Shown here: in pieces, positions 1 to 64,000 of the stretch
Layout of the letters: every line of letters begins with the position of its first letter
Position numbering within the stretch: the stretch's first letter is position 1
Origin: Alphaproteobacteria bacterium
GTDB lineage: Bacteria; Pseudomonadota; Alphaproteobacteria; JAVJVX01
DNA length: 64,000 nt
Direction of reading: 5' to 3'
Assembly: GCA_040220875.1 (NCBI GenBank)
Contig: JAVJVX010000005.1
Coordinates: 585,665 to 649,664, forward strand
Notes under the pieces: model-generated
Told to the model about the DNA's origin: nothing
What the model saw: the letters and a program-made list of their open reading frames with translations, nothing else
Databases searched by the model: none
Position numbers and translations under genes: made by a program

Positions 1-632
1 TAGGTCCGACGGCTAAGGTACGCAGCGACGCGGCTGCTTCGGCTTTGGCGCAGAGCCTCACCAAGGTTTCGCAAGCCTTCGGAATTGCCGCACGCATTCT
101 GGTGACGGATGGACGTCAGCCGGTGGGACGCGGCATCGGACCTGCCCTGGAGGCCGAGGACGTACTTGCGGTGCTGCAGGGCTCGCCACAAGCACCGGGA
201 GACCTTCGCTCGCGCGCCGTCGCCTTGGCCGGCGCGCTATTGGAGTTGGCCGGTATGGCGGCCCCGGAGACCGGCGAAGAAATGGCAATTCAGGTCCTGC
301 AAGACGGCCGAGCGTGGACCAAGTTCCAGCGTATCTGCGATGCCCAAGGCGGGATGCGGACGCCGCCGCAAGCGCCTCATCGCCGTCCCGTCGTGGCGAC
401 ACGGCAGGGCCGCGTTCTCGCGATCGACAACCGTCGGCTGGCCAGGGTGGCAAAGCTCGCCGGAGCGCCGGAGGACAAAGCGGCGGGAGTCGAGATCCAT
501 GTCCGGCTTGGCGCGACGGTTGACGCAGGCGAGCCGCTTTATACGGTCCATGCCGAGACGCCGGGTGAGCTCGCGTACAGCCTAGGCTATGTGGAGGCCA
601 ACGATGATATCATTGATCTGGTGGAAACATGA
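1..632 (+). CDS. Thymidine/AMP phosphorylase family protein, C-terminal part (5' truncated by window edge)
   Basis: The reading frame is open from base 3, so the gene starts outside the window; about 209 C-terminal residues are visible. The stretch GPTAKVRS near the edge and TDGRQPVGRGIGPALEA about 35 residues later are hallmarks of the pyrimidine-nucleoside phosphorylase family (DeoA, and the AMP phosphorylases of the R15P pathway). Members cleave a nucleoside or nucleotide with phosphate to base plus ribose-1-phosphate (or ribose-1,5-bisphosphate). The C-terminal lobe with a lipoyl-like fold (IHVRLGATVDAGEPLYTVHAETPGEL) is present. The stop codon overlaps the start of the PRPP synthetase gene (ATGATG), so the two are probably co-translated. 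The catalytic N-terminal lobe is not visible, so thymidine versus AMP specificity cannot be decided. Confidence 0.88.
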   Translation, partial: GPTAKVRSDAAASALAQSLTKVSQAFGIAARILVTDGRQPVGRGIGPALEAEDVLAVLQGSPQAPGDLRSRAVALAGALLELAGMAAPETGEEMAIQVLQDGRAWTKFQRICDAQGGMRTPPQAPHRRPVVATRQGRVLAIDNRRLARVAKLAGAPEDKAAGVEIHVRLGATVDAGEPLYTVHAETPGELAYSLGYVEANDDIIDLVET

Positions 633-1546
633 TGCGGCCGCTACTCGTCACGTTGCGTGAGGATGAGCCCCTTGCTGAGCCGTTGGCAAAGGCAATCGGC
701 GGCGAGTTCTCACAATTGCAGATCCGTAAGTTCCCGGACGGCGAGACCTATCTACGGTATGCAACGTCGCCTGAAGGGCGGCCGGTCGCCATCCTCTGCT
801 CCTTGGACCGGCCGGACAAAAAGTTCCTGCCCCTTCTGTTCGCTGCCGGCACGGCCCGGGACCTCGGCGCAGCGTCCATCGGACTGATCAGTCCCTATCT
901 CGCTTACATGCGGCAGGATAAGCGGTTTAGGCCGGGTGAAGCCGTAACTTCGACTTGTTTCGCCGAAGTGCTGTCACGGCAGATCGACTGGCTCGTCACG
1001 GTCGACCCGCACCTCCACCGCCGACGTGCGCTTTCCGAGATCTATGCCGTACCGGCACTCGCGCTACATGCGGCGCCGCTGATTGCGGCTTGGATTCGGG
1101 AAACCGTCGATCGGCCCCTGCTCATTGGCCCGGACGCAGAGAGCGAGCAATGGGTGTCGGCGGTCGCGCGTGATGCGAATGCGCCCCATCTCGTGCTCGA
1201 AAAGAACCGGCACGGTGATCGAGATGTTGAGGTCTCAGTTCCCGAGGTCGAGCGGTGGCGGGGCCATACGCCAGTGCTCGTGGACGACATCGTGTCGACG
1301 GCGCGCACCATGATCGAGACGGTCGGTCACGTGATGCACGCCGGCATGCAACCGCCAACGTGCGTTGCCGTCCATGGGCTTTTCGCGGACAAGGCCTACC
1401 CCGAACTCCTGGCTGCGGGGGCCAGACAAGTCGTGACGACCAACACGATTGCGCACGAATCGAACGCCATCGACATTTCCGGCCTTCTGGCCGAAGGAAT
1501 CAAGAGGATCACAATGGAAAGTAATGGCGGCGCGCTTGACCGTTAA
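629..1546 (+). CDS. Ribose-phosphate pyrophosphokinase-like protein (divergent PRPP synthetase)
   Basis: A protein of 305 residues in the PRPP synthetase / phosphoribosyltransferase fold. Visible motifs: FPDGE at 35-39, YMRQDKRF at 93-100 (nucleotide-binding Arg-Gln-Asp), DPHLH at 126-130 in place of the classical DLHAxQ flexible region, and the PRPP loop VLVDDIVSTART at 217-228. The family makes 5-phosphoribosyl diphosphate from ribose-5-phosphate and ATP. The PRPP loop reads DDIVSTART rather than the usual DDxxxTGGT, so this is an atypical paralogue and not obviously the housekeeping Prs. ATG codons at 629 and 632 are both possible starts, and both overlap the upstream stop. Linkage to the phosphorylase suggests a shared ribose-phosphate salvage role; this is an inference. 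Confidence 0.85.
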   Translation: MMRPLLVTLREDEPLAEPLAKAIGGEFSQLQIRKFPDGETYLRYATSPEGRPVAILCSLDRPDKKFLPLLFAAGTARDLGAASIGLISPYLAYMRQDKRFRPGEAVTSTCFAEVLSRQIDWLVTVDPHLHRRRALSEIYAVPALALHAAPLIAAWIRETVDRPLLIGPDAESEQWVSAVARDANAPHLVLEKNRHGDRDVEVSVPEVERWRGHTPVLVDDIVSTARTMIETVGHVMHAGMQPPTCVAVHGLFADKAYPELLAAGARQVVTTNTIAHESNAIDISGLLAEGIKRITMESNGGALDR

Positions 1547-1574
1547 CCTTTAGGCCGAGAAAGGAAGGTGTCAT

Positions 1575-1913
1575 ATGCACAACGCTTTCAGAACATCCGT
1601 CGGACTTCTCATATCCCTGGTGTGGGCAGCCCCGGCACTCGCGCAGGCACACGGAGACCGCGAGGTCTGGTGGCATCCCGCCTGGAACTGGGGGCACATG
1701 ATCTTCGGTGGGTTGGTGATGATCGCCTTCTGGGGCGGCGTCATCGTACTGATCGTGCTTCTGGTCCGCTGGCTCGGCGTCGAAAGCGGACACGGGCATG
1801 AATCGAGGCCGACCCCGCATCGGTCACCTCACGAAATTCTCCAGGAGCGTTTCGCCCGGGGCGAGATCGACAAGGAAGAGTACGAAGAACGCAGAAAAGT
1901 GCTGTCCGAATAG
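1575..1913 (+). CDS. SHOCT-domain small membrane protein
   Basis: A 112-residue protein. Residues 1-25 look like a signal peptide or first membrane segment ending near AQA; a second hydrophobic helix spans about 44-67 (MIFGGLVMIAFWGGVIVLIVLLV). The C-terminal end, SPHEILQERFARGEIDKEEYEERRKVL, is a clear SHOCT (short C-terminal) domain with the LxxRfArGEIdeeEYeerr pattern. A purine-rich ribosome site (GAAAGGAAGG) precedes the ATG. SHOCT proteins are common in accessory and stress-related clusters; the exact function is unknown. It follows the PRPP synthetase by 28 bases and is probably in the same transcript. Confidence 0.85.
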   Translation: MHNAFRTSVGLLISLVWAAPALAQAHGDREVWWHPAWNWGHMIFGGLVMIAFWGGVIVLIVLLVRWLGVESGHGHESRPTPHRSPHEILQERFARGEIDKEEYEERRKVLSE

Positions 1914-1975
1914 CGTTGGTTCTCATGCTGTGTAACGGCAGCGAATCCGGGTGTCGGGAAAGGGCTATCCGCAGG

Positions 1976-2437
1976 ATGTCATGGTTGAGCGGCCTGAAAC
2001 GGTATTTATCGGTGATCGTCATCGGGAACCTGATCTGGGAATTCGCGCATATGCCGCTCTATACGCTTTGGCTTACCGGCACCCGCAGCGAGATCGTCTT
2101 CGCAGCCATCCACTGCACAGGCGGGGATATTCTGATCGCGTTGAGCGCGCTCACTGTCGCGCTGATTTTCTTCGGGACGCATCAGTGGCCGGAAAGAAGT
2201 TTTCAGCGCGTCGCGCTGTCGACGGTCATATTTGGCATCGGCCATACGCTCTTCAGCGAATGGCTGAATATCGAGATTCGGCAATCTTGGGCCTACCGAG
2301 ACCTCATGCCCATGGTCCCCGGAACCGGCGTCGGGCTCTCTCCCCTCGTTCAATGGATCGCGGTTCCCCTCCTCGCGTTCTGGTGGATTGGGCCGGCAAA
2401 GGTTCCTGACGGATCGAAGGGGACGGAAACCGAATGA
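1976..2437 (+). CDS. Conserved polytopic membrane protein of unknown function
   Basis: About 153 residues from the ATG at 1976. The frame is open back to a TTG at 1916 and an ATG at 1925, but MSWLSGLKRYLSVIVIG gives the most natural membrane-protein N-terminus. Four or five hydrophobic helices are visible. Possible functional polar residues within or near the membrane are WEFAHMPLYTLW, the HCTGGD motif and GIGHTLFSEWLN, so conserved His and Cys residues could bind a metal or cofactor. I do not recognise the family well enough to name it. Its stop overlaps the start of the downstream permease (ATGA), which indicates co-expression. Confidence 0.75.
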   Translation: MSWLSGLKRYLSVIVIGNLIWEFAHMPLYTLWLTGTRSEIVFAAIHCTGGDILIALSALTVALIFFGTHQWPERSFQRVALSTVIFGIGHTLFSEWLNIEIRQSWAYRDLMPMVPGTGVGLSPLVQWIAVPLLAFWWIGPAKVPDGSKGTETE

Positions 2438-3801
2438 CCCGGCGACACGATACGAAGCAAAGCGCGCGCGCTGCAGGCAGCCAGCCGGACGACCGGTCAA
2501 CGCACTATACTGCCAACAGCCTCACCCTGATCGGCGCCGTCTCCATGGGAACCGGTGTGATGATCGGGGCCGGGATCTTTGCATTGACCGGCCAGATTGC
2601 CGAACTGGCCGGCGCATGGTTTCCCCTCGCTTTCTTGGCTGGTGCCGTTGTTGCCGGCTTCAGCGCCTATTCGTATGTGAAGCTGGCAAATGCCTGGCCG
2701 TCCGCGGGCGGCATCGCGACGTTCCTCGAGAAGGCTTACGGCAAGACCATGATGACGGGCGCATGCGCGCTCCTGATGTATTTCTCCATGGTCATCAACG
2801 AAAGCCTCGTTGCGCGAACGTTCGGCACCTATACGCTTCAACTGTTCGACGTCGGCAAAGACAGCGGCCTGGTGCCGGCACTGGGGATTGGCCTTCTGAC
2901 CTTCGCCTTCCTGGTGAACATCCTCGGCAACCGAACGATTCAGACACTGTCGTTCTTCATGGCGTTCCTCAAGATCGGCGGGGTTGCCCTCTTCGCACTC
3001 GTGGGATTGTGGCTGTCCGGCCTCAGCTTGGAAAGCATTTCGGTCAGTCCCTCGGAGACGACTGCCGGCGGATTTCTGGGGGCGGTCGCCCTCTCGGTTC
3101 TCGCATATAAAGGGTTCACCACAATCACCAACAGCGGCGGCGAGATCGTCGAGCCTCATAGGAACGTGGGGCGGGCGATCGTAATTTCGATCGCCATCTG
3201 CGTCGTTATTTACGTCCTGGTCGCCCTTGCGGTGGGAGGCACGCTGACGCTCGACGAGATCACGCGGGCGCGTGACTACGCGCTTGCCGAAGCAGCCCGG
3301 CCAGCGTTCGGCAACGGCGGGCTCTGGTTCACGGTGGGATTCGCGATCGTTGCGACAGTCTCGGGAGTCATCGCGAGCGTCTTTGCCGTATCGCGAATGC
3401 TCGCCATGCTCACCGACATGAAGCTCGTCCCCCACAGCCATTTCGGCATGCCCGGCAGCATTCAAACACATACGCTGGTCTATACAATCGTCGCGGCCAT
3501 GCTTCTCACCGTGTTTTTCGATCTGAGCCGCATCGCCTCTCTCGGCGCGATTTTCTACATCGTCATGGATATCGCCGTGCACTGGGGCATCCTTAGCCGC
3601 TTGCGTACCGAGATCCGTGCAAGCTCCACGATCCTCATAACGGCAATTGTGCTGGATGTTGTGGTGCTTGGTGCCCTCCTTATCATCAAGGCACGCACCG
3701 ACATGCTCGTCATCTACGCGGCCGCTACCGGAATCGCGCTTATTTTTATCGGGGAACGGCTATTTCTTCGAAGAAATACCTCGCAGGAAGATGCCCGATA
3801 G
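2434..3801 (+). CDS. APC-family amino acid permease-like transporter
   Basis: A 455-residue protein with about twelve hydrophobic helices. The N-terminal signature TLIGAVSMGTGVMIGAGIFALTGQIAELAG is the helix-1 glycine-rich substrate site of the amino acid-polyamine-organocation (APC) superfamily; PSAGGIATFLEKAYG and the helix-6 region around AYKGFTTITNSGGEIVEPHRNVGRAI also fit APC members. The likely role is uptake of amino acids or amines across the inner membrane; the substrate cannot be read from the sequence. The start overlaps the stop of the preceding membrane protein (ATGA). An 18-bp perfect palindrome lies in the last codons. Confidence 0.88.
   Translation: MTRRHDTKQSARAAGSQPDDRSTHYTANSLTLIGAVSMGTGVMIGAGIFALTGQIAELAGAWFPLAFLAGAVVAGFSAYSYVKLANAWPSAGGIATFLEKAYGKTMMTGACALLMYFSMVINESLVARTFGTYTLQLFDVGKDSGLVPALGIGLLTFAFLVNILGNRTIQTLSFFMAFLKIGGVALFALVGLWLSGLSLESISVSPSETTAGGFLGAVALSVLAYKGFTTITNSGGEIVEPHRNVGRAIVISIAICVVIYVLVALAVGGTLTLDEITRARDYALAEAARPAFGNGGLWFTVGFAIVATVSGVIASVFAVSRMLAMLTDMKLVPHSHFGMPGSIQTHTLVYTIVAAMLLTVFFDLSRIASLGAIFYIVMDIAVHWGILSRLRTEIRASSTILITAIVLDVVVLGALLIIKARTDMLVIYAAATGIALIFIGERLFLRRNTSQEDAR
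3761..3778. repeat. 18-bp perfect palindrome at the 3' end of the permease gene
   Basis: The bases TATTTCTTCGAAGAAATA equal their own reverse complement. The element lies inside the last ten codons of the APC permease, is A+T-rich relative to its surroundings, and has no following T-run. It could be a protein-binding site or a weak transcript-end structure; the sequence does not decide this. Confidence 0.6.
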
Positions 3802-4290
3802 CCAATTCGGCGCGCGATATCACCATCGGGTCCGGGGGTGGTCAAAGATGCCGCATCCACCACCAGTCGATCGGGGCATCCCCCGGACGATCCGACGGAT
3901 TCCGGAATCGCAAAGGTTGTGGCCGGAGACCCGGAGACAATGAGAACCGACGGACAGGATACAGTGCCGACATCGCTCGGCGGGCCCGTAACGAAGTCCG
4001 GCGGTCGGCTCATGGAATCCTGCGCCCAAAGGATCTCCCTGTGCGCGACGGCGCCAGCCCAGGAAAAGGGGTCGTGAACTCGGAGTTCCCGCGGAAACAA
4101 AGTGTCCGTGGCCATTCGGAGAGCGTTGCCGGGTCCGTCAGCCGGACAGATCGAGCGAACTCGAACCAGCGATCCAACGTCCGTGCTCGGCGCCAGCACG
4201 GCAAACCGGTTCTTTGAGGTACCCAATCGACATGACCACATATCGAAATTGGCCGGACCGCCCAGGGCCGGGACCGGAGGAGTAATCTCC
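3802..4290. other. 489-bp gap without a supported gene
   Basis: No convincing coding region, RNA gene or terminator is visible. Short open frames exist on both strands, including an N-terminal continuation of the downstream exchanger frame back to 4102, but none has a good start or recognisable protein features. The stretch presumably holds the promoter and leader of the exchanger gene; a short direct repeat CCGGAGAC is present near 3923-3938. Confidence 0.5.
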
Positions 4291-5328
4291 ATGCTCTCGC
4301 AGTGGTCGATGATTGTATTGCTGGTGGGATTCAGCCTGGCGGGGCTCGCGGTGTTCGTCAGCGGCTTGAGGATCACAGCGCTGATCGACAGGCTGGCCGA
4401 CCGAACCGGGTTGGGCGAGGCGATGGCGGGGGCGGTGCTGCTGGGTGCGGCCACATCTCTCAGCGGGGTGGTCGTGTCGGTCACCGCGGCGTTCGATTCC
4501 CAGCCGTCACTGGCGTTCTCAAACGGGATAGGCGGTATCGCGGCGCAAACAGCGTTTCTTGCCATCGCCGACCTGACCTATCGCAAGGCCAATCTTGAAC
4601 ACGCCGCCGCTGAACTCGCCAACATATTTCAGGCGCTCGTCCTGATCGGACTGCTGACACTCCCGCTGGCCGCCCTGGCTCTGCCCGAATTCACGATCCT
4701 CGCCATTCACCCGGTTTCTTTCCTGATCCCGATGATTTACGTGGGTTTGCTTGTGGCGAGCCGTACCGTGCGCGAAGCCCCGATGTGGCGACCCGTGCCG
4801 ACCCCGGACACTCGCCGGGACATTCCGGAAAGAGAAAACCCAAAGGCCCGCAGCGAAACGACCGGGCAACTGTTCGTAACTTTTGGCGGCCTCATGATCG
4901 TCATGGGAGTGGCGGGCTGGGTACTCGCCAAGACCGGGTCCGAAGTCATGCAGCGGCTGGATCTCTCGGCCGCGCTCTTCGGTGCGCTCGGCACGGCAGT
5001 CGTTACATCATTGCCTGAACTGGTGACCACCCTGGCCGCCGTTCGCCGGGGCGCCCTCCAACTGGCAGTCGGAGGGATCATCGGCGGAAACACCTTCGAT
5101 ACCCTGTTTCTTGCGGCTGCCGATTTCTCGTACCGGGAGGGTTCGTTGTACCACGCGGTGGGGATGGCAAATTATTTTTGGGTCGTGACCGCCATTCTCA
5201 TGACCGTGATCCTGATGGCCGGATTGATTGTGCGGGAACGTCGGGGACCAGCCAGGATCGGCCTTGAAAGTGTTGCGCTTTTGGCGATTTACGGCAGCGC
5301 AATTCTTATCCAGGTGACAATCTGGTAG
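4291..5328 (+). CDS. Sodium/calcium exchanger family membrane protein
   Basis: The start at ATG 4291 is chosen because it follows a strong GGAGGAG ribosome site about 7 bases upstream and begins directly in a membrane helix; the frame is open further upstream but that part is hydrophilic and unlike an exchanger. The 345-residue product has about ten hydrophobic helices arranged as two related halves. The first alpha-repeat reads GLGEAMAGAVLLGAATSLSG, the second LFGALGTAVVTSLPELVTTL, followed by GGIIGGNTFDTLFLAAADFSYR, which matches the earlier GIGGIAAQTAFLAIADLTYR. This duplicated topology is typical of the CaCA superfamily. The transported ions are not determined. Confidence 0.85.
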   Translation: MLSQWSMIVLLVGFSLAGLAVFVSGLRITALIDRLADRTGLGEAMAGAVLLGAATSLSGVVVSVTAAFDSQPSLAFSNGIGGIAAQTAFLAIADLTYRKANLEHAAAELANIFQALVLIGLLTLPLAALALPEFTILAIHPVSFLIPMIYVGLLVASRTVREAPMWRPVPTPDTRRDIPERENPKARSETTGQLFVTFGGLMIVMGVAGWVLAKTGSEVMQRLDLSAALFGALGTAVVTSLPELVTTLAAVRRGALQLAVGGIIGGNTFDTLFLAAADFSYREGSLYHAVGMANYFWVVTAILMTVILMAGLIVRERRGPARIGLESVALLAIYGSAILIQVTIW

Positions 5329-5417
5329 TGCCACCGTAGGCGGCTACATCATGCGCGACAGCGCTGACGTCCGGAAGGGAGCCGCGAATTCCGCCTCCCC
5401 GGATGACTCTCCCCTGA

Positions 5418-6176
5418 TCAACCGACGCTTTTCGACAGCGGACTCGTCGGTTTTTCATAAATGAGATGGAGCACGTCACCCTCAACGAAAAAAACAAAGT
5501 CCAGAACAGAAAATTCGGAACTCCCACGAATAACATTGCGTAGTGCAATACCCACCTCGTCAGGACTGCCTGCCAAGGGATACATGTTCAGCAGGACGAG
5601 GCCAACTCGATCATAACCGGACACAGAGCGCAGTTTCTGAACCTTGTCGCCAAGAGCGTGACTTATCATTTCCCGATTGTTCGCTGATATGTCGGACATC
5701 ATATGTCCGCCTGGGGCAGAAGTCCCATTGGGCGCGCCGGTGCTAACAACCAACCAGCAATGTCCACTATCGGAAGCGGTAATGGATCCCCCGCCGAAAT
5801 CGTGGCTTCCAAGAGTATTCAATTTAACGAATTCCTCGACTGCCCGACGCACTTGCTTCTTCCAGGTCGCCCCGTGTATTCCGGAAGGCGGCCCGTTCAG
5901 TATCAGACTGTATTTCAGATTGCGGAAAGGCTCGACCGCCTCACGCAACTCCCTTCCAAAATTTAGCAGCGGTAGGTCAACCTCTGTCCTCGATTTTTCC
6001 GAACCATTTTGAACCACCCGTTGATCTACTCGTGTTACTTCGGTCGCCCATTTTTCGTTCCCCACTCGGCAAACGATGTCCGGAGGATCGTTTTTGACGA
6101 GTTCACAACGAGCGCCTTTGTCACAGAGAAACGCCTCCAACAGGCCGCGGACGTACTCTTCGTCACCTTGAGTCAT
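5418..6176 (-). CDS. Orphan protein with possible PD-(D/E)XK-like core, next to tRNA-Ser
   Basis: A 252-residue soluble protein on the minus strand. The ATG at 6176 is preceded by AAGAGAG; the frame remains open through the adjacent tRNA gene, but that extension is antisense tRNA translation and not real. No signal peptide or membrane helix is present. Residues 29-50 read NDPPDIVCRV then EKWATEVTRV: an Asp (D33) followed about 13 residues later by an acidic-x-polar pattern in a beta strand (E46-V-T48). This resembles the core of PD-(D/E)XK-type nucleases, although the usual Lys is a Thr. The gene is clearly more A+T-rich than its neighbours, suggesting transfer. I cannot name the family; nuclease function is a hypothesis. 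Confidence 0.65.
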   Translation of the reverse strand: MTQGDEEYVRGLLEAFLCDKGARCELVKNDPPDIVCRVGNEKWATEVTRVDQRVVQNGSEKSRTEVDLPLLNFGRELREAVEPFRNLKYSLILNGPPSGIHGATWKKQVRRAVEEFVKLNTLGSHDFGGGSITASDSGHCWLVVSTGAPNGTSAPGGHMMSDISANNREMISHALGDKVQKLRSVSGYDRVGLVLLNMYPLAGSPDEVGIALRNVIRGSSEFSVLDFVFFVEGDVLHLIYEKPTSPLSKSVG

Positions 6177-6229
6177 CTCTCTTGGCCCAAACCGATGGGG
6201 ACAGTTCGATCCCGGTCGCGTTGATGAAT

Positions 6230-6318
6230 TGGCGGAGGGGGAGGGATTCGAACCCTCGGTACGCAATGCGCACAACGGTTTTCGAGACCGCCCCGTTCGA
6301 CCGCTCCGGCACCCCTCC
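6230..6318 (-). tRNA. tRNA-Ser (anticodon CGA)
   Basis: The minus strand folds as a class II tRNA of 89 nt including an encoded CCA end. The acceptor arms GGAGGGG and CCCCUCC pair, followed by discriminator G and CCA. The T arm reads GAGGGUUCGAAUCCCUC and the anticodon loop CUCGAAA gives anticodon CGA, read as Ser (UCG). The long variable arm between the anticodon and T stems is typical of serine tRNAs. The 3' end faces the accessory block at lower coordinates, the usual orientation for tRNA genes used as integration sites. Confidence 0.95.
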
Positions 6319-6496
6319 AACGCGGCCCGGTCCGAGGGCGGGCGCGGGCGCGCGCCCCGGACGAACAGGCCCGGAACCTAGCCCGCCGCCAGCGCCCCGG
6401 CAAGGGCGGAAGCAGGTTGGATGGGCGGGTGGCCGGCAAGAGCGGCCGACGGGTCGGGGCGGCCGGGCGGGGCCGCCAGGGACGGCTCATCCGGCG

Positions 6497-7144
6497 CTAT
6501 GGCCTGTCGGCCGGCTCCCTGAAAAGTTTGAAGTCCTGCTGATGCGGGCCGAAATTCTCGAAGACGGATTCGAACATTTGAAGCGCCCGGTCGTTCAGGC
6601 TGTCGAACTCGTTCTGGACCCGATCGCTTTCCGCCGCCGCCGCCTCACGCGCCTGGGTGACGCGCGGAATGGCGAGTTTGAGCAGCGCCGGCGTCGGATC
6701 GCTTTCCAGATCGAGAACCATGCGGTGCAGCCGGGCGAGCTCCGCACGCAGGTAATTTGGCGCCTTCGAGCCTTCCTCGCCCCAGATCGCCGCCTCCTCG
6801 ATCGCTTCGCGCGCCGCAGCCAGGCGCTGCGCCCGGTCGCGCCGTTCGGTCAGGTCACGGCTCTCCGCCAGGAGGCCTTCCACGAACCGGAGCCGGCGCG
6901 CCATGAAGGCGTAGCTGTCGAGGTCCACCTCGAGGCGCTCGAGCTGCGCAAGATCGCCGCGCAGATTGTCGAGATGACGGAGCCCGCGATGGGCCGCGGC
7001 CGCGTCGGGGGCGTCGTGGACGCCGACGCCGGTCTTGATCGCAGCGCCCGCCGGGCCGGCCCACGGGGCCAGCAGCCCGACGCAAAGAAGGACCGCAAGG
7101 CAGATCGGGAATGGCTGACGGCCAGTCGGGGGGGAGCACGTCAT
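6497..7144 (-). CDS. Exported coiled-coil protein of unknown function
   Basis: A 215-residue protein. Residues 1-35 form a signal peptide (hydrophobic ICLAVLLCVGLLAPWAGPAGAA, cleavage after GAA). The mature part is almost entirely alpha-helical and charged, with heptad-like segments ([51 protein letters not shown]), so a periplasmic coiled coil is likely. I do not recognise the family. A good promoter with a palindrome in its spacer lies directly upstream (7221-7250). The gene is separated from tRNA-Ser by a very G+C-rich gap. A longer open frame exists on the opposite strand but lacks protein-like features. Confidence 0.75.
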   Translation of the reverse strand: MTCSPPTGRQPFPICLAVLLCVGLLAPWAGPAGAAIKTGVGVHDAPDAAAAHRGLRHLDNLRGDLAQLERLEVDLDSYAFMARRLRFVEGLLAESRDLTERRDRAQRLAAAREAIEEAAIWGEEGSKAPNYLRAELARLHRMVLDLESDPTPALLKLAIPRVTQAREAAAAESDRVQNEFDSLNDRALQMFESVFENFGPHQQDFKLFREPADRP

Positions 7145-7220
7145 GGCGATGCCTCTAGCCGTTAACGGGGGCGCCGCCGGTCGCTGCCAGCCCTCGCCTG
7201 CGGCGTGGCGGGGCCCGACG

Positions 7221-7250
7221 ACTATACAATAAGGGGGACCCCCTTAACAA
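7221..7250 (-). promoter_or_regulatory. Promoter of the coiled-coil gene with 17-bp palindrome in the spacer
   Basis: On the minus strand TTGTTA (7250-7245) and TATAGT (7226-7221) are separated by 18 bases, a plausible sigma70-type promoter 77 bases before the gene start. The spacer contains the palindrome TAAGGGGGACCCCCTTA (7230-7246), perfect around a central base. With only one central base it is more likely a protein-binding operator than an RNA hairpin. Confidence 0.5.
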
Positions 7251-7332
7251 AGCCTGAGCCGACCCCCGCCCGCCCCGGCCTAACCCCTGATAAAGCCGGG
7301 ATTTTCTGTGGTTTCGGCGGGGCCGGCCATGC

Positions 7333-7360
7333 TTGACTTGGGCGAGGCGTGGCGTATAGT
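7333..7360 (+). promoter_or_regulatory. Probable promoter of rplU-rpmA
   Basis: TTGACT (7333-7338) and TATAGT (7355-7360) are separated by 16 bases, a good match to a housekeeping promoter. It lies 64 bases upstream of the rplU start, with no other gene between. Confidence 0.65.
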
Positions 7361-7424
7361 GCCGCCTTCGCGCGGGCCGGCCCTCCGGTTCCGCGTTAAA
7401 CTATTGAATTAGATTGGTTTTCCA

Positions 7425-7823
7425 ATGTTCGCTGTGGTTCGTACGGGCGGGAAGCAGTACCGCGTGGCGCCGGGAGACGTGATCCAGGTCGAAAAGCTTG
7501 CCGGCGAGGCAGGCGAGACAATCACGCTCGACGACATCCTGATGGTCAACGACGGCAAGACCACGATGCTGGGCACGCCCGTGGTCAAGGGCGCGTCGGT
7601 GACGGCGGAAATCGTCGCCCAGGCGCGCGCCGACAAGATTCTCGTCTTCAAGAAAAAGCGCCGCAAGCATTACCGGCGACTGAATGGCCACCGGCAGGAA
7701 GTGACTGTCCTGCGCATCTCGGCCATCAATGGCGCAGGCAAGGGCAAGGCGGCCGCCGGCGGCAGCAAGGCCGAGGCGGATAGCCCGGCCGAGGCCGGGG
7801 CGGCGGACGGAAAGGAGTCCTGA
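7425..7823 (+). CDS. rplU: 50S ribosomal protein L21
   Basis: A 132-residue product. Residues 1-100 match the L21 family from [25 protein letters not shown] through [22 protein letters not shown], which binds 23S rRNA in the large subunit. The last 30 residues are an Ala/Gly/Glu-rich tail beyond the usual roughly 103-residue length. It is followed by rpmA after only three bases, the conserved L21-L27 arrangement. No strong Shine-Dalgarno sequence is visible before the ATG. Confidence 0.97.
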
Positions 7824-7826
7824 GCG

Positions 7827-8084
7827 ATGGCACATAAAAAGGCAGGCGGCAGTTCGCGCAACGGACGTGATTCGGCTGGACGCCGTCTGGGCGTCAAGCG
7901 GTTTGGCGGCGAGAACGTGCGCGCCGGCAACATCATCATTCGCCAGCGCGGCACCAAGTTTCACCCCGGCCCCAACGTCGGACTGGGCCGCGACCATACA
8001 ATTTTCGCCCTCGTCGATGGCGAGGTCTCCTTTCGCCAGACCGCGAAGGGCCGGACCTTCGTGTCGGTCGAGCCGACGAGCTAA
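7827..8084 (+). CDS. rpmA: 50S ribosomal protein L27
   Basis: An 85-residue protein starting [29 protein letters not shown], diagnostic for bacterial L27, whose N-terminal tail reaches the peptidyl-transferase centre. Length is standard. The GGAGTCC sequence at the end of rplU acts as ribosome site. An intrinsic terminator follows 31 bases after the stop, so rplU-rpmA is a self-contained transcription unit. Confidence 0.98.
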
Positions 8085-10384
<2,300 letters not shown>

Positions 10385-10464
10385 GCCGCGCTGGCGGGTG
10401 AACGGGCGGCAGGCGGGCCAAGGCAGGACCCAAGGCAGGACCAAAGAAATACTGGAGATGACGT

Positions 10465-11742
10465 GTGTCCGACACCCTGGTTGAGAGCGATCTGAACAAG
10501 GTCATGGCCGAGATCGGCCAGGCCGCCAAGGCGGCCGCCCGTGTCCTGGCCGGCGCCGATGGCGAGACCAAGAATCGCGCCCTCGGGGCAGCGGCGGCGG
10601 CCATCCGGGCCAGGCGCGCCGAAATCCGGACGGCGAACGCGGAGGACATGGCGCTCGGGCGCGAGAAGGGGCTTTCTGCCCCGCTGATGGACCGGCTCGA
10701 ACTGACCGACGCGCGGATCGAGGCGATGGCGACGGGGCTCGAGGATATCGCCGCGCTCCCTGACCCGGTGGGCGATGTCCTGGCCGAGTGGACCCGCCCC
10801 AACGGGCTTCATATCGCGCGCGTGCGCGTGCCGCTTGGCGTGATCGGCATCATCTACGAATCGCGTCCCAACGTGACCGCCGATGCCGGCGGGCTTTGCC
10901 TGAAATCGGGGAACGCGGCCATCCTGCGCGGCGGATCCGAGAGTTTCCATTCTTCCGCCGTCATTCTCGATTGCCTGAAGACGGGGCTGCGCGAAGCAGG
11001 CCTGCCCGAGGCCTGCCTGCAATACGTACCCACCCGTGATCGTGCGGCGGTTGGCATCATGCTGACCATGACCGATGTCATCGACATCATCGTGCCCCGC
11101 GGCGGGCGCAGCCTGATCGAACGAGTCCTCGCGGAAAGCAAGGTGCCGGTCATCCGTCACCTCGACGGGCTCTGCCACGTTTACATCGATGCCGATGCGG
11201 ACGCGGATATCGCGCGGCGCGTCGCCTTCAACGCCAAGATGCGCCGTCCCGGCATCTGCGGCGCCACGGAAACGATCCTCGTCGATCGCGCCGTGGCTGA
11301 GTCGCACCTGCCACCCCTAATTGCGGACCTGGCCGAAGCCGGCTGCGAGGTACGGGGCGATTCGGGCGTGCAGGCGCTGGATGCCCGCGTCCTGCCGGCG
11401 AGTGCGGCGGATTGGGACACCGAATATCTCGACGCGATCGTATCGATCAAGCTGGTCGATGGGGTCGAGGAGGCGATCCGGCATATCAACACCCATGGCT
11501 CCCATCATACGGACTCGATCATCACGAGTGACCCGGCAACGGCCGAGCGCTTCCTGGCCGAGGTGGACAGCGGCATCGTTCTACTGAATGCCTCGACGCA
11601 GTTTGCTGATGGCGGCGAGTTCGGCATGGGAGCCGAAATCGGCATTTCAACGGGCAAGCTGCACGCGCGCGGCCCGGTCGGGGCGGAGCAGCTCACGACC
11701 TACAAGTACATCGTGCGCGGATCCGGGCAGGTACGACCCTGA
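10465..11742 (+). CDS. proA: Glutamate-5-semialdehyde dehydrogenase
   Basis: A 425-residue NADPH-dependent reductase that turns glutamyl-5-phosphate into glutamate semialdehyde. It starts at GTG 10465 behind a GGAG ribosome site. Family markers: [30 protein letters not shown], the catalytic cysteine in [16 protein letters not shown], and [27 protein letters not shown] near the end. It is separated from proB by 80 bases without a visible terminator. Confidence 0.97.
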
Positions 11743-11750
11743 ACGGCCGG

Positions 11751-12440
11751 ATGAAGCCGCGGGACGCCGACACGCGAAAAAATCCGCGTGCGCGCATCAA
11801 CGCCCTCCTCGCCCGCGCGCGGACCGGACGGCCCATCGGCCTTCTCGGCGGGTCGTTCAACCCGGCCCATGACGGCCATCTGCATATCACCCATGTCGCC
11901 CTCAAGCGGTTTCGCCTGGCTGAGGTCTGGTGGATGGTCTCACCCCAGAACCCGCTCAAATCCACGACCGACATGGCCCCCCTCGCGGAGCGCATGGCCA
12001 GCGCCCGCGCCCTCGCCCGCGACCGGCGTATCGTGGTGACCGATATCGAGACCGATCTCGAGTCCGTCTTTACTGCGGACACGCTGGCCAAGCTCCGGCG
12101 GCGCGCGCCCGGCGCCAATTTCATCTGGCTGATGGGGGCCGATAACCTGGCGCAGATTTCCCGCTGGCAGCGCTGGACGGACATCTTCCGCCTGATGCCG
12201 GTCGCCATCTTCGACCGGCCGGGCCACGCCTTTCCGGCGCTCGCCGCCAAGGCCGCCAAGCGGTTCTCGAAGGCACAGCTTTCGAGCCGCCGTGCCCGGC
12301 GCCTCACGCGGCGCAAGCCTCCCGCCTGGGTCTTCCTGCATATCCGCACCCACCCCGCCTCGGCGACCGAGATCCGTCGCCAGCGCCGCATCCTGGGACA
12401 GGGCCGGCGGAACACGGCGGCGGGCGACAAAGATTGTTGA
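11751..12440 (+). CDS. nadD: Nicotinate-nucleotide adenylyltransferase
   Basis: A 229-residue nucleotidyltransferase that makes deamido-NAD from nicotinate mononucleotide and ATP. The motif GGSFNPAHDGHLHIT (about 34-48) contains the catalytic HxGH, and the C-terminal part has the ISxTxxR-like equivalent ASATEIRRQ. The N-terminus has about 30 residues more than the minimal domain. It sits 8 bases after proA and before rsfS, a common alphaproteobacterial order. Confidence 0.95.
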   Translation: MKPRDADTRKNPRARINALLARARTGRPIGLLGGSFNPAHDGHLHITHVALKRFRLAEVWWMVSPQNPLKSTTDMAPLAERMASARALARDRRIVVTDIETDLESVFTADTLAKLRRRAPGANFIWLMGADNLAQISRWQRWTDIFRLMPVAIFDRPGHAFPALAAKAAKRFSKAQLSSRRARRLTRRKPPAWVFLHIRTHPASATEIRRQRRILGQGRRNTAAGDKDC

Positions 12441-12471
12441 GTTCCGGGCCGGTTTGAGGCCAGAATAATAA

Positions 12472-12870
12472 ATGCGTTCCACTTTCGGCGAGGATTTGAT
12501 CATACGACCCGATGAAGTAACGGCACCGCCAGAGGACCTGCTGGATACGACCCAGCGGTCCCTTGAGGACGACAAGGCCGAAGGGGTGGTGGTGATCGAT
12601 CTCGCCGGCAAATCCAGCATAGCCGACCATATGGTCGTCGCTTCGGGCCGCTCGCAGCGGCACGTGGCAGCCATGGCCGAGCACCTGCGCGAACGGCTGA
12701 AAGCCAGCGGGCGGGAAATCTCGGTCGAGGGGCTGAACCAGGCGGATTGGGTGCTGATTGATGCCGGCGATGTGATTATCCACCTTTTCCGGCCCGAAAT
12801 CCGGGGGTTCTACAACCTCGAAAAAATGTGGGGGGCGAACCAGCCCAGGACGGAGCAGCTCGCCGTCTAA
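12472..12870 (+). CDS. rsfS: Ribosomal silencing factor RsfS
   Basis: A 132-residue protein of the RsfS/Iojap family, which binds L14 and blocks subunit joining when nutrients are short. The core runs from DDKAEGVVVIDLAGKSSIADHMVVASGRSQRHVAAMAE through WVLIDAGDVIIHLFRPEIRGFYNLEKMW, a diagnostic family ending. The nadD-rsfS-rlmH order supports the call. Confidence 0.97.
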   Translation: MRSTFGEDLIIRPDEVTAPPEDLLDTTQRSLEDDKAEGVVVIDLAGKSSIADHMVVASGRSQRHVAAMAEHLRERLKASGREISVEGLNQADWVLIDAGDVIIHLFRPEIRGFYNLEKMWGANQPRTEQLAV

Positions 12871-12894
12871 CCCGCGGCGGGCGCGATATCTCCC

Positions 12895-13359
12895 ATGGCG
12901 CTTCGGATCACGATAGCGGCGGCAGGCCGCCTGCGCGCCGGTCCGGAACAAGACCTGTTTCGCACCTATGCCGGGCGCCTGTCCTGGCCGCTCGAGACGC
13001 GTGAAATTTCAGCCCGGCCGGGCCTGGACGGCGAGGCGCTCAAGGCGGCCGAGGCGGCGCTGTTATCGCGTCAGGTCCCGGCGGGGGCAGTCGTCGTGGT
13101 CCTCGACGAGCGGGGCCAGCAGCTTTCCAGCCCTGATTTCGCCGCACGCCTCGGCCAATTCGAGAATGCGGGGAGGCGGGACATCGCCTTTCTCATCGGC
13201 GGGGCCGCCGGCCTCGCCGGAACCCTGCGGGAGGAGGCCGACCTCGTTCTTAGCCTCGGTCCCATGACCTGGCCGCATCTTCTGGCGCGCGGCCTCCTGG
13301 CCGAGCAACTCTACCGGGCCCAGCAGATTCTGGCCGGCCACCCCTATCACAAGGCCTAG
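12895..13359 (+). CDS. rlmH: 23S rRNA (pseudouridine-1915-N3)-methyltransferase RlmH
   Basis: A 154-residue SPOUT-family methyltransferase acting on helix 69 of 23S rRNA. The C-terminal knot region (FLIGGAAGLAGTLREEADLVLSLGPMTWPHLLARGLLAEQLYRAQQILAGHPYHK) is highly characteristic. Length is standard. It closes the obgE-to-rlmH gene run; a promoter for the next operon follows. Confidence 0.97.
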   Translation: MALRITIAAAGRLRAGPEQDLFRTYAGRLSWPLETREISARPGLDGEALKAAEAALLSRQVPAGAVVVVLDERGQQLSSPDFAARLGQFENAGRRDIAFLIGGAAGLAGTLREEADLVLSLGPMTWPHLLARGLLAEQLYRAQQILAGHPYHKA

Positions 13360-13437
13360 GCGTCATTCCCCCTGATTCCCCCCGTGCGGAGGGCAGATTG
13401 CGACCCGCCCTGGCGGCCGGCGCCAGACAAAGGGTGC

Positions 13438-13466
13438 TTGGGCGCCGCCCGCGCCACCCCTATAGT
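13438..13466 (+). promoter_or_regulatory. Candidate promoter of the envC-ctpA-deacetylase-rppH operon
   Basis: TTGGGC (13438-13443) and TATAGT (13461-13466) with a 17-base spacer. It lies 27 bases before the chosen start of the EnvC-like gene, leaving a short leader. Confidence 0.5.
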
Positions 13467-13493
13467 CGGGCGGTCGCCAGCCGCTTCAGCCGC

Positions 13494-14726
13494 ATGAGTG
13501 TCCGAAAGGTCCTGGTCGTGAGCCGTGTCGCTTTTTTTCCCGCTCTTCTGGCGCTGGCCCTGGTTGCCGCCGGGGGCTTCGGATGGGGTCCGGCCGGTGC
13601 CGGGACCGCGCGGGCCGACGCGCCGGTGGAACGCCAGATCGAGAATGTCGAGCGCCAGATCGAAACCGACCGCCAACGGGCGCAAAAAATAGAGAAGCAG
13701 CGCCGCCGCCTCTCGGCCGAGCTCTCGGAATTGCGCCGTCAGATGATCGCGACGGCCCGCAATCTCCAGGACAATGAAGGAAAAGTCAGCGCGCTCGAGG
13801 CGACGCTGACCGCGCTCAACATGGAAGCGCAGGAAAAGCGGGCCCGGCTGACCACATCGCGACGGCAGCTTGCAGCAAGCCTCTCGGTGCTGGCGCGGCT
13901 GGCCCGCCATCCGCCGGAAGCACTGGCGGCGCGCCCGGGCGATCCCCATGATTCGGTACGCAGCGCCATCCTTCTGCGCGCCGTGTTGCCGCCCCTGACC
14001 GAGGACGCCGCCGCGCTGGGAGACGATCTTCACCACCTGGCCGCCCTTCACGACGAGATCGAGGAACAGCGCGCGGCCGTGGCGCTGGCCGCCCGGGAGC
14101 TCGGCGGCGAGCGGCGCAAGCTGGCCCGGCTGGTCGAACGCAAGGCCTCGTTGAGCGAAAAACTGTCTTCCGATCAGGAAAAAGTGCAGGAACGCGTCCG
14201 CCGCCTCGCCGAAAAGGCGAAGTCACTGAAAGACCTGCTCGCCCAGATCGAGGCCGACCGGAAGGCGCGGGAAAGTCGGCGGGCCGCCGCGACGACCCGG
14301 CCATCCGGCGGCCAGTCCTTCCAGTCGGCCCGGGGCCGGCTGCCCCTCCCGGTCGAGGGGCGGCTGGTGAGCCGCTACGGGGAGAAGGACGGGTTTGGCG
14401 GCACCAGCAAGGGGCTCAGGTTCGAGACCCGGAGCGAGGCCCAGGTTGTGGCGCCCTTCGACGGTGAGGTCGTTTTCGCGCGTGAATTCCGCGGTTACGG
14501 CCCGACCTTGATCATCGATCATGGGGGCGGCTATCATACTCTTTTAGTTGGATTATTCCGGATAGACAGCGAGGAAGGCCAGTGGCTCCTGGCTGGCGAG
14601 CCGGTGGGGACCATGGCCCCCGCTCGCGCAACGGGACCCGAGCTTTATGTCGAGCTCCGCCACCACGGCGAGCCGATCAACCCTCTGCCCTGGCTGGCAG
14701 ATCGCGGAAGAAAGGTAAGAGGATAA
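13494..14726 (+). CDS. envC: EnvC-like murein hydrolase activator (degenerate LytM domain)
   Basis: 410 residues from ATG 13494; a GTG at 13518 is an alternative, and the frame upstream lies over the promoter. A signal peptide is followed by a long coiled coil (about 45-270) and a C-terminal LytM/M23 fold (PLPVEGRLVSRYG... to PINPLPWL). The zinc ligands of active M23 peptidases are missing: the HxGxD region reads SKGLRFET and the HxH region reads LYVELRHHG without the usual ligand set. This fits an activator of amidases at the septum rather than a hydrolase. Its stop overlaps the ctpA start (TAATG). Confidence 0.9.
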   Translation: MSVRKVLVVSRVAFFPALLALALVAAGGFGWGPAGAGTARADAPVERQIENVERQIETDRQRAQKIEKQRRRLSAELSELRRQMIATARNLQDNEGKVSALEATLTALNMEAQEKRARLTTSRRQLAASLSVLARLARHPPEALAARPGDPHDSVRSAILLRAVLPPLTEDAAALGDDLHHLAALHDEIEEQRAAVALAARELGGERRKLARLVERKASLSEKLSSDQEKVQERVRRLAEKAKSLKDLLAQIEADRKARESRRAAATTRPSGGQSFQSARGRLPLPVEGRLVSRYGEKDGFGGTSKGLRFETRSEAQVVAPFDGEVVFAREFRGYGPTLIIDHGGGYHTLLVGLFRIDSEEGQWLLAGEPVGTMAPARATGPELYVELRHHGEPINPLPWLADRGRKVRG

Positions 14727-16102
14727 TGCGTCTTCCCGAGACAGACCCTCGGCGGGAACGCCCGCATGGCCGGGTCCCGACCCGGACCCTTGGCTACGCC
14801 CTCTCGGCGGCGGCCGGCGCCATATTGACCGCCACGGTCCTGGGCGCCGGACTCGTCACTGCCGCCGATCCTAATTCCGATACGTATCGTCAGCTTAATC
14901 TGTTTGGCGAGGTTTTCGAACGCGTTCGCGCCGACTACGTGGAAAAGGTCGAAGACAGCGTTCTGATCGAAGCCGCCATCGGCGGGATGCTGACCTCGCT
15001 CGACCCCCATTCCAGCTACATGAACGCCAAGAAGTTCGAGGACATGCAGGTCCAGACCAAGGGCGAATTCGGCGGGCTCGGCATCGAAGTCACGCTGGAA
15101 AACGGGTTCGTGAAGGTCGTCTCGCCGATCGACGATACGCCCGCCTTCCGCGCCGGAATGCAGCCCGGTGACATCATCACACATCTGAACGGCGAGAATG
15201 TCGTCGGACTGTCCCTGGAAGAGGCGGTGGAACGCATGCGCGGCGCGCCGAATACCAGCCTGACGATCACCGTGCGGCGGGAAGGTCGCGATCCGTTTGA
15301 TGTAACGATCGTCCGCGACATTATCCGCATCCAGTCCGTCCGGCACCGCAACGAGGACGGGATCGGTTATATCCGGGTCACGACGTTCAACGAACAGGCC
15401 CAGTCGGGTATCGACGAGGCGATGAACGACCTGCGGGCGGAGTTGGGCAACAAGCTGCGCGGCATCGTGCTGGACCTGCGGAACAATCCGGGCGGGCTTC
15501 TCGAACAGGCGGTCTCGATCAGCGACTCCTTCCTTGAAAAAGGCGAGATCGTCTCTACGCGCGGCCGCAAGCCCGAGGACGCCCAGCGCTTCAACGCGCG
15601 GCCGGGCGATCTGGCCCAGGGTCTGCCCATGGTCGTGCTCATCAACGGCGGGTCCGCCTCCGCCTCCGAAATCGTCGCGGGCGCGCTCCAGGACCACCGC
15701 CGCGCCATCCTGTTGGGCACCAAGACCTTCGGTAAGGGCTCGGTGCAGACCATCGTGCCGCTGCCTCAGCATGGCGCGATGCGGCTGACGACGGCGCGAT
15801 ACTACACGCCGTCGGGCAATTCGATTCAGGCCATGGGAATCACGCCCGACATTCGCGTGACCGCGGCCCGGATCGAGGCGCTCGACAATGGACCGATGCG
15901 GCGCGAAGCCGATTTGCGGGGTGCGCTCAAAAACGAGAATGGTAACGGCACCCCCGCGGCCCAGCCGGGCGATGATGGAGCGCCGGTGGCCGGCGAGGAG
16001 GCGGCGGACGAAGCTGACAGAGGCGAAAGTGACTACCAGCTCAGCCGCGCTCTTGACCTTCTCAAGGGGATCACTCTCTATAAGACGCGGGTAACCAATT
16101 AG
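14726..16102 (+). CDS. ctpA: S41-family C-terminal processing peptidase
   Basis: 458 residues from ATG 14726. One N-terminal membrane or signal segment (LGYALSAAAGAILTATVLGAGLVTA), then a PDZ domain (about 95-175; FVKVVSPIDDTPAFRAGMQPGDIITHLNGENVVGL) and the S41 protease domain. The catalytic Ser lies in INGGSASASEIVAG and the Lys in LGTKTFGKGSVQT. Such periplasmic carboxy-terminal peptidases trim envelope proteins and control peptidoglycan hydrolases, which suits the EnvC neighbour. The C-terminal 60 residues are acidic and less conserved. Confidence 0.96.
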   Translation: MRLPETDPRRERPHGRVPTRTLGYALSAAAGAILTATVLGAGLVTAADPNSDTYRQLNLFGEVFERVRADYVEKVEDSVLIEAAIGGMLTSLDPHSSYMNAKKFEDMQVQTKGEFGGLGIEVTLENGFVKVVSPIDDTPAFRAGMQPGDIITHLNGENVVGLSLEEAVERMRGAPNTSLTITVRREGRDPFDVTIVRDIIRIQSVRHRNEDGIGYIRVTTFNEQAQSGIDEAMNDLRAELGNKLRGIVLDLRNNPGGLLEQAVSISDSFLEKGEIVSTRGRKPEDAQRFNARPGDLAQGLPMVVLINGGSASASEIVAGALQDHRRAILLGTKTFGKGSVQTIVPLPQHGAMRLTTARYYTPSGNSIQAMGITPDIRVTAARIEALDNGPMRREADLRGALKNENGNGTPAAQPGDDGAPVAGEEAADEADRGESDYQLSRALDLLKGITLYKTRVTN

Positions 16103-16138
16103 GGGCCTCCCGGCCAAACGCCGGGAGAGCGGGGCAGC

Positions 16139-17512
16139 GTGGCGCAACTTGATCCGGCCGGAGCGCCAGGGGGGAAAAACAGGCGCGGCCTGATCGCGCT
16201 CTTCACCGCCTGGGGCCTCACGTTGGGATTGCTCGGGGCGGGCGTGGCGTGGCTCGCCCTGACATCACCCGCGCCCCCCGCACCGCCTATCCCGACCCTG
16301 GCCTTGGCCCTGCCCGCCCCGCCGCCATCCGAACCCGCGCCCGGCGCAGAGGAGGCTGGCTCCGAAACAACGGTTTCGCCCTCGCCGGATCCTGAGGAAA
16401 CGGCCGGGGAACCGGAACTCCCCGCCCCGCCGCCGGAAGCCCCGGAACTTGCCGCGGCCGCGACGGACCCGGCTACGCTGCCGGACGACGGCCCGGACAC
16501 GGGACCGGGACCCCTGCCCGGGACCGCGCCCCCGGCAGCGACCGCGGTCCTCACGCCGGCGCCGCCGCCAACGGCGCGCCCTGCCATCGAGGGCACGGAA
16601 GACGCAACGCCTTCCCCGGCTCAATCCGAGCCCGCCGAAGCGGCAGCCACGACCGACGGGATCGGCGAGGAGGAAGTCGAACAGGCGGCCCTGCCGGCCC
16701 CCCTGCGGCGGCCCGTGGCCGATCCCGACCTGCTGGACAACGGCAACGCGCTCGGCCCCCTGCCCCGGATCGGCCCCGACGGCCGCAAGCCCTGGCTGGC
16801 CTACGCCGCTCCCTTCGAGGCACCGGCGACCCTGCCCCGCATCGCCGTCGTCATCGCCGACATGGGGCTGAGCAGTGCTGCGACCGAGGCGGCGATCCAG
16901 ACCCTGCCGGGACCGGTCACCCTGGCCTTCTCGCCCTATGCCGCCCGGCTCGGCGAATGGATGCGGCTCGCGCGCGCGGCCGGCCACGAGGTGCTGCTGT
17001 CCGTCCCGATGGAGCCGATGGAATACCCGGCCAACGACCCCGGTCCGCACACGCTTCTGACCCGGCTGACGCCCGACCAGAACCAGGCCCGTCTGGAATG
17101 GGCGCTGTCGCGCGTCACGGGCTATGTGGGTGTAACCAACCACATGGGCTCGCGGCTGACGATCGACAGCGACACGCTTCGCCCGATCCTGATCACCCTG
17201 CGCGACCGGGGGCTGATGTTTCTCGACAGCCGCTCCTCGGCCCGCAGCCTCGCGGCCCGCCTCGCGGCCGAAATTGGCCTGCCACGCGCGATCAACGACA
17301 GGTTCATCGACAACCGCGCGAGCCGGGCTGCCATCGACGATCGGCTGGGCGAGATCGAGGCCATCGCGCGCAAGGAGGGTTTCGCCGTTGCCATGGGCTT
17401 CCCCTATCCGGTGACGCTGGAGCGGCTGCGCGCATGGGTGCCGACACTGGAAAAAAAGGGGTTTGCCCTCGCGCCGATCACCGCGGTGGTCAACCGGCAG
17501 CCGACGCGTTGA
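16139..17512 (+). CDS. Divergent polysaccharide deacetylase family protein (Polysacc_deac_2)
   Basis: 457 residues starting at GTG 16139. A membrane anchor (about 16-42) is followed by a Pro/Ala/Glu-rich low-complexity linker to about residue 220. The catalytic-type domain comprises LPRIAVVIADMGLSSAATEAAIQTLPGPVTLAFSPYA, VTNHMGSRLT and LMFLDSRSSARS, the pattern of the divergent polysaccharide deacetylase family. These proteins sit next to EnvC and CtpA in many proteobacteria and are thought to act in the periplasm on cell-wall glycans; activity is not proven. rppH follows four bases after the stop. Confidence 0.92.
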   Translation: MAQLDPAGAPGGKNRRGLIALFTAWGLTLGLLGAGVAWLALTSPAPPAPPIPTLALALPAPPPSEPAPGAEEAGSETTVSPSPDPEETAGEPELPAPPPEAPELAAAATDPATLPDDGPDTGPGPLPGTAPPAATAVLTPAPPPTARPAIEGTEDATPSPAQSEPAEAAATTDGIGEEEVEQAALPAPLRRPVADPDLLDNGNALGPLPRIGPDGRKPWLAYAAPFEAPATLPRIAVVIADMGLSSAATEAAIQTLPGPVTLAFSPYAARLGEWMRLARAAGHEVLLSVPMEPMEYPANDPGPHTLLTRLTPDQNQARLEWALSRVTGYVGVTNHMGSRLTIDSDTLRPILITLRDRGLMFLDSRSSARSLAARLAAEIGLPRAINDRFIDNRASRAAIDDRLGEIEAIARKEGFAVAMGFPYPVTLERLRAWVPTLEKKGFALAPITAVVNRQPTR

Positions 17513-17516
17513 GGGC

Positions 17517-17990
17517 ATGAACACCACGCCCGATCCTGCTCTGTATCGTCCGGGCGTCGGCATCGTGCTGCGCAATCCCCGGGGCGACATCTTTGCCGGC
17601 GCGCGCAAGGATTTCGCCACCCGGCCCTGGCAAATGCCGCAGGGCGGCATCGATCCGGGCGAGGAGCCCCTCGATGCCGCCTTCCGGGAACTCGAGGAAG
17701 AGATCGGCACGCGCCAGGCACGCCTGACAGCCGAGATGCCGGGCTGGCTGTTTTACGACCTGCCGGAGGCTTACGCCCGCAAGGCCTGGGGCGGGCGGTT
17801 TCACGGGCAGCGCCAGAAATGGTTTCTGATGGATTTTCTGGGCGAGGACAGCGATATCGATATCGCCACCGCCCATCCCGAGTTTTCCGAGTGGCGCTGG
17901 ACGCGGCCGGTCGATCTGATGGCCGAGATCGTGAGCTTCAAGCGCGGACTTTACCGCGACGTGTTGCGCGCCTTTGATCTGATCGACTGA
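17517..17990 (+). CDS. rppH: RNA pyrophosphohydrolase
   Basis: 157 residues from ATG 17517, four bases after the deacetylase stop. The Nudix box GGIDPGEEPLDAAFRELEEEIG is complete, and YRPGVGIVLRNPRGDIFAGAR plus the downstream GQRQKWFLMDF motif are typical of RppH/NudH. The enzyme removes pyrophosphate from mRNA 5' ends and starts decay. Its stop directly abuts the convergent ferritin-like gene, with no intergenic DNA. Confidence 0.96.
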   Translation: MNTTPDPALYRPGVGIVLRNPRGDIFAGARKDFATRPWQMPQGGIDPGEEPLDAAFRELEEEIGTRQARLTAEMPGWLFYDLPEAYARKAWGGRFHGQRQKWFLMDFLGEDSDIDIATAHPEFSEWRWTRPVDLMAEIVSFKRGLYRDVLRAFDLID

Positions 17991-18839
17991 TTAGCCGTTC
18001 AGGGAGAGGCGGGGCACCGCGTGCGCCGGTTCACCCTGGCGCGCGAAGCCGGCCGCGCGCCATTGCATGAACCGATGCGCGAGACGGCCCAACACACGGC
18101 TTGTGCGACCCGGGGTGAGCCCGATTGCGCGGAAGATCATGTCCATGCCGCGGGCCACATGACGGGCGCTATAGAGGGGGTAGGCCCGTCGCGCATACTC
18201 ACGCGAGGCGAGCCTGCGATCGTAGCTTGGGCCGGGCTTGTTGGACGCGTAATAGGCATAGGCCAGCTCGTCATCGTCGGTTTCCGCGATGCGACCGGCG
18301 GCGACGCGAAACCGTGTCCAGGCCGGCAGATTCTCGTGCGCCTGATAGCGTTTCAGGTGACCGAGAAACAATTTGTAATGATGTGCCTCGTCATCGGCGA
18401 TAAGGCGGCAGATTTCCTTGATGACAGGCTCCTCGGCCGCTTCGCTCAGCGCGGTGTAATAAGAGTTCGTGCCGACCTCGACAATGCACCGCGCTATCAA
18501 CTCGCCCGCGCGTGAGCCACGCACCGAGGCTTCTGCTTCGCGCGGCAGTTGGAACCCTGCCTTGAATTCGTCGAAAGCCGCCTGGAAATCGAAATCGGGA
18601 TCCGCCATCCCGGCCCACCGGGCGAGAGCCTCGCCATGCTGCACCTCTTCGGTTGCCCAAAGATCGGCTGCCGTCTGAAAGGCTCGGTCGCCGGCAAAGA
18701 CGCGGTTCAGATAGGCTGCGTAGTCGCCGCCGTTATATTCCACCAGCGCGGCCGCCTTGATGAGGCACAGGAGGTCGGGATCGACCTTCGCGCGGTCGAA
18801 CCGGTCCCACGGAATGTCCTCGAGCGTCCAGCGTGCCAT
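17991..18839 (-). CDS. Ferritin-like diiron protein
   Basis: A 282-residue, all-helical protein. Four helices carry a diiron ligand set: E34 (VEYNGGDY), E65xxH68 (EEVQHGEAL), E121 (CIVEVGTNSYY) and E151xxH154 (DEAHHYKLF). Two ExxH motifs are typical of ferritin-like carboxylate diiron enzymes (acyl-ACP desaturase, rubrerythrin and related families), so an oxidase, desaturase or hydroxylase role is possible. I cannot tell the substrate. It is a single gene convergent with rppH. Confidence 0.85.
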   Translation of the reverse strand: MARWTLEDIPWDRFDRAKVDPDLLCLIKAAALVEYNGGDYAAYLNRVFAGDRAFQTAADLWATEEVQHGEALARWAGMADPDFDFQAAFDEFKAGFQLPREAEASVRGSRAGELIARCIVEVGTNSYYTALSEAAEEPVIKEICRLIADDEAHHYKLFLGHLKRYQAHENLPAWTRFRVAAGRIAETDDDELAYAYYASNKPGPSYDRRLASREYARRAYPLYSARHVARGMDMIFRAIGLTPGRTSRVLGRLAHRFMQWRAAGFARQGEPAHAVPRLSLNG

Positions 18840-19051
18840 GGCGTCCCCTACCCTAAGCCTCGGAGAATCCGAGACCGGCGCTAAGCGTCACAATTGTAAT
18901 ACAGACTCTTCATCTAAGGAAAAGAACCGGATTTTCAAGCCCGCGAGGGCACGCCGGTCGATTTCGCCGACATGCGAGTCTCGGCAAAGAAATGAGCCGG
19001 TTTTGAGGCAGTCCGCGGGGCCCGGGGCCGGGCCTCGGCCGAGCGCGCGGC

Positions 19052-19465
19052 TCAGCCGGCGTGATAATCGAGGGCTTTGAGCATGGCTTCGGCCACCACC
19101 AGCGCGGCCGCCGCCTTGTCTTTCTCCGCCTCGTCCCGCGCATCGGTCATGTCGTCCGTAAGCCCCTTGATGCGCCCTTCGATCTCGCCCCGCTCGAGCT
19201 CCTCGAAAGGAATAGCCATATCGGCCAGCACCGTGCAGCGTTCGGGCGTGACCTCGGCAAAACCGGGACCCACGAAGATGCGCCGGGTCACCTGGCCGGA
19301 CTCGTAAATTTCCACGAGGCCCGGTTCGACGCCGGAAATCATGAGCGCATGGCCCGGCAACACGCCGAACAACCCCTCAGTGCCCGGCACAACCACCATC
19401 TCCACGGGTTCGGAGACCAGCAGCCGCTCGGGAGAGACGAGTTCGAAGGTAACCGTATCGGCCAT
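19052..19465 (-). CDS. atpC: F1 ATP synthase epsilon subunit
   Basis: A 137-residue protein with the epsilon beta-barrel: MADTVTFELVSPERLLVSEPVEMVVVPGTEGLFGVLPGHALMISGVEPG. It ends in two helices that form the central-stalk hairpin and can inhibit ATP hydrolysis. It is the last gene of the minus-strand F1 operon, 27 bases after atpD. Confidence 0.96.
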   Translation of the reverse strand: MADTVTFELVSPERLLVSEPVEMVVVPGTEGLFGVLPGHALMISGVEPGLVEIYESGQVTRRIFVGPGFAEVTPERCTVLADMAIPFEELERGEIEGRIKGLTDDMTDARDEAEKDKAAAALVVAEAMLKALDYHAG

Positions 19466-19492
19466 GAATGCGTTTCCCTGTTTCGCGCGCCG

Positions 19493-20932
<1,440 letters not shown>

Positions 20933-20951
20933 CTAGCTGACCCGGCGCGCC

Positions 20952-21839
20952 CTAAAGGGCCTCCGCGCCGGAGATAATTTCAATTAGTTCCTTGGTGATA
21001 TACGCCTGGCGCGTCCGGTTGTAGTTGAGGGTCAACCGGTCGATCATGTCCCCGGCGTTGCGGGTCGCGCTATCCATCGCCGTCATCCGCGCGCCCTGCT
21101 CGCTGGCGGCGTTTTCGAGAAGCCCCCGGAAGAACTGGATGGCAAGATTCTGCGGCAGAAGTCGGGCGAGGATTTCCTCTTCCTCGGGCTCGTACTCGTA
21201 CACGCCATTCGCGCCGTCTTCCCTGCCCGCGTCCGGCACGTCGGGAATCGGCAAGGGAATGAGCTGCTGGCGCGTAACTTCCTGGCTCATCGCCGACTTG
21301 AACCGGGAATAGATGAAGGTGCAGACATCGAAGGCACCCTCGTCCAGCATCGCGATGATGCGGCGCGCGATTTCTTCCGCCTCCTCGAAGCCCAGACGGC
21401 GACGTCCGACATCCTCGATCGTCTCGATGATCAGCCCGCCAAATTCACGCTTGAGCGCGTCGCGTCCCTTGCGGCCGATGCACAGGATCTTGACCGTCTT
21501 GCCTTCGGCCTGGAGGCCCCGGACAAACAACCGCGCGTCGCGTGCCAGCGAGGCGTTGAACCCGCCACAAAGCCCGCGATCGGCCGTGCCAAGGACGACC
21601 AGGTGGGTCGCGTTCCCCCCGGTCCCGGCCAGCAGCGGCGGCCGGATACCCTCCTCGGGGAGGTTGCCGGCAAGCGAGACGAGCATCCGGGTCATGCGGT
21701 CGGCATAAGGCCGCGCGGCCTCGGCCTGTTCCTGGGCGCGGCGCAGTTTGGCGGCCGCGACCATCTTCATGGCCGAGGTGATCTTCTGCGTCGATCGGAC
21801 GCTGGCGATCCTGACGCGGAGGTCCTTGAGGCTGGGCAT
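20952..21839 (-). CDS. atpG: F1 ATP synthase gamma subunit
   Basis: 295 residues. The N-terminal coiled coil [36 protein letters not shown] and the C-terminal [44 protein letters not shown] are diagnostic for gamma, the rotating central stalk. The middle domain contains [10 protein letters not shown]. Confidence 0.98.
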
Positions 21840-21862
21840 GGGCTGGTCCGGCGTCCCCGCGT

Positions 21863-23392
21863 CTAGGCGAAAGTCTTGGCGTAGGTTTCGATGAAACTGC
21901 CGATCCGCTTTTCGAGGTCGTCCGACAGCTTGCCCTCTGTGCGGATGGCTTCGAGAATTTCGCCGCCCTTCTCGCGCATCTCACGCAGGAGGCCCGCTTC
22001 GAACCGGTTGATATCCTCCACCGCGATACGGTCAAGATATCCCCTTACCCCCGCGAAGATCGCCACCACCTGTTCTTCCATCGGCAGCGGCGAGTATTGC
22101 GGCTGCTTGAGCAACTCCGTCAGCCGCGCACCGCGCGCGAGGAGCCGCTGGGTCGAGGCGTCGAGATCGGATGCGAACTGGGCGAAGGCCTGCATCTCGC
22201 GGTATTGCGCGAGCTCGAGCTTGATCGAGCCCGCGACCTGCTTCATTGCCTTGGTCTGCGCCGACGAGCCCACGCGGCTGACCGACAGACCCACGTTGAT
22301 GGCTGGCCGGATGCCCTTATAGAACAGCTCGGTTTCAAGGAAGATCTGACCATCGGTGATGGAGATGACGTTGGTCGGGATATAGGCTGACACGTCGCCC
22401 GCTTGCGTCTCGATCACCGGCAGCGCGGTGAGCGACCCCGCGCCATGCTCGTCGCTGAGCTTTGCGGCCCGTTCGAGAAGGCGGGAATGAAGGTAGAAGA
22501 CATCGCCCGGATAGGCCTCGCGTCCCGGCGGGCGACGCAGCAGCAGCGACATCTGACGATAGGCCACGGCTTGCTTGGAAAGGTCATCGTAAACCAGCAG
22601 GGCGTGCATGCCATTGTCGCGGAAATATTCGCCCATGGCGCAGCCGGTATAGGGAGCGAGATACTGCAGCGGCGCCGGGTCAGACGCGGTCGCCGCCACC
22701 ACGATCGAGTAGTCGAGAGCGCCGTTTTCCTCGAGCGTCTTGACGATCTGCGCCACGGTCGAGCGTTTCTGGCCGATCGCCACATAGACGCAGTAGAGCT
22801 TCTTGCTCTCGTCGTCGCCCTCATGCAGCGTCTTCTGGTTAAGGATCGCGTCCACCGCCACAGCGGTCTTGCCGGTCTGACGGTCGCCGATGATGAGCTC
22901 GCGCTGCCCGCGTCCCACAGGCACCAGACTGTCGATTGCCTTGAGGCCGGTCTGCATCGGCTCGTGCACCGACTTGCGGCCGATGATGCCAGGCGCCTTG
23001 ATCTCGACCCGGCCCATGGTGACATCGCTCAGCGGGCCCTTGCCGTCTATCGGATTGCCCAGCGCGTCCACCACACGGCCCAGAAGGCCCCTGCCCGAGG
23101 GCACCTCGACGATGGCGCCCGTGCGCTTGACGGTATCCCCTTCCTTGATGCCCCGGTCATCGCCGAAGATCACGACACCGACATTGTCAGTTTCGAGATT
23201 GAGCGCCATGCCTTTCACGCCGCCGGGGAATTCCACCATTTCCCCCGCCTGCACATTGTCGAGCCCATAGATGCGGGCGATGCCGTCCCCGACGGAGAGA
23301 ACCTGACCCACCTCGGCGGTGTCTGCCTCAATGTCGAAATCCGCGATCTGCTTTTTCAGGATCGCGGAAATTTCAGCGGCCTGGATCTGCAT
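21863..23392 (-). CDS. atpA: F1 ATP synthase alpha subunit
   Basis: 509 residues. Starts [19 protein letters not shown], with Walker [16 protein letters not shown] and the alpha-chain block [24 protein letters not shown]. It forms the non-catalytic nucleotide sites of the F1 hexamer. The ATG overlaps the atpH stop (ATGA), so the two are translationally coupled. Confidence 0.99.
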
Positions 23393-23973
23393 CAGCCAAT
23401 CCCTTTCATGGCGAACTGGAGTTTTTGAAGTTTGGTCTTGAGGGAGCTGTCCACCATGCGCGAGCCGACGCGCACGATGAGTCCCCCGATCACACCGGGA
23501 TCGATCCTGAGGTCGATCTTGACATTTTTGCCGACCGCCCGTTTCAGGGCTTCGGTCAGCCGGTCCATCTGCTGGTCCGACAGCGCGCGGGCGGTCGTGA
23601 CCTCGGCCGCGATCTCGCCGCGCCGGCGCGCCAAGGCGTCGAGAAAGGCGTCGATGATTGCCGATAACAAGAAGAGACGGCGGTTGCGCGCGGCGATGGC
23701 GACCAGCCGGCGGGTCAGGTCGTGGGCGCCGGCCGCTTTCAGCACGGCCTCGAGAGCCCTTTCCTGATCCGCCCGGGACATGACGGGGCTCTTGATGACG
23801 CGGCTGAGATCCTTGTTTTCGGCCATGAGCGCCTTCAATGCCCGAAGATCCCCCGCCACCCGGTCGAGAACGTCGCCCGGCGCGCCGGGCTCACCCGCCT
23901 CGTCGGCAAGGTCGAGCAGCGCGCTCGCATATCGCCCGGCGACCGTCGAAAGACCTGTCGTGTCGGCAGCCAA
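23392..23973 (-). CDS. atpH: F1 ATP synthase delta subunit
   Basis: 193 residues including a TTG start at 23973, chosen because AGGGG lies about eight bases upstream and no in-frame ATG is suitably placed. The N-terminal helical domain ([18 protein letters not shown]) and C-terminal region ([42 protein letters not shown]) match delta/OSCP, which fixes F1 to the peripheral stalk. It heads an operon of F1 genes only; the F0 genes are not here, as is normal in alphaproteobacteria. Confidence 0.96.
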
Positions 23974-24207
23974 TGATGAACCCCTGGTCGCGCCCGGCGG
24001 GAACCGCTAATGGGCTGAGAATAAAGAAATTTTCCGGGCCTCAGCGGGTCCGGCTGGCGCCCCCGCGACGGCGCACGGGTGATACCATAGAGGTTGTGGC
24101 GGCGCAACCCGGCTCGACACCGGAAGGCGCGAAAACCGGCCCGCGCGGCGCCTTTCGACTCCTCTTCCGGGCGCCGGCCCGAAGCGCTGCGGTCAGGAAG
24201 GGCTTCG

Positions 24208-26442
24208 TCAAAAAAAGCTTTGGGGGTCGATATCGACCTGCGCCCGGACCCCTCTGGGCAGCGGCACCTGGTCGAGCCAGTGGCGGATTTTGCCCTGCAG
24301 GGAAATCTCGCGGGGCGCCTTGAGCAGAAAGCGGTAACGATGCCGGCCCCGGAGCAGGGCAAAGGGGGCCGGCGCCGGGCCGAGCACGCGGAGGCCGGAT
24401 TTCTGGTCGTCGGGCGAAACGGGGGCGGCGCGGGCCAGATCCCGGGCGACGGTCCTGACCTGGTCGTGATCGGGGCCCGAAAGGATGATCGCCGCCAACC
24501 GCCCGAACGGTGGCATGCCCGCGCGCCGGCGCGATTCGGCCTCGCGCGCGAGAAAGCCGTCCCGGTCGCCCTTGACCAGGGCCTGCATCACCGGGTGTTC
24601 GGGCTGGAAGGTCTGAAGCATGACCTGGCCGGGACGGTCGGCGCGGCCGGCGCGGCCCGCGACCTGGGAGAGAAGCTGGAAAGTGCGCTCGGTCGCGCGC
24701 AGGTCGCCGCCCTCGAGCCCGAGATCGGCGTCGACCACCCCGACCAGCGTCAGGCGCGGGAAATGATGGCCCTTGGCCATGATCTGCGTCCCGATCAGAA
24801 GGTCGATTTCGCGCGCCTGCATCCGGCGGACGAGTTCGGCCGCCGAATGGGGGCCGTGCACGGTGTCGCTCGCCATAACCGCCGTCCTCGCGCCCGGAAA
24901 AAGCCGCCGGACCTCTTCGAGGATCCGCTCCACCCCCGGCCCGCAGGCGACCAGCGAGTCTTCGGTGCCGCATTCCGGACAGGCCCTGGGCACCGGCTGC
25001 TCGAACCCGCAGTGATGGCATTGCAGCCGGCCGCGTTGGCGGTGCTCGACCAGCCACGCGCTGCACTGGCCGCACTCGAACCTGTGGCCGCAATGGCGGC
25101 ACAGTGTCAGCGGGGCATAGCCGCGCCGGTTGAGGAAAAGCATTGCCTGCTCGCCCGCGCGGAGGGTTTCGGCCACGGCGCGGGCGAGCACGGGCGAGAG
25201 AAATTCGCGCCGGCTGGCGGGCGGTTCGCGGCGCAAATCGATGGTCTCGATCCCGGGCATGATCGCCGTGCCGGGCCGTTGTGCCAGCGCGACGTGCTCG
25301 TATTTTCCCTTCTCGACATTGACCACACTCTCAAGCGACGGCGTCGCCGTGGAGAGGATCACCGGAATGCGGCCCAGATGGCCACGCACCACCGCCATGT
25401 CACGGGCGTGGTAGATTACGCCGTCCTCCTGCTTGAAGGATGCGTCGTGCTCCTCGTCCACCACGATCAGGCCGAGATCCGCGAACGGCAGGAACAGGGC
25501 GGAGCGCGCGCCAACCACCACCGACACCTCGTGCTGGCCGACAGCGCGCCAGATGGCCCGCCGGCGCGCCGGACCCAGTTCGGAATGCCAGGGCGCGGGC
25601 GCCGCGCCGAACCTGCTCTGGAAGCGATCGAGCCATTGCACCGTGAGCGCGATCTCCGGGACCAGCACCAGAACCTGGCGGCCGGCCCGGATGGCTTCGG
25701 CGATTGCCTCGAAATAGACCTCTGTCTTGCCGGCGCCGGTCACGCCATCAAGCAGAATGACCTTGCCCGAGCCGTCTGTGCCCGCGGCCAGCGCCAGCAG
25801 ATCGCGCGCGGCGCGGGCCTGATCGGCCGTGAGCGTGAGGCGCCCGAACCCCGGATCGGGCGTATCGAAACGCGGCTCGACCAGGAGTTCCACTGCGCGC
25901 AACACGCCCGCCGCCGCGAGACCGCGGACAACACCCGGGCTCACGCCGGCCTCAAGCGCGAGTTCCCGCGCCGGACGGGGAGGCCCCGAGCCGGCCGCCT
26001 CCAGAACCCGGCGGCGCGCGGCCGTCAGACGCAGATCAGCGGGCGGTGGGGCTCCGTCGGGCAGGTCGTAGCCGGTGACAGGACGCTGCGGGTCGAAGGC
26101 GCCTTTGACGCTCATCGCCATCTTGAGCACGCTGCCGGGCGGCGCCAGCGTATAGGCCGCCACCCAGTCGATGAAGCGCCGATGCAGCTCCGTCAGCGGC
26201 GCCGCGTCGAGCCGCGCGAGAACCGTCTTGAGGCGTGCCCGGCTGAGGGGCTTTGTTTCCGCCCCGGACCCCCGGCCGGATGGCTCGTCCCAGACCACGC
26301 CGATTTCGCGCCGCCGGCCAAGCGGCACCAGAACGAAATCCCCGGGCGTGCAGGCTTCGCCCGCCGGCGTGAGGTAGTCGTAAGCGCCGGGCAGCGGCAG
26401 CGGCAACAGGACCCTGATCCGTCGTTGACCCACGCCGCTCAA
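24208..26442 (-). CDS. priA: Primosomal protein N' (replication restart helicase PriA)
   Basis: 744 residues. An N-terminal DNA-binding domain ([20 protein letters not shown]...[15 protein letters not shown]) precedes a superfamily 2 helicase core with Walker [15 protein letters not shown] and DEEH. A zinc-binding insertion supplies eight cysteines ([16 protein letters not shown] and [18 protein letters not shown]). PriA reloads the replisome at stalled forks. It is encoded divergently from talC and 234 bases upstream of atpH on the same strand; that gap holds no other gene and probably contains the atp promoter. Confidence 0.97.
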
Positions 26443-26607
26443 TCCGGGTGCCGGCCGTGCGGCGCCAGGCCCGCCACAGGTGATCTTTCAGTCGGGGAAT
26501 CCATGGTCTACACTTTACCGGTCCTGCGGGCACCTGGGAAACGGTGTCGGCGGGGCGGCGGAGGCGGCAAGCGCCTCACCGAAAACGGGGCAGAGGACGA
26601 ACAGAGT

Positions 26608-27285
26608 ATGAAATTTTTTGTCGATACGGCCGATCTCGATGAAATCCGTGAATTGGCGCAGACCGGGTTGCTGGACGGCGTGACCACCAACCCCAGCCTG
26701 ATTGCCAAGTCGGGCGGCGATTTTCTGGAGGTGGTGGGCGAAATCTGCCGCATCGTGCCGGGTCCGGTCAGTGCCGAGGTCACGGCGACGGATTATCCCA
26801 CCATGCTGAAGGAAGCGGAAAAACTTGTCGCCATCGCCGAGAACGTGACGGTAAAGGTGCCGCTGACGGTGGATGGGCTGAAGGCATGCCGCGCATTGTC
26901 GATGGAGCGTCACAAGGTCAATGTGACGCTTTGCTTCTCGCCAGCACAGGCGATCCTGGCGGCCAAGGCGGGGGCCAGCTTCGTCTCGCCCTTTGTCGGC
27001 CGGCTCGACGATATCGGCGAGAACGGGATGGGCCTGATTCAGCAGATTTGCGAAATCTACGACAATTATCCTGAATTCCGCACCGAAGTGCTGGTGGCCT
27101 CGGTCCGCCATCCGGTCCACGTTGTCGAGGCGGCCCGGTTGGGCGCCGATGTCGCAACGCTGCCACCCAAGGTCTTGCGCCAGATGTTCAACCATCCGCT
27201 GACCGACAAGGGGCTGGAGGCGTTCCTGGCCGACTGGGAGAAGACGGGACAATCCATACTCAATTCTAAAACGGTGATGGCATAG
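26608..27285 (+). CDS. tal: Fructose-6-phosphate aldolase / small transaldolase
   Basis: 225 residues from ATG 26608. Starts [36 protein letters not shown], the hallmark of the small TalC/Fsa transaldolases; the Schiff-base lysine is K83 in VTVKVPLT. The enzyme transfers dihydroxyacetone units in the non-oxidative pentose phosphate pathway. The frame stays open for more than 800 codons upstream, but that part is antisense to priA and is not coding. Fsa versus true transaldolase activity cannot be told from the sequence. Confidence 0.95.
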
Positions 27286-27319
27286 CGCTGCCCCCGCGGG
27301 GGCGTAGAGAGGAAGGCCC

Positions 27320-28105
27320 ATGACAGGCGGTGCGGACGAGGCAAGCCCGGAAGGCGGAAAATCCAGTCGCGAGCGGACCGGCGACCGCAAGATCGGCACC
27401 AGGGCGCGCCAGGCGGCCCCGGCGGTCGAGCCGACAGAACGCGCCGTCGTGGACTACCTCCGCCTTCACCCGGATTTCCTCGCCCGGCACGGCGAGCTGG
27501 CCACGATCCTCACACCGCCCAGCCATAACATGGGCGAGGGAGTCGTGGACCTGCAACGCTACATGATCGAGCGCGTGCAGGCGGCAAACGACGCCATACG
27601 GGGCGAGCGCGATGCGCTGGTCCGAATCAGCCGGAGCAACCTTTCCGGCCAGGTGCAGGTGCACAACGCCGTGCTCGCCCTGCTGGCGGCCGAGGATTTC
27701 GAGGACTTCGTCCATATCCTGACGACCGATCTCGGGGTTTTTCTCGATATCGACGTGGTCTCGCTCTGCGTCGAAATGAACGGCACGGACTGCCCGAAAT
27801 CGGAGACCGCGGGTATTTACGCCCTGCCCGAAGGGCGGGTTGCGGCACTGACGGGTCCGGAGTTGCGCATCGTCCTGCGCGAGAGCGAGAAAGGCATGCC
27901 CGACGTTTTCGGCGCCGGCGCCGATCTGGTGCAGAGCTATGCGCTGGTGCCGCTGCAGTTCGGCCGGAAGGGGCGGACCGGCGTCCTCGCGCTTGGCTCA
28001 CGCACGCCCGGTAACTTCTCGCCCCGTGACGGGACGGATCTTCTCGCGTTCATGGGCAAGGTGGTCGAGATCAGCGTGCGCCAATGGCTCGGCCTGCCGC
28101 GCTAG
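27320..28105 (+). CDS. DUF484 family protein
   Basis: A 261-residue GAF-like protein. The N-terminal block VVDYLRLHPDFLARHGELATILTPPSHNMGEGVVDLQRYMIERVQ is the DUF484 signature. DUF484 genes lie next to xerC in many proteobacteria, and here the last 22 bases overlap the xerC start. A regulatory or accessory link to recombination is inferred only from this conserved linkage. Confidence 0.93.
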   Translation: MTGGADEASPEGGKSSRERTGDRKIGTRARQAAPAVEPTERAVVDYLRLHPDFLARHGELATILTPPSHNMGEGVVDLQRYMIERVQAANDAIRGERDALVRISRSNLSGQVQVHNAVLALLAAEDFEDFVHILTTDLGVFLDIDVVSLCVEMNGTDCPKSETAGIYALPEGRVAALTGPELRIVLRESEKGMPDVFGAGADLVQSYALVPLQFGRKGRTGVLALGSRTPGNFSPRDGTDLLAFMGKVVEISVRQWLGLPR

Positions 28106-29067
28106 AGACGATTGACAGCGACGGGGCGCCGGCCGATCGGCTGGCGGATCCGGCCGGCGCGGACGTGCGCCGCCTGGTTCGCGACTGGCAGGGCTGGCTC
28201 CGGGACGAACGCCGTGCCGCCACCCATACGGTGGCCGCCTATGGGCGCGACCTCACCGGATTTCTTGTCTTTCTTTCGGCCCATCTCGGGGGTCAGGTCG
28301 ACGGGGCCGCGCTGTCGGGACTGACGGCCGCCGATTTTCGCGCATATCTGGCCGATCGTGCCGACAGGGGACTGGCGCGCAGCTCGACCACCCGCGCGCT
28401 GTCGGTGATCCGCAACTTCTTCAACTGGGCCGAGCGCGAGGGGAAAGTCGCAAACACGGCGCTTGGTCGCCTCAGAACCCCGAAACTGCCGCGCTCCGTC
28501 CCCCGACCGCTCGCGGCCGAGGATGCGCTGCGCCTGATCGAGGCGGCGGGGCGGCAGCATGGCGAGGCCTGGCTCAACCTGCGCGACGTGGCGCTTTTGA
28601 TGCTTCTCTACGGCGCGGGACTGCGCATAGACGAGGCACTCTCGCTGCCGCTGGTGGCAGCCAGGGCGGAAGACAGCCTGACGATCACGGGCAAGGGCAA
28701 CAAGCAGCGCGTCGTGCCCCTGCTGCCGCAGGTCTGCACGGCGCTGCGCGCCTATGCTCAGGTCCGGCCGGCGGCGAGCGGCGACGCGGCACTCTTCATC
28801 GGGTCACGGGGCGGGCGCCTCAATCCCGGCGTCGTGCAGCGCCAGATGCGCCGCCTGCGCCGCACGCTTGGCCTCGACGAGAGCGCCACGCCCCATGCGT
28901 TGCGCCACAGTTTCGCCACCCACCTTCTGGCCGATGGCGCCGATCTCCGGGTCATTCAGGAATTACTCGGCCACGCGTCACTTTCCACCACCCAGCGCTA
29001 TACCGAAGTCGAGGGGGAGCATCTGCGCGCCATCTATCGCGGCGCCCATCCGCGCGCGCGAAAATAG
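28084..29067 (+). CDS. xerC: Tyrosine recombinase XerC
   Basis: 327 residues. A SAM-like N-terminal domain (about 25-115) and a tyrosine recombinase domain. The catalytic set is visible: Arg in GAGLRIDEALSLP, Lys in TGKGNKQRVV, HxxR in HALRHSFATHLL, His in LGHASLSTTQRY and the nucleophile Tyr at the end of that motif. XerC with XerD resolves chromosome dimers at dif near the division septum. The chromosomal DUF484 neighbour favours XerC over a mobile integrase. ATG 28084 overlaps the DUF484 gene by 22 bases. Confidence 0.94.
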   Translation: MARPAALETIDSDGAPADRLADPAGADVRRLVRDWQGWLRDERRAATHTVAAYGRDLTGFLVFLSAHLGGQVDGAALSGLTAADFRAYLADRADRGLARSSTTRALSVIRNFFNWAEREGKVANTALGRLRTPKLPRSVPRPLAAEDALRLIEAAGRQHGEAWLNLRDVALLMLLYGAGLRIDEALSLPLVAARAEDSLTITGKGNKQRVVPLLPQVCTALRAYAQVRPAASGDAALFIGSRGGRLNPGVVQRQMRRLRRTLGLDESATPHALRHSFATHLLADGADLRVIQELLGHASLSTTQRYTEVEGEHLRAIYRGAHPRARK

Positions 29068-29073
29068 CCGGAC

Positions 29074-29361
29074 TTACAGCTCTTTCCGATCCCGGTTGTT
29101 GCGGAAGCGCCGGCCGAGCCGGTCGAGCTTTTTGCCGGCGATGGCGTGCGCTTCGTCGAGCTTGCCTGACAGGCGCGGGTAGCGCCGGCGCAGTTGGTCG
29201 AGCCAGCGCTTCGCACGCGGCGATTCGGTGGACAGGATCCAGAGCCCTACCAGGAGGAAAAGTATGCCCTGCAGGATTGGCAGGAAAATGCCGGCGACGC
29301 CGAGAAGGACGAACCCCCAACCCAGCGCGAGGGTGGCGAATTTGCGCAGCCCCCGGCCCAT
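29074..29361 (-). CDS. PGPGW-type small membrane protein
   Basis: About 95 residues from ATG 29361; an upstream ATG at 29394 would overlap the lpd gene by 26 bases. Two hydrophobic segments (FATLALGWGFVLLGVAGIFLPILQGILFLLVGLWIL) match the PGPGW/DUF454-like putative membrane family, followed by a charged helical tail (SPRAKRWLDQLRRRYPRLSGKLDEAH). Function is unknown. It is the last gene on the minus strand before convergent xerC and probably shares the lpd transcript. Confidence 0.72.
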   Translation of the reverse strand: MGRGLRKFATLALGWGFVLLGVAGIFLPILQGILFLLVGLWILSTESPRAKRWLDQLRRRYPRLSGKLDEAHAIAGKKLDRLGRRFRNNRDRKEL

Positions 29362-29368
29362 CCCGAAA

Positions 29369-30778
29369 TCAGATATGGATGGGCCGCTTGTCAACGGCGA
29401 GTGCGGCCTCTTTCACGGCCTCACTGAAGGTCGGGTGGCCGTGACAGCTTCGCGCGATATCTTCGGCCGAGCCCCGGAAGGCCATGACGAGGGCGGCTTC
29501 ATGGATCAGCGTCGAGGCGTCGGGGCCAATGATATGCACGCCAAGCACCTCGTCGGACTTGCTGTCCGCCAGGATCTTGACGAACCCGTCCACGTCCCCC
29601 GTCGTGCGCGCCCGCGCGTTGGCGCTGAAAGGGAATTTGCCGCTGGCATATGAAATGCCCGCATCCTTCAACTGCTGCTCGGTCTGGCCCACGCTTGCGA
29701 CTTCCGGCCAGGTGTAGACGATCCCGGGCACGAGGTTGTAATCCACGTGGCCGGGCCGATCCGCCATGATTTCAACGGCGGCGACGCCGTCCTCCTCGGC
29801 CTTGTGCGCCAGCATGGGGCCCGGAATCGCATCGCCAATCGCGTAAATGCCCTTCACGCTGGTCTCGAACGCCTCGTTCACCGCAACGAAGCCGCGTTCG
29901 TCACGCTTGACGCCAAGCTCGTCCAGGCCAAGCCCCTCGGTGTACGGCCGGCGCCCGATCGCAACCAGCACGACGTTGGCCTTGAGCGTCTCACCCTCGC
30001 CCCCCTTGGCCGGCGCGAGCTTGACCTCAACGCCCGATTTCCGGGACGCGATTCCCTCGACCTTGGTGCCGAGCTTGAACACCAGCCCCTGTTTCTCAAG
30101 CGTGCGCTTGAACTGCTTGGCGACCTCCGCGTCCATCGCGGGCACGATTGTATCGAGGAATTCCACCACCGTGACCCGGGCGCCGAGACGCGCCCAGACG
30201 GACCCCATCTCGAGGCCGATATACCCGCCGCCCACGACCACGAGATCCGCGGGCACCTCGTCGAGCGCGAGCGCGCCGGTGGAGGAGACGATCCGCTTTT
30301 CGTCAAAATCGACTCCCGGCAGCGGCGTCGGTGCCGATCCTGTCGCGATCAGGATACGTTTTCCCTCGAGAACCTGCGTGCCGCCGTCATTGAGGGCGAC
30401 CTCGACCTTCCCGACCTGTGCGATCCGCCCCGTGCCCGCGACGTGGTCTATCTTGTTTTTCTTGAAGAGGTGCTCGACGCCCTTTGTCAGATCGCCCACC
30501 ACCTTGTCCTTACGCGCCATCATGGCCTTGAGATCGAGCGCGAGGTCGCCCGCGCGAATGCCATGCGCCGCGAAGTGCTCGCGCGCATCGGCAAATTTCT
30601 CGGAAGACTGCAACAGTGCCTTCGAGGGAATGCAGCCGACATTGAGGCATGTGCCGCCGAGCGCCCCGCGCTTTTCCACGCAGACAGTCCGGAACCCGAG
30701 CTGCGCGGCGCGAATGGCGGCGACATAGCCGCCCGGGCCGCCGCCGATGACGATGAGATCGTAGGGAGAATCGGCCAT
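29369..30778 (-). CDS. lpdA: Dihydrolipoyl dehydrogenase (E3)
   Basis: 469 residues. FAD-binding GGGPGGYVAAIRAAQLG at the start, the redox-active disulfide in GGTCLNVGCIPSKALL, and the C-terminal His-Glu pair in CHGHPTFSEAVKEAAL. It reoxidises the lipoyl groups of 2-oxoacid dehydrogenases with NAD. It lies 15 bases after sucB, so it is presumably the E3 of the 2-oxoglutarate dehydrogenase complex. Confidence 0.98.
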   Translation of the reverse strand: MADSPYDLIVIGGGPGGYVAAIRAAQLGFRTVCVEKRGALGGTCLNVGCIPSKALLQSSEKFADAREHFAAHGIRAGDLALDLKAMMARKDKVVGDLTKGVEHLFKKNKIDHVAGTGRIAQVGKVEVALNDGGTQVLEGKRILIATGSAPTPLPGVDFDEKRIVSSTGALALDEVPADLVVVGGGYIGLEMGSVWARLGARVTVVEFLDTIVPAMDAEVAKQFKRTLEKQGLVFKLGTKVEGIASRKSGVEVKLAPAKGGEGETLKANVVLVAIGRRPYTEGLGLDELGVKRDERGFVAVNEAFETSVKGIYAIGDAIPGPMLAHKAEEDGVAAVEIMADRPGHVDYNLVPGIVYTWPEVASVGQTEQQLKDAGISYASGKFPFSANARARTTGDVDGFVKILADSKSDEVLGVHIIGPDASTLIHEAALVMAFRGSAEDIARSCHGHPTFSEAVKEAALAVDKRPIHI

Positions 30779-30793
30779 ATGCGAGGTCTCGGG

Positions 30794-32062
30794 CTAGAGA
30801 TTGAGAAGGAGGCGGCGGGGATCTTCGATGCATTCCTTGACGCGGACCAGAAACGTGACCGCTTCGCGCCCGTCGATCAGGCGATGGTCGTAGCTGAGAG
30901 CCAGATACATCATGGGCCGGATCGCGATCTCGTCGCCGATGGCGACCGGCCGTTTCTGGATCTTGTGCATGCCGAGGATGCCCGACTGGGGCGGGTTCAG
31001 GATCGGCGTCGAGAGAAGCGAGCCGAAAACGCCGCCGTTTGAGATGGTGAAGGTGCCGCCGGTCAGATCGTCCAGCGACAGCTTGCCATCGCGCGCCTTC
31101 TTGCCGAGTGCGCCGATGGTTTTCTCGACGTCGGCAAAGGACAGGCGGTCGCAGTCGCGCACCACGGGTACCACCAGGCCCTGTGGTGCGCTCACGGCCA
31201 CGCCGATATCGTAGTAATTCTTGTAGATGATGTCGTCGCCATCGATCTCGCCATTGACCGCCGGCACGTCTTGCAGGGCCGTCACTGCCGCCTTCACGAA
31301 GAACGACATGAAGCCGAGCTTGACGCCGTGCTTCTTCTCGAAACTCTCCTTGTATTCCTCACGCACGGCGAGAAGCTCGCTCATATCCGCCTCGTTGAAG
31401 GTGGTGAGCATGGCCGCGGTGTTCTGGGCCTCCTTGAGCCGCTCGGCGACACGCCGGCGGAGCCTCGTCATCCGGACCCGTTCCTCGCGCGGACCTGTCT
31501 CGCCCGGCTCGGCCGGCGCCTCCGCCTTTGCCTCGGGCGCAGCCTTCTTTTCGCTTCCGCCTTCGATGAAGGCGAGGACGTCGCCCTTGGTCAGCCGACC
31601 GTCCTTGCCCGACGCCGGAATCTGTTGCGGCGCGAGATTGTGTTCGTCAATCAGCCGGCGCACGGCGGGGGAAAGTTTCGATGTGTCGGATTCAGCCGTC
31701 TCGGCCGCCGGCTTTTCAGTGCGTTTCTCAGCCGGTTTCCCGGCTGGCGCCTCGGCCGGCTGTTCCGCCTTCTCCCCGGCCGGCTGTTCCGCCTTCTCCC
31801 CGGCCGGTTGAGCAGCCGCGCCCGCGCCTTCCTCGAGCATCGCAAGCACCGCCCCCACTTCCACCTCGGCCCCTTCCTCGGCCGAAATGCTGCTCAGCGT
31901 CCCGGCATGGGGCGCGTTGACTTCAAGCGTGACCTTGTCCGTCTCCAGTTCCACAAGCGGTTCATCGCGATCCACCTGGTCCCCGGCTTTCTTCAGCCAT
32001 TGCCCGACCGTGGCCTCGGTCACCGATTCGCCCAGTTCGGGCACTTTGATTTCTGTGGACAT
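30794..32062 (-). CDS. sucB: Dihydrolipoyl succinyltransferase, E2 of 2-oxoglutarate dehydrogenase
   Basis: 422 residues. One lipoyl domain (1-78) with the lipoylated Lys in ETDKVTLEV, a Pro/Ala/Glu linker containing an eight-residue tandem repeat, an E3-binding domain (about 130-168; [37 protein letters not shown]) and the catalytic domain ending in [16 protein letters not shown]. It transfers succinyl groups to CoA. It sits 38 bases after sucA. Confidence 0.97.
31753..31807 (-). repeat. 24-bp tandem repeat in the sucB linker
   Basis: Two exact 24-bp copies (31753-31776 and 31777-31800) plus seven bases of a third. In protein they encode a repeated AGEKAEQP unit in the flexible linker between the lipoyl and E3-binding domains. 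Copy number could vary by slippage without breaking the frame. Confidence 0.9.
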
Positions 32063-32100
32063 CTCGGACCTTCTTTCCGCGCGACAATTGGGCCTTCAGG

Positions 32101-34986
32101 TCAGGCGACCGTCAGCGCCTCGTTAACGAGTTTGGCCTGTTCCGCCTGGTGACGCTTGAGCATGCCGGAGGCGGTCGAGGCCGATGGGCACCGGCCAACA
32201 TAGACCGGGCGACGGGCCTTGGCGCCGATCTGGTTCATGACGGCTTCGAGGCGGCGGTCGACAAAATGCCAGCCGCCCATGTTCTCGGGCTCCTCCTGGC
32301 ACCAGACGATTTCGGCATTGGGATAGCGCCCGAGCTCCGCCGCGAGCGTCTGCTCGGGGAACGGGTAGAACTGCTCGAGGCGAAGGATGGCGACATCCTC
32401 GATCTTGCGGGCCCGCCGCTCCTCCAGCAGATCGTAATAGACCTTGCCCGAGCACAGAACGACCCGGCGAACCTCCTTGTCCGCGATCAGTTCGTCCGTC
32501 TCGCCGAACACGCGATGAAAGCTGGAACCTTCAGCCATGTCGGACAGGCTGGAAACGCACAGCTTGTGCCGAAGCAGCGATTTCGGCGTCATGATGATCA
32601 GCGGCTTGCGGAAGTCGCGATGGATCTGGCGCCGCAGGACGTGGAAATAATTCGCCGGAGTCGTGCAGTTGACGACCTGCATGTTGTCGTCAGCGCAGAG
32701 CTGGAGGTAGCGCTCGAGCCGGGCCGTGGAATGTTCGGGCCCCTGACCTTCGTAGCCATGAGGCAGAAGCATGACCAGGCCGGACATCCGAAGCCACTTG
32801 GACTCGCCGCTCGAGATGAACTGATCGATCATGACCTGGGCGCCATTGGCGAAATCGCCGAATTGCGCCTCCCACAACACGAGCGTGTTGGGGTCGGCCA
32901 GTGAATAGCCGTAATCGAACCCGAGCACGGCAAATTCGGAGAGCGGACTTTCGAACGCTTCGAAATGCCCCTGGGTTTCGCTGAGATTTTCGAGGGGCGC
33001 GTATTTTTCCTCACTGTCCTGGTGGACGAGTGTGGCATGGCGCTGCGAAAAGGTGCCGCGCGGGCTGTCCTGACCGCTCAGGCGGACGTTCACGCCTTCA
33101 TCGAGCAATGTCCCGAAGGCCAGCGCCTCGGCCATGGCCCAGTCGAATCCCTCGCCCGACTCGATCATCTTGGCGCGCCGATCGAGGACCCGCTTGATCC
33201 CGCGGTGAATGTGAAATCCCTCGGGCACCCGAACGAGCGCGCCACCGACCTTCTTGAGCCGGTCCAGCACGACCGCCGTATCGCCCCGCCGGTCGCCTTC
33301 GGACGCGCGGCTGAGGCCGGACCATGCCCCTTCCAGCCAGTCGGCCTTGTTCGGCCTGAAGCTGTTGGCGGCCTCAAAGGCCTCTTCCAGGCGCTTGTCC
33401 CATTCGCTGACCAGCGCGTCCGGGTCCTCCTTCGAGATGATCCCGTCGCGGACCAGCTTCTCGGCGTAAACCTGGCGTGTGGTCGGATGGCTCCGGATCG
33501 CCCGGTACATGAGCGGCTGAGTGAAAGCGGGTTCGTCACCTTCGTTATGACCGTGCCGGCGGTAGCAGAACATGTCGATGACGACATCCTTGCCGAATTG
33601 CTGGCGGTATTCGGTCGCGATCCGCGCAACGTGGACAACCGCCTCCGGATCGTCACCGTTCACATGAAAAATGGGCGCCTGCACCATCTTGGCGACATCG
33701 GTCGGGTACGGGCTGGAGCGCGCCGAGCGTGGCACGGTGGTGAAGCCGATCTGGTTGTTGACCACGACATGGATCGTGCCGCCGGAGCGATAGCCGCGGA
33801 GGTGCGAAAGTTCGAACACCTCGGCCACGATCCCCTGGCCCGCGAAGGCCGCATCGCCATGCATGAGAAGGCCCATGACCTCCTTGCGGTCCTGGTCGCC
33901 GCGCAGGGTCTGCTTGGCGCGCACCTTGCCGACGACGACGGGATCGACCGCCTCGAGATGCGAGGGGTTGGCGGTCAGGGAGAGATGCACCTTGATGTCG
34001 TCGAACTCGCGGTCCGATGAGGTGCCGAGATGGTATTTCACATCGCCCGAGCCCTCGACATCGTCGGGATGGGCGGCGGTGCCCTGAAACTCGGAGAAGA
34101 TGGCCTGAAAGGGCTTGCCCATGAAGTTGGCCAGCACGTTCAATCGGCCGCGATGGGGCATGCCGAGCACGACCTCGCGCAGGCCGAGCTGGCCGCCGCG
34201 CTTGATGATTTGCTCGAGCGCCGGGATGAGCGCCTCGCCCCCCTCGAGGCCGAAACGTTTGGTGCCCGTGTATTTGCGGTCAAGAAACTGCTCGAAGGCC
34301 TCGGCCGCCGTCAGCCGCTCGAGGATTGCTTTCTTGCCCTCGAGGGTGAACTCGGTCTGGTTGCGGATCGATTCGATTCGGGTCTGGATCCAGGCTTTCT
34401 CTTCGGGCGAGCCCATATGCATGAACTCGACGCCGATATTGCCGCAATAGGTCTCGCGGACAACCTCGAGAATTTCGCGCAGGCTCGCCTCTTCGAGACC
34501 CAGCACGTTGTCGATGAAGATAGGACGGTCCATGTCCTCCTCACCGAAACCGTAAGTCGCCGGATCCAGCTCGGGATGGGGCTCGCGCGCCTCGAGACCA
34601 AGCGGATCGAAGTTCGCCATGAGATGGCCGCGGACCCGATAGGCGCGGATCATCATGAGCGCGCGGATGCTGTCCATCGTCGCGGCGCGAACGTCTTCCT
34701 CGCTGGCAGCGGCTTCAGGCGTTTTCTCCGCTGACCGGCCAGTGGCGCTTTCGTAGGGAACGCTGTCGTCGAAACCGTCTGCCCGCACCGGCAATTCGCC
34801 CTGCCAGCTCGGCCCTGCGAGATCGGCGAAGATGGTCTTTTCGGCGTCGTTCAGCTCGTCGAAGACTTTGGCCCAGCTGGGATCCACGGCGCGCGGATTT
34901 TTCAGGTAGCGGCCGTAGAGATCGGCGATGAAATCGGCGTTGGTGCCGGTCAGGAAGGATGTCTCGAGTAGTTTTTCGCGTGTCAT
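32101..34986 (-). CDS. sucA: 2-oxoglutarate dehydrogenase E1 component
   Basis: 961 residues. The N-terminal helix LLETSFLTGTNADFIADLYGRYLKNPRAVDPSW is the E2-binding segment of OdhA/SucA proteins. Thiamine diphosphate and substrate motifs include GMPHRGRLNVLANFMGKP, HGDAAFAGQGIVAE and VNNQIGFTT. The enzyme decarboxylates 2-oxoglutarate in the TCA cycle. The 132-base gap upstream to sucD carries an interrupted palindrome. Confidence 0.98.
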   Translation of the reverse strand: MTREKLLETSFLTGTNADFIADLYGRYLKNPRAVDPSWAKVFDELNDAEKTIFADLAGPSWQGELPVRADGFDDSVPYESATGRSAEKTPEAAASEEDVRAATMDSIRALMMIRAYRVRGHLMANFDPLGLEAREPHPELDPATYGFGEEDMDRPIFIDNVLGLEEASLREILEVVRETYCGNIGVEFMHMGSPEEKAWIQTRIESIRNQTEFTLEGKKAILERLTAAEAFEQFLDRKYTGTKRFGLEGGEALIPALEQIIKRGGQLGLREVVLGMPHRGRLNVLANFMGKPFQAIFSEFQGTAAHPDDVEGSGDVKYHLGTSSDREFDDIKVHLSLTANPSHLEAVDPVVVGKVRAKQTLRGDQDRKEVMGLLMHGDAAFAGQGIVAEVFELSHLRGYRSGGTIHVVVNNQIGFTTVPRSARSSPYPTDVAKMVQAPIFHVNGDDPEAVVHVARIATEYRQQFGKDVVIDMFCYRRHGHNEGDEPAFTQPLMYRAIRSHPTTRQVYAEKLVRDGIISKEDPDALVSEWDKRLEEAFEAANSFRPNKADWLEGAWSGLSRASEGDRRGDTAVVLDRLKKVGGALVRVPEGFHIHRGIKRVLDRRAKMIESGEGFDWAMAEALAFGTLLDEGVNVRLSGQDSPRGTFSQRHATLVHQDSEEKYAPLENLSETQGHFEAFESPLSEFAVLGFDYGYSLADPNTLVLWEAQFGDFANGAQVMIDQFISSGESKWLRMSGLVMLLPHGYEGQGPEHSTARLERYLQLCADDNMQVVNCTTPANYFHVLRRQIHRDFRKPLIIMTPKSLLRHKLCVSSLSDMAEGSSFHRVFGETDELIADKEVRRVVLCSGKVYYDLLEERRARKIEDVAILRLEQFYPFPEQTLAAELGRYPNAEIVWCQEEPENMGGWHFVDRRLEAVMNQIGAKARRPVYVGRCPSASTASGMLKRHQAEQAKLVNEALTVA

Positions 34987-35056
34987 GGCTGAGATTCGGG
35001 CTCTGGGTGGCCGGGCGGCCCCTTCAGCGATTTCCGGGGCGTCCCGACATCATATA

Positions 35057-35084
35057 CATGGTTAACATAGTGCTATTAACCATG
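35057..35084. repeat. Interrupted palindrome between sucD and sucA
   Basis: CATGGTTAA and TTAACCATG form a perfect 9-bp inverted repeat with 10 bases between, and the centre also contains ATAG-TG-CTAT. It lies 71 bases upstream of the sucA start in a markedly A+T-rich gap. It may be an operator for a second promoter in front of sucA, or an RNA structure that sets the sucCD to sucAB ratio. Confidence 0.55.
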
Positions 35085-35118
35085 TTTTGGATTTCAACCC
35101 AAATCTGTGAAGTTCGGG

Positions 35119-35994
35119 TTAAGCTCCAAGCGCCTCGGTCATCGTGCTGCCGAGGGCGGAGGGTGACTCGGCCACCCGGATCCCCGCCTGGCGCATGGCC
35201 TCGATCTTGTCCTCGGCCCCGCCCTTGCCGCCCGAGATGATGGCGCCCGCATGGCCCATCCGGCGGCCCGGCGGCGCCGTCCGGCCGGCGATGAAGCCGA
35301 CGACGGGCTTTTTCACCTTATGCGACTTGAGGAAATCGGCCGCTTCCTCCTCGGCCGACCCGCCGATCTCGCCGATCATCACGATCCCGTCAGTCTCGTC
35401 ATCGGCTAGGAACAATTCGAGGCAGTCGATGAAATTGGTCCCGTTCACGGGATCGCCACCGATCCCGATGCAGGTGGACTGGCCAAGGCCCGTCGCCGTG
35501 GTCTGGGCCACCGCTTCGTAAGTAAGCGTGCCCGAGCGCGAGACAATGCCGATCCGGCCGCGCTTGTGGATATGCCCCGGCATGATGCCGATCTTGCACG
35601 CGTCGGGCGTGATGATGCCCGGGCAGTTGGGGCCGATGAGCCGCGTTTTCGAATGGGCGAGGGCGCGCTTGACCGTCACCATGTCGATAACGGGGATGCC
35701 CTCGGTAATGCAGACGACGAGCGGGATTTCGGCGTCGACGGCCTCAAGGATCGCGTCGGCGGCAAAGGGCGGTGGCACGTAAATGACCGAGGCATTGGCC
35801 CCCGTCGCCGACACCGCTTCGGCCACCGTGTCGAAAACCGGCAGATCGAGATGCGAGGTCCCGCCCTTGCCCGGCGTCACACCGCCCACCATGCTGGTGC
35901 CGTAAGCGATTGCCTGTTCGGAATGGAAGGTGCCCTGGGTTCCCGTGAAGCCCTGGCAAATGACCTTGGTATCCTTCTCGACCAGTACTGACAT
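35119..35994 (-). CDS. sucD: Succinyl-CoA synthetase alpha subunit
   Basis: 291 residues from ATG 35994, which overlaps the sucC stop (ATGA); the frame is open upstream but antiparallel in character to sucC. CoA-binding domain with [20 protein letters not shown], ligase domain with [12 protein letters not shown], and the phosphorylated His in [23 protein letters not shown]. It makes succinate and a nucleoside triphosphate from succinyl-CoA. Confidence 0.98.
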
Positions 35995-37163
35995 CAGGCT
36001 GCCTCCCGGGCCGCTTCCACGACTTTCTCCGCCGCGTCCGCCAGATCGTCGGCCGACACAATCGGCAAGCCCGACTTCGCCAGGATTTCCTTGCCCAGTT
36101 CCACGTTTGTGCCTTCGAGGCGCACGACGAGCGGCACATGAAGACTGACTTCGCGCGCCGCGGAGACGACCCCTTCGGCGATCACATCGCAGCGCATGAT
36201 GCCACCGAAAATATTGACCAGAATGGCCTCCACGTTGGCATCGGAAAGGATCAGCTTGAAGGCTGTCGTCACCCGCTCCTTGGTGGCGCCACCGCCGACA
36301 TCGAGGAAGTTCGCGGGCTCCCCGCCATAAAGCTTGATGATGTCCATCGTCGCCATGGCCAGCCCGGCGCCGTTGACCATGCACCCGATATTGCCGTCCA
36401 GCTTGACATAGTTGAGGTCGTGCCGCGAAGCCTCGAGCTCCGCCGGATCTTCCTCGTCCGTATCGCGCAGCTCCTCCACATCCTTGTGGCGGTAGAGCGC
36501 ATTATCGTCAAAGTTCATTTTTGCATCCAGTGCCAGCACGTCGCCCGCGCCAGTCACGACGAGGGGATTGATTTCGACGAGGCTGGCGTCCAGATCGACG
36601 AACGCCTCGTACATGCCCTGCAAAAATTTGACCGCGGCCGAAATCTGTCGCCCCTCCAGCCCCAGCGCGAAGGCGATCTGGCGACCGTAAAACCCCTGCA
36701 TGCCGGTCGCCGGGTCGATGTCGACCGTAACGATTCTCTCGGGCGTCTTGGCGGCGACCTCCTCGATATCCATGCCGCCCTCGGTGGAGGCCATGAAGGT
36801 GATGCGGCTGGTCGCCCGATCGATCAGAACACCCAGGTAAAGCTCGCGCGCGATATCACAACCTTCCTCGATATAGACGCGCTTGACTTCCTTGCCCTCG
36901 GGCCCCGTCTGATGCGTGACCAGATTCATCCCGATCATGTCTTTCGCGGTCTTCTCGACCTCGTCCTTCGACTTGACCACCTTGACGCCGCCGCCCTTAC
37001 CGCGGCCGCCGGCGTGGATCTGGGCCTTCACAACCCAGACATCTCCCCCCAGCTCGGCCGCCGCCTGGCCGGCTTCCTCTGCCGTATAGGCGACATGGCC
37101 CCTGGGCACGGCCACCCCGTAGCGGGCCAGAAGCTCCTTGGCCTGATATTCATGAATATTCAT
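35994..37163 (-). CDS. sucC: Succinyl-CoA synthetase beta subunit
   Basis: 389 residues. Starts [22 protein letters not shown], with ATP-grasp motifs [20 protein letters not shown] and LEINPLVV-like ([32 protein letters not shown]). The C-terminal part contains [17 protein letters not shown]. It is 71 bases downstream of mdh and overlaps sucD. Confidence 0.98.
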
Positions 37164-37234
37164 TCAGTCGCTTCCCTTGTTCACGGCCGCCGCCCTGCCT
37201 GGCCGCGGACCCTGCCCCCTGGCGTTAGGCGAGG

Positions 37235-38485
<1,251 letters not shown>

Positions 38486-39364
38486 CTAGCGGGCCGGGCT
38501 GTAGTCGAGACCGATATCGGCGGCCGGCGCGGACAGCGTCAGGGCGCCCCCGACGGAGATGAAATCGACCCCGGTCTCGGCGATCGCGCGCACAGTTTCG
38601 AGCGACACGCCGCCCGAGGCCTCGAGCAGGACACGCCCGCCCCCGGGCGCGCCGCGCCGCGCCAGGGCGACGGCCTTGCGCATGTCCTCAAGCGCCATAT
38701 TGTCGAGCAGCAGGCGGGGGGCGCCGGCAGCGATCGCCGCCTCGACCTGGGCCAGCGTGTCACATTCGACCTGGATTTCGTCGAGCCCCGCTTCCCGCGC
38801 GCGCCGGACGGCCTCGGCGACCGAGCCGGCGACAGCGATATGGTTGTCCTTGATCAGCACACCGTCATCGAGGCGCTGGCGATGGTTCGTGCCACCCCCC
38901 GCGCGCACGGCATATTTCTCCATCTGGCGGAGGCCCGGAATCGTCTTGCGCGTGTCGAGCAGCGTAGCCCCGGTCCCGGCCAGGCGCGACACATAGGCGC
39001 GTGTCACGCTGGCAATACCGCACAGGTGCTGCATCATGTTGAGGGCCGTACGCTCACCCACCAGGATTGGCGCCGCCCGCCCGGAAATCTCGGCGATCTC
39101 GTCCCCCGGAGCCAGCCCCTCCCCCTCCCTGGCGCAGGCGCTCAGGCGGATGTCGGGATCGAGGTGGCGAAACACCGCCCGGGCGAAAAAGAGCCCGGCC
39201 AGGACCAGATCGGTCCGGGCGCGGAAGACCCCGTCGAGCCGCGCATCGGCGGGAATGATCGCCCCGGTCGTCAGGTCGCCTCGCCCGACGTCCTCGGCCA
39301 GGGCCAGGGCCACGAGACGCTCGGTCTCCTCGTGATCCGGCAACGAAAGCCCGCCCGTCTCCAC
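38486..39364 (-). CDS. nadC: Nicotinate-nucleotide pyrophosphorylase (quinolinate phosphoribosyltransferase)
   Basis: About 292 residues from a GTG at 39364; no ATG fits and the longer open frame overlaps nadA. A downstream TTG is an alternative. Motifs: ALAEDVGRGDLTT, GERTALNMMQHLCGIAS, LDTRKTIPGLRQMEKYAV, GGGTNHRQRLDDGVLIKDNHI and LLEASGGVSLETV. It forms nicotinate mononucleotide from quinolinate and PRPP, directly after the NadA step, whose gene lies 32 bases upstream. Confidence 0.95.
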   Translation of the reverse strand: METGGLSLPDHEETERLVALALAEDVGRGDLTTGAIIPADARLDGVFRARTDLVLAGLFFARAVFRHLDPDIRLSACAREGEGLAPGDEIAEISGRAAPILVGERTALNMMQHLCGIASVTRAYVSRLAGTGATLLDTRKTIPGLRQMEKYAVRAGGGTNHRQRLDDGVLIKDNHIAVAGSVAEAVRRAREAGLDEIQVECDTLAQVEAAIAAGAPRLLLDNMALEDMRKAVALARRGAPGGGRVLLEASGGVSLETVRAIAETGVDFISVGGALTLSAPAADIGLDYSPAR

Positions 39365-39396
39365 GGGGCTGCCGGCCGGCCCCTGGTTCCCGGCGC

Positions 39397-40434
39397 TCAG
39401 GCGACGGCCCCGACCCGCGCCTGGCCGGGAACGTCCGACCCGGCCGGCTTGGGCGACATCTCGAGCATACGCTCGAGTGGCGCCAGCGCGCGCTGGCGCA
39501 GGGTTTCGTTCAATTCGATCACCGGACTGAGGGTTTCGAGCGCGTGGTGGAGTTTTTCCATCGTGTTGAGGGCCATGAAGGGACAGGTCGCGCAGGAGCA
39601 CGTGCCATCCGCCCCGGGCGCGGTGATGAAGGTCTTTTCCGGATGAGCCTTTTTCATCTGGTGAATGAGTCCGGGCTCGGTCGCGACGATAAATGTATCT
39701 GCGTTCGACTGGTCAACATAGCGCAGCATGCCCGAAGTGGAGGCGACGTTGTCGGCATGCGCCAAGATCGCCTCCGGGCATTCGGGATGGGCCACGACCT
39801 TGGCCTCGGGGTGGCGGGTGCGCAACTTCACGATTTCGCGCTCGGAGAATTGCTCGTGCACCACGCAGGTGCCTTCCCAAAGCAGCATATCGCGCCCGGT
39901 CTTGCGCGCGATATAGGCGCCCAGATGACGGTCGGGCGCGAAGATGATCGGCTGGTCTTCGGGAATCTGGCGCACGATGGCTTCGGCGTTGGAAGACGTG
40001 ACGATAATATCGGAAAGCGCCTTCACCTCGGCCGAGCAGTTGATATAGGTGATCGCAATGTGATCCGGGTGAGCTTCGCGAAAGGCCTTGAACTCGGCCG
40101 GCGGGCAGGATTCTTCGAGCGAGCAGCCGGCCGCCATATCGGGCAGGATCACGGTTTTGTCAGGGCTCAGAATCTTCGCCACCTCGGCCATGAAACGGAC
40201 GCCGCAAAAGACGATCACATCCGCATCCGTAGCCGCCGCCTTGCGCGACAGATCGAGGCTGTCGCCGACGAAATCGGCAATGTCCTGAATATCCCCGTCC
40301 TGATAGTAATGCGCGAGGATGACCGCGTTGCGCGCGCGGCGCAGACGATTGATCTCGGCCTCAAGATCCAGTCCGGCCGGCAGCGCGCCACCTTGCGCCG
40401 CAAGACCGCTGGTCGGATAGCCCGTGTCAGCCAT
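39397..40434 (-). CDS. nadA: Quinolinate synthase A
   Basis: 345 residues. The 4Fe-4S and substrate cysteines are visible in [28 protein letters not shown] and the terminal [42 protein letters not shown] is the family N-terminus. It condenses iminoaspartate with dihydroxyacetone phosphate. No nadB is present in the window. Confidence 0.97.
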
Positions 40435-40543
40435 TTGGCCCTCCGCGTGTTGGGCGCATCCGGCGGACCGGTACGCGATGACACCGTCACCGGGCGCGGG
40501 TGTCAGCCCGGCTCATACATGTAGTGACCGGCCGACCCTCCTT

Positions 40544-41707
40544 TCAAGGGTCTTGGGTCTCCTCCACCGTCCCGCTATCCGCCGCGAGGCGGCTGACATG
40601 GGGGAGATGGATATAGGCTGCCGACTGCATTTCGACAAGCCGCGAAGCGGTGCGTTTGAAACGATCCGCCGCCGGACCCCCCATATAAAGGGCTTCGGGC
40701 CGGGTGGTGGCGGCGCACACGAGCTTCACGCGATGGTCATAAAGCGCGTCGATCAGCGTAATGAAGCGTTCGGCCTCGTTGCGCTTTTCGGGCCCCATGC
40801 GTGGGATATCCGCGAGCACAAGCGTATGGATTTCCCGCGCCAGGGCCAGGTAATCGGCGCTGCCGAGCGGTTTTTCGCAGAGATCGCCAAATCGGCAGAA
40901 CGCGACGCGCCGGGCGTAGCGCGGCAGTTCGACGTGCCGGCCGTTGACCTCCAGCACATGGGGCCTGTCGGGCGCGTGATCGGTCAGGGTGGCGAAGGCG
41001 GCCTCGAGGGCCGATTCAGCGGCCATGTCGAGGGGCGTGTGATAGACCGCCACCCCGTCAAGCCGGTCGAGGCGGTAATCGGTCTCCCCTTCGAGAAGCA
41101 GGATATCGGCCCTGTCGTGCAAAAGATCGATGAACGGCAGGAAGAGTTCGCGCTGGAGACCGCCCTTGTAGAGATCGGCCGGCGCGGTGTTGGATGTCGC
41201 CACCAAGACGACACCCAGATCGAACAGATTCGTGAACAGACGGGCGAGGATCATGGCATCGGCGATATTCGTGACCTGGAATTCGTCGAGACAAAGAAGC
41301 GTCGTCTCGCGGGCGAGGCCCTGGCCCAGCACCGGCATGGGCGCTTCGCCCGTTTGCCGGTCGCGATTCTCGTTGCGCCACTTGTTGAGCCGTTCGTGCA
41401 CACCCAGCATGAATTCGTGAAAGTGAACACGGCGCTTGCGGCTCGCGGGCGCGCAATCGAAAAACAGGTCCATCAGCATGGATTTGCCGCGCCCGACCCC
41501 GCCATGCAGATAGAGGCTGCGCGGGGGCGCGGGCGGAGGGCGGCCCAATAGTTTCCGGACGGGGTGGCGACGGGCGGCGGGCGTGTAGCCGCGCAGCTCG
41601 CGGGCCAGGCGATCGAGCCGGCGCGCCACCTCTTCCTGAACCGGATCGTGGCGGAGCCTGCCGGCATAACACTGGGCGTTGTATCGCTCGATCAGACTGT
41701 CGGCCAT
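40544..41707 (-). CDS. zapE: Cell division protein ZapE / AFG1-like ATPase
   Basis: 387 residues from ATG 41707; an ATG five codons earlier is possible. Walker A is LHGGVGRGKSMLMDLFFD, Walker B LLCLDEFQVTNIADAMIL, and the rest matches the AFG1/ZapE family. In E. coli ZapE acts on Z-ring constriction, and AFG1 homologues assist turnover of respiratory subunits; the position next to sdhCDAB is notable in that light but is common in alphaproteobacteria. Confidence 0.94.
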   Translation of the reverse strand: MADSLIERYNAQCYAGRLRHDPVQEEVARRLDRLARELRGYTPAARRHPVRKLLGRPPPAPPRSLYLHGGVGRGKSMLMDLFFDCAPASRKRRVHFHEFMLGVHERLNKWRNENRDRQTGEAPMPVLGQGLARETTLLCLDEFQVTNIADAMILARLFTNLFDLGVVLVATSNTAPADLYKGGLQRELFLPFIDLLHDRADILLLEGETDYRLDRLDGVAVYHTPLDMAAESALEAAFATLTDHAPDRPHVLEVNGRHVELPRYARRVAFCRFGDLCEKPLGSADYLALAREIHTLVLADIPRMGPEKRNEAERFITLIDALYDHRVKLVCAATTRPEALYMGGPAADRFKRTASRLVEMQSAAYIHLPHVSRLAADSGTVEETQDP

Positions 41708-41768
41708 GAGCGTTCTGCGCACCGGCGCCGCCGGACATGGACGGCCGCGCGCATCCTTTGGCGGCCCG

Positions 41769-42545
41769 CTACCCCTGCCGCCCGGCGATCTTTTTCTTGA
41801 TATTGGCGATCGACCTGGCCGGGTTGAGATTTTTCGGGCAGGTCTTGGTGCAATTCATGATCGTATGGCACCGATAGAGCCGGAAGGGATCTTCCAGCTC
41901 GTCGAGGCGCTCCCCCGTGGCCTCGTCGCGCGAATCCTCGATCCAGCGATCCGCCTGAAGCAGCACCGCGGGACCCAGATATTTTTCCGGGTTCCACCAA
42001 TAGCTCGGACAGCTGGTGGTGCAGCAGAAACACAGGATGCATTCGTAAAGCCCGTCCAGCCTGGCCCGGTCCTCGGGCGATTGCAGGCGCTCGCGGTCGG
42101 GCGCAGCGGACTCCGTCTTCATCCACGGCTCGATCGACGCGAGCTGCGCATAGACGTGTTTGAGATCTGGGACGAGGTCCTTGACCACGGGCATGTGGGG
42201 CAGCGGGTAAATCTTGACGTCGCCCTTCACCTCATCGATCGGCTTGGTGCAGGCCAGCGTGTTGGTTCCATCAATATTCATCGCGCAGCTGCCGCAAATC
42301 CCCTCGCGGCACGAGCGGCGGAATGTGAGCGTGCTGTCGGTCTCGTTCTTGATCTTGATCAGCGCGTCCAGGACCATCGGCCCCGACCGGTCGAGATCGA
42401 CCGTATAACTGTCGAGACGCGGATTGCCACCCTCGTCCGGGTCCCAGCGATAGATCTTGAAAGTCCTGGGCCGGCGCGCGTCGTTGGCCGCGTGGGTCTT
42501 CCCCGGCTTGACCTTGGAATTCTTGGGCAGGGTGAGCTGAGCCAT
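41769..42545 (-). CDS. sdhB: Succinate dehydrogenase iron-sulfur subunit
   Basis: 258 residues. The 2Fe-2S site [21 protein letters not shown] and the 4Fe-4S/3Fe-4S cysteines [17 protein letters not shown] and [17 protein letters not shown] are complete. It passes electrons from SdhA to ubiquinone in the inner membrane. It follows sdhA by 21 bases. Confidence 0.99.
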
Positions 42546-42566
42546 CGGTTTCTTCCGTCTTTCCGC

Positions 42567-44369
42567 CTAGTAGACGCGTTCCTTGGGCGGGATCGCCTCG
42601 ATTTCGTTGGTCATCGGCTGGCTGTGTACCGGCCGGTAATCGATCCGCGTTTCACCGTCCTCATTGATCCAGACCAGCGTGTGCTTCATCCAGTTCTCGT
42701 CATCGCGCCCCGTGTAGTCCTCGCGCGCATGGGCGCCACGGCTTTCCTTGCGATTCGCGGCCGAATGCAACGTCACCACCGCCTGGCTGATCAGATTCTC
42801 GAATTCCAGCGTTTCCATCAGATCGCTGTTCCAGACCAGCGACCGGTCCTGAACCTGAATATCGCCGCGCTTGTCCCAGACGCGGGCGAGCTTTTCCTTG
42901 CCTTCGGCAAGGATTTCCTCGTTGCGGAAGACAGCGCAGTTGTTCTGCATGGCTTTCTGCATTTCAAGCCTGAGCTCGGCCGTGGCGGTTCCGCCATCGG
43001 CATGCCGCAACCGGTCGAAGCGCTGAAGCGCGTGGTCGGTCGACTCTTTCGGCGCCGGCGCCAGGCGATCGCCGGGTCTGACCAGCTCGGCGCAGCGCTT
43101 GGCCGCCGCGCGGCCGAAAACCACGATGTCGAGCAGCGAGTTGGAACCGAGCCGGTTGGCGCCATGCACCGACACACAGGCCGCCTCGCCGATCGCCATG
43201 AGTCCGGGCACCACCGAGTCCGGCTCGCCATCCTTCAGCGTCACCACCTCGCCGTGATAATTGGTCGGAATCCCGCCCATATTGTAATGCACTGTCGGCA
43301 GCACGGGGATCGGCTCCCTGGTGACATCGACTCCGGCGAAGATCTTGGCGGTCTCGGAAATGCCGGGCAGCCGTTCGTGCAGGAGCGCCGGCTCGAGATG
43401 TTCGAGATGCAGTTCGATATGATCTCCTTCCGCGCCGATGCCGCGGCCCTCACGGATTTCCATCGTCATGGACCGGCTGACAACGTCGCGGCTCGCGAGG
43501 TCCTTGGCTGAGGGAGCGTAGCGCTCCATGAAGCGTTCGCCTTCCGAGTTGGTGAGATAGCCCCCCTCGCCCCGCGCGCCCTCGGTGATCAGGCAGCCCG
43601 CTCCATAAATGCCCGTGGGATGGAACTGCACGAATTCCATGTCCTGCAGTGCCAGTCCCGCGCGCAGCACCATCGCGTTGCCGTCGCCGGTGCAGGTGTG
43701 AGCGGATGTGCAGGAAAAATACGTACGCCCGTAGCCGCCCGTCGCCAGCACCGTCATCTGCCCGCGAAAGCGATGGAGCGTGCCATCATCGAGATTCCAG
43801 GCGAGAATGCCCCGGCATACGCCGTCTTCCATCAGAAGATCGATCGCGAAATATTCGATGAAGAACTCGGCCTTGTGCTTGAGAGACTGCTGATAGAGCG
43901 TATGCAGAATTGCATGGCCGGTCCGGTCAGCCGCGGCACAGGTCCGCTGCGCCCTGCCTTCACCAAAATGAGTCGTCATGCCGCCAAAGGGGCGCTGATA
44001 AATCTTGCCCTCCTCGGTGCGCGAGAACGGAACACCGTAGTGCTCGAGCTCGATGATGGCCGGAGTGGCCTCCCGGACCATATATTCGATGGCGTCCTGA
44101 TCGCCCAGCCAGTCCGACCCCTTGACGGTATCGTACATATGCCAGCGCCAGTCATCCTCGCCCATGTTGCCGAGCGCGGCGCTGATTCCGCCCTGCGCCG
44201 CCACCGTGTGACTGCGCGTGGGAAAGACTTTGGTGATGCAGGCGGTTCTCAGGTTTTCCGTCGCCATACCCATCGTGGCACGCAGACCCGCGCCGCCCGC
44301 GCCGACGACAACGACATCGTATTCGTGGTCGATAATATCATAGGCCGCGCCCGCGACGCCGTCCGCCAT
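42567..44369 (-). CDS. sdhA: Succinate dehydrogenase flavoprotein subunit
   Basis: 600 residues from ATG 44369; the longer open frame overlaps sdhD and is not used. FAD-binding [12 protein letters not shown], the flavinylated His in [18 protein letters not shown], and substrate residues in [21 protein letters not shown]. It oxidises succinate to fumarate, and ends with [26 protein letters not shown] as expected. Confidence 0.99.
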
Positions 44370-44371
44370 GC

Positions 44372-44764
44372 CTAACCTCCAAACGCGATTTTCAGGACCG
44401 AGAACACGCCCAGTCCTCCGAGGAATACGAAAATGAATTTCATTCCGATCACCAGAGCGGTCTTCCACCCCTCGCTCTGAATGTAATCCTCGATCACCAC
44501 CTGGACACCGAGCATTGCATGATAGAAGCCTGCGAGCAGGAACAGGACCATCGGCACCGCCACCAGCGGATTTGCCATCCAGGCGGAAAAGCTGGCGTGA
44601 TCGGCGCCGATAAGCGCGATGACGGAGGCGACGAACCAGAGTGTCAACGGAATGAGCGCCAGCGCCGTCACGCGCTGCGCGATCCAGTGGCCGGCACCGC
44701 TGCGCGCGGCGCCATGCCCGCGCGCGCCAGCGAGCGGCGAACGGTATCGCGTCGGTGATGACAT
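44372..44764 (-). CDS. sdhD: Succinate dehydrogenase membrane anchor subunit
   Basis: 130 residues from ATG 44764, overlapping the sdhC stop (ATGA). Three membrane helices are visible. The N-terminal [20 protein letters not shown] and the region [17 protein letters not shown] (with the conserved His and Asp-Tyr pair) match SdhD. It binds heme and quinone with SdhC. Confidence 0.95.
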
Positions 44765-45171
44765 CAGAAAGCCCCCATGACCCAGTAGCCCAGCAGCCAG
44801 GCCAGGGTGGTCAGGATGACAGTGGCGGCCAGGACCCCGAGCCCGCTGAGATAGGCTGTTTCGAGTTCGAAACCGCGCCCCGCGTCCCAGAAGAGATGCC
44901 GCACGCCATTGGCGAGGTGATAGAAGAGCGCGGCACTCCAGCCGAACAGCGCCAGCCGCCCCAATGAAGATCCGATGCAGGCCTGCGCGGCGGCGAATGC
45001 TTCGGGCCCGCTGGCGGCGGCGACCAGCCAGTAGACGATCAGCAGCGTGCCGAGCGCCAGGGCGAGCCCCGTCGCCCGATGGGTAATGGACAAGACGCTT
45101 GTCCATTGCGGTTTGTAAATCTGCAAATGCGGCGAAAGGGGCCGCTCTGTCTGGTTGCCGGTGCCGGACAT
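44764..45171 (-). CDS. sdhC: Succinate dehydrogenase cytochrome b556 subunit
   Basis: 135 residues. [32 protein letters not shown] is the SdhC signature; the heme ligand His lies in [15 protein letters not shown]. Three membrane helices. It is the first gene of sdhCDAB and is preceded by a good promoter. Confidence 0.97.
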
Positions 45172-45230
45172 ATTTTCCTGTTTTCCTGCCGCGCCCCGAT
45201 GGAGGCGGCCTGCCTAGCGAATGGGGCGAT

Positions 45231-45260
45231 ACTAAAGACCTGCGGTTACCAACCTGTCAA
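45231..45260 (-). promoter_or_regulatory. Promoter of sdhCDAB
   Basis: On the minus strand a consensus TTGACA (45260-45255) is followed after 18 bases by TTTAGT (45236-45231). It lies 60 bases upstream of the sdhC start, in the 147-base gap to the CitE-like gene. Confidence 0.65.
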
Positions 45261-45318
45261 CGCCTCGCCCTGGGCGGCGCGCGGTCGCCCGGGAAACGTT
45301 TCACGCGCGGTCCCCGCG

Positions 45319-46200
45319 CTAGCCGGACGCCTTTTCCAGCGCCGTGATCTGTTCGGCCAGCTTGACGATCCGTTTGGCGTTCTCGACATGAAGATTCTCG
45401 ACGAGGCGCCCGTCCACGACGACGACCCCCGCCCCGCTGGCCTCCGCCTCGCCGTGGGCGTCGATGATCCGGCGCGACCAGACGAGTTCGTCCTCGCTCG
45501 GCCGGAAGGCATCATTGGCAGCGTCGATCTGTCGAGGATGAATGAGCGATTTGCCGTCGAACCCCATATCCGCCCCCTGCCGGCAGGCCGATTGGAGCCC
45601 GGCCGCGTCCTCAAGATCGAGATGGACGCCGTCGATGCAGGCGATCCCGGCCGCCCGCGCCGCCAGCAGGCAGATGGCGAGGCTGGCCTGCATCGGCAGC
45701 CGATCAAGCGTGTGATGGGCCTGCAAATCCTTGGTCAGGTCGCTGGTGCCGAGCACGAAGCCGCCCATGCGCGGTGCATCGGCGATCTCCTCGGCATGCA
45801 GGATGCCGCGCGGCGTTTCCATCATGCACCAGATGGCCTGGTCCGCCGGCGCGCCCTCGGCCGCCAGGATCGCGGCCACCTGACGCACTGTATCGGCGCT
45901 TTCCACCTTGGGCAGCAGGACACCGTGCGCGCCCGATCGGGCGGCGGCCACCACGTCGGCAACACCCCAGGGCGAGTTGAGGCCGTTGGTGCGCACCAGG
46001 ATCTCACGCCCGCCATACCCACCCGCGGCGAGCGCCTCACTCACCAGCCGGCGCGCCTCGACCTTGGCATCGGGCGCGACGGCGTCTTCAAGATCGAGGA
46101 TCAGCGCGTCCGCCTTGAGCGAACGCCCCTTTTCGAGCGCGCGCGCGTTGGAGCCCGGCATGTAGAGCATGGACCGGCGGGGTCGGGCAGCCGTCATCAT
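45319..46200 (-). CDS. CitE-like CoA ester lyase (HpcH/HpaI aldolase family)
   Basis: 293 residues in a TIM-barrel fold. RRSMLYMPGSNARALEKGRSLKADALILDLEDAVAPDAK, RTNGLNSPWG, VLLPKVESADTV and ETPRGILHAEEIA are the CitE / malyl-CoA lyase motifs with the Mg-binding Glu and Asp. No CitD or CitF partner is present, so it is a stand-alone lyase; malyl-CoA, citramalyl-CoA or a similar ester are possible substrates. ATG codons at 46200 and 46197 both fit. It follows asd by two bases. Confidence 0.9.
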   Translation of the reverse strand: MMTAARPRRSMLYMPGSNARALEKGRSLKADALILDLEDAVAPDAKVEARRLVSEALAAGGYGGREILVRTNGLNSPWGVADVVAAARSGAHGVLLPKVESADTVRQVAAILAAEGAPADQAIWCMMETPRGILHAEEIADAPRMGGFVLGTSDLTKDLQAHHTLDRLPMQASLAICLLAARAAGIACIDGVHLDLEDAAGLQSACRQGADMGFDGKSLIHPRQIDAANDAFRPSEDELVWSRRIIDAHGEAEASGAGVVVVDGRLVENLHVENAKRIVKLAEQITALEKASG

Positions 46201-46202
46201 GG

Positions 46203-47228
46203 TCAGGCTGCCTTCTTGAGGTATTGCTCGATCAGTGCTTCGGCGATCTGTACCGAGTTGAGCGCGGCCCCCTTGCGCAGATTGTCGCCGACCACCCAGA
46301 TCGCAAGCCCGTTTTTCACCGTGTGATCCTCGCGGATGCGGCTTACGGCGACGAGGTCCTCGCCCGCGATTTCCGCCGGCGTGATGTACCCCTCGTCCTC
46401 GCGCCGGTCGATCACGAGCACGCCGGGCGCCGCGGCCAGCGCGGCGCGCGCCTCCTCGGCCGAGATCGGATTTTCAAATTCCAGATTGATCGATTCGGCG
46501 TGACCGATAAAGACGGGAACGCGCACGCAGGTTGCCGCGACCTCGATGTCAGGATCCAGGATCTTCTTCGTCTCCATCACCATCTTCCATTCCTCCTTGG
46601 TCGACCCGTCTTTCATGAAGACATCGATATGAGGAATGACGTTGAAGGCAATCTGCTTGGTGAACTCTTCCTTCTCCACGGGGTCGTTGACGTAGATCGC
46701 ACGCGTCTGGTTGAAGAGCTCGTCCATCGCCCCCTTGCCGGCGCCCGAAACGGACTGATAGGTGGACACCACCACCCGCCTGATCTTCGCGAGATCGTGC
46801 AGCGGCTTGAGCGCCACCACCATCTGAATGGTCGAGCAATTCGGGTTGGCGATGATGTTGCGCTTGGTATAGGCGGCGATTGCCTTGGCGTTGACTTCGG
46901 GCACCACCAGCGGCACGTCGGGCTCCATGCGGAAACGCGAGGTGTTATCGATCACCACGCAGCCCGCCTTCGCGGCCTTGGGCGCGAATTCGGCCGAGAC
47001 CTTGCCGCCCGGCGAAAAAAGGGCGATATCCCAGCCCTTGAAATCGAACGTCGCGAGATCCTGCACCTTCAGCACGTCATCCTCGCCAAAGGAAACCTCG
47101 CGGCCGACGGAACCCCGTGAGGCGAGCGCGGCCACCTCATCGACCGGGAAATCGCGTTCCTTCAGAATTTGCAGTATCTCGCGGCCCACATTGCCCGTGG
47201 CGCCGACGACGGCAATCTTGTAACCCAT
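46203..47228 (-). CDS. asd: Aspartate-semialdehyde dehydrogenase
   Basis: 341 residues. NADP site VVGATGNVGREILQILKERDFPVDE, catalytic Cys in NPNCSTIQMVVALKPL, and substrate region in STYQSVSGAGKGAMDEL. It makes aspartate semialdehyde for lysine, threonine, methionine and diaminopimelate synthesis. The downstream CitE-like gene is two bases away. Confidence 0.98.
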   Translation of the reverse strand: MGYKIAVVGATGNVGREILQILKERDFPVDEVAALASRGSVGREVSFGEDDVLKVQDLATFDFKGWDIALFSPGGKVSAEFAPKAAKAGCVVIDNTSRFRMEPDVPLVVPEVNAKAIAAYTKRNIIANPNCSTIQMVVALKPLHDLAKIRRVVVSTYQSVSGAGKGAMDELFNQTRAIYVNDPVEKEEFTKQIAFNVIPHIDVFMKDGSTKEEWKMVMETKKILDPDIEVAATCVRVPVFIGHAESINLEFENPISAEEARAALAAAPGVLVIDRREDEGYITPAEIAGEDLVAVSRIREDHTVKNGLAIWVVGDNLRKGAALNSVQIAEALIEQYLKKAA

Positions 47229-47357
47229 TGTTTTTTCCTGTTCTTTTCCTGACTTTCGGCCCTCGTCGGGGGCGCCGTGTCAGCGCTTGGCTTACGATGA
47301 AGCCGGGGCGATTGCAAGGGCATGGCCCGGGCCTGCGGGCCAGCGTATCATGGCGCC

Positions 47358-47717
47358 ATGGCTCAGGCGGTCCCAAAACCGACCCGTTACCGGGAGTTCT
47401 GGCGCGTTTACCTCGCCGCTCATCGGCGGCGCGGCACCCGGGCGCTCCATTACCTGGGATCTGTCCTGGGTCTCGCGCTCGTCGCCGCCGGACTCGTGCT
47501 GGCCGACTGGCGCGTGGTGCTGGCCGGGCCGGTGGCCGGCTATGCCCTGGCCTGGACCGGGCATTTCGGGATCGAGAAAAACCGACCCGCCACATTCGGC
47601 CACCCGGTGTGGTCGCTTCTCAGCGATTTCCGGATGCTCGGCCTGGCGTTCACGGGGCGGCTCAAACCGCATCTCGAGGCCGCCGTGCCGACCGACGGGG
47701 ACAGGCCGGCGGCCTAG
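47358..47717 (+). CDS. Mpo1-like (DUF962) membrane protein
   Basis: 119 residues from ATG 47358; an upstream start at 47322 would add 12 atypical residues. YREFWRVYLAAHRRRGTRALHYLGSVLGLALVAAGLVL and GYALAWTGHFGIEKNRPATFGHPVWSLLSDFRML match the DUF962/Mpo1-like family, with conserved His residues (AAH, LHYLG, GHFGIEKNRP, FGHP) that bind iron in the yeast 2-hydroxy fatty acid dioxygenase Mpo1. Bacterial function is not settled. It is divergent from asd. Confidence 0.88.
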   Translation: MAQAVPKPTRYREFWRVYLAAHRRRGTRALHYLGSVLGLALVAAGLVLADWRVVLAGPVAGYALAWTGHFGIEKNRPATFGHPVWSLLSDFRMLGLAFTGRLKPHLEAAVPTDGDRPAA

Positions 47718-47995
47718 CCGCTCTGTTTGGTCGGCGCCTCCGTTGCCGGCGGCGGGCCGGCGCCCAGCCTCTCCAGTGCGGCGTGCACCCGGGCGAGAAG
47801 ATCATTGCTGTCGAGTGCCCGCCCGGGCGACATGCCTTCCTCTTCCGCCACCTTGATTTCCCGCAGGTCGTACTCCCAACGTCGCAGGACATCCACCTTT
47901 GCTTCCCGACTCATATTCGTGGCTGCGACCACGTCTTCCGGGCTCTTGAACAGAGGGTGGATAAGAGCCGGGTCCTTTTCACCATTGGCTGCCAT
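47714..47995 (-). CDS. Small conserved alphaproteobacterial protein of unknown function
   Basis: 93 residues, soluble and acidic. The core FKSPEDVVAATNMSREAKVDVLRRWEYDLREIKVAEEEGM resembles a small helical family widespread in alphaproteobacteria; the C-terminal half is low complexity. Its stop overlaps the end of the convergent Mpo1-like gene by four bases. Function unknown. Confidence 0.75.
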   Translation of the reverse strand: MAANGEKDPALIHPLFKSPEDVVAATNMSREAKVDVLRRWEYDLREIKVAEEEGMSPGRALDSNDLLARVHAALERLGAGPPPATEAPTKQSG

Positions 47996-48270
47996 CTGGC
48001 GTCCTCCTCAATTCTGTTGCGCCATCCGTCAGGTTTAAGCCTAACGCAACAGAGCCGGACTTTGGGTGTCCGGGCGCAAAAAATTGCGCGCCGGGCCGGA
48101 GATTTTTTGCCTCGCGTTATCCCAGGTTAAAGAACGCGCGCGCGCGGTTGCTAGGCTTATCCATGCGAACTGCAAAACGCATCTGCGCCCGGACGGCTGG
48201 CCCGTTGCTGGCGCACGACATGCAGACAAACCTGACCTTGACCCCTCGACAAAAATCCAGGGAGAAACTC

Positions 48271-48954
48271 ATGTCTGTTTTCAGAAAATCCCTCTTCATT
48301 GCCGTGACCGGCGCTGCCATCACGGTTGGCGCCGCCACCGCGCCGGCCAATGCCCAGAATTCAGGTTTCCAGCAGGGTGACTGGGTCTCCCTGACGGGAA
48401 CGATCGACACCACCGTCGGTGACTATTTCATTGTCGATTACGGCGCCGGACGCGCCACCATCGAAATGGATGACTGGGACTGGTATCCCGATATCCACAA
48501 GCTTCTGGTCGGTGACCGGGTCACGGTTTACGGGACCATCGACAAGACCGGGTATGTGGACCGTGTGATCGAGGCGGGCTCGGTCTATGTGCACAACCGG
48601 AACACCTATTATTTTGCCAACGCGGCCGATGAGGAGAACCTGCAATTCGCCGTCTCGCCGGTTATCACTGTGCCCGACAGCAGTTGGGGGCTTCGTGGCA
48701 AGGTGACGGATGTCGACGAGGACCGCGAATTCGTGATGGAATCTTCCTTCGGGACAATCCGGGTGGATGCGAGCGAGCTTGCCTACAACCCGTTTGACGA
48801 GGCAGGCGGTCAGCAGATCACGGAAGGCGACTGGCTCGTTGTCTATGGTGAGCTGGACACGCCCGACTGGTTCGGTGAAGGTGACGTGGAAGTCGAAGCC
48901 GAATCGATCATCAGCCTCTCCCGCGATCCCGGAAAATCGGAAAGCCTTAAATGA
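48271..48954 (+). CDS. Periplasmic protein with two OB-like repeats
   Basis: 227 residues from ATG 48271, preceded by GGGAG. Residues 1-28 are a signal peptide (cleavage ANA-QN). The mature protein has two related beta-rich parts: about 37-105 (GDWVSLTGTID...DYFIVDYGAGRATIEMDDWDW...LLVGDRVTVYGTIDKTG) and about 138-215 (SWGLRGKVTDVDEDREFVMESSFGTIRVDASELAY...ITEGDWLVVYGELD). Each has the G-x-V/I, short hairpin, GD-x-V-x-VYG pattern of bacterial OB-fold periplasmic proteins (YgiW/YdeI-like). It is very acidic. Function unknown; stress or cation-related roles are known for some relatives. Confidence 0.8.
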   Translation: MSVFRKSLFIAVTGAAITVGAATAPANAQNSGFQQGDWVSLTGTIDTTVGDYFIVDYGAGRATIEMDDWDWYPDIHKLLVGDRVTVYGTIDKTGYVDRVIEAGSVYVHNRNTYYFANAADEENLQFAVSPVITVPDSSWGLRGKVTDVDEDREFVMESSFGTIRVDASELAYNPFDEAGGQQITEGDWLVVYGELDTPDWFGEGDVEVEAESIISLSRDPGKSESLK

Positions 48955-48993
48955 CCGGGCGACCGGCCCCCCCGGGAGGCCGGAGTCGGGAAC

Positions 48994-49023
48994 AAAAAAC
49001 CGGCGGGAGACCGCCGGTTTTTT
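48994..49023. terminator. Bidirectional intrinsic terminator
   Basis: AAAAAACCGGCGG, loop GAGA, CCGCCGGTTTTTT: a perfect G+C stem with A- and T-runs on both sides. It lies between the plus-strand OB-like gene and the minus-strand leuB and can end transcription from both. Confidence 0.95.
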
Positions 49024-49053
49024 CTGTCTGCGACGGCTGCCGGAAGCGGTGGC

Positions 49054-50178
49054 CTAGGCCGCCGCTTCAAGCCCGTCGAGAAGCGCGTCACCCATGCCCG
49101 AGCAGGTAACTTTCGTCAGACCGTCGGCCGTGCCCGATCCCATGATATCGCCGGTGCGGATGCCTTTCGCCAACACTTGATCCACCGCCCGTTCCAGCAG
49201 GTCGGCCTCGGCGCTTCGGTCGAGCGAATAGCGCAGCGCCATCGAAAAGCTGAGGATCGTCGCCAGCGGATTGGCGATGTTCTGCCCGGCAATATCGGGC
49301 GCGCTGCCATGCACCGGCTCGTACATCGCGGGCGCCTTGCCGCTTTCATCCGCACTGCCGAGCGAGGCCGAGGGCAGCATCCCGAGCGAGCCCGTGAGCA
49401 TCGCCGCCACATCCGATAGAAGATCGCCAAAAAGGTTATCGGTCACAATCACGTCAAACTGCTTTGGCTGGCGGACGAGCTGCATGGCGCAGTTATCGGC
49501 AAGGATGTGACTGAGCTCGATGTCGTCATACCCTTCCTCGTCATGCACCTGCTGCACCACCTGACGCCAGAGCTGCCCAGATTCCATGACATTGGATTTT
49601 TCCGCCGACGACACGCGCCCCTTTCGTTTGCGCGCGAGGTCGAAGGCGACCCGCGCGATGCGCTGGATCTCGCTCGTCGTGTAGACTTGCGTATTCACGC
49701 CACGCTGCTCGCCATTGGGCAGATCCTCGATGCCGCGCGGCGTCCCGAAATAGACGCCGCCCGTCAGCTCGCGGACGATCATGATATCGAGCCCGGAGAC
49801 GAGTTCGTCTTTCAGGCTGGAGGCGGCGGCCAGCGGCGCGAAGACATAGGCCGGACGCAGATTGGCGAAGAGCTCCAGATCCTTGCGCAGGCGCAGAAGC
49901 GCCCGCTCCGGACGTTTGTCAAAAGGCAGCCCGTCCCATTTGGGGCCGCCCACGGCGCCCAGCATCACCGCATCGGCGGCCTTTGCCGCCGCCATGGTCT
50001 CGTCCAGAATGGGCATATCGTGCCGGTCGATACATATGCCCCCGGCAAGCGCTTCGGTCACATCGAACCGGAGGCCGCGGCGATTCTCGAACCAGTCCAT
50101 GAGCCGCTTTACCTGACCCATGACTTCGGGTCCTATCCCGTCACCCGCCAGCATCAGTATGTTGTATGCGTTCGACAT
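49054..50178 (-). CDS. leuB: 3-isopropylmalate dehydrogenase
   Basis: 374 residues. Starts [28 protein letters not shown] and contains [14 protein letters not shown]-like ([20 protein letters not shown]), [13 protein letters not shown] and the cofactor loop [24 protein letters not shown]. Catalyses the NAD-dependent oxidative decarboxylation in leucine synthesis. It is the last gene of leuC-leuD-leuB. Confidence 0.98.
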
Positions 50179-50227
50179 GCCTCAGCCTGCCCCTTTCCCC
50201 CTGAATTGACCGCCAGCGCCCTTCGTT

Positions 50228-50839
50228 TCAGGACGCCCAGAGCCAGGGGCGCTCCACCCTGGCCCCTTCCTCGTAAGCCGTGATTTCGGCCTCATGCGCG
50301 AGGCTTGCGCCGATCTCGTCCAAACCCTCCAGCAACGCTTCCCTGCGCGAGGATTCGATTTCGAATTGGATCGTCCCCGCCTGGTTGGGCCGGATGATAC
50401 GCCGGTTTTCGAGGTCGATCGTGATTTCGGCGCCCGATTTGGCGTCGCCCATCAGCAGGTCGACCTGTTCTTTCGGAAGCTGGATCGGCAACATGCCGTT
50501 CTTGAAGCAGTTATTGTAGAAGATGTCGGCAAACCCGGTGCTGATGACGGCGCGAATGCCGAAATCCTTGAGTGCCCAGGGCGCGTGCTCGCGCGAGGAT
50601 CCGCAGCCGAAATTATGCCCGGTCACCAGAATCTTCGCATGCCGGTAGGGTTCCTGATTGAGCGGGAAGTCGGCACGCTCCGATCCGTCCTCGTTATAGC
50701 GCAGCGCTTCGAACGCATGCGTGCCCAGCCCCTGGCGTGTCACCACTTTGAGGTATTCGGCCGGAATGATCTGATCCGTATCGATGTTGCTGATCGGTAA
50801 TGGCGCGGCGATGCCGGTCAGTTTCTCAAACTTTTCCAT
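50228..50839 (-). CDS. leuD: 3-isopropylmalate dehydratase small subunit
   Basis: 203 residues. [23 protein letters not shown] and [25 protein letters not shown] are the LeuD/aconitase swivel-domain signatures. It pairs with LeuC to isomerise 2- to 3-isopropylmalate, and sits 19 bases after leuC. Confidence 0.98.
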
Positions 50840-50858
50840 GTTGCTCTCCCGCTCGCAA

Positions 50859-52268
50859 TCAATCGAACTCGCGGGCGTCGGTGAACGTGCCCGTCACCGC
50901 CGCCGCCGCCGCCATCGCGGGGCTGACCAGGTGTGTGCGTCCGCCGGGGCCCTGGCGGCCTTCGAAATTCCGGTTGGAGGTGGAGGCGCTGCGCTTGCCG
51001 CGCGGCAGCTTGTCGGGGTTCATGGCGAGACACATGGAGCAGCCCGGCTCGCGCCATTCGAACCCCGCATCCAGAAGAACCCTGTCGAGCCCTTCCTCCT
51101 CCGCCTGGTGCTTCACGAGGCCCGAGCCCGGCACCACCAGCGCGCGCACCCCCGGGGCCACCTTGCGCCCCCTGGCGATCCGCGCCACCTCGCGAATATC
51201 CTCGATCCGGCCATTGGTGCAGGAGCCCACGAAAACATAATCGACCGGGACATCCTTGATGGGCGTGCCCGGCTCGAGCCCCATATAGTCAAGCATATGG
51301 GCCATTTGGCGCTGGCGGTCCGGATCACTTTCGGCCGCGGGATCAGGCACCCGGTCGGAGATCCGGATCACCGTTTCGGGGCTGGTCCCCCAGGTCACGA
51401 GCGGCTCGATCTCCTCGGCGCGCAACGTCACCTCCCGGTCATAGGCGGCCCCGGGATCGGACGGCAACGTCTGCCACCAGGCCATCGCCTGTTCCCACGC
51501 CCCGCCCTTGGGCGCGTAAGGACGGCCCTTCATATAATTGTATGTGACCTCGTCAGGAGCGATCAGCCCGGCACGGGCGCCGGCCTCAATGGTCATATTG
51601 CAGACCGTCATCCGCCCTTCCATGGAAAGATTGCGAATAGCCTCACCCGCGAACTCGATCACATGGCCGGTCCCACCGGCCGTGCCGATCTTGCCGATGA
51701 TGGCGAGGATCACGTCCTTGGCCGTGACGCCCTTGGGCAAAATGCCGTCGACCGTAATCCGCATGTTTTTGGGTCGCCGCTGGCGAAGCGTCTGGGTTGC
51801 CAGCACATGTTCCACCTCGCTCGTGCCGATGCCGAAGGCGAGCGCGCCGAAAGCCCCGTGAGTGGCGGTATGGCTGTCGCCACAGACGATCGTCATGCCG
51901 GGCTGGGTCAGTCCCTGTTCGGGCCCGATGATATGCACAATGCCCTGCCGGATATCGCTGAGCGGTATATAGGGAATGCCAAATTCCTGCGTGTTGCGCT
52001 CGAGCGCCTCGAGCTGAATGCGGGAATTCTCGTCCTTGATGACGGACCGGTCGGGATCGGTCGGCACGTTATGATCGGGGACCGCGACCGTCTTGCCGGG
52101 CATTCGGGGTTTGCGCCCGGCGAGACGCAGGCCCTCGAAGGCCTGCGGGCTTGTGACTTCGTGCACGAGATGCAGGTCCACATACAGGAGCGAAGGCTCG
52201 TCGTCCTTGCCCTCATAGGCGACGTGGCTGTCCCATATCTTGTCGAACAATGTGCGAGGTGCTGTCAT
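50859..52268 (-). CDS. leuC: 3-isopropylmalate dehydratase large subunit
   Basis: 469 residues. The 4Fe-4S cysteines are in [17 protein letters not shown] and [15 protein letters not shown], and [34 protein letters not shown] is the aconitase-type signature. It is only 57 bases downstream of rplS with no visible terminator, so ribosomal and leucine genes may share transcription. Confidence 0.98.
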
Positions 52269-52325
52269 CGGTCTCTTCCCGGTTCTGGATGGTGATGGCG
52301 GGGCGCGACAGTCGACAGCGGGGGA

Positions 52326-52829
52326 TTAGTCTTTTTTCGCCGCCGCCTCGTCAGCGCCGGTTCCCTCGACCCGGGCCTCGACCGCCTCCGCAGCGGCGCC
52401 GGCCGGCAGATCGGCCGCGCTCGCCACGGCGCCTTCAAGACCGGATAAATCGGCATCCACTCCGGCGCGCGCCCGGGCGCGCTCCACGATGCGGGCACGC
52501 TTGCCCGTCCGGCCCCGCAGATAATAAAGCTTGGCCCGGCGCACACGGCCGCTGCGGACCAGTTCGATACTGTCCAGTCGCGGCGAATAGAGCGGGAACA
52601 CGCGCTCGACCCCTTCACCATAGGAGATCTTGCGCACGGTGAAGGACGAATTCAGACCGGCGTTCTTGCGGCCGATAACCACGCCCTCGAAGGCCTGAAC
52701 GCGCTCGCGGGTACCCTCGACCACGCGAACGTTCACGCGCACCGTGTCACCCGGGTGGAAATCGGGAATGGTCTTGTCCCGTGTCAGTTGGGCAATCTGC
52801 TCGCGTTCAATTTGTTCAATCGTGTTCAT
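52326..52829 (-). CDS. rplS: 50S ribosomal protein L19
   Basis: 167 residues from ATG 52829, which overlaps the end of trmD by 14 bases. The L19 core (residues 1-120; [60 protein letters not shown]) is complete. The last 45 or so residues are an Ala/Glu-rich extension absent from the standard 115-130-residue protein. Confidence 0.97.
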
Positions 52830-53622
52830 GACCTTGTTCCCGCATCTTTCCCGTTTTCGGACGGCCCGGCTGGGCCCTTTCCTGATAACGGCTCCATAAG
52901 TCCGGCCGGCGCTCTCGCGTGATCCGTTCGGACTGCGCCAGCCGCCAGCCTTTGATCTCTTCGTGATGCCCGGACAGCAGCACCGCCGGCACCTCACGCC
53001 CTTCCCAGACCTGGGGTCTGGTGTAATGGGGGTATTCCAGCAACCCCCGCTCGAAACTCTCCTCGTTCAGCGAGTCCGCCTGCCCCATCACCCCCGGCAG
53101 CAGCCGAATGCAGGCATCGAGCAAACACACCGCCGCCGGCTCGCCACCCGACAGGACGTAGTCGCCGAGACTGATCTCCTCGGCACCCGTCTTGTCGAGC
53201 ACCCGCTGATCGACCCCCTCGAACCGGCCACAGAGCAGTGTGGCCCCGGGCCCGGCCGCCAGCTCGCGAACGCGGCCCTGTGTCAGCCGGCGCCCGCGGG
53301 GCGTCAGGAAGATCAGCGGGCCGGCTTCGGCGTGATCGCCGCTGGCCGACGAGAGTGCCCGGTCGATGACATCGGGTCTCAGGACCATGCCCGGCCCGCC
53401 CCCGAAGGGGGCGTCATCGACGGTGGCGTGTTTATCGCGCGCAAAATCCCGAATGTCCACCGTTTCAAGCGTCCAAATCCCGTTCTCAAGCGCCCGGCCG
53501 GCCAGGCTCTGGCCGAGCGGACCCGGAAACATGGCGGGGAAAAGGGTCAGGACCCGGGCCCGCCAGGCGGTCCCCCCCGGCACCGCGCCCCGCGCCTGCG
53601 CTGATCCGCTCTCATTCGTCAT
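52816..53622 (-). CDS. trmD: tRNA (guanine-37-N1)-methyltransferase
   Basis: 268 residues from ATG 53622. SPOUT methyltransferase with [57 protein letters not shown] and [30 protein letters not shown], which form the AdoMet-binding knot. It methylates G37 in tRNAs and prevents frameshifting. It overlaps the rimM stop by 11 bases and the rplS start by 14. Confidence 0.98.
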
Positions 53623-54193
53623 GGCGCCGCCTTTCCGCCGTTGAGCCGCGCCCGAGCCCGGCCGCATCCGGATCGATCACCACCCGGCCCCGGCCGATTT
53701 CCACCCCCGGCACCGCTTGGCGCGTAAAGGGCACCAGCACCGAGCCGGACTTGCGCGCCGGACCGCCGCCTTCGGGGGGCGGCCCGATTTCCAGGACGTC
53801 GCCCGCGCCGAAATCGTGGATCGCCACGATTTCGCCGAACACGGTGCCGTCAGGCGCCTCGACCCGGAGCCCCACCAGATCGGCGTGGTAGAATTCGTCC
53901 TCCGCCATCGGCGTTGGCAGCGCCGCGCGGGCGACGTAAAGCCGTTCGCCCTGGAGGGCAGCCGCACCGTCCCGGTCGGTCACGCCATCGAGCGTGGCGA
54001 CCACGCTGCCGCCCCGCTGGCCGGTCACCGTGATCGTGAATTGCCGGCCCCGCCCGTCCTGAACCGGGCCATAGGCCGCGATGCTCGACGGCTCGGCGGT
54101 GAAGCTCCGGATCTTCACCTGGCCTCGCACACCATGCGCACCCGTGATCTCGCCCAGGGCGATCAACCCGCCCGGATCCGGATCACCGGTCAT
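53612..54193 (-). CDS. rimM: Ribosome maturation factor RimM
   Basis: 193 residues. The N-terminal barrel begins [23 protein letters not shown], and a PRC-type C-terminal domain starts [22 protein letters not shown]. RimM binds S19 in 30S assembly. It sits between rpsP and trmD as in most bacteria, four bases after the rpsP stop region. Confidence 0.97.
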
Positions 54194-54196
54194 GAG

Positions 54197-54694
54197 CTAG
54201 CCCTCGGTCTTGGCCCCGCCATCTTCCGACTCGCCCGACCCGCTGGCCTCGTCCGCCGGCGCGGCTTCGGCCGGAGCCTCTTCCTCTGCCGCCGCTTCCG
54301 CAGGGGCCGCGCCCGCAGCGCTCTGGTCGGCCACGGCAGCGGCTTCGAGCTTGGCCTTTGCCGCCTCGTCGCGTGCCTGCATCCGCTCCAGCGTCTTGGG
54401 GCGCGGCTTGCTCTTCTTGGTCTGTTCCGGGATCGGCCGGGCCTCGATGATATCCGCGGCGGCAAGAAACTTGGCGACCCGGTCGCTCGGCGTGGCCCCC
54501 TGGCTCAGCCAATGCTGGATCCGCTCGCTTTTCAGCAGGACCCGATCCGGATGGTCCTTGGGAACCATGGGGTTGTAATGGCCGAGGCGTTCGATGAAGC
54601 GCCCGTCGCGCGGCGACGACCCTTCGGTAACGACGATGCGGTAAAAGGGGCGTTTCTTCGCGCCGCCCCGGGACAGTCTGATTCGAAGTGCCAT
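54197..54694 (-). CDS. rpsP: 30S ribosomal protein S16 with long C-terminal tail
   Basis: 165 residues. The first 80 match S16 ([42 protein letters not shown]...[20 protein letters not shown]). The remaining 85 residues are first Lys-rich, then Ala/Glu-rich, roughly doubling the usual protein length. It is 65 bases downstream of ffh. Confidence 0.97.
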
Positions 54695-54759
54695 TCTGTT
54701 ACGTGTCCTTTCTGATTTTAAATCCCGTCCAATTCGAAAACCGGGTCACTCGTCCCCGG

Positions 54760-56121
54760 CTACCGGCCCAGCAAGCCGGGCGGCAGGCCCGGCAGATCGC
54801 CCGGAGGCAACTGACCTTTCTTGCTCATCTTGCCGACGCGCTTCATCATCGTGTTCATCTGGTCGAACTGCTTGAGAAGCTTGTTGACGTCCTGCACCGA
54901 CGTGCCGGAGCCGGCGGCGATACGTTTCTTGCGCGAGGCCTTGATCAGGCCGGGGCGACGGCGCTCATCCCTGGTCATCGACTGGATGATCGCTTCCTGG
55001 CGCCTGAGCGCCGCCTCGTCGAGACCGCCCGGCATCTGCTTCTTGAGACTGCCCGCGCCGGGCAGCATTTTCAGCACCCCCGAGAGGCCGCCCATTTTCT
55101 GAACCTGGCGCAACTGCTGAAGAAAATCGTCGAGATCCATGCGCCCCTTGGTTGCCTTGCGCGCGATCCTCTCGGCCTCTTCCTGAGTGACCGACTGGGA
55201 CGCTTTTTCCACCAGGCTGACGACATCCCCCTGGCCGAGGATGCGGCCCGCGATCCGGTCCGGATGGAAGACTTCGAGCGCATCGGTTTTCTCGCCCGTG
55301 CCGAGAAACTTGATCGGCTGCCCTGTAACCCAGCGCATGGACAGCGCCGCGCCGCCCCGTGCGTCACCATCCACACGGGTCAGCACAATGCCGCTAAGGC
55401 CGACGCGTTCGTTGAATGTCCTGGCCGTGGCGACAGCGTCCTGGCCGGTCATGGAATCCGCCACAAGCAGCGTCTCGGCAGGCGAGGTCGTCGCCTTGAC
55501 CTGTTCGAGCTCGTTCATGAGGTTTTCGTCGATTGCGAGCCGGCCGGCCGTGTCGAGAAGCACCACATCGAAACCCTGAAGCCGGCCGGCTTCCATCGCA
55601 CGGCGCGCGATCGCGAGCGGCATTTCGCCCGCGACGATGGGAAGCGTGGCGATACCGGTTTGCTGACCAAGAGTCTTGAGCTGTTCCTGAGCGGCCGGGC
55701 GGTAAACGTCGAGCGAGGCCATGAGCACTTTTTTGCGCTCGCTCTCGCTCAACCGCCTGGCGAGCTTGGCCGTCGTCGTCGTCTTGCCCGAGCCCTGCAG
55801 GCCGACCATGAGGATCGCAACCGGCGGATTGGCCCGAAGATTGATCGCCGCCGCCTCGGCGCCCAGCATCGCGACAAGCTGATCGTGCACCAGCTTGATG
55901 ACCATCTGTCCCGGCGTGACCGACCGCAGCACATCCTCGCCGACCGCCTTCTCGCGCACATCCTCGATCAGCGCCTTGACCACGGGCAGCGCGACGTCGG
56001 CCTCGAGCAGCGCCACGCGGATTTCGCGCAGCGCGCTCGTGACATCGCTCTCCGACAAGCGCCCGCGGCGGGTCAGCTTGCCGAAAACCTCGCCCAAGCG
56101 GTCTGTGAGACTGTCAAACAC
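54760..56121 (-). CDS. ffh: Signal recognition particle protein Ffh
   Basis: 453 residues. N domain, then GTPase G1 GLQGSGKTTTTAKLA, DTAGRL and TRVDGDARGGAALS, and a Met-rich M domain from about 300 (MDLDDFLQQLRQVQKMGGLSGVLKMLPG). It binds signal peptides and SRP RNA and meets FtsY, whose gene lies 2.7 kb away on the other strand. It has a long leader of about 150 bases. Confidence 0.98.
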   Translation of the reverse strand: MFDSLTDRLGEVFGKLTRRGRLSESDVTSALREIRVALLEADVALPVVKALIEDVREKAVGEDVLRSVTPGQMVIKLVHDQLVAMLGAEAAAINLRANPPVAILMVGLQGSGKTTTTAKLARRLSESERKKVLMASLDVYRPAAQEQLKTLGQQTGIATLPIVAGEMPLAIARRAMEAGRLQGFDVVLLDTAGRLAIDENLMNELEQVKATTSPAETLLVADSMTGQDAVATARTFNERVGLSGIVLTRVDGDARGGAALSMRWVTGQPIKFLGTGEKTDALEVFHPDRIAGRILGQGDVVSLVEKASQSVTQEEAERIARKATKGRMDLDDFLQQLRQVQKMGGLSGVLKMLPGAGSLKKQMPGGLDEAALRRQEAIIQSMTRDERRRPGLIKASRKKRIAAGSGTSVQDVNKLLKQFDQMNTMMKRVGKMSKKGQLPPGDLPGLPPGLLGR

Positions 56122-56276
56122 GGGCCCTTCGGCTCCCCTCGATCCTTCTCATCCGGATGGTCTCCGCCGCCACCGGCTGTCACCGCGCAAACGCCGAGGG
56201 CGCCGGTGCGCGCAACGCGCGGACCGGCGGACCTCCTCGGAGGCAGGGAACACCCTGTCAGTCGGAAGATGCCGGG

Positions 56277-56305
56277 GTTTTAGGCGCAAGCCGGGGCGGC
56301 GTCAA
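56277..56305 (-). promoter_or_regulatory. Candidate promoter of ffh
   Basis: On the minus strand TTGACG (56305-56300) and TAAAAC (56282-56277) with a 17-base spacer. Transcription would start near 56270, giving a leader of about 150 bases that is G+C-rich and rich in inverted repeats. Confidence 0.5.
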
Positions 56306-56404
56306 GCAAACCCCGGAACCCCGTCGGGCCAGGACGGGACGCGTTACCGATCTATCGTTCCAAATTAAGATTTGAAGGATTCCAACCATTTACCCCCTTT
56401 ATTG

Positions 56405-56430
56405 TCAATTTATGGGCAGCAATAAATTGA
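56405..56430. repeat. 9-bp inverted repeat upstream of the sRNA candidate
   Basis: TCAATTTAT and ATAAATTGA are perfect inverted copies separated by eight bases. They lie in an A+T-rich island (about 56345-56455) that contrasts strongly with the surroundings, just before a TATAAT hexamer at 56444-56449. A regulator-binding site is possible. Confidence 0.5.
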
Positions 56431-56477
56431 TAAAACTCATGATTATAATTTGACCGGCGCCTAGTATCGTGTCTTTC

Positions 56478-56589
56478 AGCGACCCGGGGGGTCCTCCTCC
56501 TCCCAGCCCATGAGGTTCTCCCTCACTCCCGGGTCACCCAAAGGAACCCCGCCTGCTGGCGCCCCCCGACCGGCAGGCGGGGTTTTTTT
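56478..56589 (+). ncRNA. Candidate CCUCCUCCC-motif small RNA with intrinsic terminator
   Basis: Between ffh and dapF. A stem GACCCGGG (56481-56488) / CCCGGGTC (56528-56535) encloses a pyrimidine-rich loop with CCTCCTCCTCCC (56493-56504), complementary to Shine-Dalgarno sequences, and an inner small hairpin TGAGG/CCTCA. It is followed by a strong terminator: CCCCGCCTGC (56547-56556) pairs with GCAGGCGGGG (56573-56582), then seven T. This matches the design of the alphaproteobacterial CCUCCUCCC-motif (cuckoo) sRNAs. The 5' end is inferred; TATAAT at 56444-56449 would start the RNA somewhat earlier, but no matching -35 is evident. Confidence 0.65.
56547..56589 (+). terminator. Intrinsic terminator of the sRNA candidate
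   Basis: A 10-bp G+C-rich perfect stem extended by three further pairs, followed by TTTTTTT. It stands 64 bases before the dapF start with no gene in front of it on this strand, so it implies an independent short transcript. Confidence 0.85.
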
Positions 56590-56652
56590 GACGGGAGCGC
56601 CGGAAAGCAGACAGAATTGGATTTTCCCCCATCGCGGCCCTATAAGGCCGAC

Positions 56653-57555
56653 ATGATGGCCGATCTCGACCGCCAGCCCCCGCCCCCGGCTTCGGCCGGC
56701 CCAACCCGCTTCTGGAAGATGCACGGGCTCGGCAACGATTTCGTCATTCTGGACGGCAGGGCGGGCGGCCTTGCCCTGACGCAAGCGGGCGCGCGGCGGC
56801 TGGCCGACCGCCATTTCGGGATCGGCTGCGACCAGGTGATTGCTCTGTTCCCGGCGACGGAGACCGGCGCCCAAGTGGCCATGCGCATCTTCAATGCCGA
56901 CGGTTCGGAAGTGATGGCCTGCGGCAACGCCACGCGCTGCGTCGCCCGGCTCCTGTTCGAGGAGCGGGCAGGACAGGACGGCCACGTCACCATAGAAACG
57001 GGCGCCGGTCTTTTGGCGGCCTTCCCGGCAGCCTTCGGCGACAAATTCATCACCGTCGATATGGGCGTCGCCCGGACCGGGTGGCGGGAAATCCCGCTCT
57101 CTTCCGATGTCGACACGCTGCACCTGCCGCTTGCGGCGGACGGGTTGCGCGACGGTGTCGCTGTCAGCATGGGCAATCCGCATGCGGTTTTTTTCGTCGA
57201 CGACGTGGCGGCGGTCGATCTCGCGCACCTCGGCCCCCGGCTCGAGAACGATCCCCTGTTCCCCGAGCGCGCCAATATCGGCGTGGCCCAGATCACGGGC
57301 AAGGACCGGATGCGGCTTCGCGTCTGGGAGCGGGGCGCCGGCCTCACACTGGCCTGCGGCACGGGCGCCTCGGCCGCGGCGGTGGCCGCAAGGCGCCGGG
57401 GGCTGGCCCGGGGCAGGATCGAGATAACCCTCGATGGCGGCACGCTCTGGGTCGAGACGGACGAGCGCGATCATGTCCTGATGACCGGGCCGGCCGCGCT
57501 GTCGTTTACGGGCACCCTCGGGGCGGCGCTTCAGGCAGGGACGGAGACACCATGA
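56653..57555 (+). CDS. dapF: Diaminopimelate epimerase
   Basis: 300 residues from ATG 56653; ATG 56656 is equally possible. RFWKMHGLGNDFVILDGR opens the enzyme; the two catalytic cysteines are in MACGNATRC and LACGTGASAAAVAA. It converts LL- to meso-diaminopimelate for lysine and peptidoglycan. First gene of dapF-mtaB-ftsY-ispZ, all overlapping by a few bases. Confidence 0.98.
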   Translation: MMADLDRQPPPPASAGPTRFWKMHGLGNDFVILDGRAGGLALTQAGARRLADRHFGIGCDQVIALFPATETGAQVAMRIFNADGSEVMACGNATRCVARLLFEERAGQDGHVTIETGAGLLAAFPAAFGDKFITVDMGVARTGWREIPLSSDVDTLHLPLAADGLRDGVAVSMGNPHAVFFVDDVAAVDLAHLGPRLENDPLFPERANIGVAQITGKDRMRLRVWERGAGLTLACGTGASAAAVAARRRGLARGRIEITLDGGTLWVETDERDHVLMTGPAALSFTGTLGAALQAGTETP

Positions 57556-58853
57556 GCGCTCCCGAGATCATTACCCTTGGCTGCCGTCTCAATACCTACG
57601 AGTCCGAGGTCATGCGCGATCTCGCCGGGGAAGCGGGGCTGGACGACGCGATTATCGTCAATACCTGCGCCGTGACCGGCGAGGCGGAACGCCAGGCCCG
57701 CCAGACCATCCGGCGTCTCCGGCGCGAGCGGCCCCGGGCCCGGATCATCGTGGCGGGCTGCGCCGCCCAGATTTCGCCCGGCAAGTTCGCATCCATGGCG
57801 GAAGTGGATCGCGTTCTCGGCAACGACGAGAAAATGAAGCCCGAAAGCTTCGTCTTTGGCAGCGACGACGAAAATGCGCCCCGCGTTCGCGTCGCCGATA
57901 TCATGACCGTGACGGAAACGGCGCCGCATCTCGTGACCGGCTTCGAGAATCACACGCGCGCCTTCGTCCAGGTCCAGAATGGCTGCGATCACCGCTGCAC
58001 CTTTTGCGTCATTCCCTATGGCCGCGGGAACAGTCGAAGCGTTCCCATGGGTGATATCGCGAGACAATTGCGGCTTCTTGTCGGGGAGGGCTATCGCGAG
58101 GTCGTGCTGACCGGCGTGGATATCACCTCTTACGGCGGCGATCTGCCGGGTCAGCCCCGGTTGGGCCAGATGGTGCGCCGGGTGCTCAACTCGGTCCCGG
58201 GGATCGAGCGGCTGCGCCTGTCATCTCTCGATCCGGCGGAGATGGACGACGAACTCTTCGATCTTGTGGCGAACGAGCCCCGGCTCATGCCCCATCTGCA
58301 TATCAGCCTGCAGGCGGGCGACGATATGATCCTCAAGCGCATGAAGCGCCGTCACTCACGCGCCGATGTCACCCGCTTCTGCGACCGCTTGCGGCAGGCG
58401 CGCCCGGATATCGTGCTGGGCGCGGACCTGATCGCCGGATTTCCGACCGAAACCGAAAAGATGTTTCGCAATACCTGCAATCTCGTGGACGAGGTCGACC
58501 TCACGTTCCTTCATGTCTTCCCCTATTCGCCCCGCCCCTTCACGCCGGCCGAACGCATGCCGCAACTGCCCGCCGAGATCCGGCGGGACCGGGCGGCCCG
58601 GCTCCGGGACTCCGGCCGGGCGCGCCGCGCGGCCTATCTCGCCTCGCGCGTGGCGATACGCGAAGAGGTGCTGGTGGAAAAAATCGAGACGACGCCCGAA
58701 GGCACCGTCGCCCTGGGTCACACCGCCTATTTTGCGCCCATCGAGATCGCGGGCCTCGGCCCGGAAAGCGTGGGCGCTATCCGCACGGCCCGGGTCACCG
58801 GCGTGGCGGGACGGGGCAAGGAAACCGTGCTTCAGGCCGTAGCCGGCGCGTGA
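57552..58853 (+). CDS. mtaB: tRNA t6A37 methylthiotransferase MtaB
   Basis: 433 residues. N-terminal UPF0004 domain with cysteines in LGCRLNTYESE, VNTCAVTGEAE and AGCAAQ; radical-SAM cluster motif NGCDHRCTFCVIPYGRGNSRSVP; TRAM domain from about 370. It adds methylthio groups to t6A37 of tRNA. The NTYESE variant of the first motif and the overall length favour MtaB over MiaB. The ATG overlaps the dapF stop. Confidence 0.95.
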   Translation: MSAPEIITLGCRLNTYESEVMRDLAGEAGLDDAIIVNTCAVTGEAERQARQTIRRLRRERPRARIIVAGCAAQISPGKFASMAEVDRVLGNDEKMKPESFVFGSDDENAPRVRVADIMTVTETAPHLVTGFENHTRAFVQVQNGCDHRCTFCVIPYGRGNSRSVPMGDIARQLRLLVGEGYREVVLTGVDITSYGGDLPGQPRLGQMVRRVLNSVPGIERLRLSSLDPAEMDDELFDLVANEPRLMPHLHISLQAGDDMILKRMKRRHSRADVTRFCDRLRQARPDIVLGADLIAGFPTETEKMFRNTCNLVDEVDLTFLHVFPYSPRPFTPAERMPQLPAEIRRDRAARLRDSGRARRAAYLASRVAIREEVLVEKIETTPEGTVALGHTAYFAPIEIAGLGPESVGAIRTARVTGVAGRGKETVLQAVAGA

Positions 58854-59815
58854 TGACCGAGGCGCCTTCCACAGCCGGGCGGGGATCGTGGTTCAAGCGC
58901 CTGCGCCAGGGGTTGCGGCGAAGCTCGTCCAGGCTGGCCGACGGGATCGGGCAGGTTTTCGCCAGCGGCCGGGTCGACGACAGGACACTCGATGCGCTCG
59001 AAGACCTCCTGATCGAGGCCGATCTCGGTCCCGAGACGGCGATGGCCTTGCGCGAGAAGATTGCGCGACTGAACGGCCTCGCGGGCGCGGACGCGGCCGA
59101 CACGGCCCGCAATGTGCGCGAGGCGCTGGCCGATGAGATCGCCGGGATCGTCGAGCCGGTGGCGGTCTCACTGGATGTCCCGGCCGGCCACCGCCCTTTC
59201 GTCATCCTGGTGGTCGGTGTCAACGGCAGCGGCAAGACCACCAGCGTCGGCAAGCTGGCCCATCTCTTTGGTGAAGCGGGACAGAAAGTAAAGATCGCCG
59301 CCTGCGACACGTTCCGTGCGGCCGCGAGCGAACAGCTCATGCTTTGGGGCGAGCGGGCTGGGGCCCAGGTACTGAGCGCGCCGCCGGGCAGCGATGCTTC
59401 GGGGCTGGCCTACCAGTCACTCCAGGAAGCGCGCGCGGATGGGACCGACGTGCTGCTGATCGATACCGCCGGCCGGCTGCAGAACCGGGCCGACCTGATG
59501 GCCGAACTGCAGAAAATTCGCCGCGTGCTGCAAAAGCAGGACGAAACGGCGCCCCATGCGGTACTGCTTGTGCTCGACGCCACGACAGGGCAGAACGCCC
59601 ATAGTCAGGTGGAAATTTTTCGCGAAATGGTGGACGTGACGGGTCTCGCCCTCACCAAACTCGACGGCAGCGCCAAGGGCGGGGTCCTGGTCGGACTTGC
59701 CCGGCGCTTCGGTCTGCCGGTGCACGCCATCGGCGTCGGGGAGGGGGTGGACGACCTGCGCCCATTCGAGGCCCGCGCCTTCGCCCGTGGCCTTCTTGAT
59801 CTGGATGACGCATGA
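58853..59815 (+). CDS. ftsY: Signal recognition particle receptor FtsY
   Basis: 320 residues from ATG 58853 in a TGATG overlap with mtaB; a GTG directly before it is also possible. The NG domain has G1 GVNGSGKTTSVGKLA, DTFRAAASEQL, DTAGRLQNR and TKLDGSAKGG. The acidic A domain is short, as usual in alphaproteobacteria. It docks SRP-ribosome complexes at the membrane. Confidence 0.98.
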   Translation: MTEAPSTAGRGSWFKRLRQGLRRSSSRLADGIGQVFASGRVDDRTLDALEDLLIEADLGPETAMALREKIARLNGLAGADAADTARNVREALADEIAGIVEPVAVSLDVPAGHRPFVILVVGVNGSGKTTSVGKLAHLFGEAGQKVKIAACDTFRAAASEQLMLWGERAGAQVLSAPPGSDASGLAYQSLQEARADGTDVLLIDTAGRLQNRADLMAELQKIRRVLQKQDETAPHAVLLVLDATTGQNAHSQVEIFREMVDVTGLALTKLDGSAKGGVLVGLARRFGLPVHAIGVGEGVDDLRPFEARAFARGLLDLDDA

Positions 59816-60441
59816 CCGACAAGCCCGAGAACACCGGAACGCCACAACCGCAAGCATCCGGAAAGCCGCCGGGAGCAAAGCAGGGCGGACTCTTTCGCTT
59901 TGTTGTCGAACTCTCGCCGTTGCTTCTCTTCTTCTATATCAATGGCGAGCACGGGATCATTCCCGCGACCGCCGTGTTCGTGCTCGCCACCACTCTCTCC
60001 CTCGCCATCATCTATTGGCGCGAGCGCCGGCTCGCCCTCATGCCACTGATCGCCACGATCGTGGTCCTTGTGTTCGGCGGGCTGACCGTGGTGCTTGAGG
60101 ATGAGATTTTCATCAAGCTCAAGCCCACCATCGTGAACGGGATTTTTGCCGCGATTCTCCTGGGCGGGCTGGCCATGGGCCGGCCCCTGCTGCGGCCCTT
60201 GTTTGGCGATTCGCTCGACCTGACCCAGACGGGATGGCTCAAGCTGACCCGGCGCTGGGCCCTGTTTTTCATCGCCCTTGCCATTGCCAACGAGATCGCC
60301 TGGCGCACGCTCGGCACCGATGACTGGGTAAGCTTCAAGGTATTCGGCCTGCTGCCGGCCGCGTTCATTTTCGCCATGCTGCAAACGCCCCTGATCCTGC
60401 GCCATCAGCGCAAGCCGGCCGGGCGGCCGGGCGCCGACTAG
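59812..60441 (+). CDS. ispZ: Septation protein A / inner membrane protein IspZ (YciB)
   Basis: 209 residues. After a hydrophilic 25-residue start, KQGGLFRFVVELSPLLLFFYINGEHGIIPATAVFVLATT begins five or six membrane helices; GGLTVVLEDEIFIKLKPTIVNGIFA and NEIAWRTLGTDDWVSFKVFG are family signatures. Linked to septation and envelope integrity. The ATG overlaps the ftsY stop (ATGA). Confidence 0.95.
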   Translation: MTDKPENTGTPQPQASGKPPGAKQGGLFRFVVELSPLLLFFYINGEHGIIPATAVFVLATTLSLAIIYWRERRLALMPLIATIVVLVFGGLTVVLEDEIFIKLKPTIVNGIFAAILLGGLAMGRPLLRPLFGDSLDLTQTGWLKLTRRWALFFIALAIANEIAWRTLGTDDWVSFKVFGLLPAAFIFAMLQTPLILRHQRKPAGRPGAD

Positions 60442-60463
60442 CTGGGCCGGCGGACGGCCGATC

Positions 60464-60754
60464 TCAGACGCGGATGTCGATCAGGCTGCCGGGGGGCAGG
60501 GGACGGGACGGATCGGGCACGGTCGGCGCCGCATCGGATGACGGCTGGACCCCCTGGGAAGAGTTGGCGGGCGCCACGCCCATCGGCAGATGGGTTGCGC
60601 CGGAGACCGTGGAAGTCGCGGCGGCCGGCGTGGTCGCGCCCGGCATTTTTCCGCTATTCGCCGCCGGACCGGTCTGCGCCGGTGCGGCCTGGGCCGAGGC
60701 CCGGCGGGGACCGCCGAGTGTCTGGGCGAGAAAACTGGCGTTCGTCACATCCAT
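60464..60754 (-). CDS. Small Pro/Ala-rich protein of unknown function
   Basis: 96 residues from ATG 60754 (MDVTNASFLAQTLGGP), with a long Pro/Ala/Thr/Ser-rich middle and an ordered C-terminal PPGSLIDIRV. Low complexity makes homology hard to judge; no signal peptide or membrane helix is evident. The defined ends suggest a real gene, but I do not recognise it. Convergent with ispZ. Confidence 0.5.
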   Translation of the reverse strand: MDVTNASFLAQTLGGPRRASAQAAPAQTGPAANSGKMPGATTPAAATSTVSGATHLPMGVAPANSSQGVQPSSDAAPTVPDPSRPLPPGSLIDIRV

Positions 60755-61118
60755 AGGCGGGCGGCACCCTCGGTCGGCCGGACCGGCCCTTCCACGAGGG
60801 GAAAGGCCGGGGCGAGCGGAGGCTAGCCTGGCCACGTCTAACGGGACGTTAATGGCGAGAAAAAAAAATTTGCGGCCTTTCTGCACGCATTGGTAAACAG
60901 CATAAATATCGCCAGAATTCTCGCGTTTCGAGTTAAGGCACGGATTCCGCACCATAAATTTTTTTCGGACGCGTGCAGCCTTAACGCGATGGTAACCGCG
61001 GACCGGCGAAGCTCGGACTCGCTGTCGGATTTTGCGGCCGGGACTTCCCTGCCACGGCCGGCGGCGGGAAGCTTTGTTCGTAATTCACCAGCAACTCCTC
61101 TACATAGGAGCGGGGGCC
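60755..61118. other. 364-bp divergent intergenic region
   Basis: No gene is seen. The middle (about 60853-60965) is A+T-rich for this genome and likely holds divergent promoters for the small Pro-rich gene and the DUF2336 gene. A short inverted repeat TAACGGGACGTTA lies at 60839-60851. Confidence 0.5.
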
Positions 61119-61120
61119 GT
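61095..61120 (+). promoter_or_regulatory. Ribosome site of the DUF2336 gene, possibly masked by a hairpin
   Basis: AGGAG (61106-61110) stands eight bases before the GTG at 61119 and decides that start over ATG 61137, which has none. CTCCT (61095-61099) can pair exactly with AGGAG across a six-base loop, so the site could be sequestered in the mRNA. Confidence 0.45.
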
Positions 61121-62258
61121 GCCGCGGTTTCAGGATATGGAGTTAGAGGAGCTCTTACAAATGGCTCGCGACCGAAGTGTGGAGGGGCGTACGCGCCTGG
61201 CCACGACCGTCGGCGATCTCTATGTCGAGAGCGATTTGAATCTCTCGGACCGCGAACGCGCCCTCATGACCGACATCCTGGACCAGCTGATCCACGATGT
61301 CGAAATGACCGTGCGTCACACTCTGGCGGAGCGTTTCGCGAAACTGCCCAATGCGCCGCACGATCTCGTTCTCAAGCTCGCGAACGACGAGATCGACGTG
61401 GCGCGCCCGATACTTCTCGAAAGCGGCGTGCTCCGCGATCAGGAATTGATCGACATCATCCATCACCGTTCGCTGCAGCATCAGCTTTCGATCGCGATGC
61501 GCACCCAGGTCAGCGAGATCGTCTCGGATGCCCTGGTCGAGACCGAGAATACGAACGTCATCAAGACATTGCTTGAAAATAGCAGCGCCCGGATCGCCCG
61601 CAGCACGATGGAATATCTGGTCAACCAGTCCCGGCGGGTCAACGAATTCCAGGAACCTCTTGTCCGGCGCGAGGATCTGCCCACGGAACTTGCCAAGCGC
61701 ATGGTTTTCTGGGTCTCGGCCGCGCTGCGCAAGCACCTGCTGGAACAGCACCGGATCGACGAGGCGGAACTCGACGACATTTTGGATGAAACTGTCGCCG
61801 AAGAAGTCCGCCAGGTCGAAAAACAGGCCAAGAACGAAAGAAGCGAAGACGTACTGGCGCGGCAGATCGCCCGGGAAAAGAAGATCACCGCCCAGATGCT
61901 GATCGATGTGCTGCGCCGGGGTGAGGTGCCGCTTTTCGAATCCCTGTTCAGCCAGATGGCCAACATCGATACCGAAATGGCCCGACGGGTGATTTACGAA
62001 ACCGGGGGCGAGAGTCTGGCGGTGGCCTGTCGCTCGCAGGAAGTGCCCAAAAGCGATTTCGCCAGCATTTTCCTGCTCAGCCGTCGGGCGCGGCCGGGTG
62101 ACAAGACGGTGGATCCGCACGAACTGCAGAAGGTCCTGTCCTTTTACGACAAGATCAAGCCCGATGCGGCGCTAAGCGTCGTCAGGCGCTGGAAGCGTGA
62201 AGAGGGCTACCGGCAGGCGATCGAAGACGTCGAGAAAGGTTCGAAGCCGAAAAACTGA
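61119..62258 (+). CDS. DUF2336 domain protein
   Basis: 379 residues from GTG 61119, preferred for its AGGAG site; ATG 61137 is the alternative. The protein is helical and HEAT-like throughout: LLQMARDRSVEGRTRLATTVGDLYVESDLNLSDRERALMTDILDQLIHDVEMTVRHTLAERFAKLPNAPHDLVLKLANDEIDVARPILLES is the DUF2336 pattern. It appears mainly in alphaproteobacteria; its role is unknown. No signal peptide. Confidence 0.88.
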   Translation: MPRFQDMELEELLQMARDRSVEGRTRLATTVGDLYVESDLNLSDRERALMTDILDQLIHDVEMTVRHTLAERFAKLPNAPHDLVLKLANDEIDVARPILLESGVLRDQELIDIIHHRSLQHQLSIAMRTQVSEIVSDALVETENTNVIKTLLENSSARIARSTMEYLVNQSRRVNEFQEPLVRREDLPTELAKRMVFWVSAALRKHLLEQHRIDEAELDDILDETVAEEVRQVEKQAKNERSEDVLARQIAREKKITAQMLIDVLRRGEVPLFESLFSQMANIDTEMARRVIYETGGESLAVACRSQEVPKSDFASIFLLSRRARPGDKTVDPHELQKVLSFYDKIKPDAALSVVRRWKREEGYRQAIEDVEKGSKPKN

Positions 62259-62266
62259 CGCCCGCG

Positions 62267-62878
62267 CTAGAAGCGGTAGCTGTATCGAAGGCCGAACGTA
62301 TCCAGGCCCTCGTTCTCGTCGTTGAAGAAATTTCCCTGCGACACGTGGTCGAGAAAGACCGAGATGCTGTCCTTCTTGTAGAAGTTCCAGCCCAGCTCAA
62401 GCCCTTCGCGGAACAATACCTCCGTACCCAGCTCTTTCTTGTCGACACGTCCGGGCGCGGCGGTTTCGCCGTTATGGCCCGACAGGCCGAAATGAAACAG
62501 CACGAACACGTCATCCCAGAACCACCAGTCCCAGGTGAGACCGCCATAAAGCTGGCTGGTATCGCCGGCATTGTTGATGTGCACACCGATATGCGGGCGG
62601 GGTGACCAGAGAATCTCGAGAAAATCGGGGCTGACGAAAACGATCTCGGCGTTGACATCCTCCCCGTCTTCCTTCTCACGCCCGAAAACGCCGGCGTCGT
62701 GGAACGCGTACCCGAGCCGGACTTCAGAGACGAACCCGAAAAGCGGCTCGTCTCCGGGCCGGTACGGATCGGCCGCCCGGGCCGGGGCGAAAGCCGAAAG
62801 AAGCAGGGTTATGGCGATCGCGGCCGCCGGGCAGTGACGGCCTCGGCCAGGAATTGCTGCCTTGAGGAATGCGACCAA
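62267..62878 (-). CDS. PagL-like acyloxyacyl hydrolase (lipid A 3-O-deacylase family)
   Basis: 203 residues with a signal peptide (cleavage near ARA-AD) and an amphipathic beta-barrel pattern ending in the aromatic terminus LRYSYRF. The C-terminal DHVSQGNFFNDENEGLDTFGL carries the H-x-S pair of PagL-type catalytic triads, with an Asp or Glu downstream in place of the Glu of Pseudomonas PagL. An outer-membrane enzyme that trims lipid A acyl chains is likely; activity depends on the acidic residue. Convergent with DUF2336. Confidence 0.75.
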   Translation of the reverse strand: MVAFLKAAIPGRGRHCPAAAIAITLLLSAFAPARAADPYRPGDEPLFGFVSEVRLGYAFHDAGVFGREKEDGEDVNAEIVFVSPDFLEILWSPRPHIGVHINNAGDTSQLYGGLTWDWWFWDDVFVLFHFGLSGHNGETAAPGRVDKKELGTEVLFREGLELGWNFYKKDSISVFLDHVSQGNFFNDENEGLDTFGLRYSYRF

Positions 62879-62985
62879 GACCGCCCCCGTTCCGATGCGC
62901 TTCGCCGATTTCCGGCGACCCCTGTTCTGCGCGGCATCTTAGCTATTTTTTGGCCGGGTAGAAGGGCGTTTTTGTCGGCGGGCGA

Positions 62986-63957
62986 CTAAAGTGCGCGCAA
63001 TGCGTCCATCGTGCGCAGGACCGCGGGTCCGATCAGGACGACGAAAAGCGTCGGCAGGATGAAGATAATCATCGGCACGGTCATGGTCGCCGGCAGGCGG
63101 GCGGCTTTCTCCTCGGCGCGCAGCAAGCGCTGATCTCGATATTCGGCTGCCAGCACCCGAAGCGCGCGTGCCAGCGGCGTACCGTATTTTTCCGTCTGCA
63201 ACAGTGCGTTTGTGAGGCTTCGCATCTCAGGAATATCGACGCGGCGTCCGAGATTGTCCAAGGCCTGCCTGCGCCGAGGCAGAAAGCCGAGCTCGATCGC
63301 AGTCACATCCAGTTCGTCCGATACTTCGGGCGCAGCCTGGCGCATTTCCCGCGCGACCCGCGTAAAGGTCGCATCGAGCGACAGCCCCGCCTCGGCGCAG
63401 ATCACCATGAGATCAAGCGCATCTGGCAGACCCTTTCGGATTTTCGACCAGCGCTTGCTGATCGCATTGCGCACGAACAGCTCCGGTGCATAAGCCCCGG
63501 CCACCACCAGCAGAGCGGCGATCAGAAGGCGTGTCGTGACGCTCGTCTCGTACGGGCCCGAGGCAAATAATGTCAGGATTACGAACAGCCCGACGAGCAG
63601 CGGCAGGGAAAGTCGCGCGAACAGATAGCGTACCAGCCCCTGCTCCGATCGCCAGCCGGCCTGAGCCAGCTTGAGGCGCGTCCTCTCCGCCTCGCGCGTG
63701 CGCAGCAGGTTGAACTGCCGAACCACCCGTTCCATGAATTTCGTGCGGTCCACCAGCGCCACGCGCCGTCGGGGCTCGGCCATGGCGTGCCGCAGGCGCT
63801 CGCGCCGGTCGATCAGGGCACTGATGCGCTGGCCGTATTCGCTTTCCGGCAAAAGCGCGCGCCAGATCGCAACGACCGTCAGGAAGGCCATGGCCCCGGT
63901 CAGAATGGCCAGCGCATCCGCCTGGTCCAGGCCAAAGGGCAACAGCGTCTCGATCAT
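62986..63957 (-). CDS. tadC: Type II secretion system F-like protein TadC
   Basis: 323 residues. Membrane helices at the N-terminus, in the middle (LPLLVGLFVILTLFAS and LIAALLVVAGAYAPELFV) and at the C-terminus (MIIFILPTLFVVLIGPAVL). The region KGLPDALDLMVICAEAGLSLDATFTRVAREM is the GspF/TadBC signature. TadC is an inner-membrane platform protein of Tad/Flp pili. Its ATG overlaps the stop of the preceding tadB (ATGA). Confidence 0.93.
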   Translation of the reverse strand: MIETLLPFGLDQADALAILTGAMAFLTVVAIWRALLPESEYGQRISALIDRRERLRHAMAEPRRRVALVDRTKFMERVVRQFNLLRTREAERTRLKLAQAGWRSEQGLVRYLFARLSLPLLVGLFVILTLFASGPYETSVTTRLLIAALLVVAGAYAPELFVRNAISKRWSKIRKGLPDALDLMVICAEAGLSLDATFTRVAREMRQAAPEVSDELDVTAIELGFLPRRRQALDNLGRRVDIPEMRSLTNALLQTEKYGTPLARALRVLAAEYRDQRLLRAEEKAARLPATMTVPMIIFILPTLFVVLIGPAVLRTMDALRAL

Positions 63958-64000
63958 ATTTCGAATCTCACCATTTTTGCCATGACGCCGGCGCCCATCA
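63954..64000 (-). CDS. tadB: TadB, last 14 codons (truncated by window edge)
   Basis: On the minus strand the frame ending at the TGA at 63956-63954 reads MGAGVMAKMVRFEI, a typical TadB C-terminus (MxKMVxFEI). It overlaps the tadC start by ATGA, the usual tadB-tadC arrangement. Only the end is visible, so the call rests on this short match and on gene order. Confidence 0.7.
   Translation of the reverse strand, partial: MGAGVMAKMVRFEI

Follow-up and report, generated by a model that had tools for sequence, protein, structure and literature searches.

A candidate lineage-specific small RNA with an open pyrimidine loop in the ffh-dapF intergenic region of an alphaproteobacterium

Results and Discussion

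The region between ffh and dapF in this alphaproteobacterial genome probably contains a transcription unit of its own at positions 56478-56589 of the window, i.e., the whole 64,000-nucleotide stretch of DNA that was analyzed; this unit is most likely a small RNA (sRNA) specific to the lineage. The two genes are divergent around the candidate, with ffh on the minus strand (start at 56121) and dapF on the plus strand (ATG at 56653). We infer a separate plus-strand transcript ending at 56589 because the sequence is an insertion between two conserved promoters and is closed by a very strong orphan terminator, the strongest in the window. The features of the region are collected in Table 1. No credible gene was found over the element in the window, in agreement with the sequence-only reading that had considered it unexplained by a gene. 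Two trivial assignments were ruled out: a small open reading frame from the ATG at 56510 lacks a ribosome site and reads through the terminator, and a repeat element is incompatible with the presence of a single copy in the genome, a copy number that had been correctly anticipated.

Table 1. Features of the ffh-dapF region (positions are those of the window)
Feature	Position	Strand	Basis or remarks
ffh leader RNA motif (RF01793-like)	56197-56242	-	29.2 bits, gathering score 35; same architecture in relatives
ffh promoter, TTGACG-N17-TAAAAC	56277-56305	-	PWM score 5.6; CTTGAC kept in relatives with divergent ffh-dapF
A+T-rich stretch, presumed promoter/regulatory region	56355-56475	+	About 35-37% GC vs. 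65% GC in the window
12-nt inverted repeat, TTGTCAATTTAT-N8-ATAAATTGATAA	56402-56433		11/12 complementary
Closing stem, 5' arm, GACCCGGG	56481-56488	+	Sequence and fold
Pyrimidine loop, CCUCCUCCUCCCA, presumed anti-Shine-Dalgarno seed	56493-56505	+	Predicted unpaired
Inner hairpin, UGAGG-UUCUC-CCUCA	56511-56525	+	Predicted fold, within the 8-bp stem
Closing stem, 3' arm, CCCGGGTC (RNA CCCGGGUC)	56528-56535	+	Sequence and fold
Intrinsic terminator, long G+C-rich hairpin and seven T	56544-56589	+	-34 to -37 kcal/mol, z -6.1
dapF promoter, TGGATT-N17-TATAAG	56618-56646	+	Best PWM score, 11.9; conserved arrangement

Fold of the candidate and its pyrimidine loop

The minimum-energy fold of 56478-56589 is a three-way junction, not a simple hairpin, in which the 8-bp stem formed by GACCCGGG and CCCGGGTC encloses a short helix with the pyrimidine loop as well as the inner hairpin. 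This stem had been described as perfect and composed of G+C; it is perfect over its 8 bp, but only seven of the eight pairs are G-C and the remaining one is A-U. The pyrimidine loop was found as reported, with the tract CCTCCTCCTCCC (CCUCCUCCUCCC in the RNA) at 56493-56504. The tract occurs once in the window when both strands are scanned, and the bases 56493-56505 have unpaired probabilities between 0.68 and 0.99 in the predicted fold. The entire candidate folds at -63.3 kcal/mol (z -4.7), and the 5' hairpin alone at -25.8 kcal/mol (z -1.6). Seventy of 1000 shuffles were as stable as this hairpin, and 13% of the 61-nt stretches of the window match it. The stability of the 5' hairpin is no greater than its composition predicts, and nearly all the statistical signal of the candidate comes from the terminator.

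The 9-mer CCTCCTCCC was found at 21 sites in the 2.54-Mb genome vs. 22 sites for the reversed control. The motif is at background frequency, is not enriched, and is unremarkable by itself. The other 20 sites are in long open frames or ribosome-site-like positions, and/or are not followed by a terminator; among all 21, only the candidate is intergenic, has the motif unpaired, and is also followed by a terminator. At one of the other sites (L121, about 1450-1510, minus strand) the match can be read as the ribosome site for a small reverse-strand gene with a frame of about 46 amino acids, which looks membrane-protein-like and apparently starts with TTG.

The reading that we prefer, held tentatively and at somewhat below even confidence, is that of a single-copy lineage-specific sRNA whose open loop would pair with the Shine-Dalgarno sequences of target mRNAs. 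A plus-strand transcript of roughly 110-135 nt would start within the A+T-rich region, at a promoter that is activator-dependent or not of the housekeeping type, and would end at the intrinsic terminator. Its 5' domain would display one unpaired CCUCCUCCUCCC loop, which could base-pair with strong Shine-Dalgarno sequences of the GGAGGAGG type and so block ribosome binding in the manner of NfeR1, CcsR, and AbcR. Repression by pairing has been characterized for NfeR1 acting on ntrB (PMC10746234), and by analogy we infer that the candidate would repress its mRNAs in a similar way. A pattern search of the genome for GGAGGAGG-N3-9-ATG returned 14 sites vs. one for the reversed control. Such starts are in use, and therefore complementary targets exist. 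The GGAGGAGG genes with long frames look like those of dCTP deaminase (dcd), a Rieske ring-hydroxylating oxygenase, a DUF1329 protein, an FAD-binding oxidase, and an S24-type repressor, names that were given by reading the sequences and not by database search.

It is also possible, if somewhat unlikely, that the transcript is real, short, and independent but acts through another part or mechanism, the CCUCCUCC loop being incidental to the G+C-rich composition. Such an RNA would be in keeping with a terminator that is the only statistically exceptional part, with the background frequency of CCTCCTCCC, and with the low information content of the 5' stem, in which CCCGGG is self-complementary. 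However, no longer tract of this kind occurs in the window, this one is predicted to be open, and none of the other genomic copies is so positioned.

Terminator, promoters, and length of the ffh-dapF interval

The separate strong terminator with seven T noticed in the initial inspection was fully confirmed. It consists of a hairpin at 56544-56585 and a T run at 56583-56589; taken alone, it folds at -37.5 kcal/mol (z -6.1), none of 1000 shuffles was as stable, and no other hairpin-plus-T-run of the 64-kb window matches it in stability. Same-strand gene ends are absent for about 7.6 kb upstream. The apical region of the hairpin is GGCGCCCCCCGACC, which has no CCUCC-type motif.

In relatives with a divergent ffh-dapF gap, the ffh promoter is CTTGAC-N17-TAA and the dapF promoter, near the ATG, is TGGACT-N17/18-TATAA. 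The dapF element was found in 48 of 80 relatives (loci L033-L112) vs. 2.3% of control stretches. In the genome under study the dapF promoter is located downstream of the terminator and ends 6 bases short of the ATG. Thirteen relatives with ffh directly beside dapF were used to compare the distance between the two -35 boxes; L101 was left out, its boxes being unresolved, and the interval is 312 bp here vs. 30-161 bp in the other 12. The candidate occupies the extra interval, between the two conserved promoters. Since the interval between conserved promoters is longer and includes a terminator of its own, the extra sequence appears to have been inserted. In the relatives, TGGACT-N17/18-TATAA stops about 7-11 bases before the dapF start codon, an arrangement that suggests that the dapF mRNA may be leaderless or nearly so across deep alphaproteobacterial lineages.

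The promoter of the candidate sRNA would be expected within the A+T-rich stretch. A PWM scan of 56355-56475 found no housekeeping-type promoter scoring above shuffles, and the TATAAT at 56444-56449 is not accompanied by a recognizable -35 box. The missing recognizable promoter is the chief weakness of the case for an independent transcript. The proposal of a small-RNA gene stands as the best reading of an orphan terminator upstream of the conserved promoter of dapF. The same stretch includes the dyad TTGTCAATTTAT-N8-ATAAATTGATAA, and a comparable repeat was present in 1.2% of the shuffles of the region. No further copies were found in the genome with up to three mismatches allowed. The dyad is a possible operator for a regulator.

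Searches for homologues and cis alternatives

All comparison genomes were outside the order of the host, which is represented in the comparison set by the host genome alone. A DNA search for a candidate homologue in 58 relatives produced scattered weak matches only, mostly within the terminator hairpin. A covariance model built from the single sequence gave nothing convincing in 385 genomes of the class, where one other match reached 28.7 bits (E 0.09), and no homologue at 80 loci around the dapF of relatives (50-64% identity). This model also picks up the opposite-strand shadow of the candidate's own terminator. Zero matches were obtained in plasmids and phages. Motif matches upstream of dapF at five loci (L045, L067, L098, L106, and L046) were rejected; they are short CTCCTCC/CCTCCCCC stretches, some in coding sequence, and none of the five loci has a motif-exposing hairpin plus terminator upstream of dapF. 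Conservation of the stem or the loop, to which the initial reading had looked for support, was seen in none of the relatives, all of them compared at great distance and outside the host's order; under the refuting condition set in that reading, this weighs against the proposed cuckoo lineage. Even a genuine sRNA specific to one lineage would be expected to be missing at such distances, and the absence neither proves nor disproves function.

The absence from all relatives, together with a 5' hairpin within chance and a negative promoter search, would also be expected if there were no functional transcript and the element were a fortuitous combination of inverted repeat, T run, and G+C-rich hairpin in intergenic DNA that has expanded. 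We consider this unlikely, as the terminator (-34 to -37 kcal/mol, seven T) is beyond 1000 of 1000 shuffles and adjoins the A+T-rich stretch, in which the dyad is significant.

The main cis alternative is attenuation of dapF, in which an RNA started upstream would fold as a terminator or an antiterminator and tune read-through into dapF. The terminator precedes the dapF ATG by 64 nt on the same strand, and the 5' end of the element can pair with the 5' arm of the terminator before the 3' arm is made (-45 kcal/mol at 56565). However, the full fold favors the terminator by a wide margin (-68 kcal/mol), and no leader peptide with a ribosome site was seen. Attenuation is disfavored, and in our view improbable, because the conserved promoter of dapF is located downstream of the terminator, directly before the ATG, as in the 48 relatives mentioned above.

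Comparison with ar14/cuckoo and other known RNAs

The sequence-only reading had suggested that the candidate may represent a lineage of its own within the cuckoo/CcsR class, and this assignment is not supported. At gathering level, Rfam matched only a tRNA in the window. The best sense-strand Rfam match of the candidate is ar14 (RF02344), with the loop and the terminator in register, at 27.5 bits vs. a curated cut-off of 58.8 bits; the covariance search suggested earlier therefore did not reach the cut-off. A second site in the host genome (L032) reaches 25.6 bits and has neither a CCUCC motif in the matched stretch nor a terminal T run. The RF02344 cut-off was passed by none of the 385 class genomes, though several carry obvious members, and it is too strict for mapping the cuckoo family. 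Cuckoo-type RNAs with two to four CUCCUCC loops that score below the cut-off were observed in genomes of other families, though not in the host, at L135, L160, L136, L161, L140, L162, L142, L143, L151, L152, and L153, several of them as neighboring pairs.

These loci are consistent with the literature, in which the cuckoo family has three or four hairpins, each with CCUCCUCCC (PMC3927594; PMC10746234). The candidate resembles ar14/cuckoo RNAs such as NfeR1 of Sinorhizobium (S.) meliloti in its unpaired CCUCCUCCC loop complementary to the Shine-Dalgarno sequence, its Rho-independent terminator at the 3' end, its intergenic location, and a length of about 110-125 nt. In contrast to them, it bears a single motif loop where they have two to four (the loop of its inner hairpin is UUCUC), and it folds as a three-way junction rather than as simple motif-tipped hairpins. 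Most recognizable ar14-type members (e.g., L135, L140, L142, L151, L153, and L158) bear the motif in the last hairpin too, unlike the candidate. The CcsR RNAs (CcsR1-4) are arranged in tandem and processed from the transcript of the DUF1127 gene ccaF1 (PMC10253847). The candidate shares with the CcsR1-4/CcaF1 system of Rhodobacter sphaeroides the presumed anti-Shine-Dalgarno type and the alphaproteobacterial host but is present in a single copy. No DUF1127 (CcaF) gene was found in its genome, where the best match (11.7 bits vs. a cut-off of 23.3) is inside a 299-amino-acid frame; the apparent lack of a CcaF-type partner was thus confirmed. Membership in ar14/cuckoo is not supported, because the score is far below the cut-off, there is a single motif loop, the terminator loop is motif-free, and DUF1127 is absent. 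A divergent true member (NfeR1, CcsR) reduced to one motif loop after loss of the DUF1127 partner, which would fit the best sense-strand match in register and a cut-off that misses clear members, is very improbable in view of these differences and of the L032 site, which looks spurious and yet scores nearly as high.

The alpha-r8 sRNAs (Caulobacter SisA-D) have a single short pyrimidine anti-Shine-Dalgarno seed, as presumed for the candidate, and a Rho-independent terminator. In alpha-r8 the seed is single-stranded, has the sequence UUUCCUCCCU, and follows a weak hairpin (PMC12559287), whereas the presumed seed of the candidate is enclosed by the 5' stem and lacks UUU. No alpha-r8 match to the candidate was obtained in Rfam.

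A more specific form of the preferred reading, which we regard as rather doubtful, is that of a convergent, order-specific anti-Shine-Dalgarno sRNA with a single seed that would do the job of cuckoo in a lineage that has neither ar14 nor CcaF and would be expressed via the TTGTCAATTTAT-N8-ATAAATTGATAA dyad. If the candidate does act in this way, it would show that Alphaproteobacteria have repeatedly given rise to anti-Shine-Dalgarno sRNAs that are not of the cuckoo family and lack a DUF1127 RNA-binding partner. It would also be among the few candidate regulatory RNAs of a lineage for which one genome was available here. On present evidence, it is a single candidate without conservation and of modest interest.

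An RNA motif in the ffh leader

A second structured element, the RF01793-like motif, is in the same intergenic region as the candidate but lies 240 bp from it on the other strand and is part of the ffh leader. This motif was reported in 2009 as absent from Rhodospirillales (PMC2704228). In the relatives the ffh hairpin consists of 7 bp, a CC/GC internal loop, 4 bp, and a short loop, and its stem shows two-sided changes (CGCCAGU/ACUGGCG, CGUCCGU/ACGGGCG, and GGCUGGU/ACCGGCC). Most of the 27 loci examined have a hairpin of this type 28-103 nt upstream of ffh. A perfect 11-pair motif was found in 18 of the 27 vs. 6.5% of controls, with two of these 18 (L069 and L082) being unrelated hairpins picked by the scan. 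None of the 13 ffh loci run through Rfam passed the RF01793 gathering score. Judging from these hairpins, the motif appears to be widespread upstream of ffh in Rhodospirillales-like genomes. The loci with the motif are L034, L040, L045, L050, L059, L064, L065, L068, L070, L075, L086, L094, L095, L104, L107, and L108.
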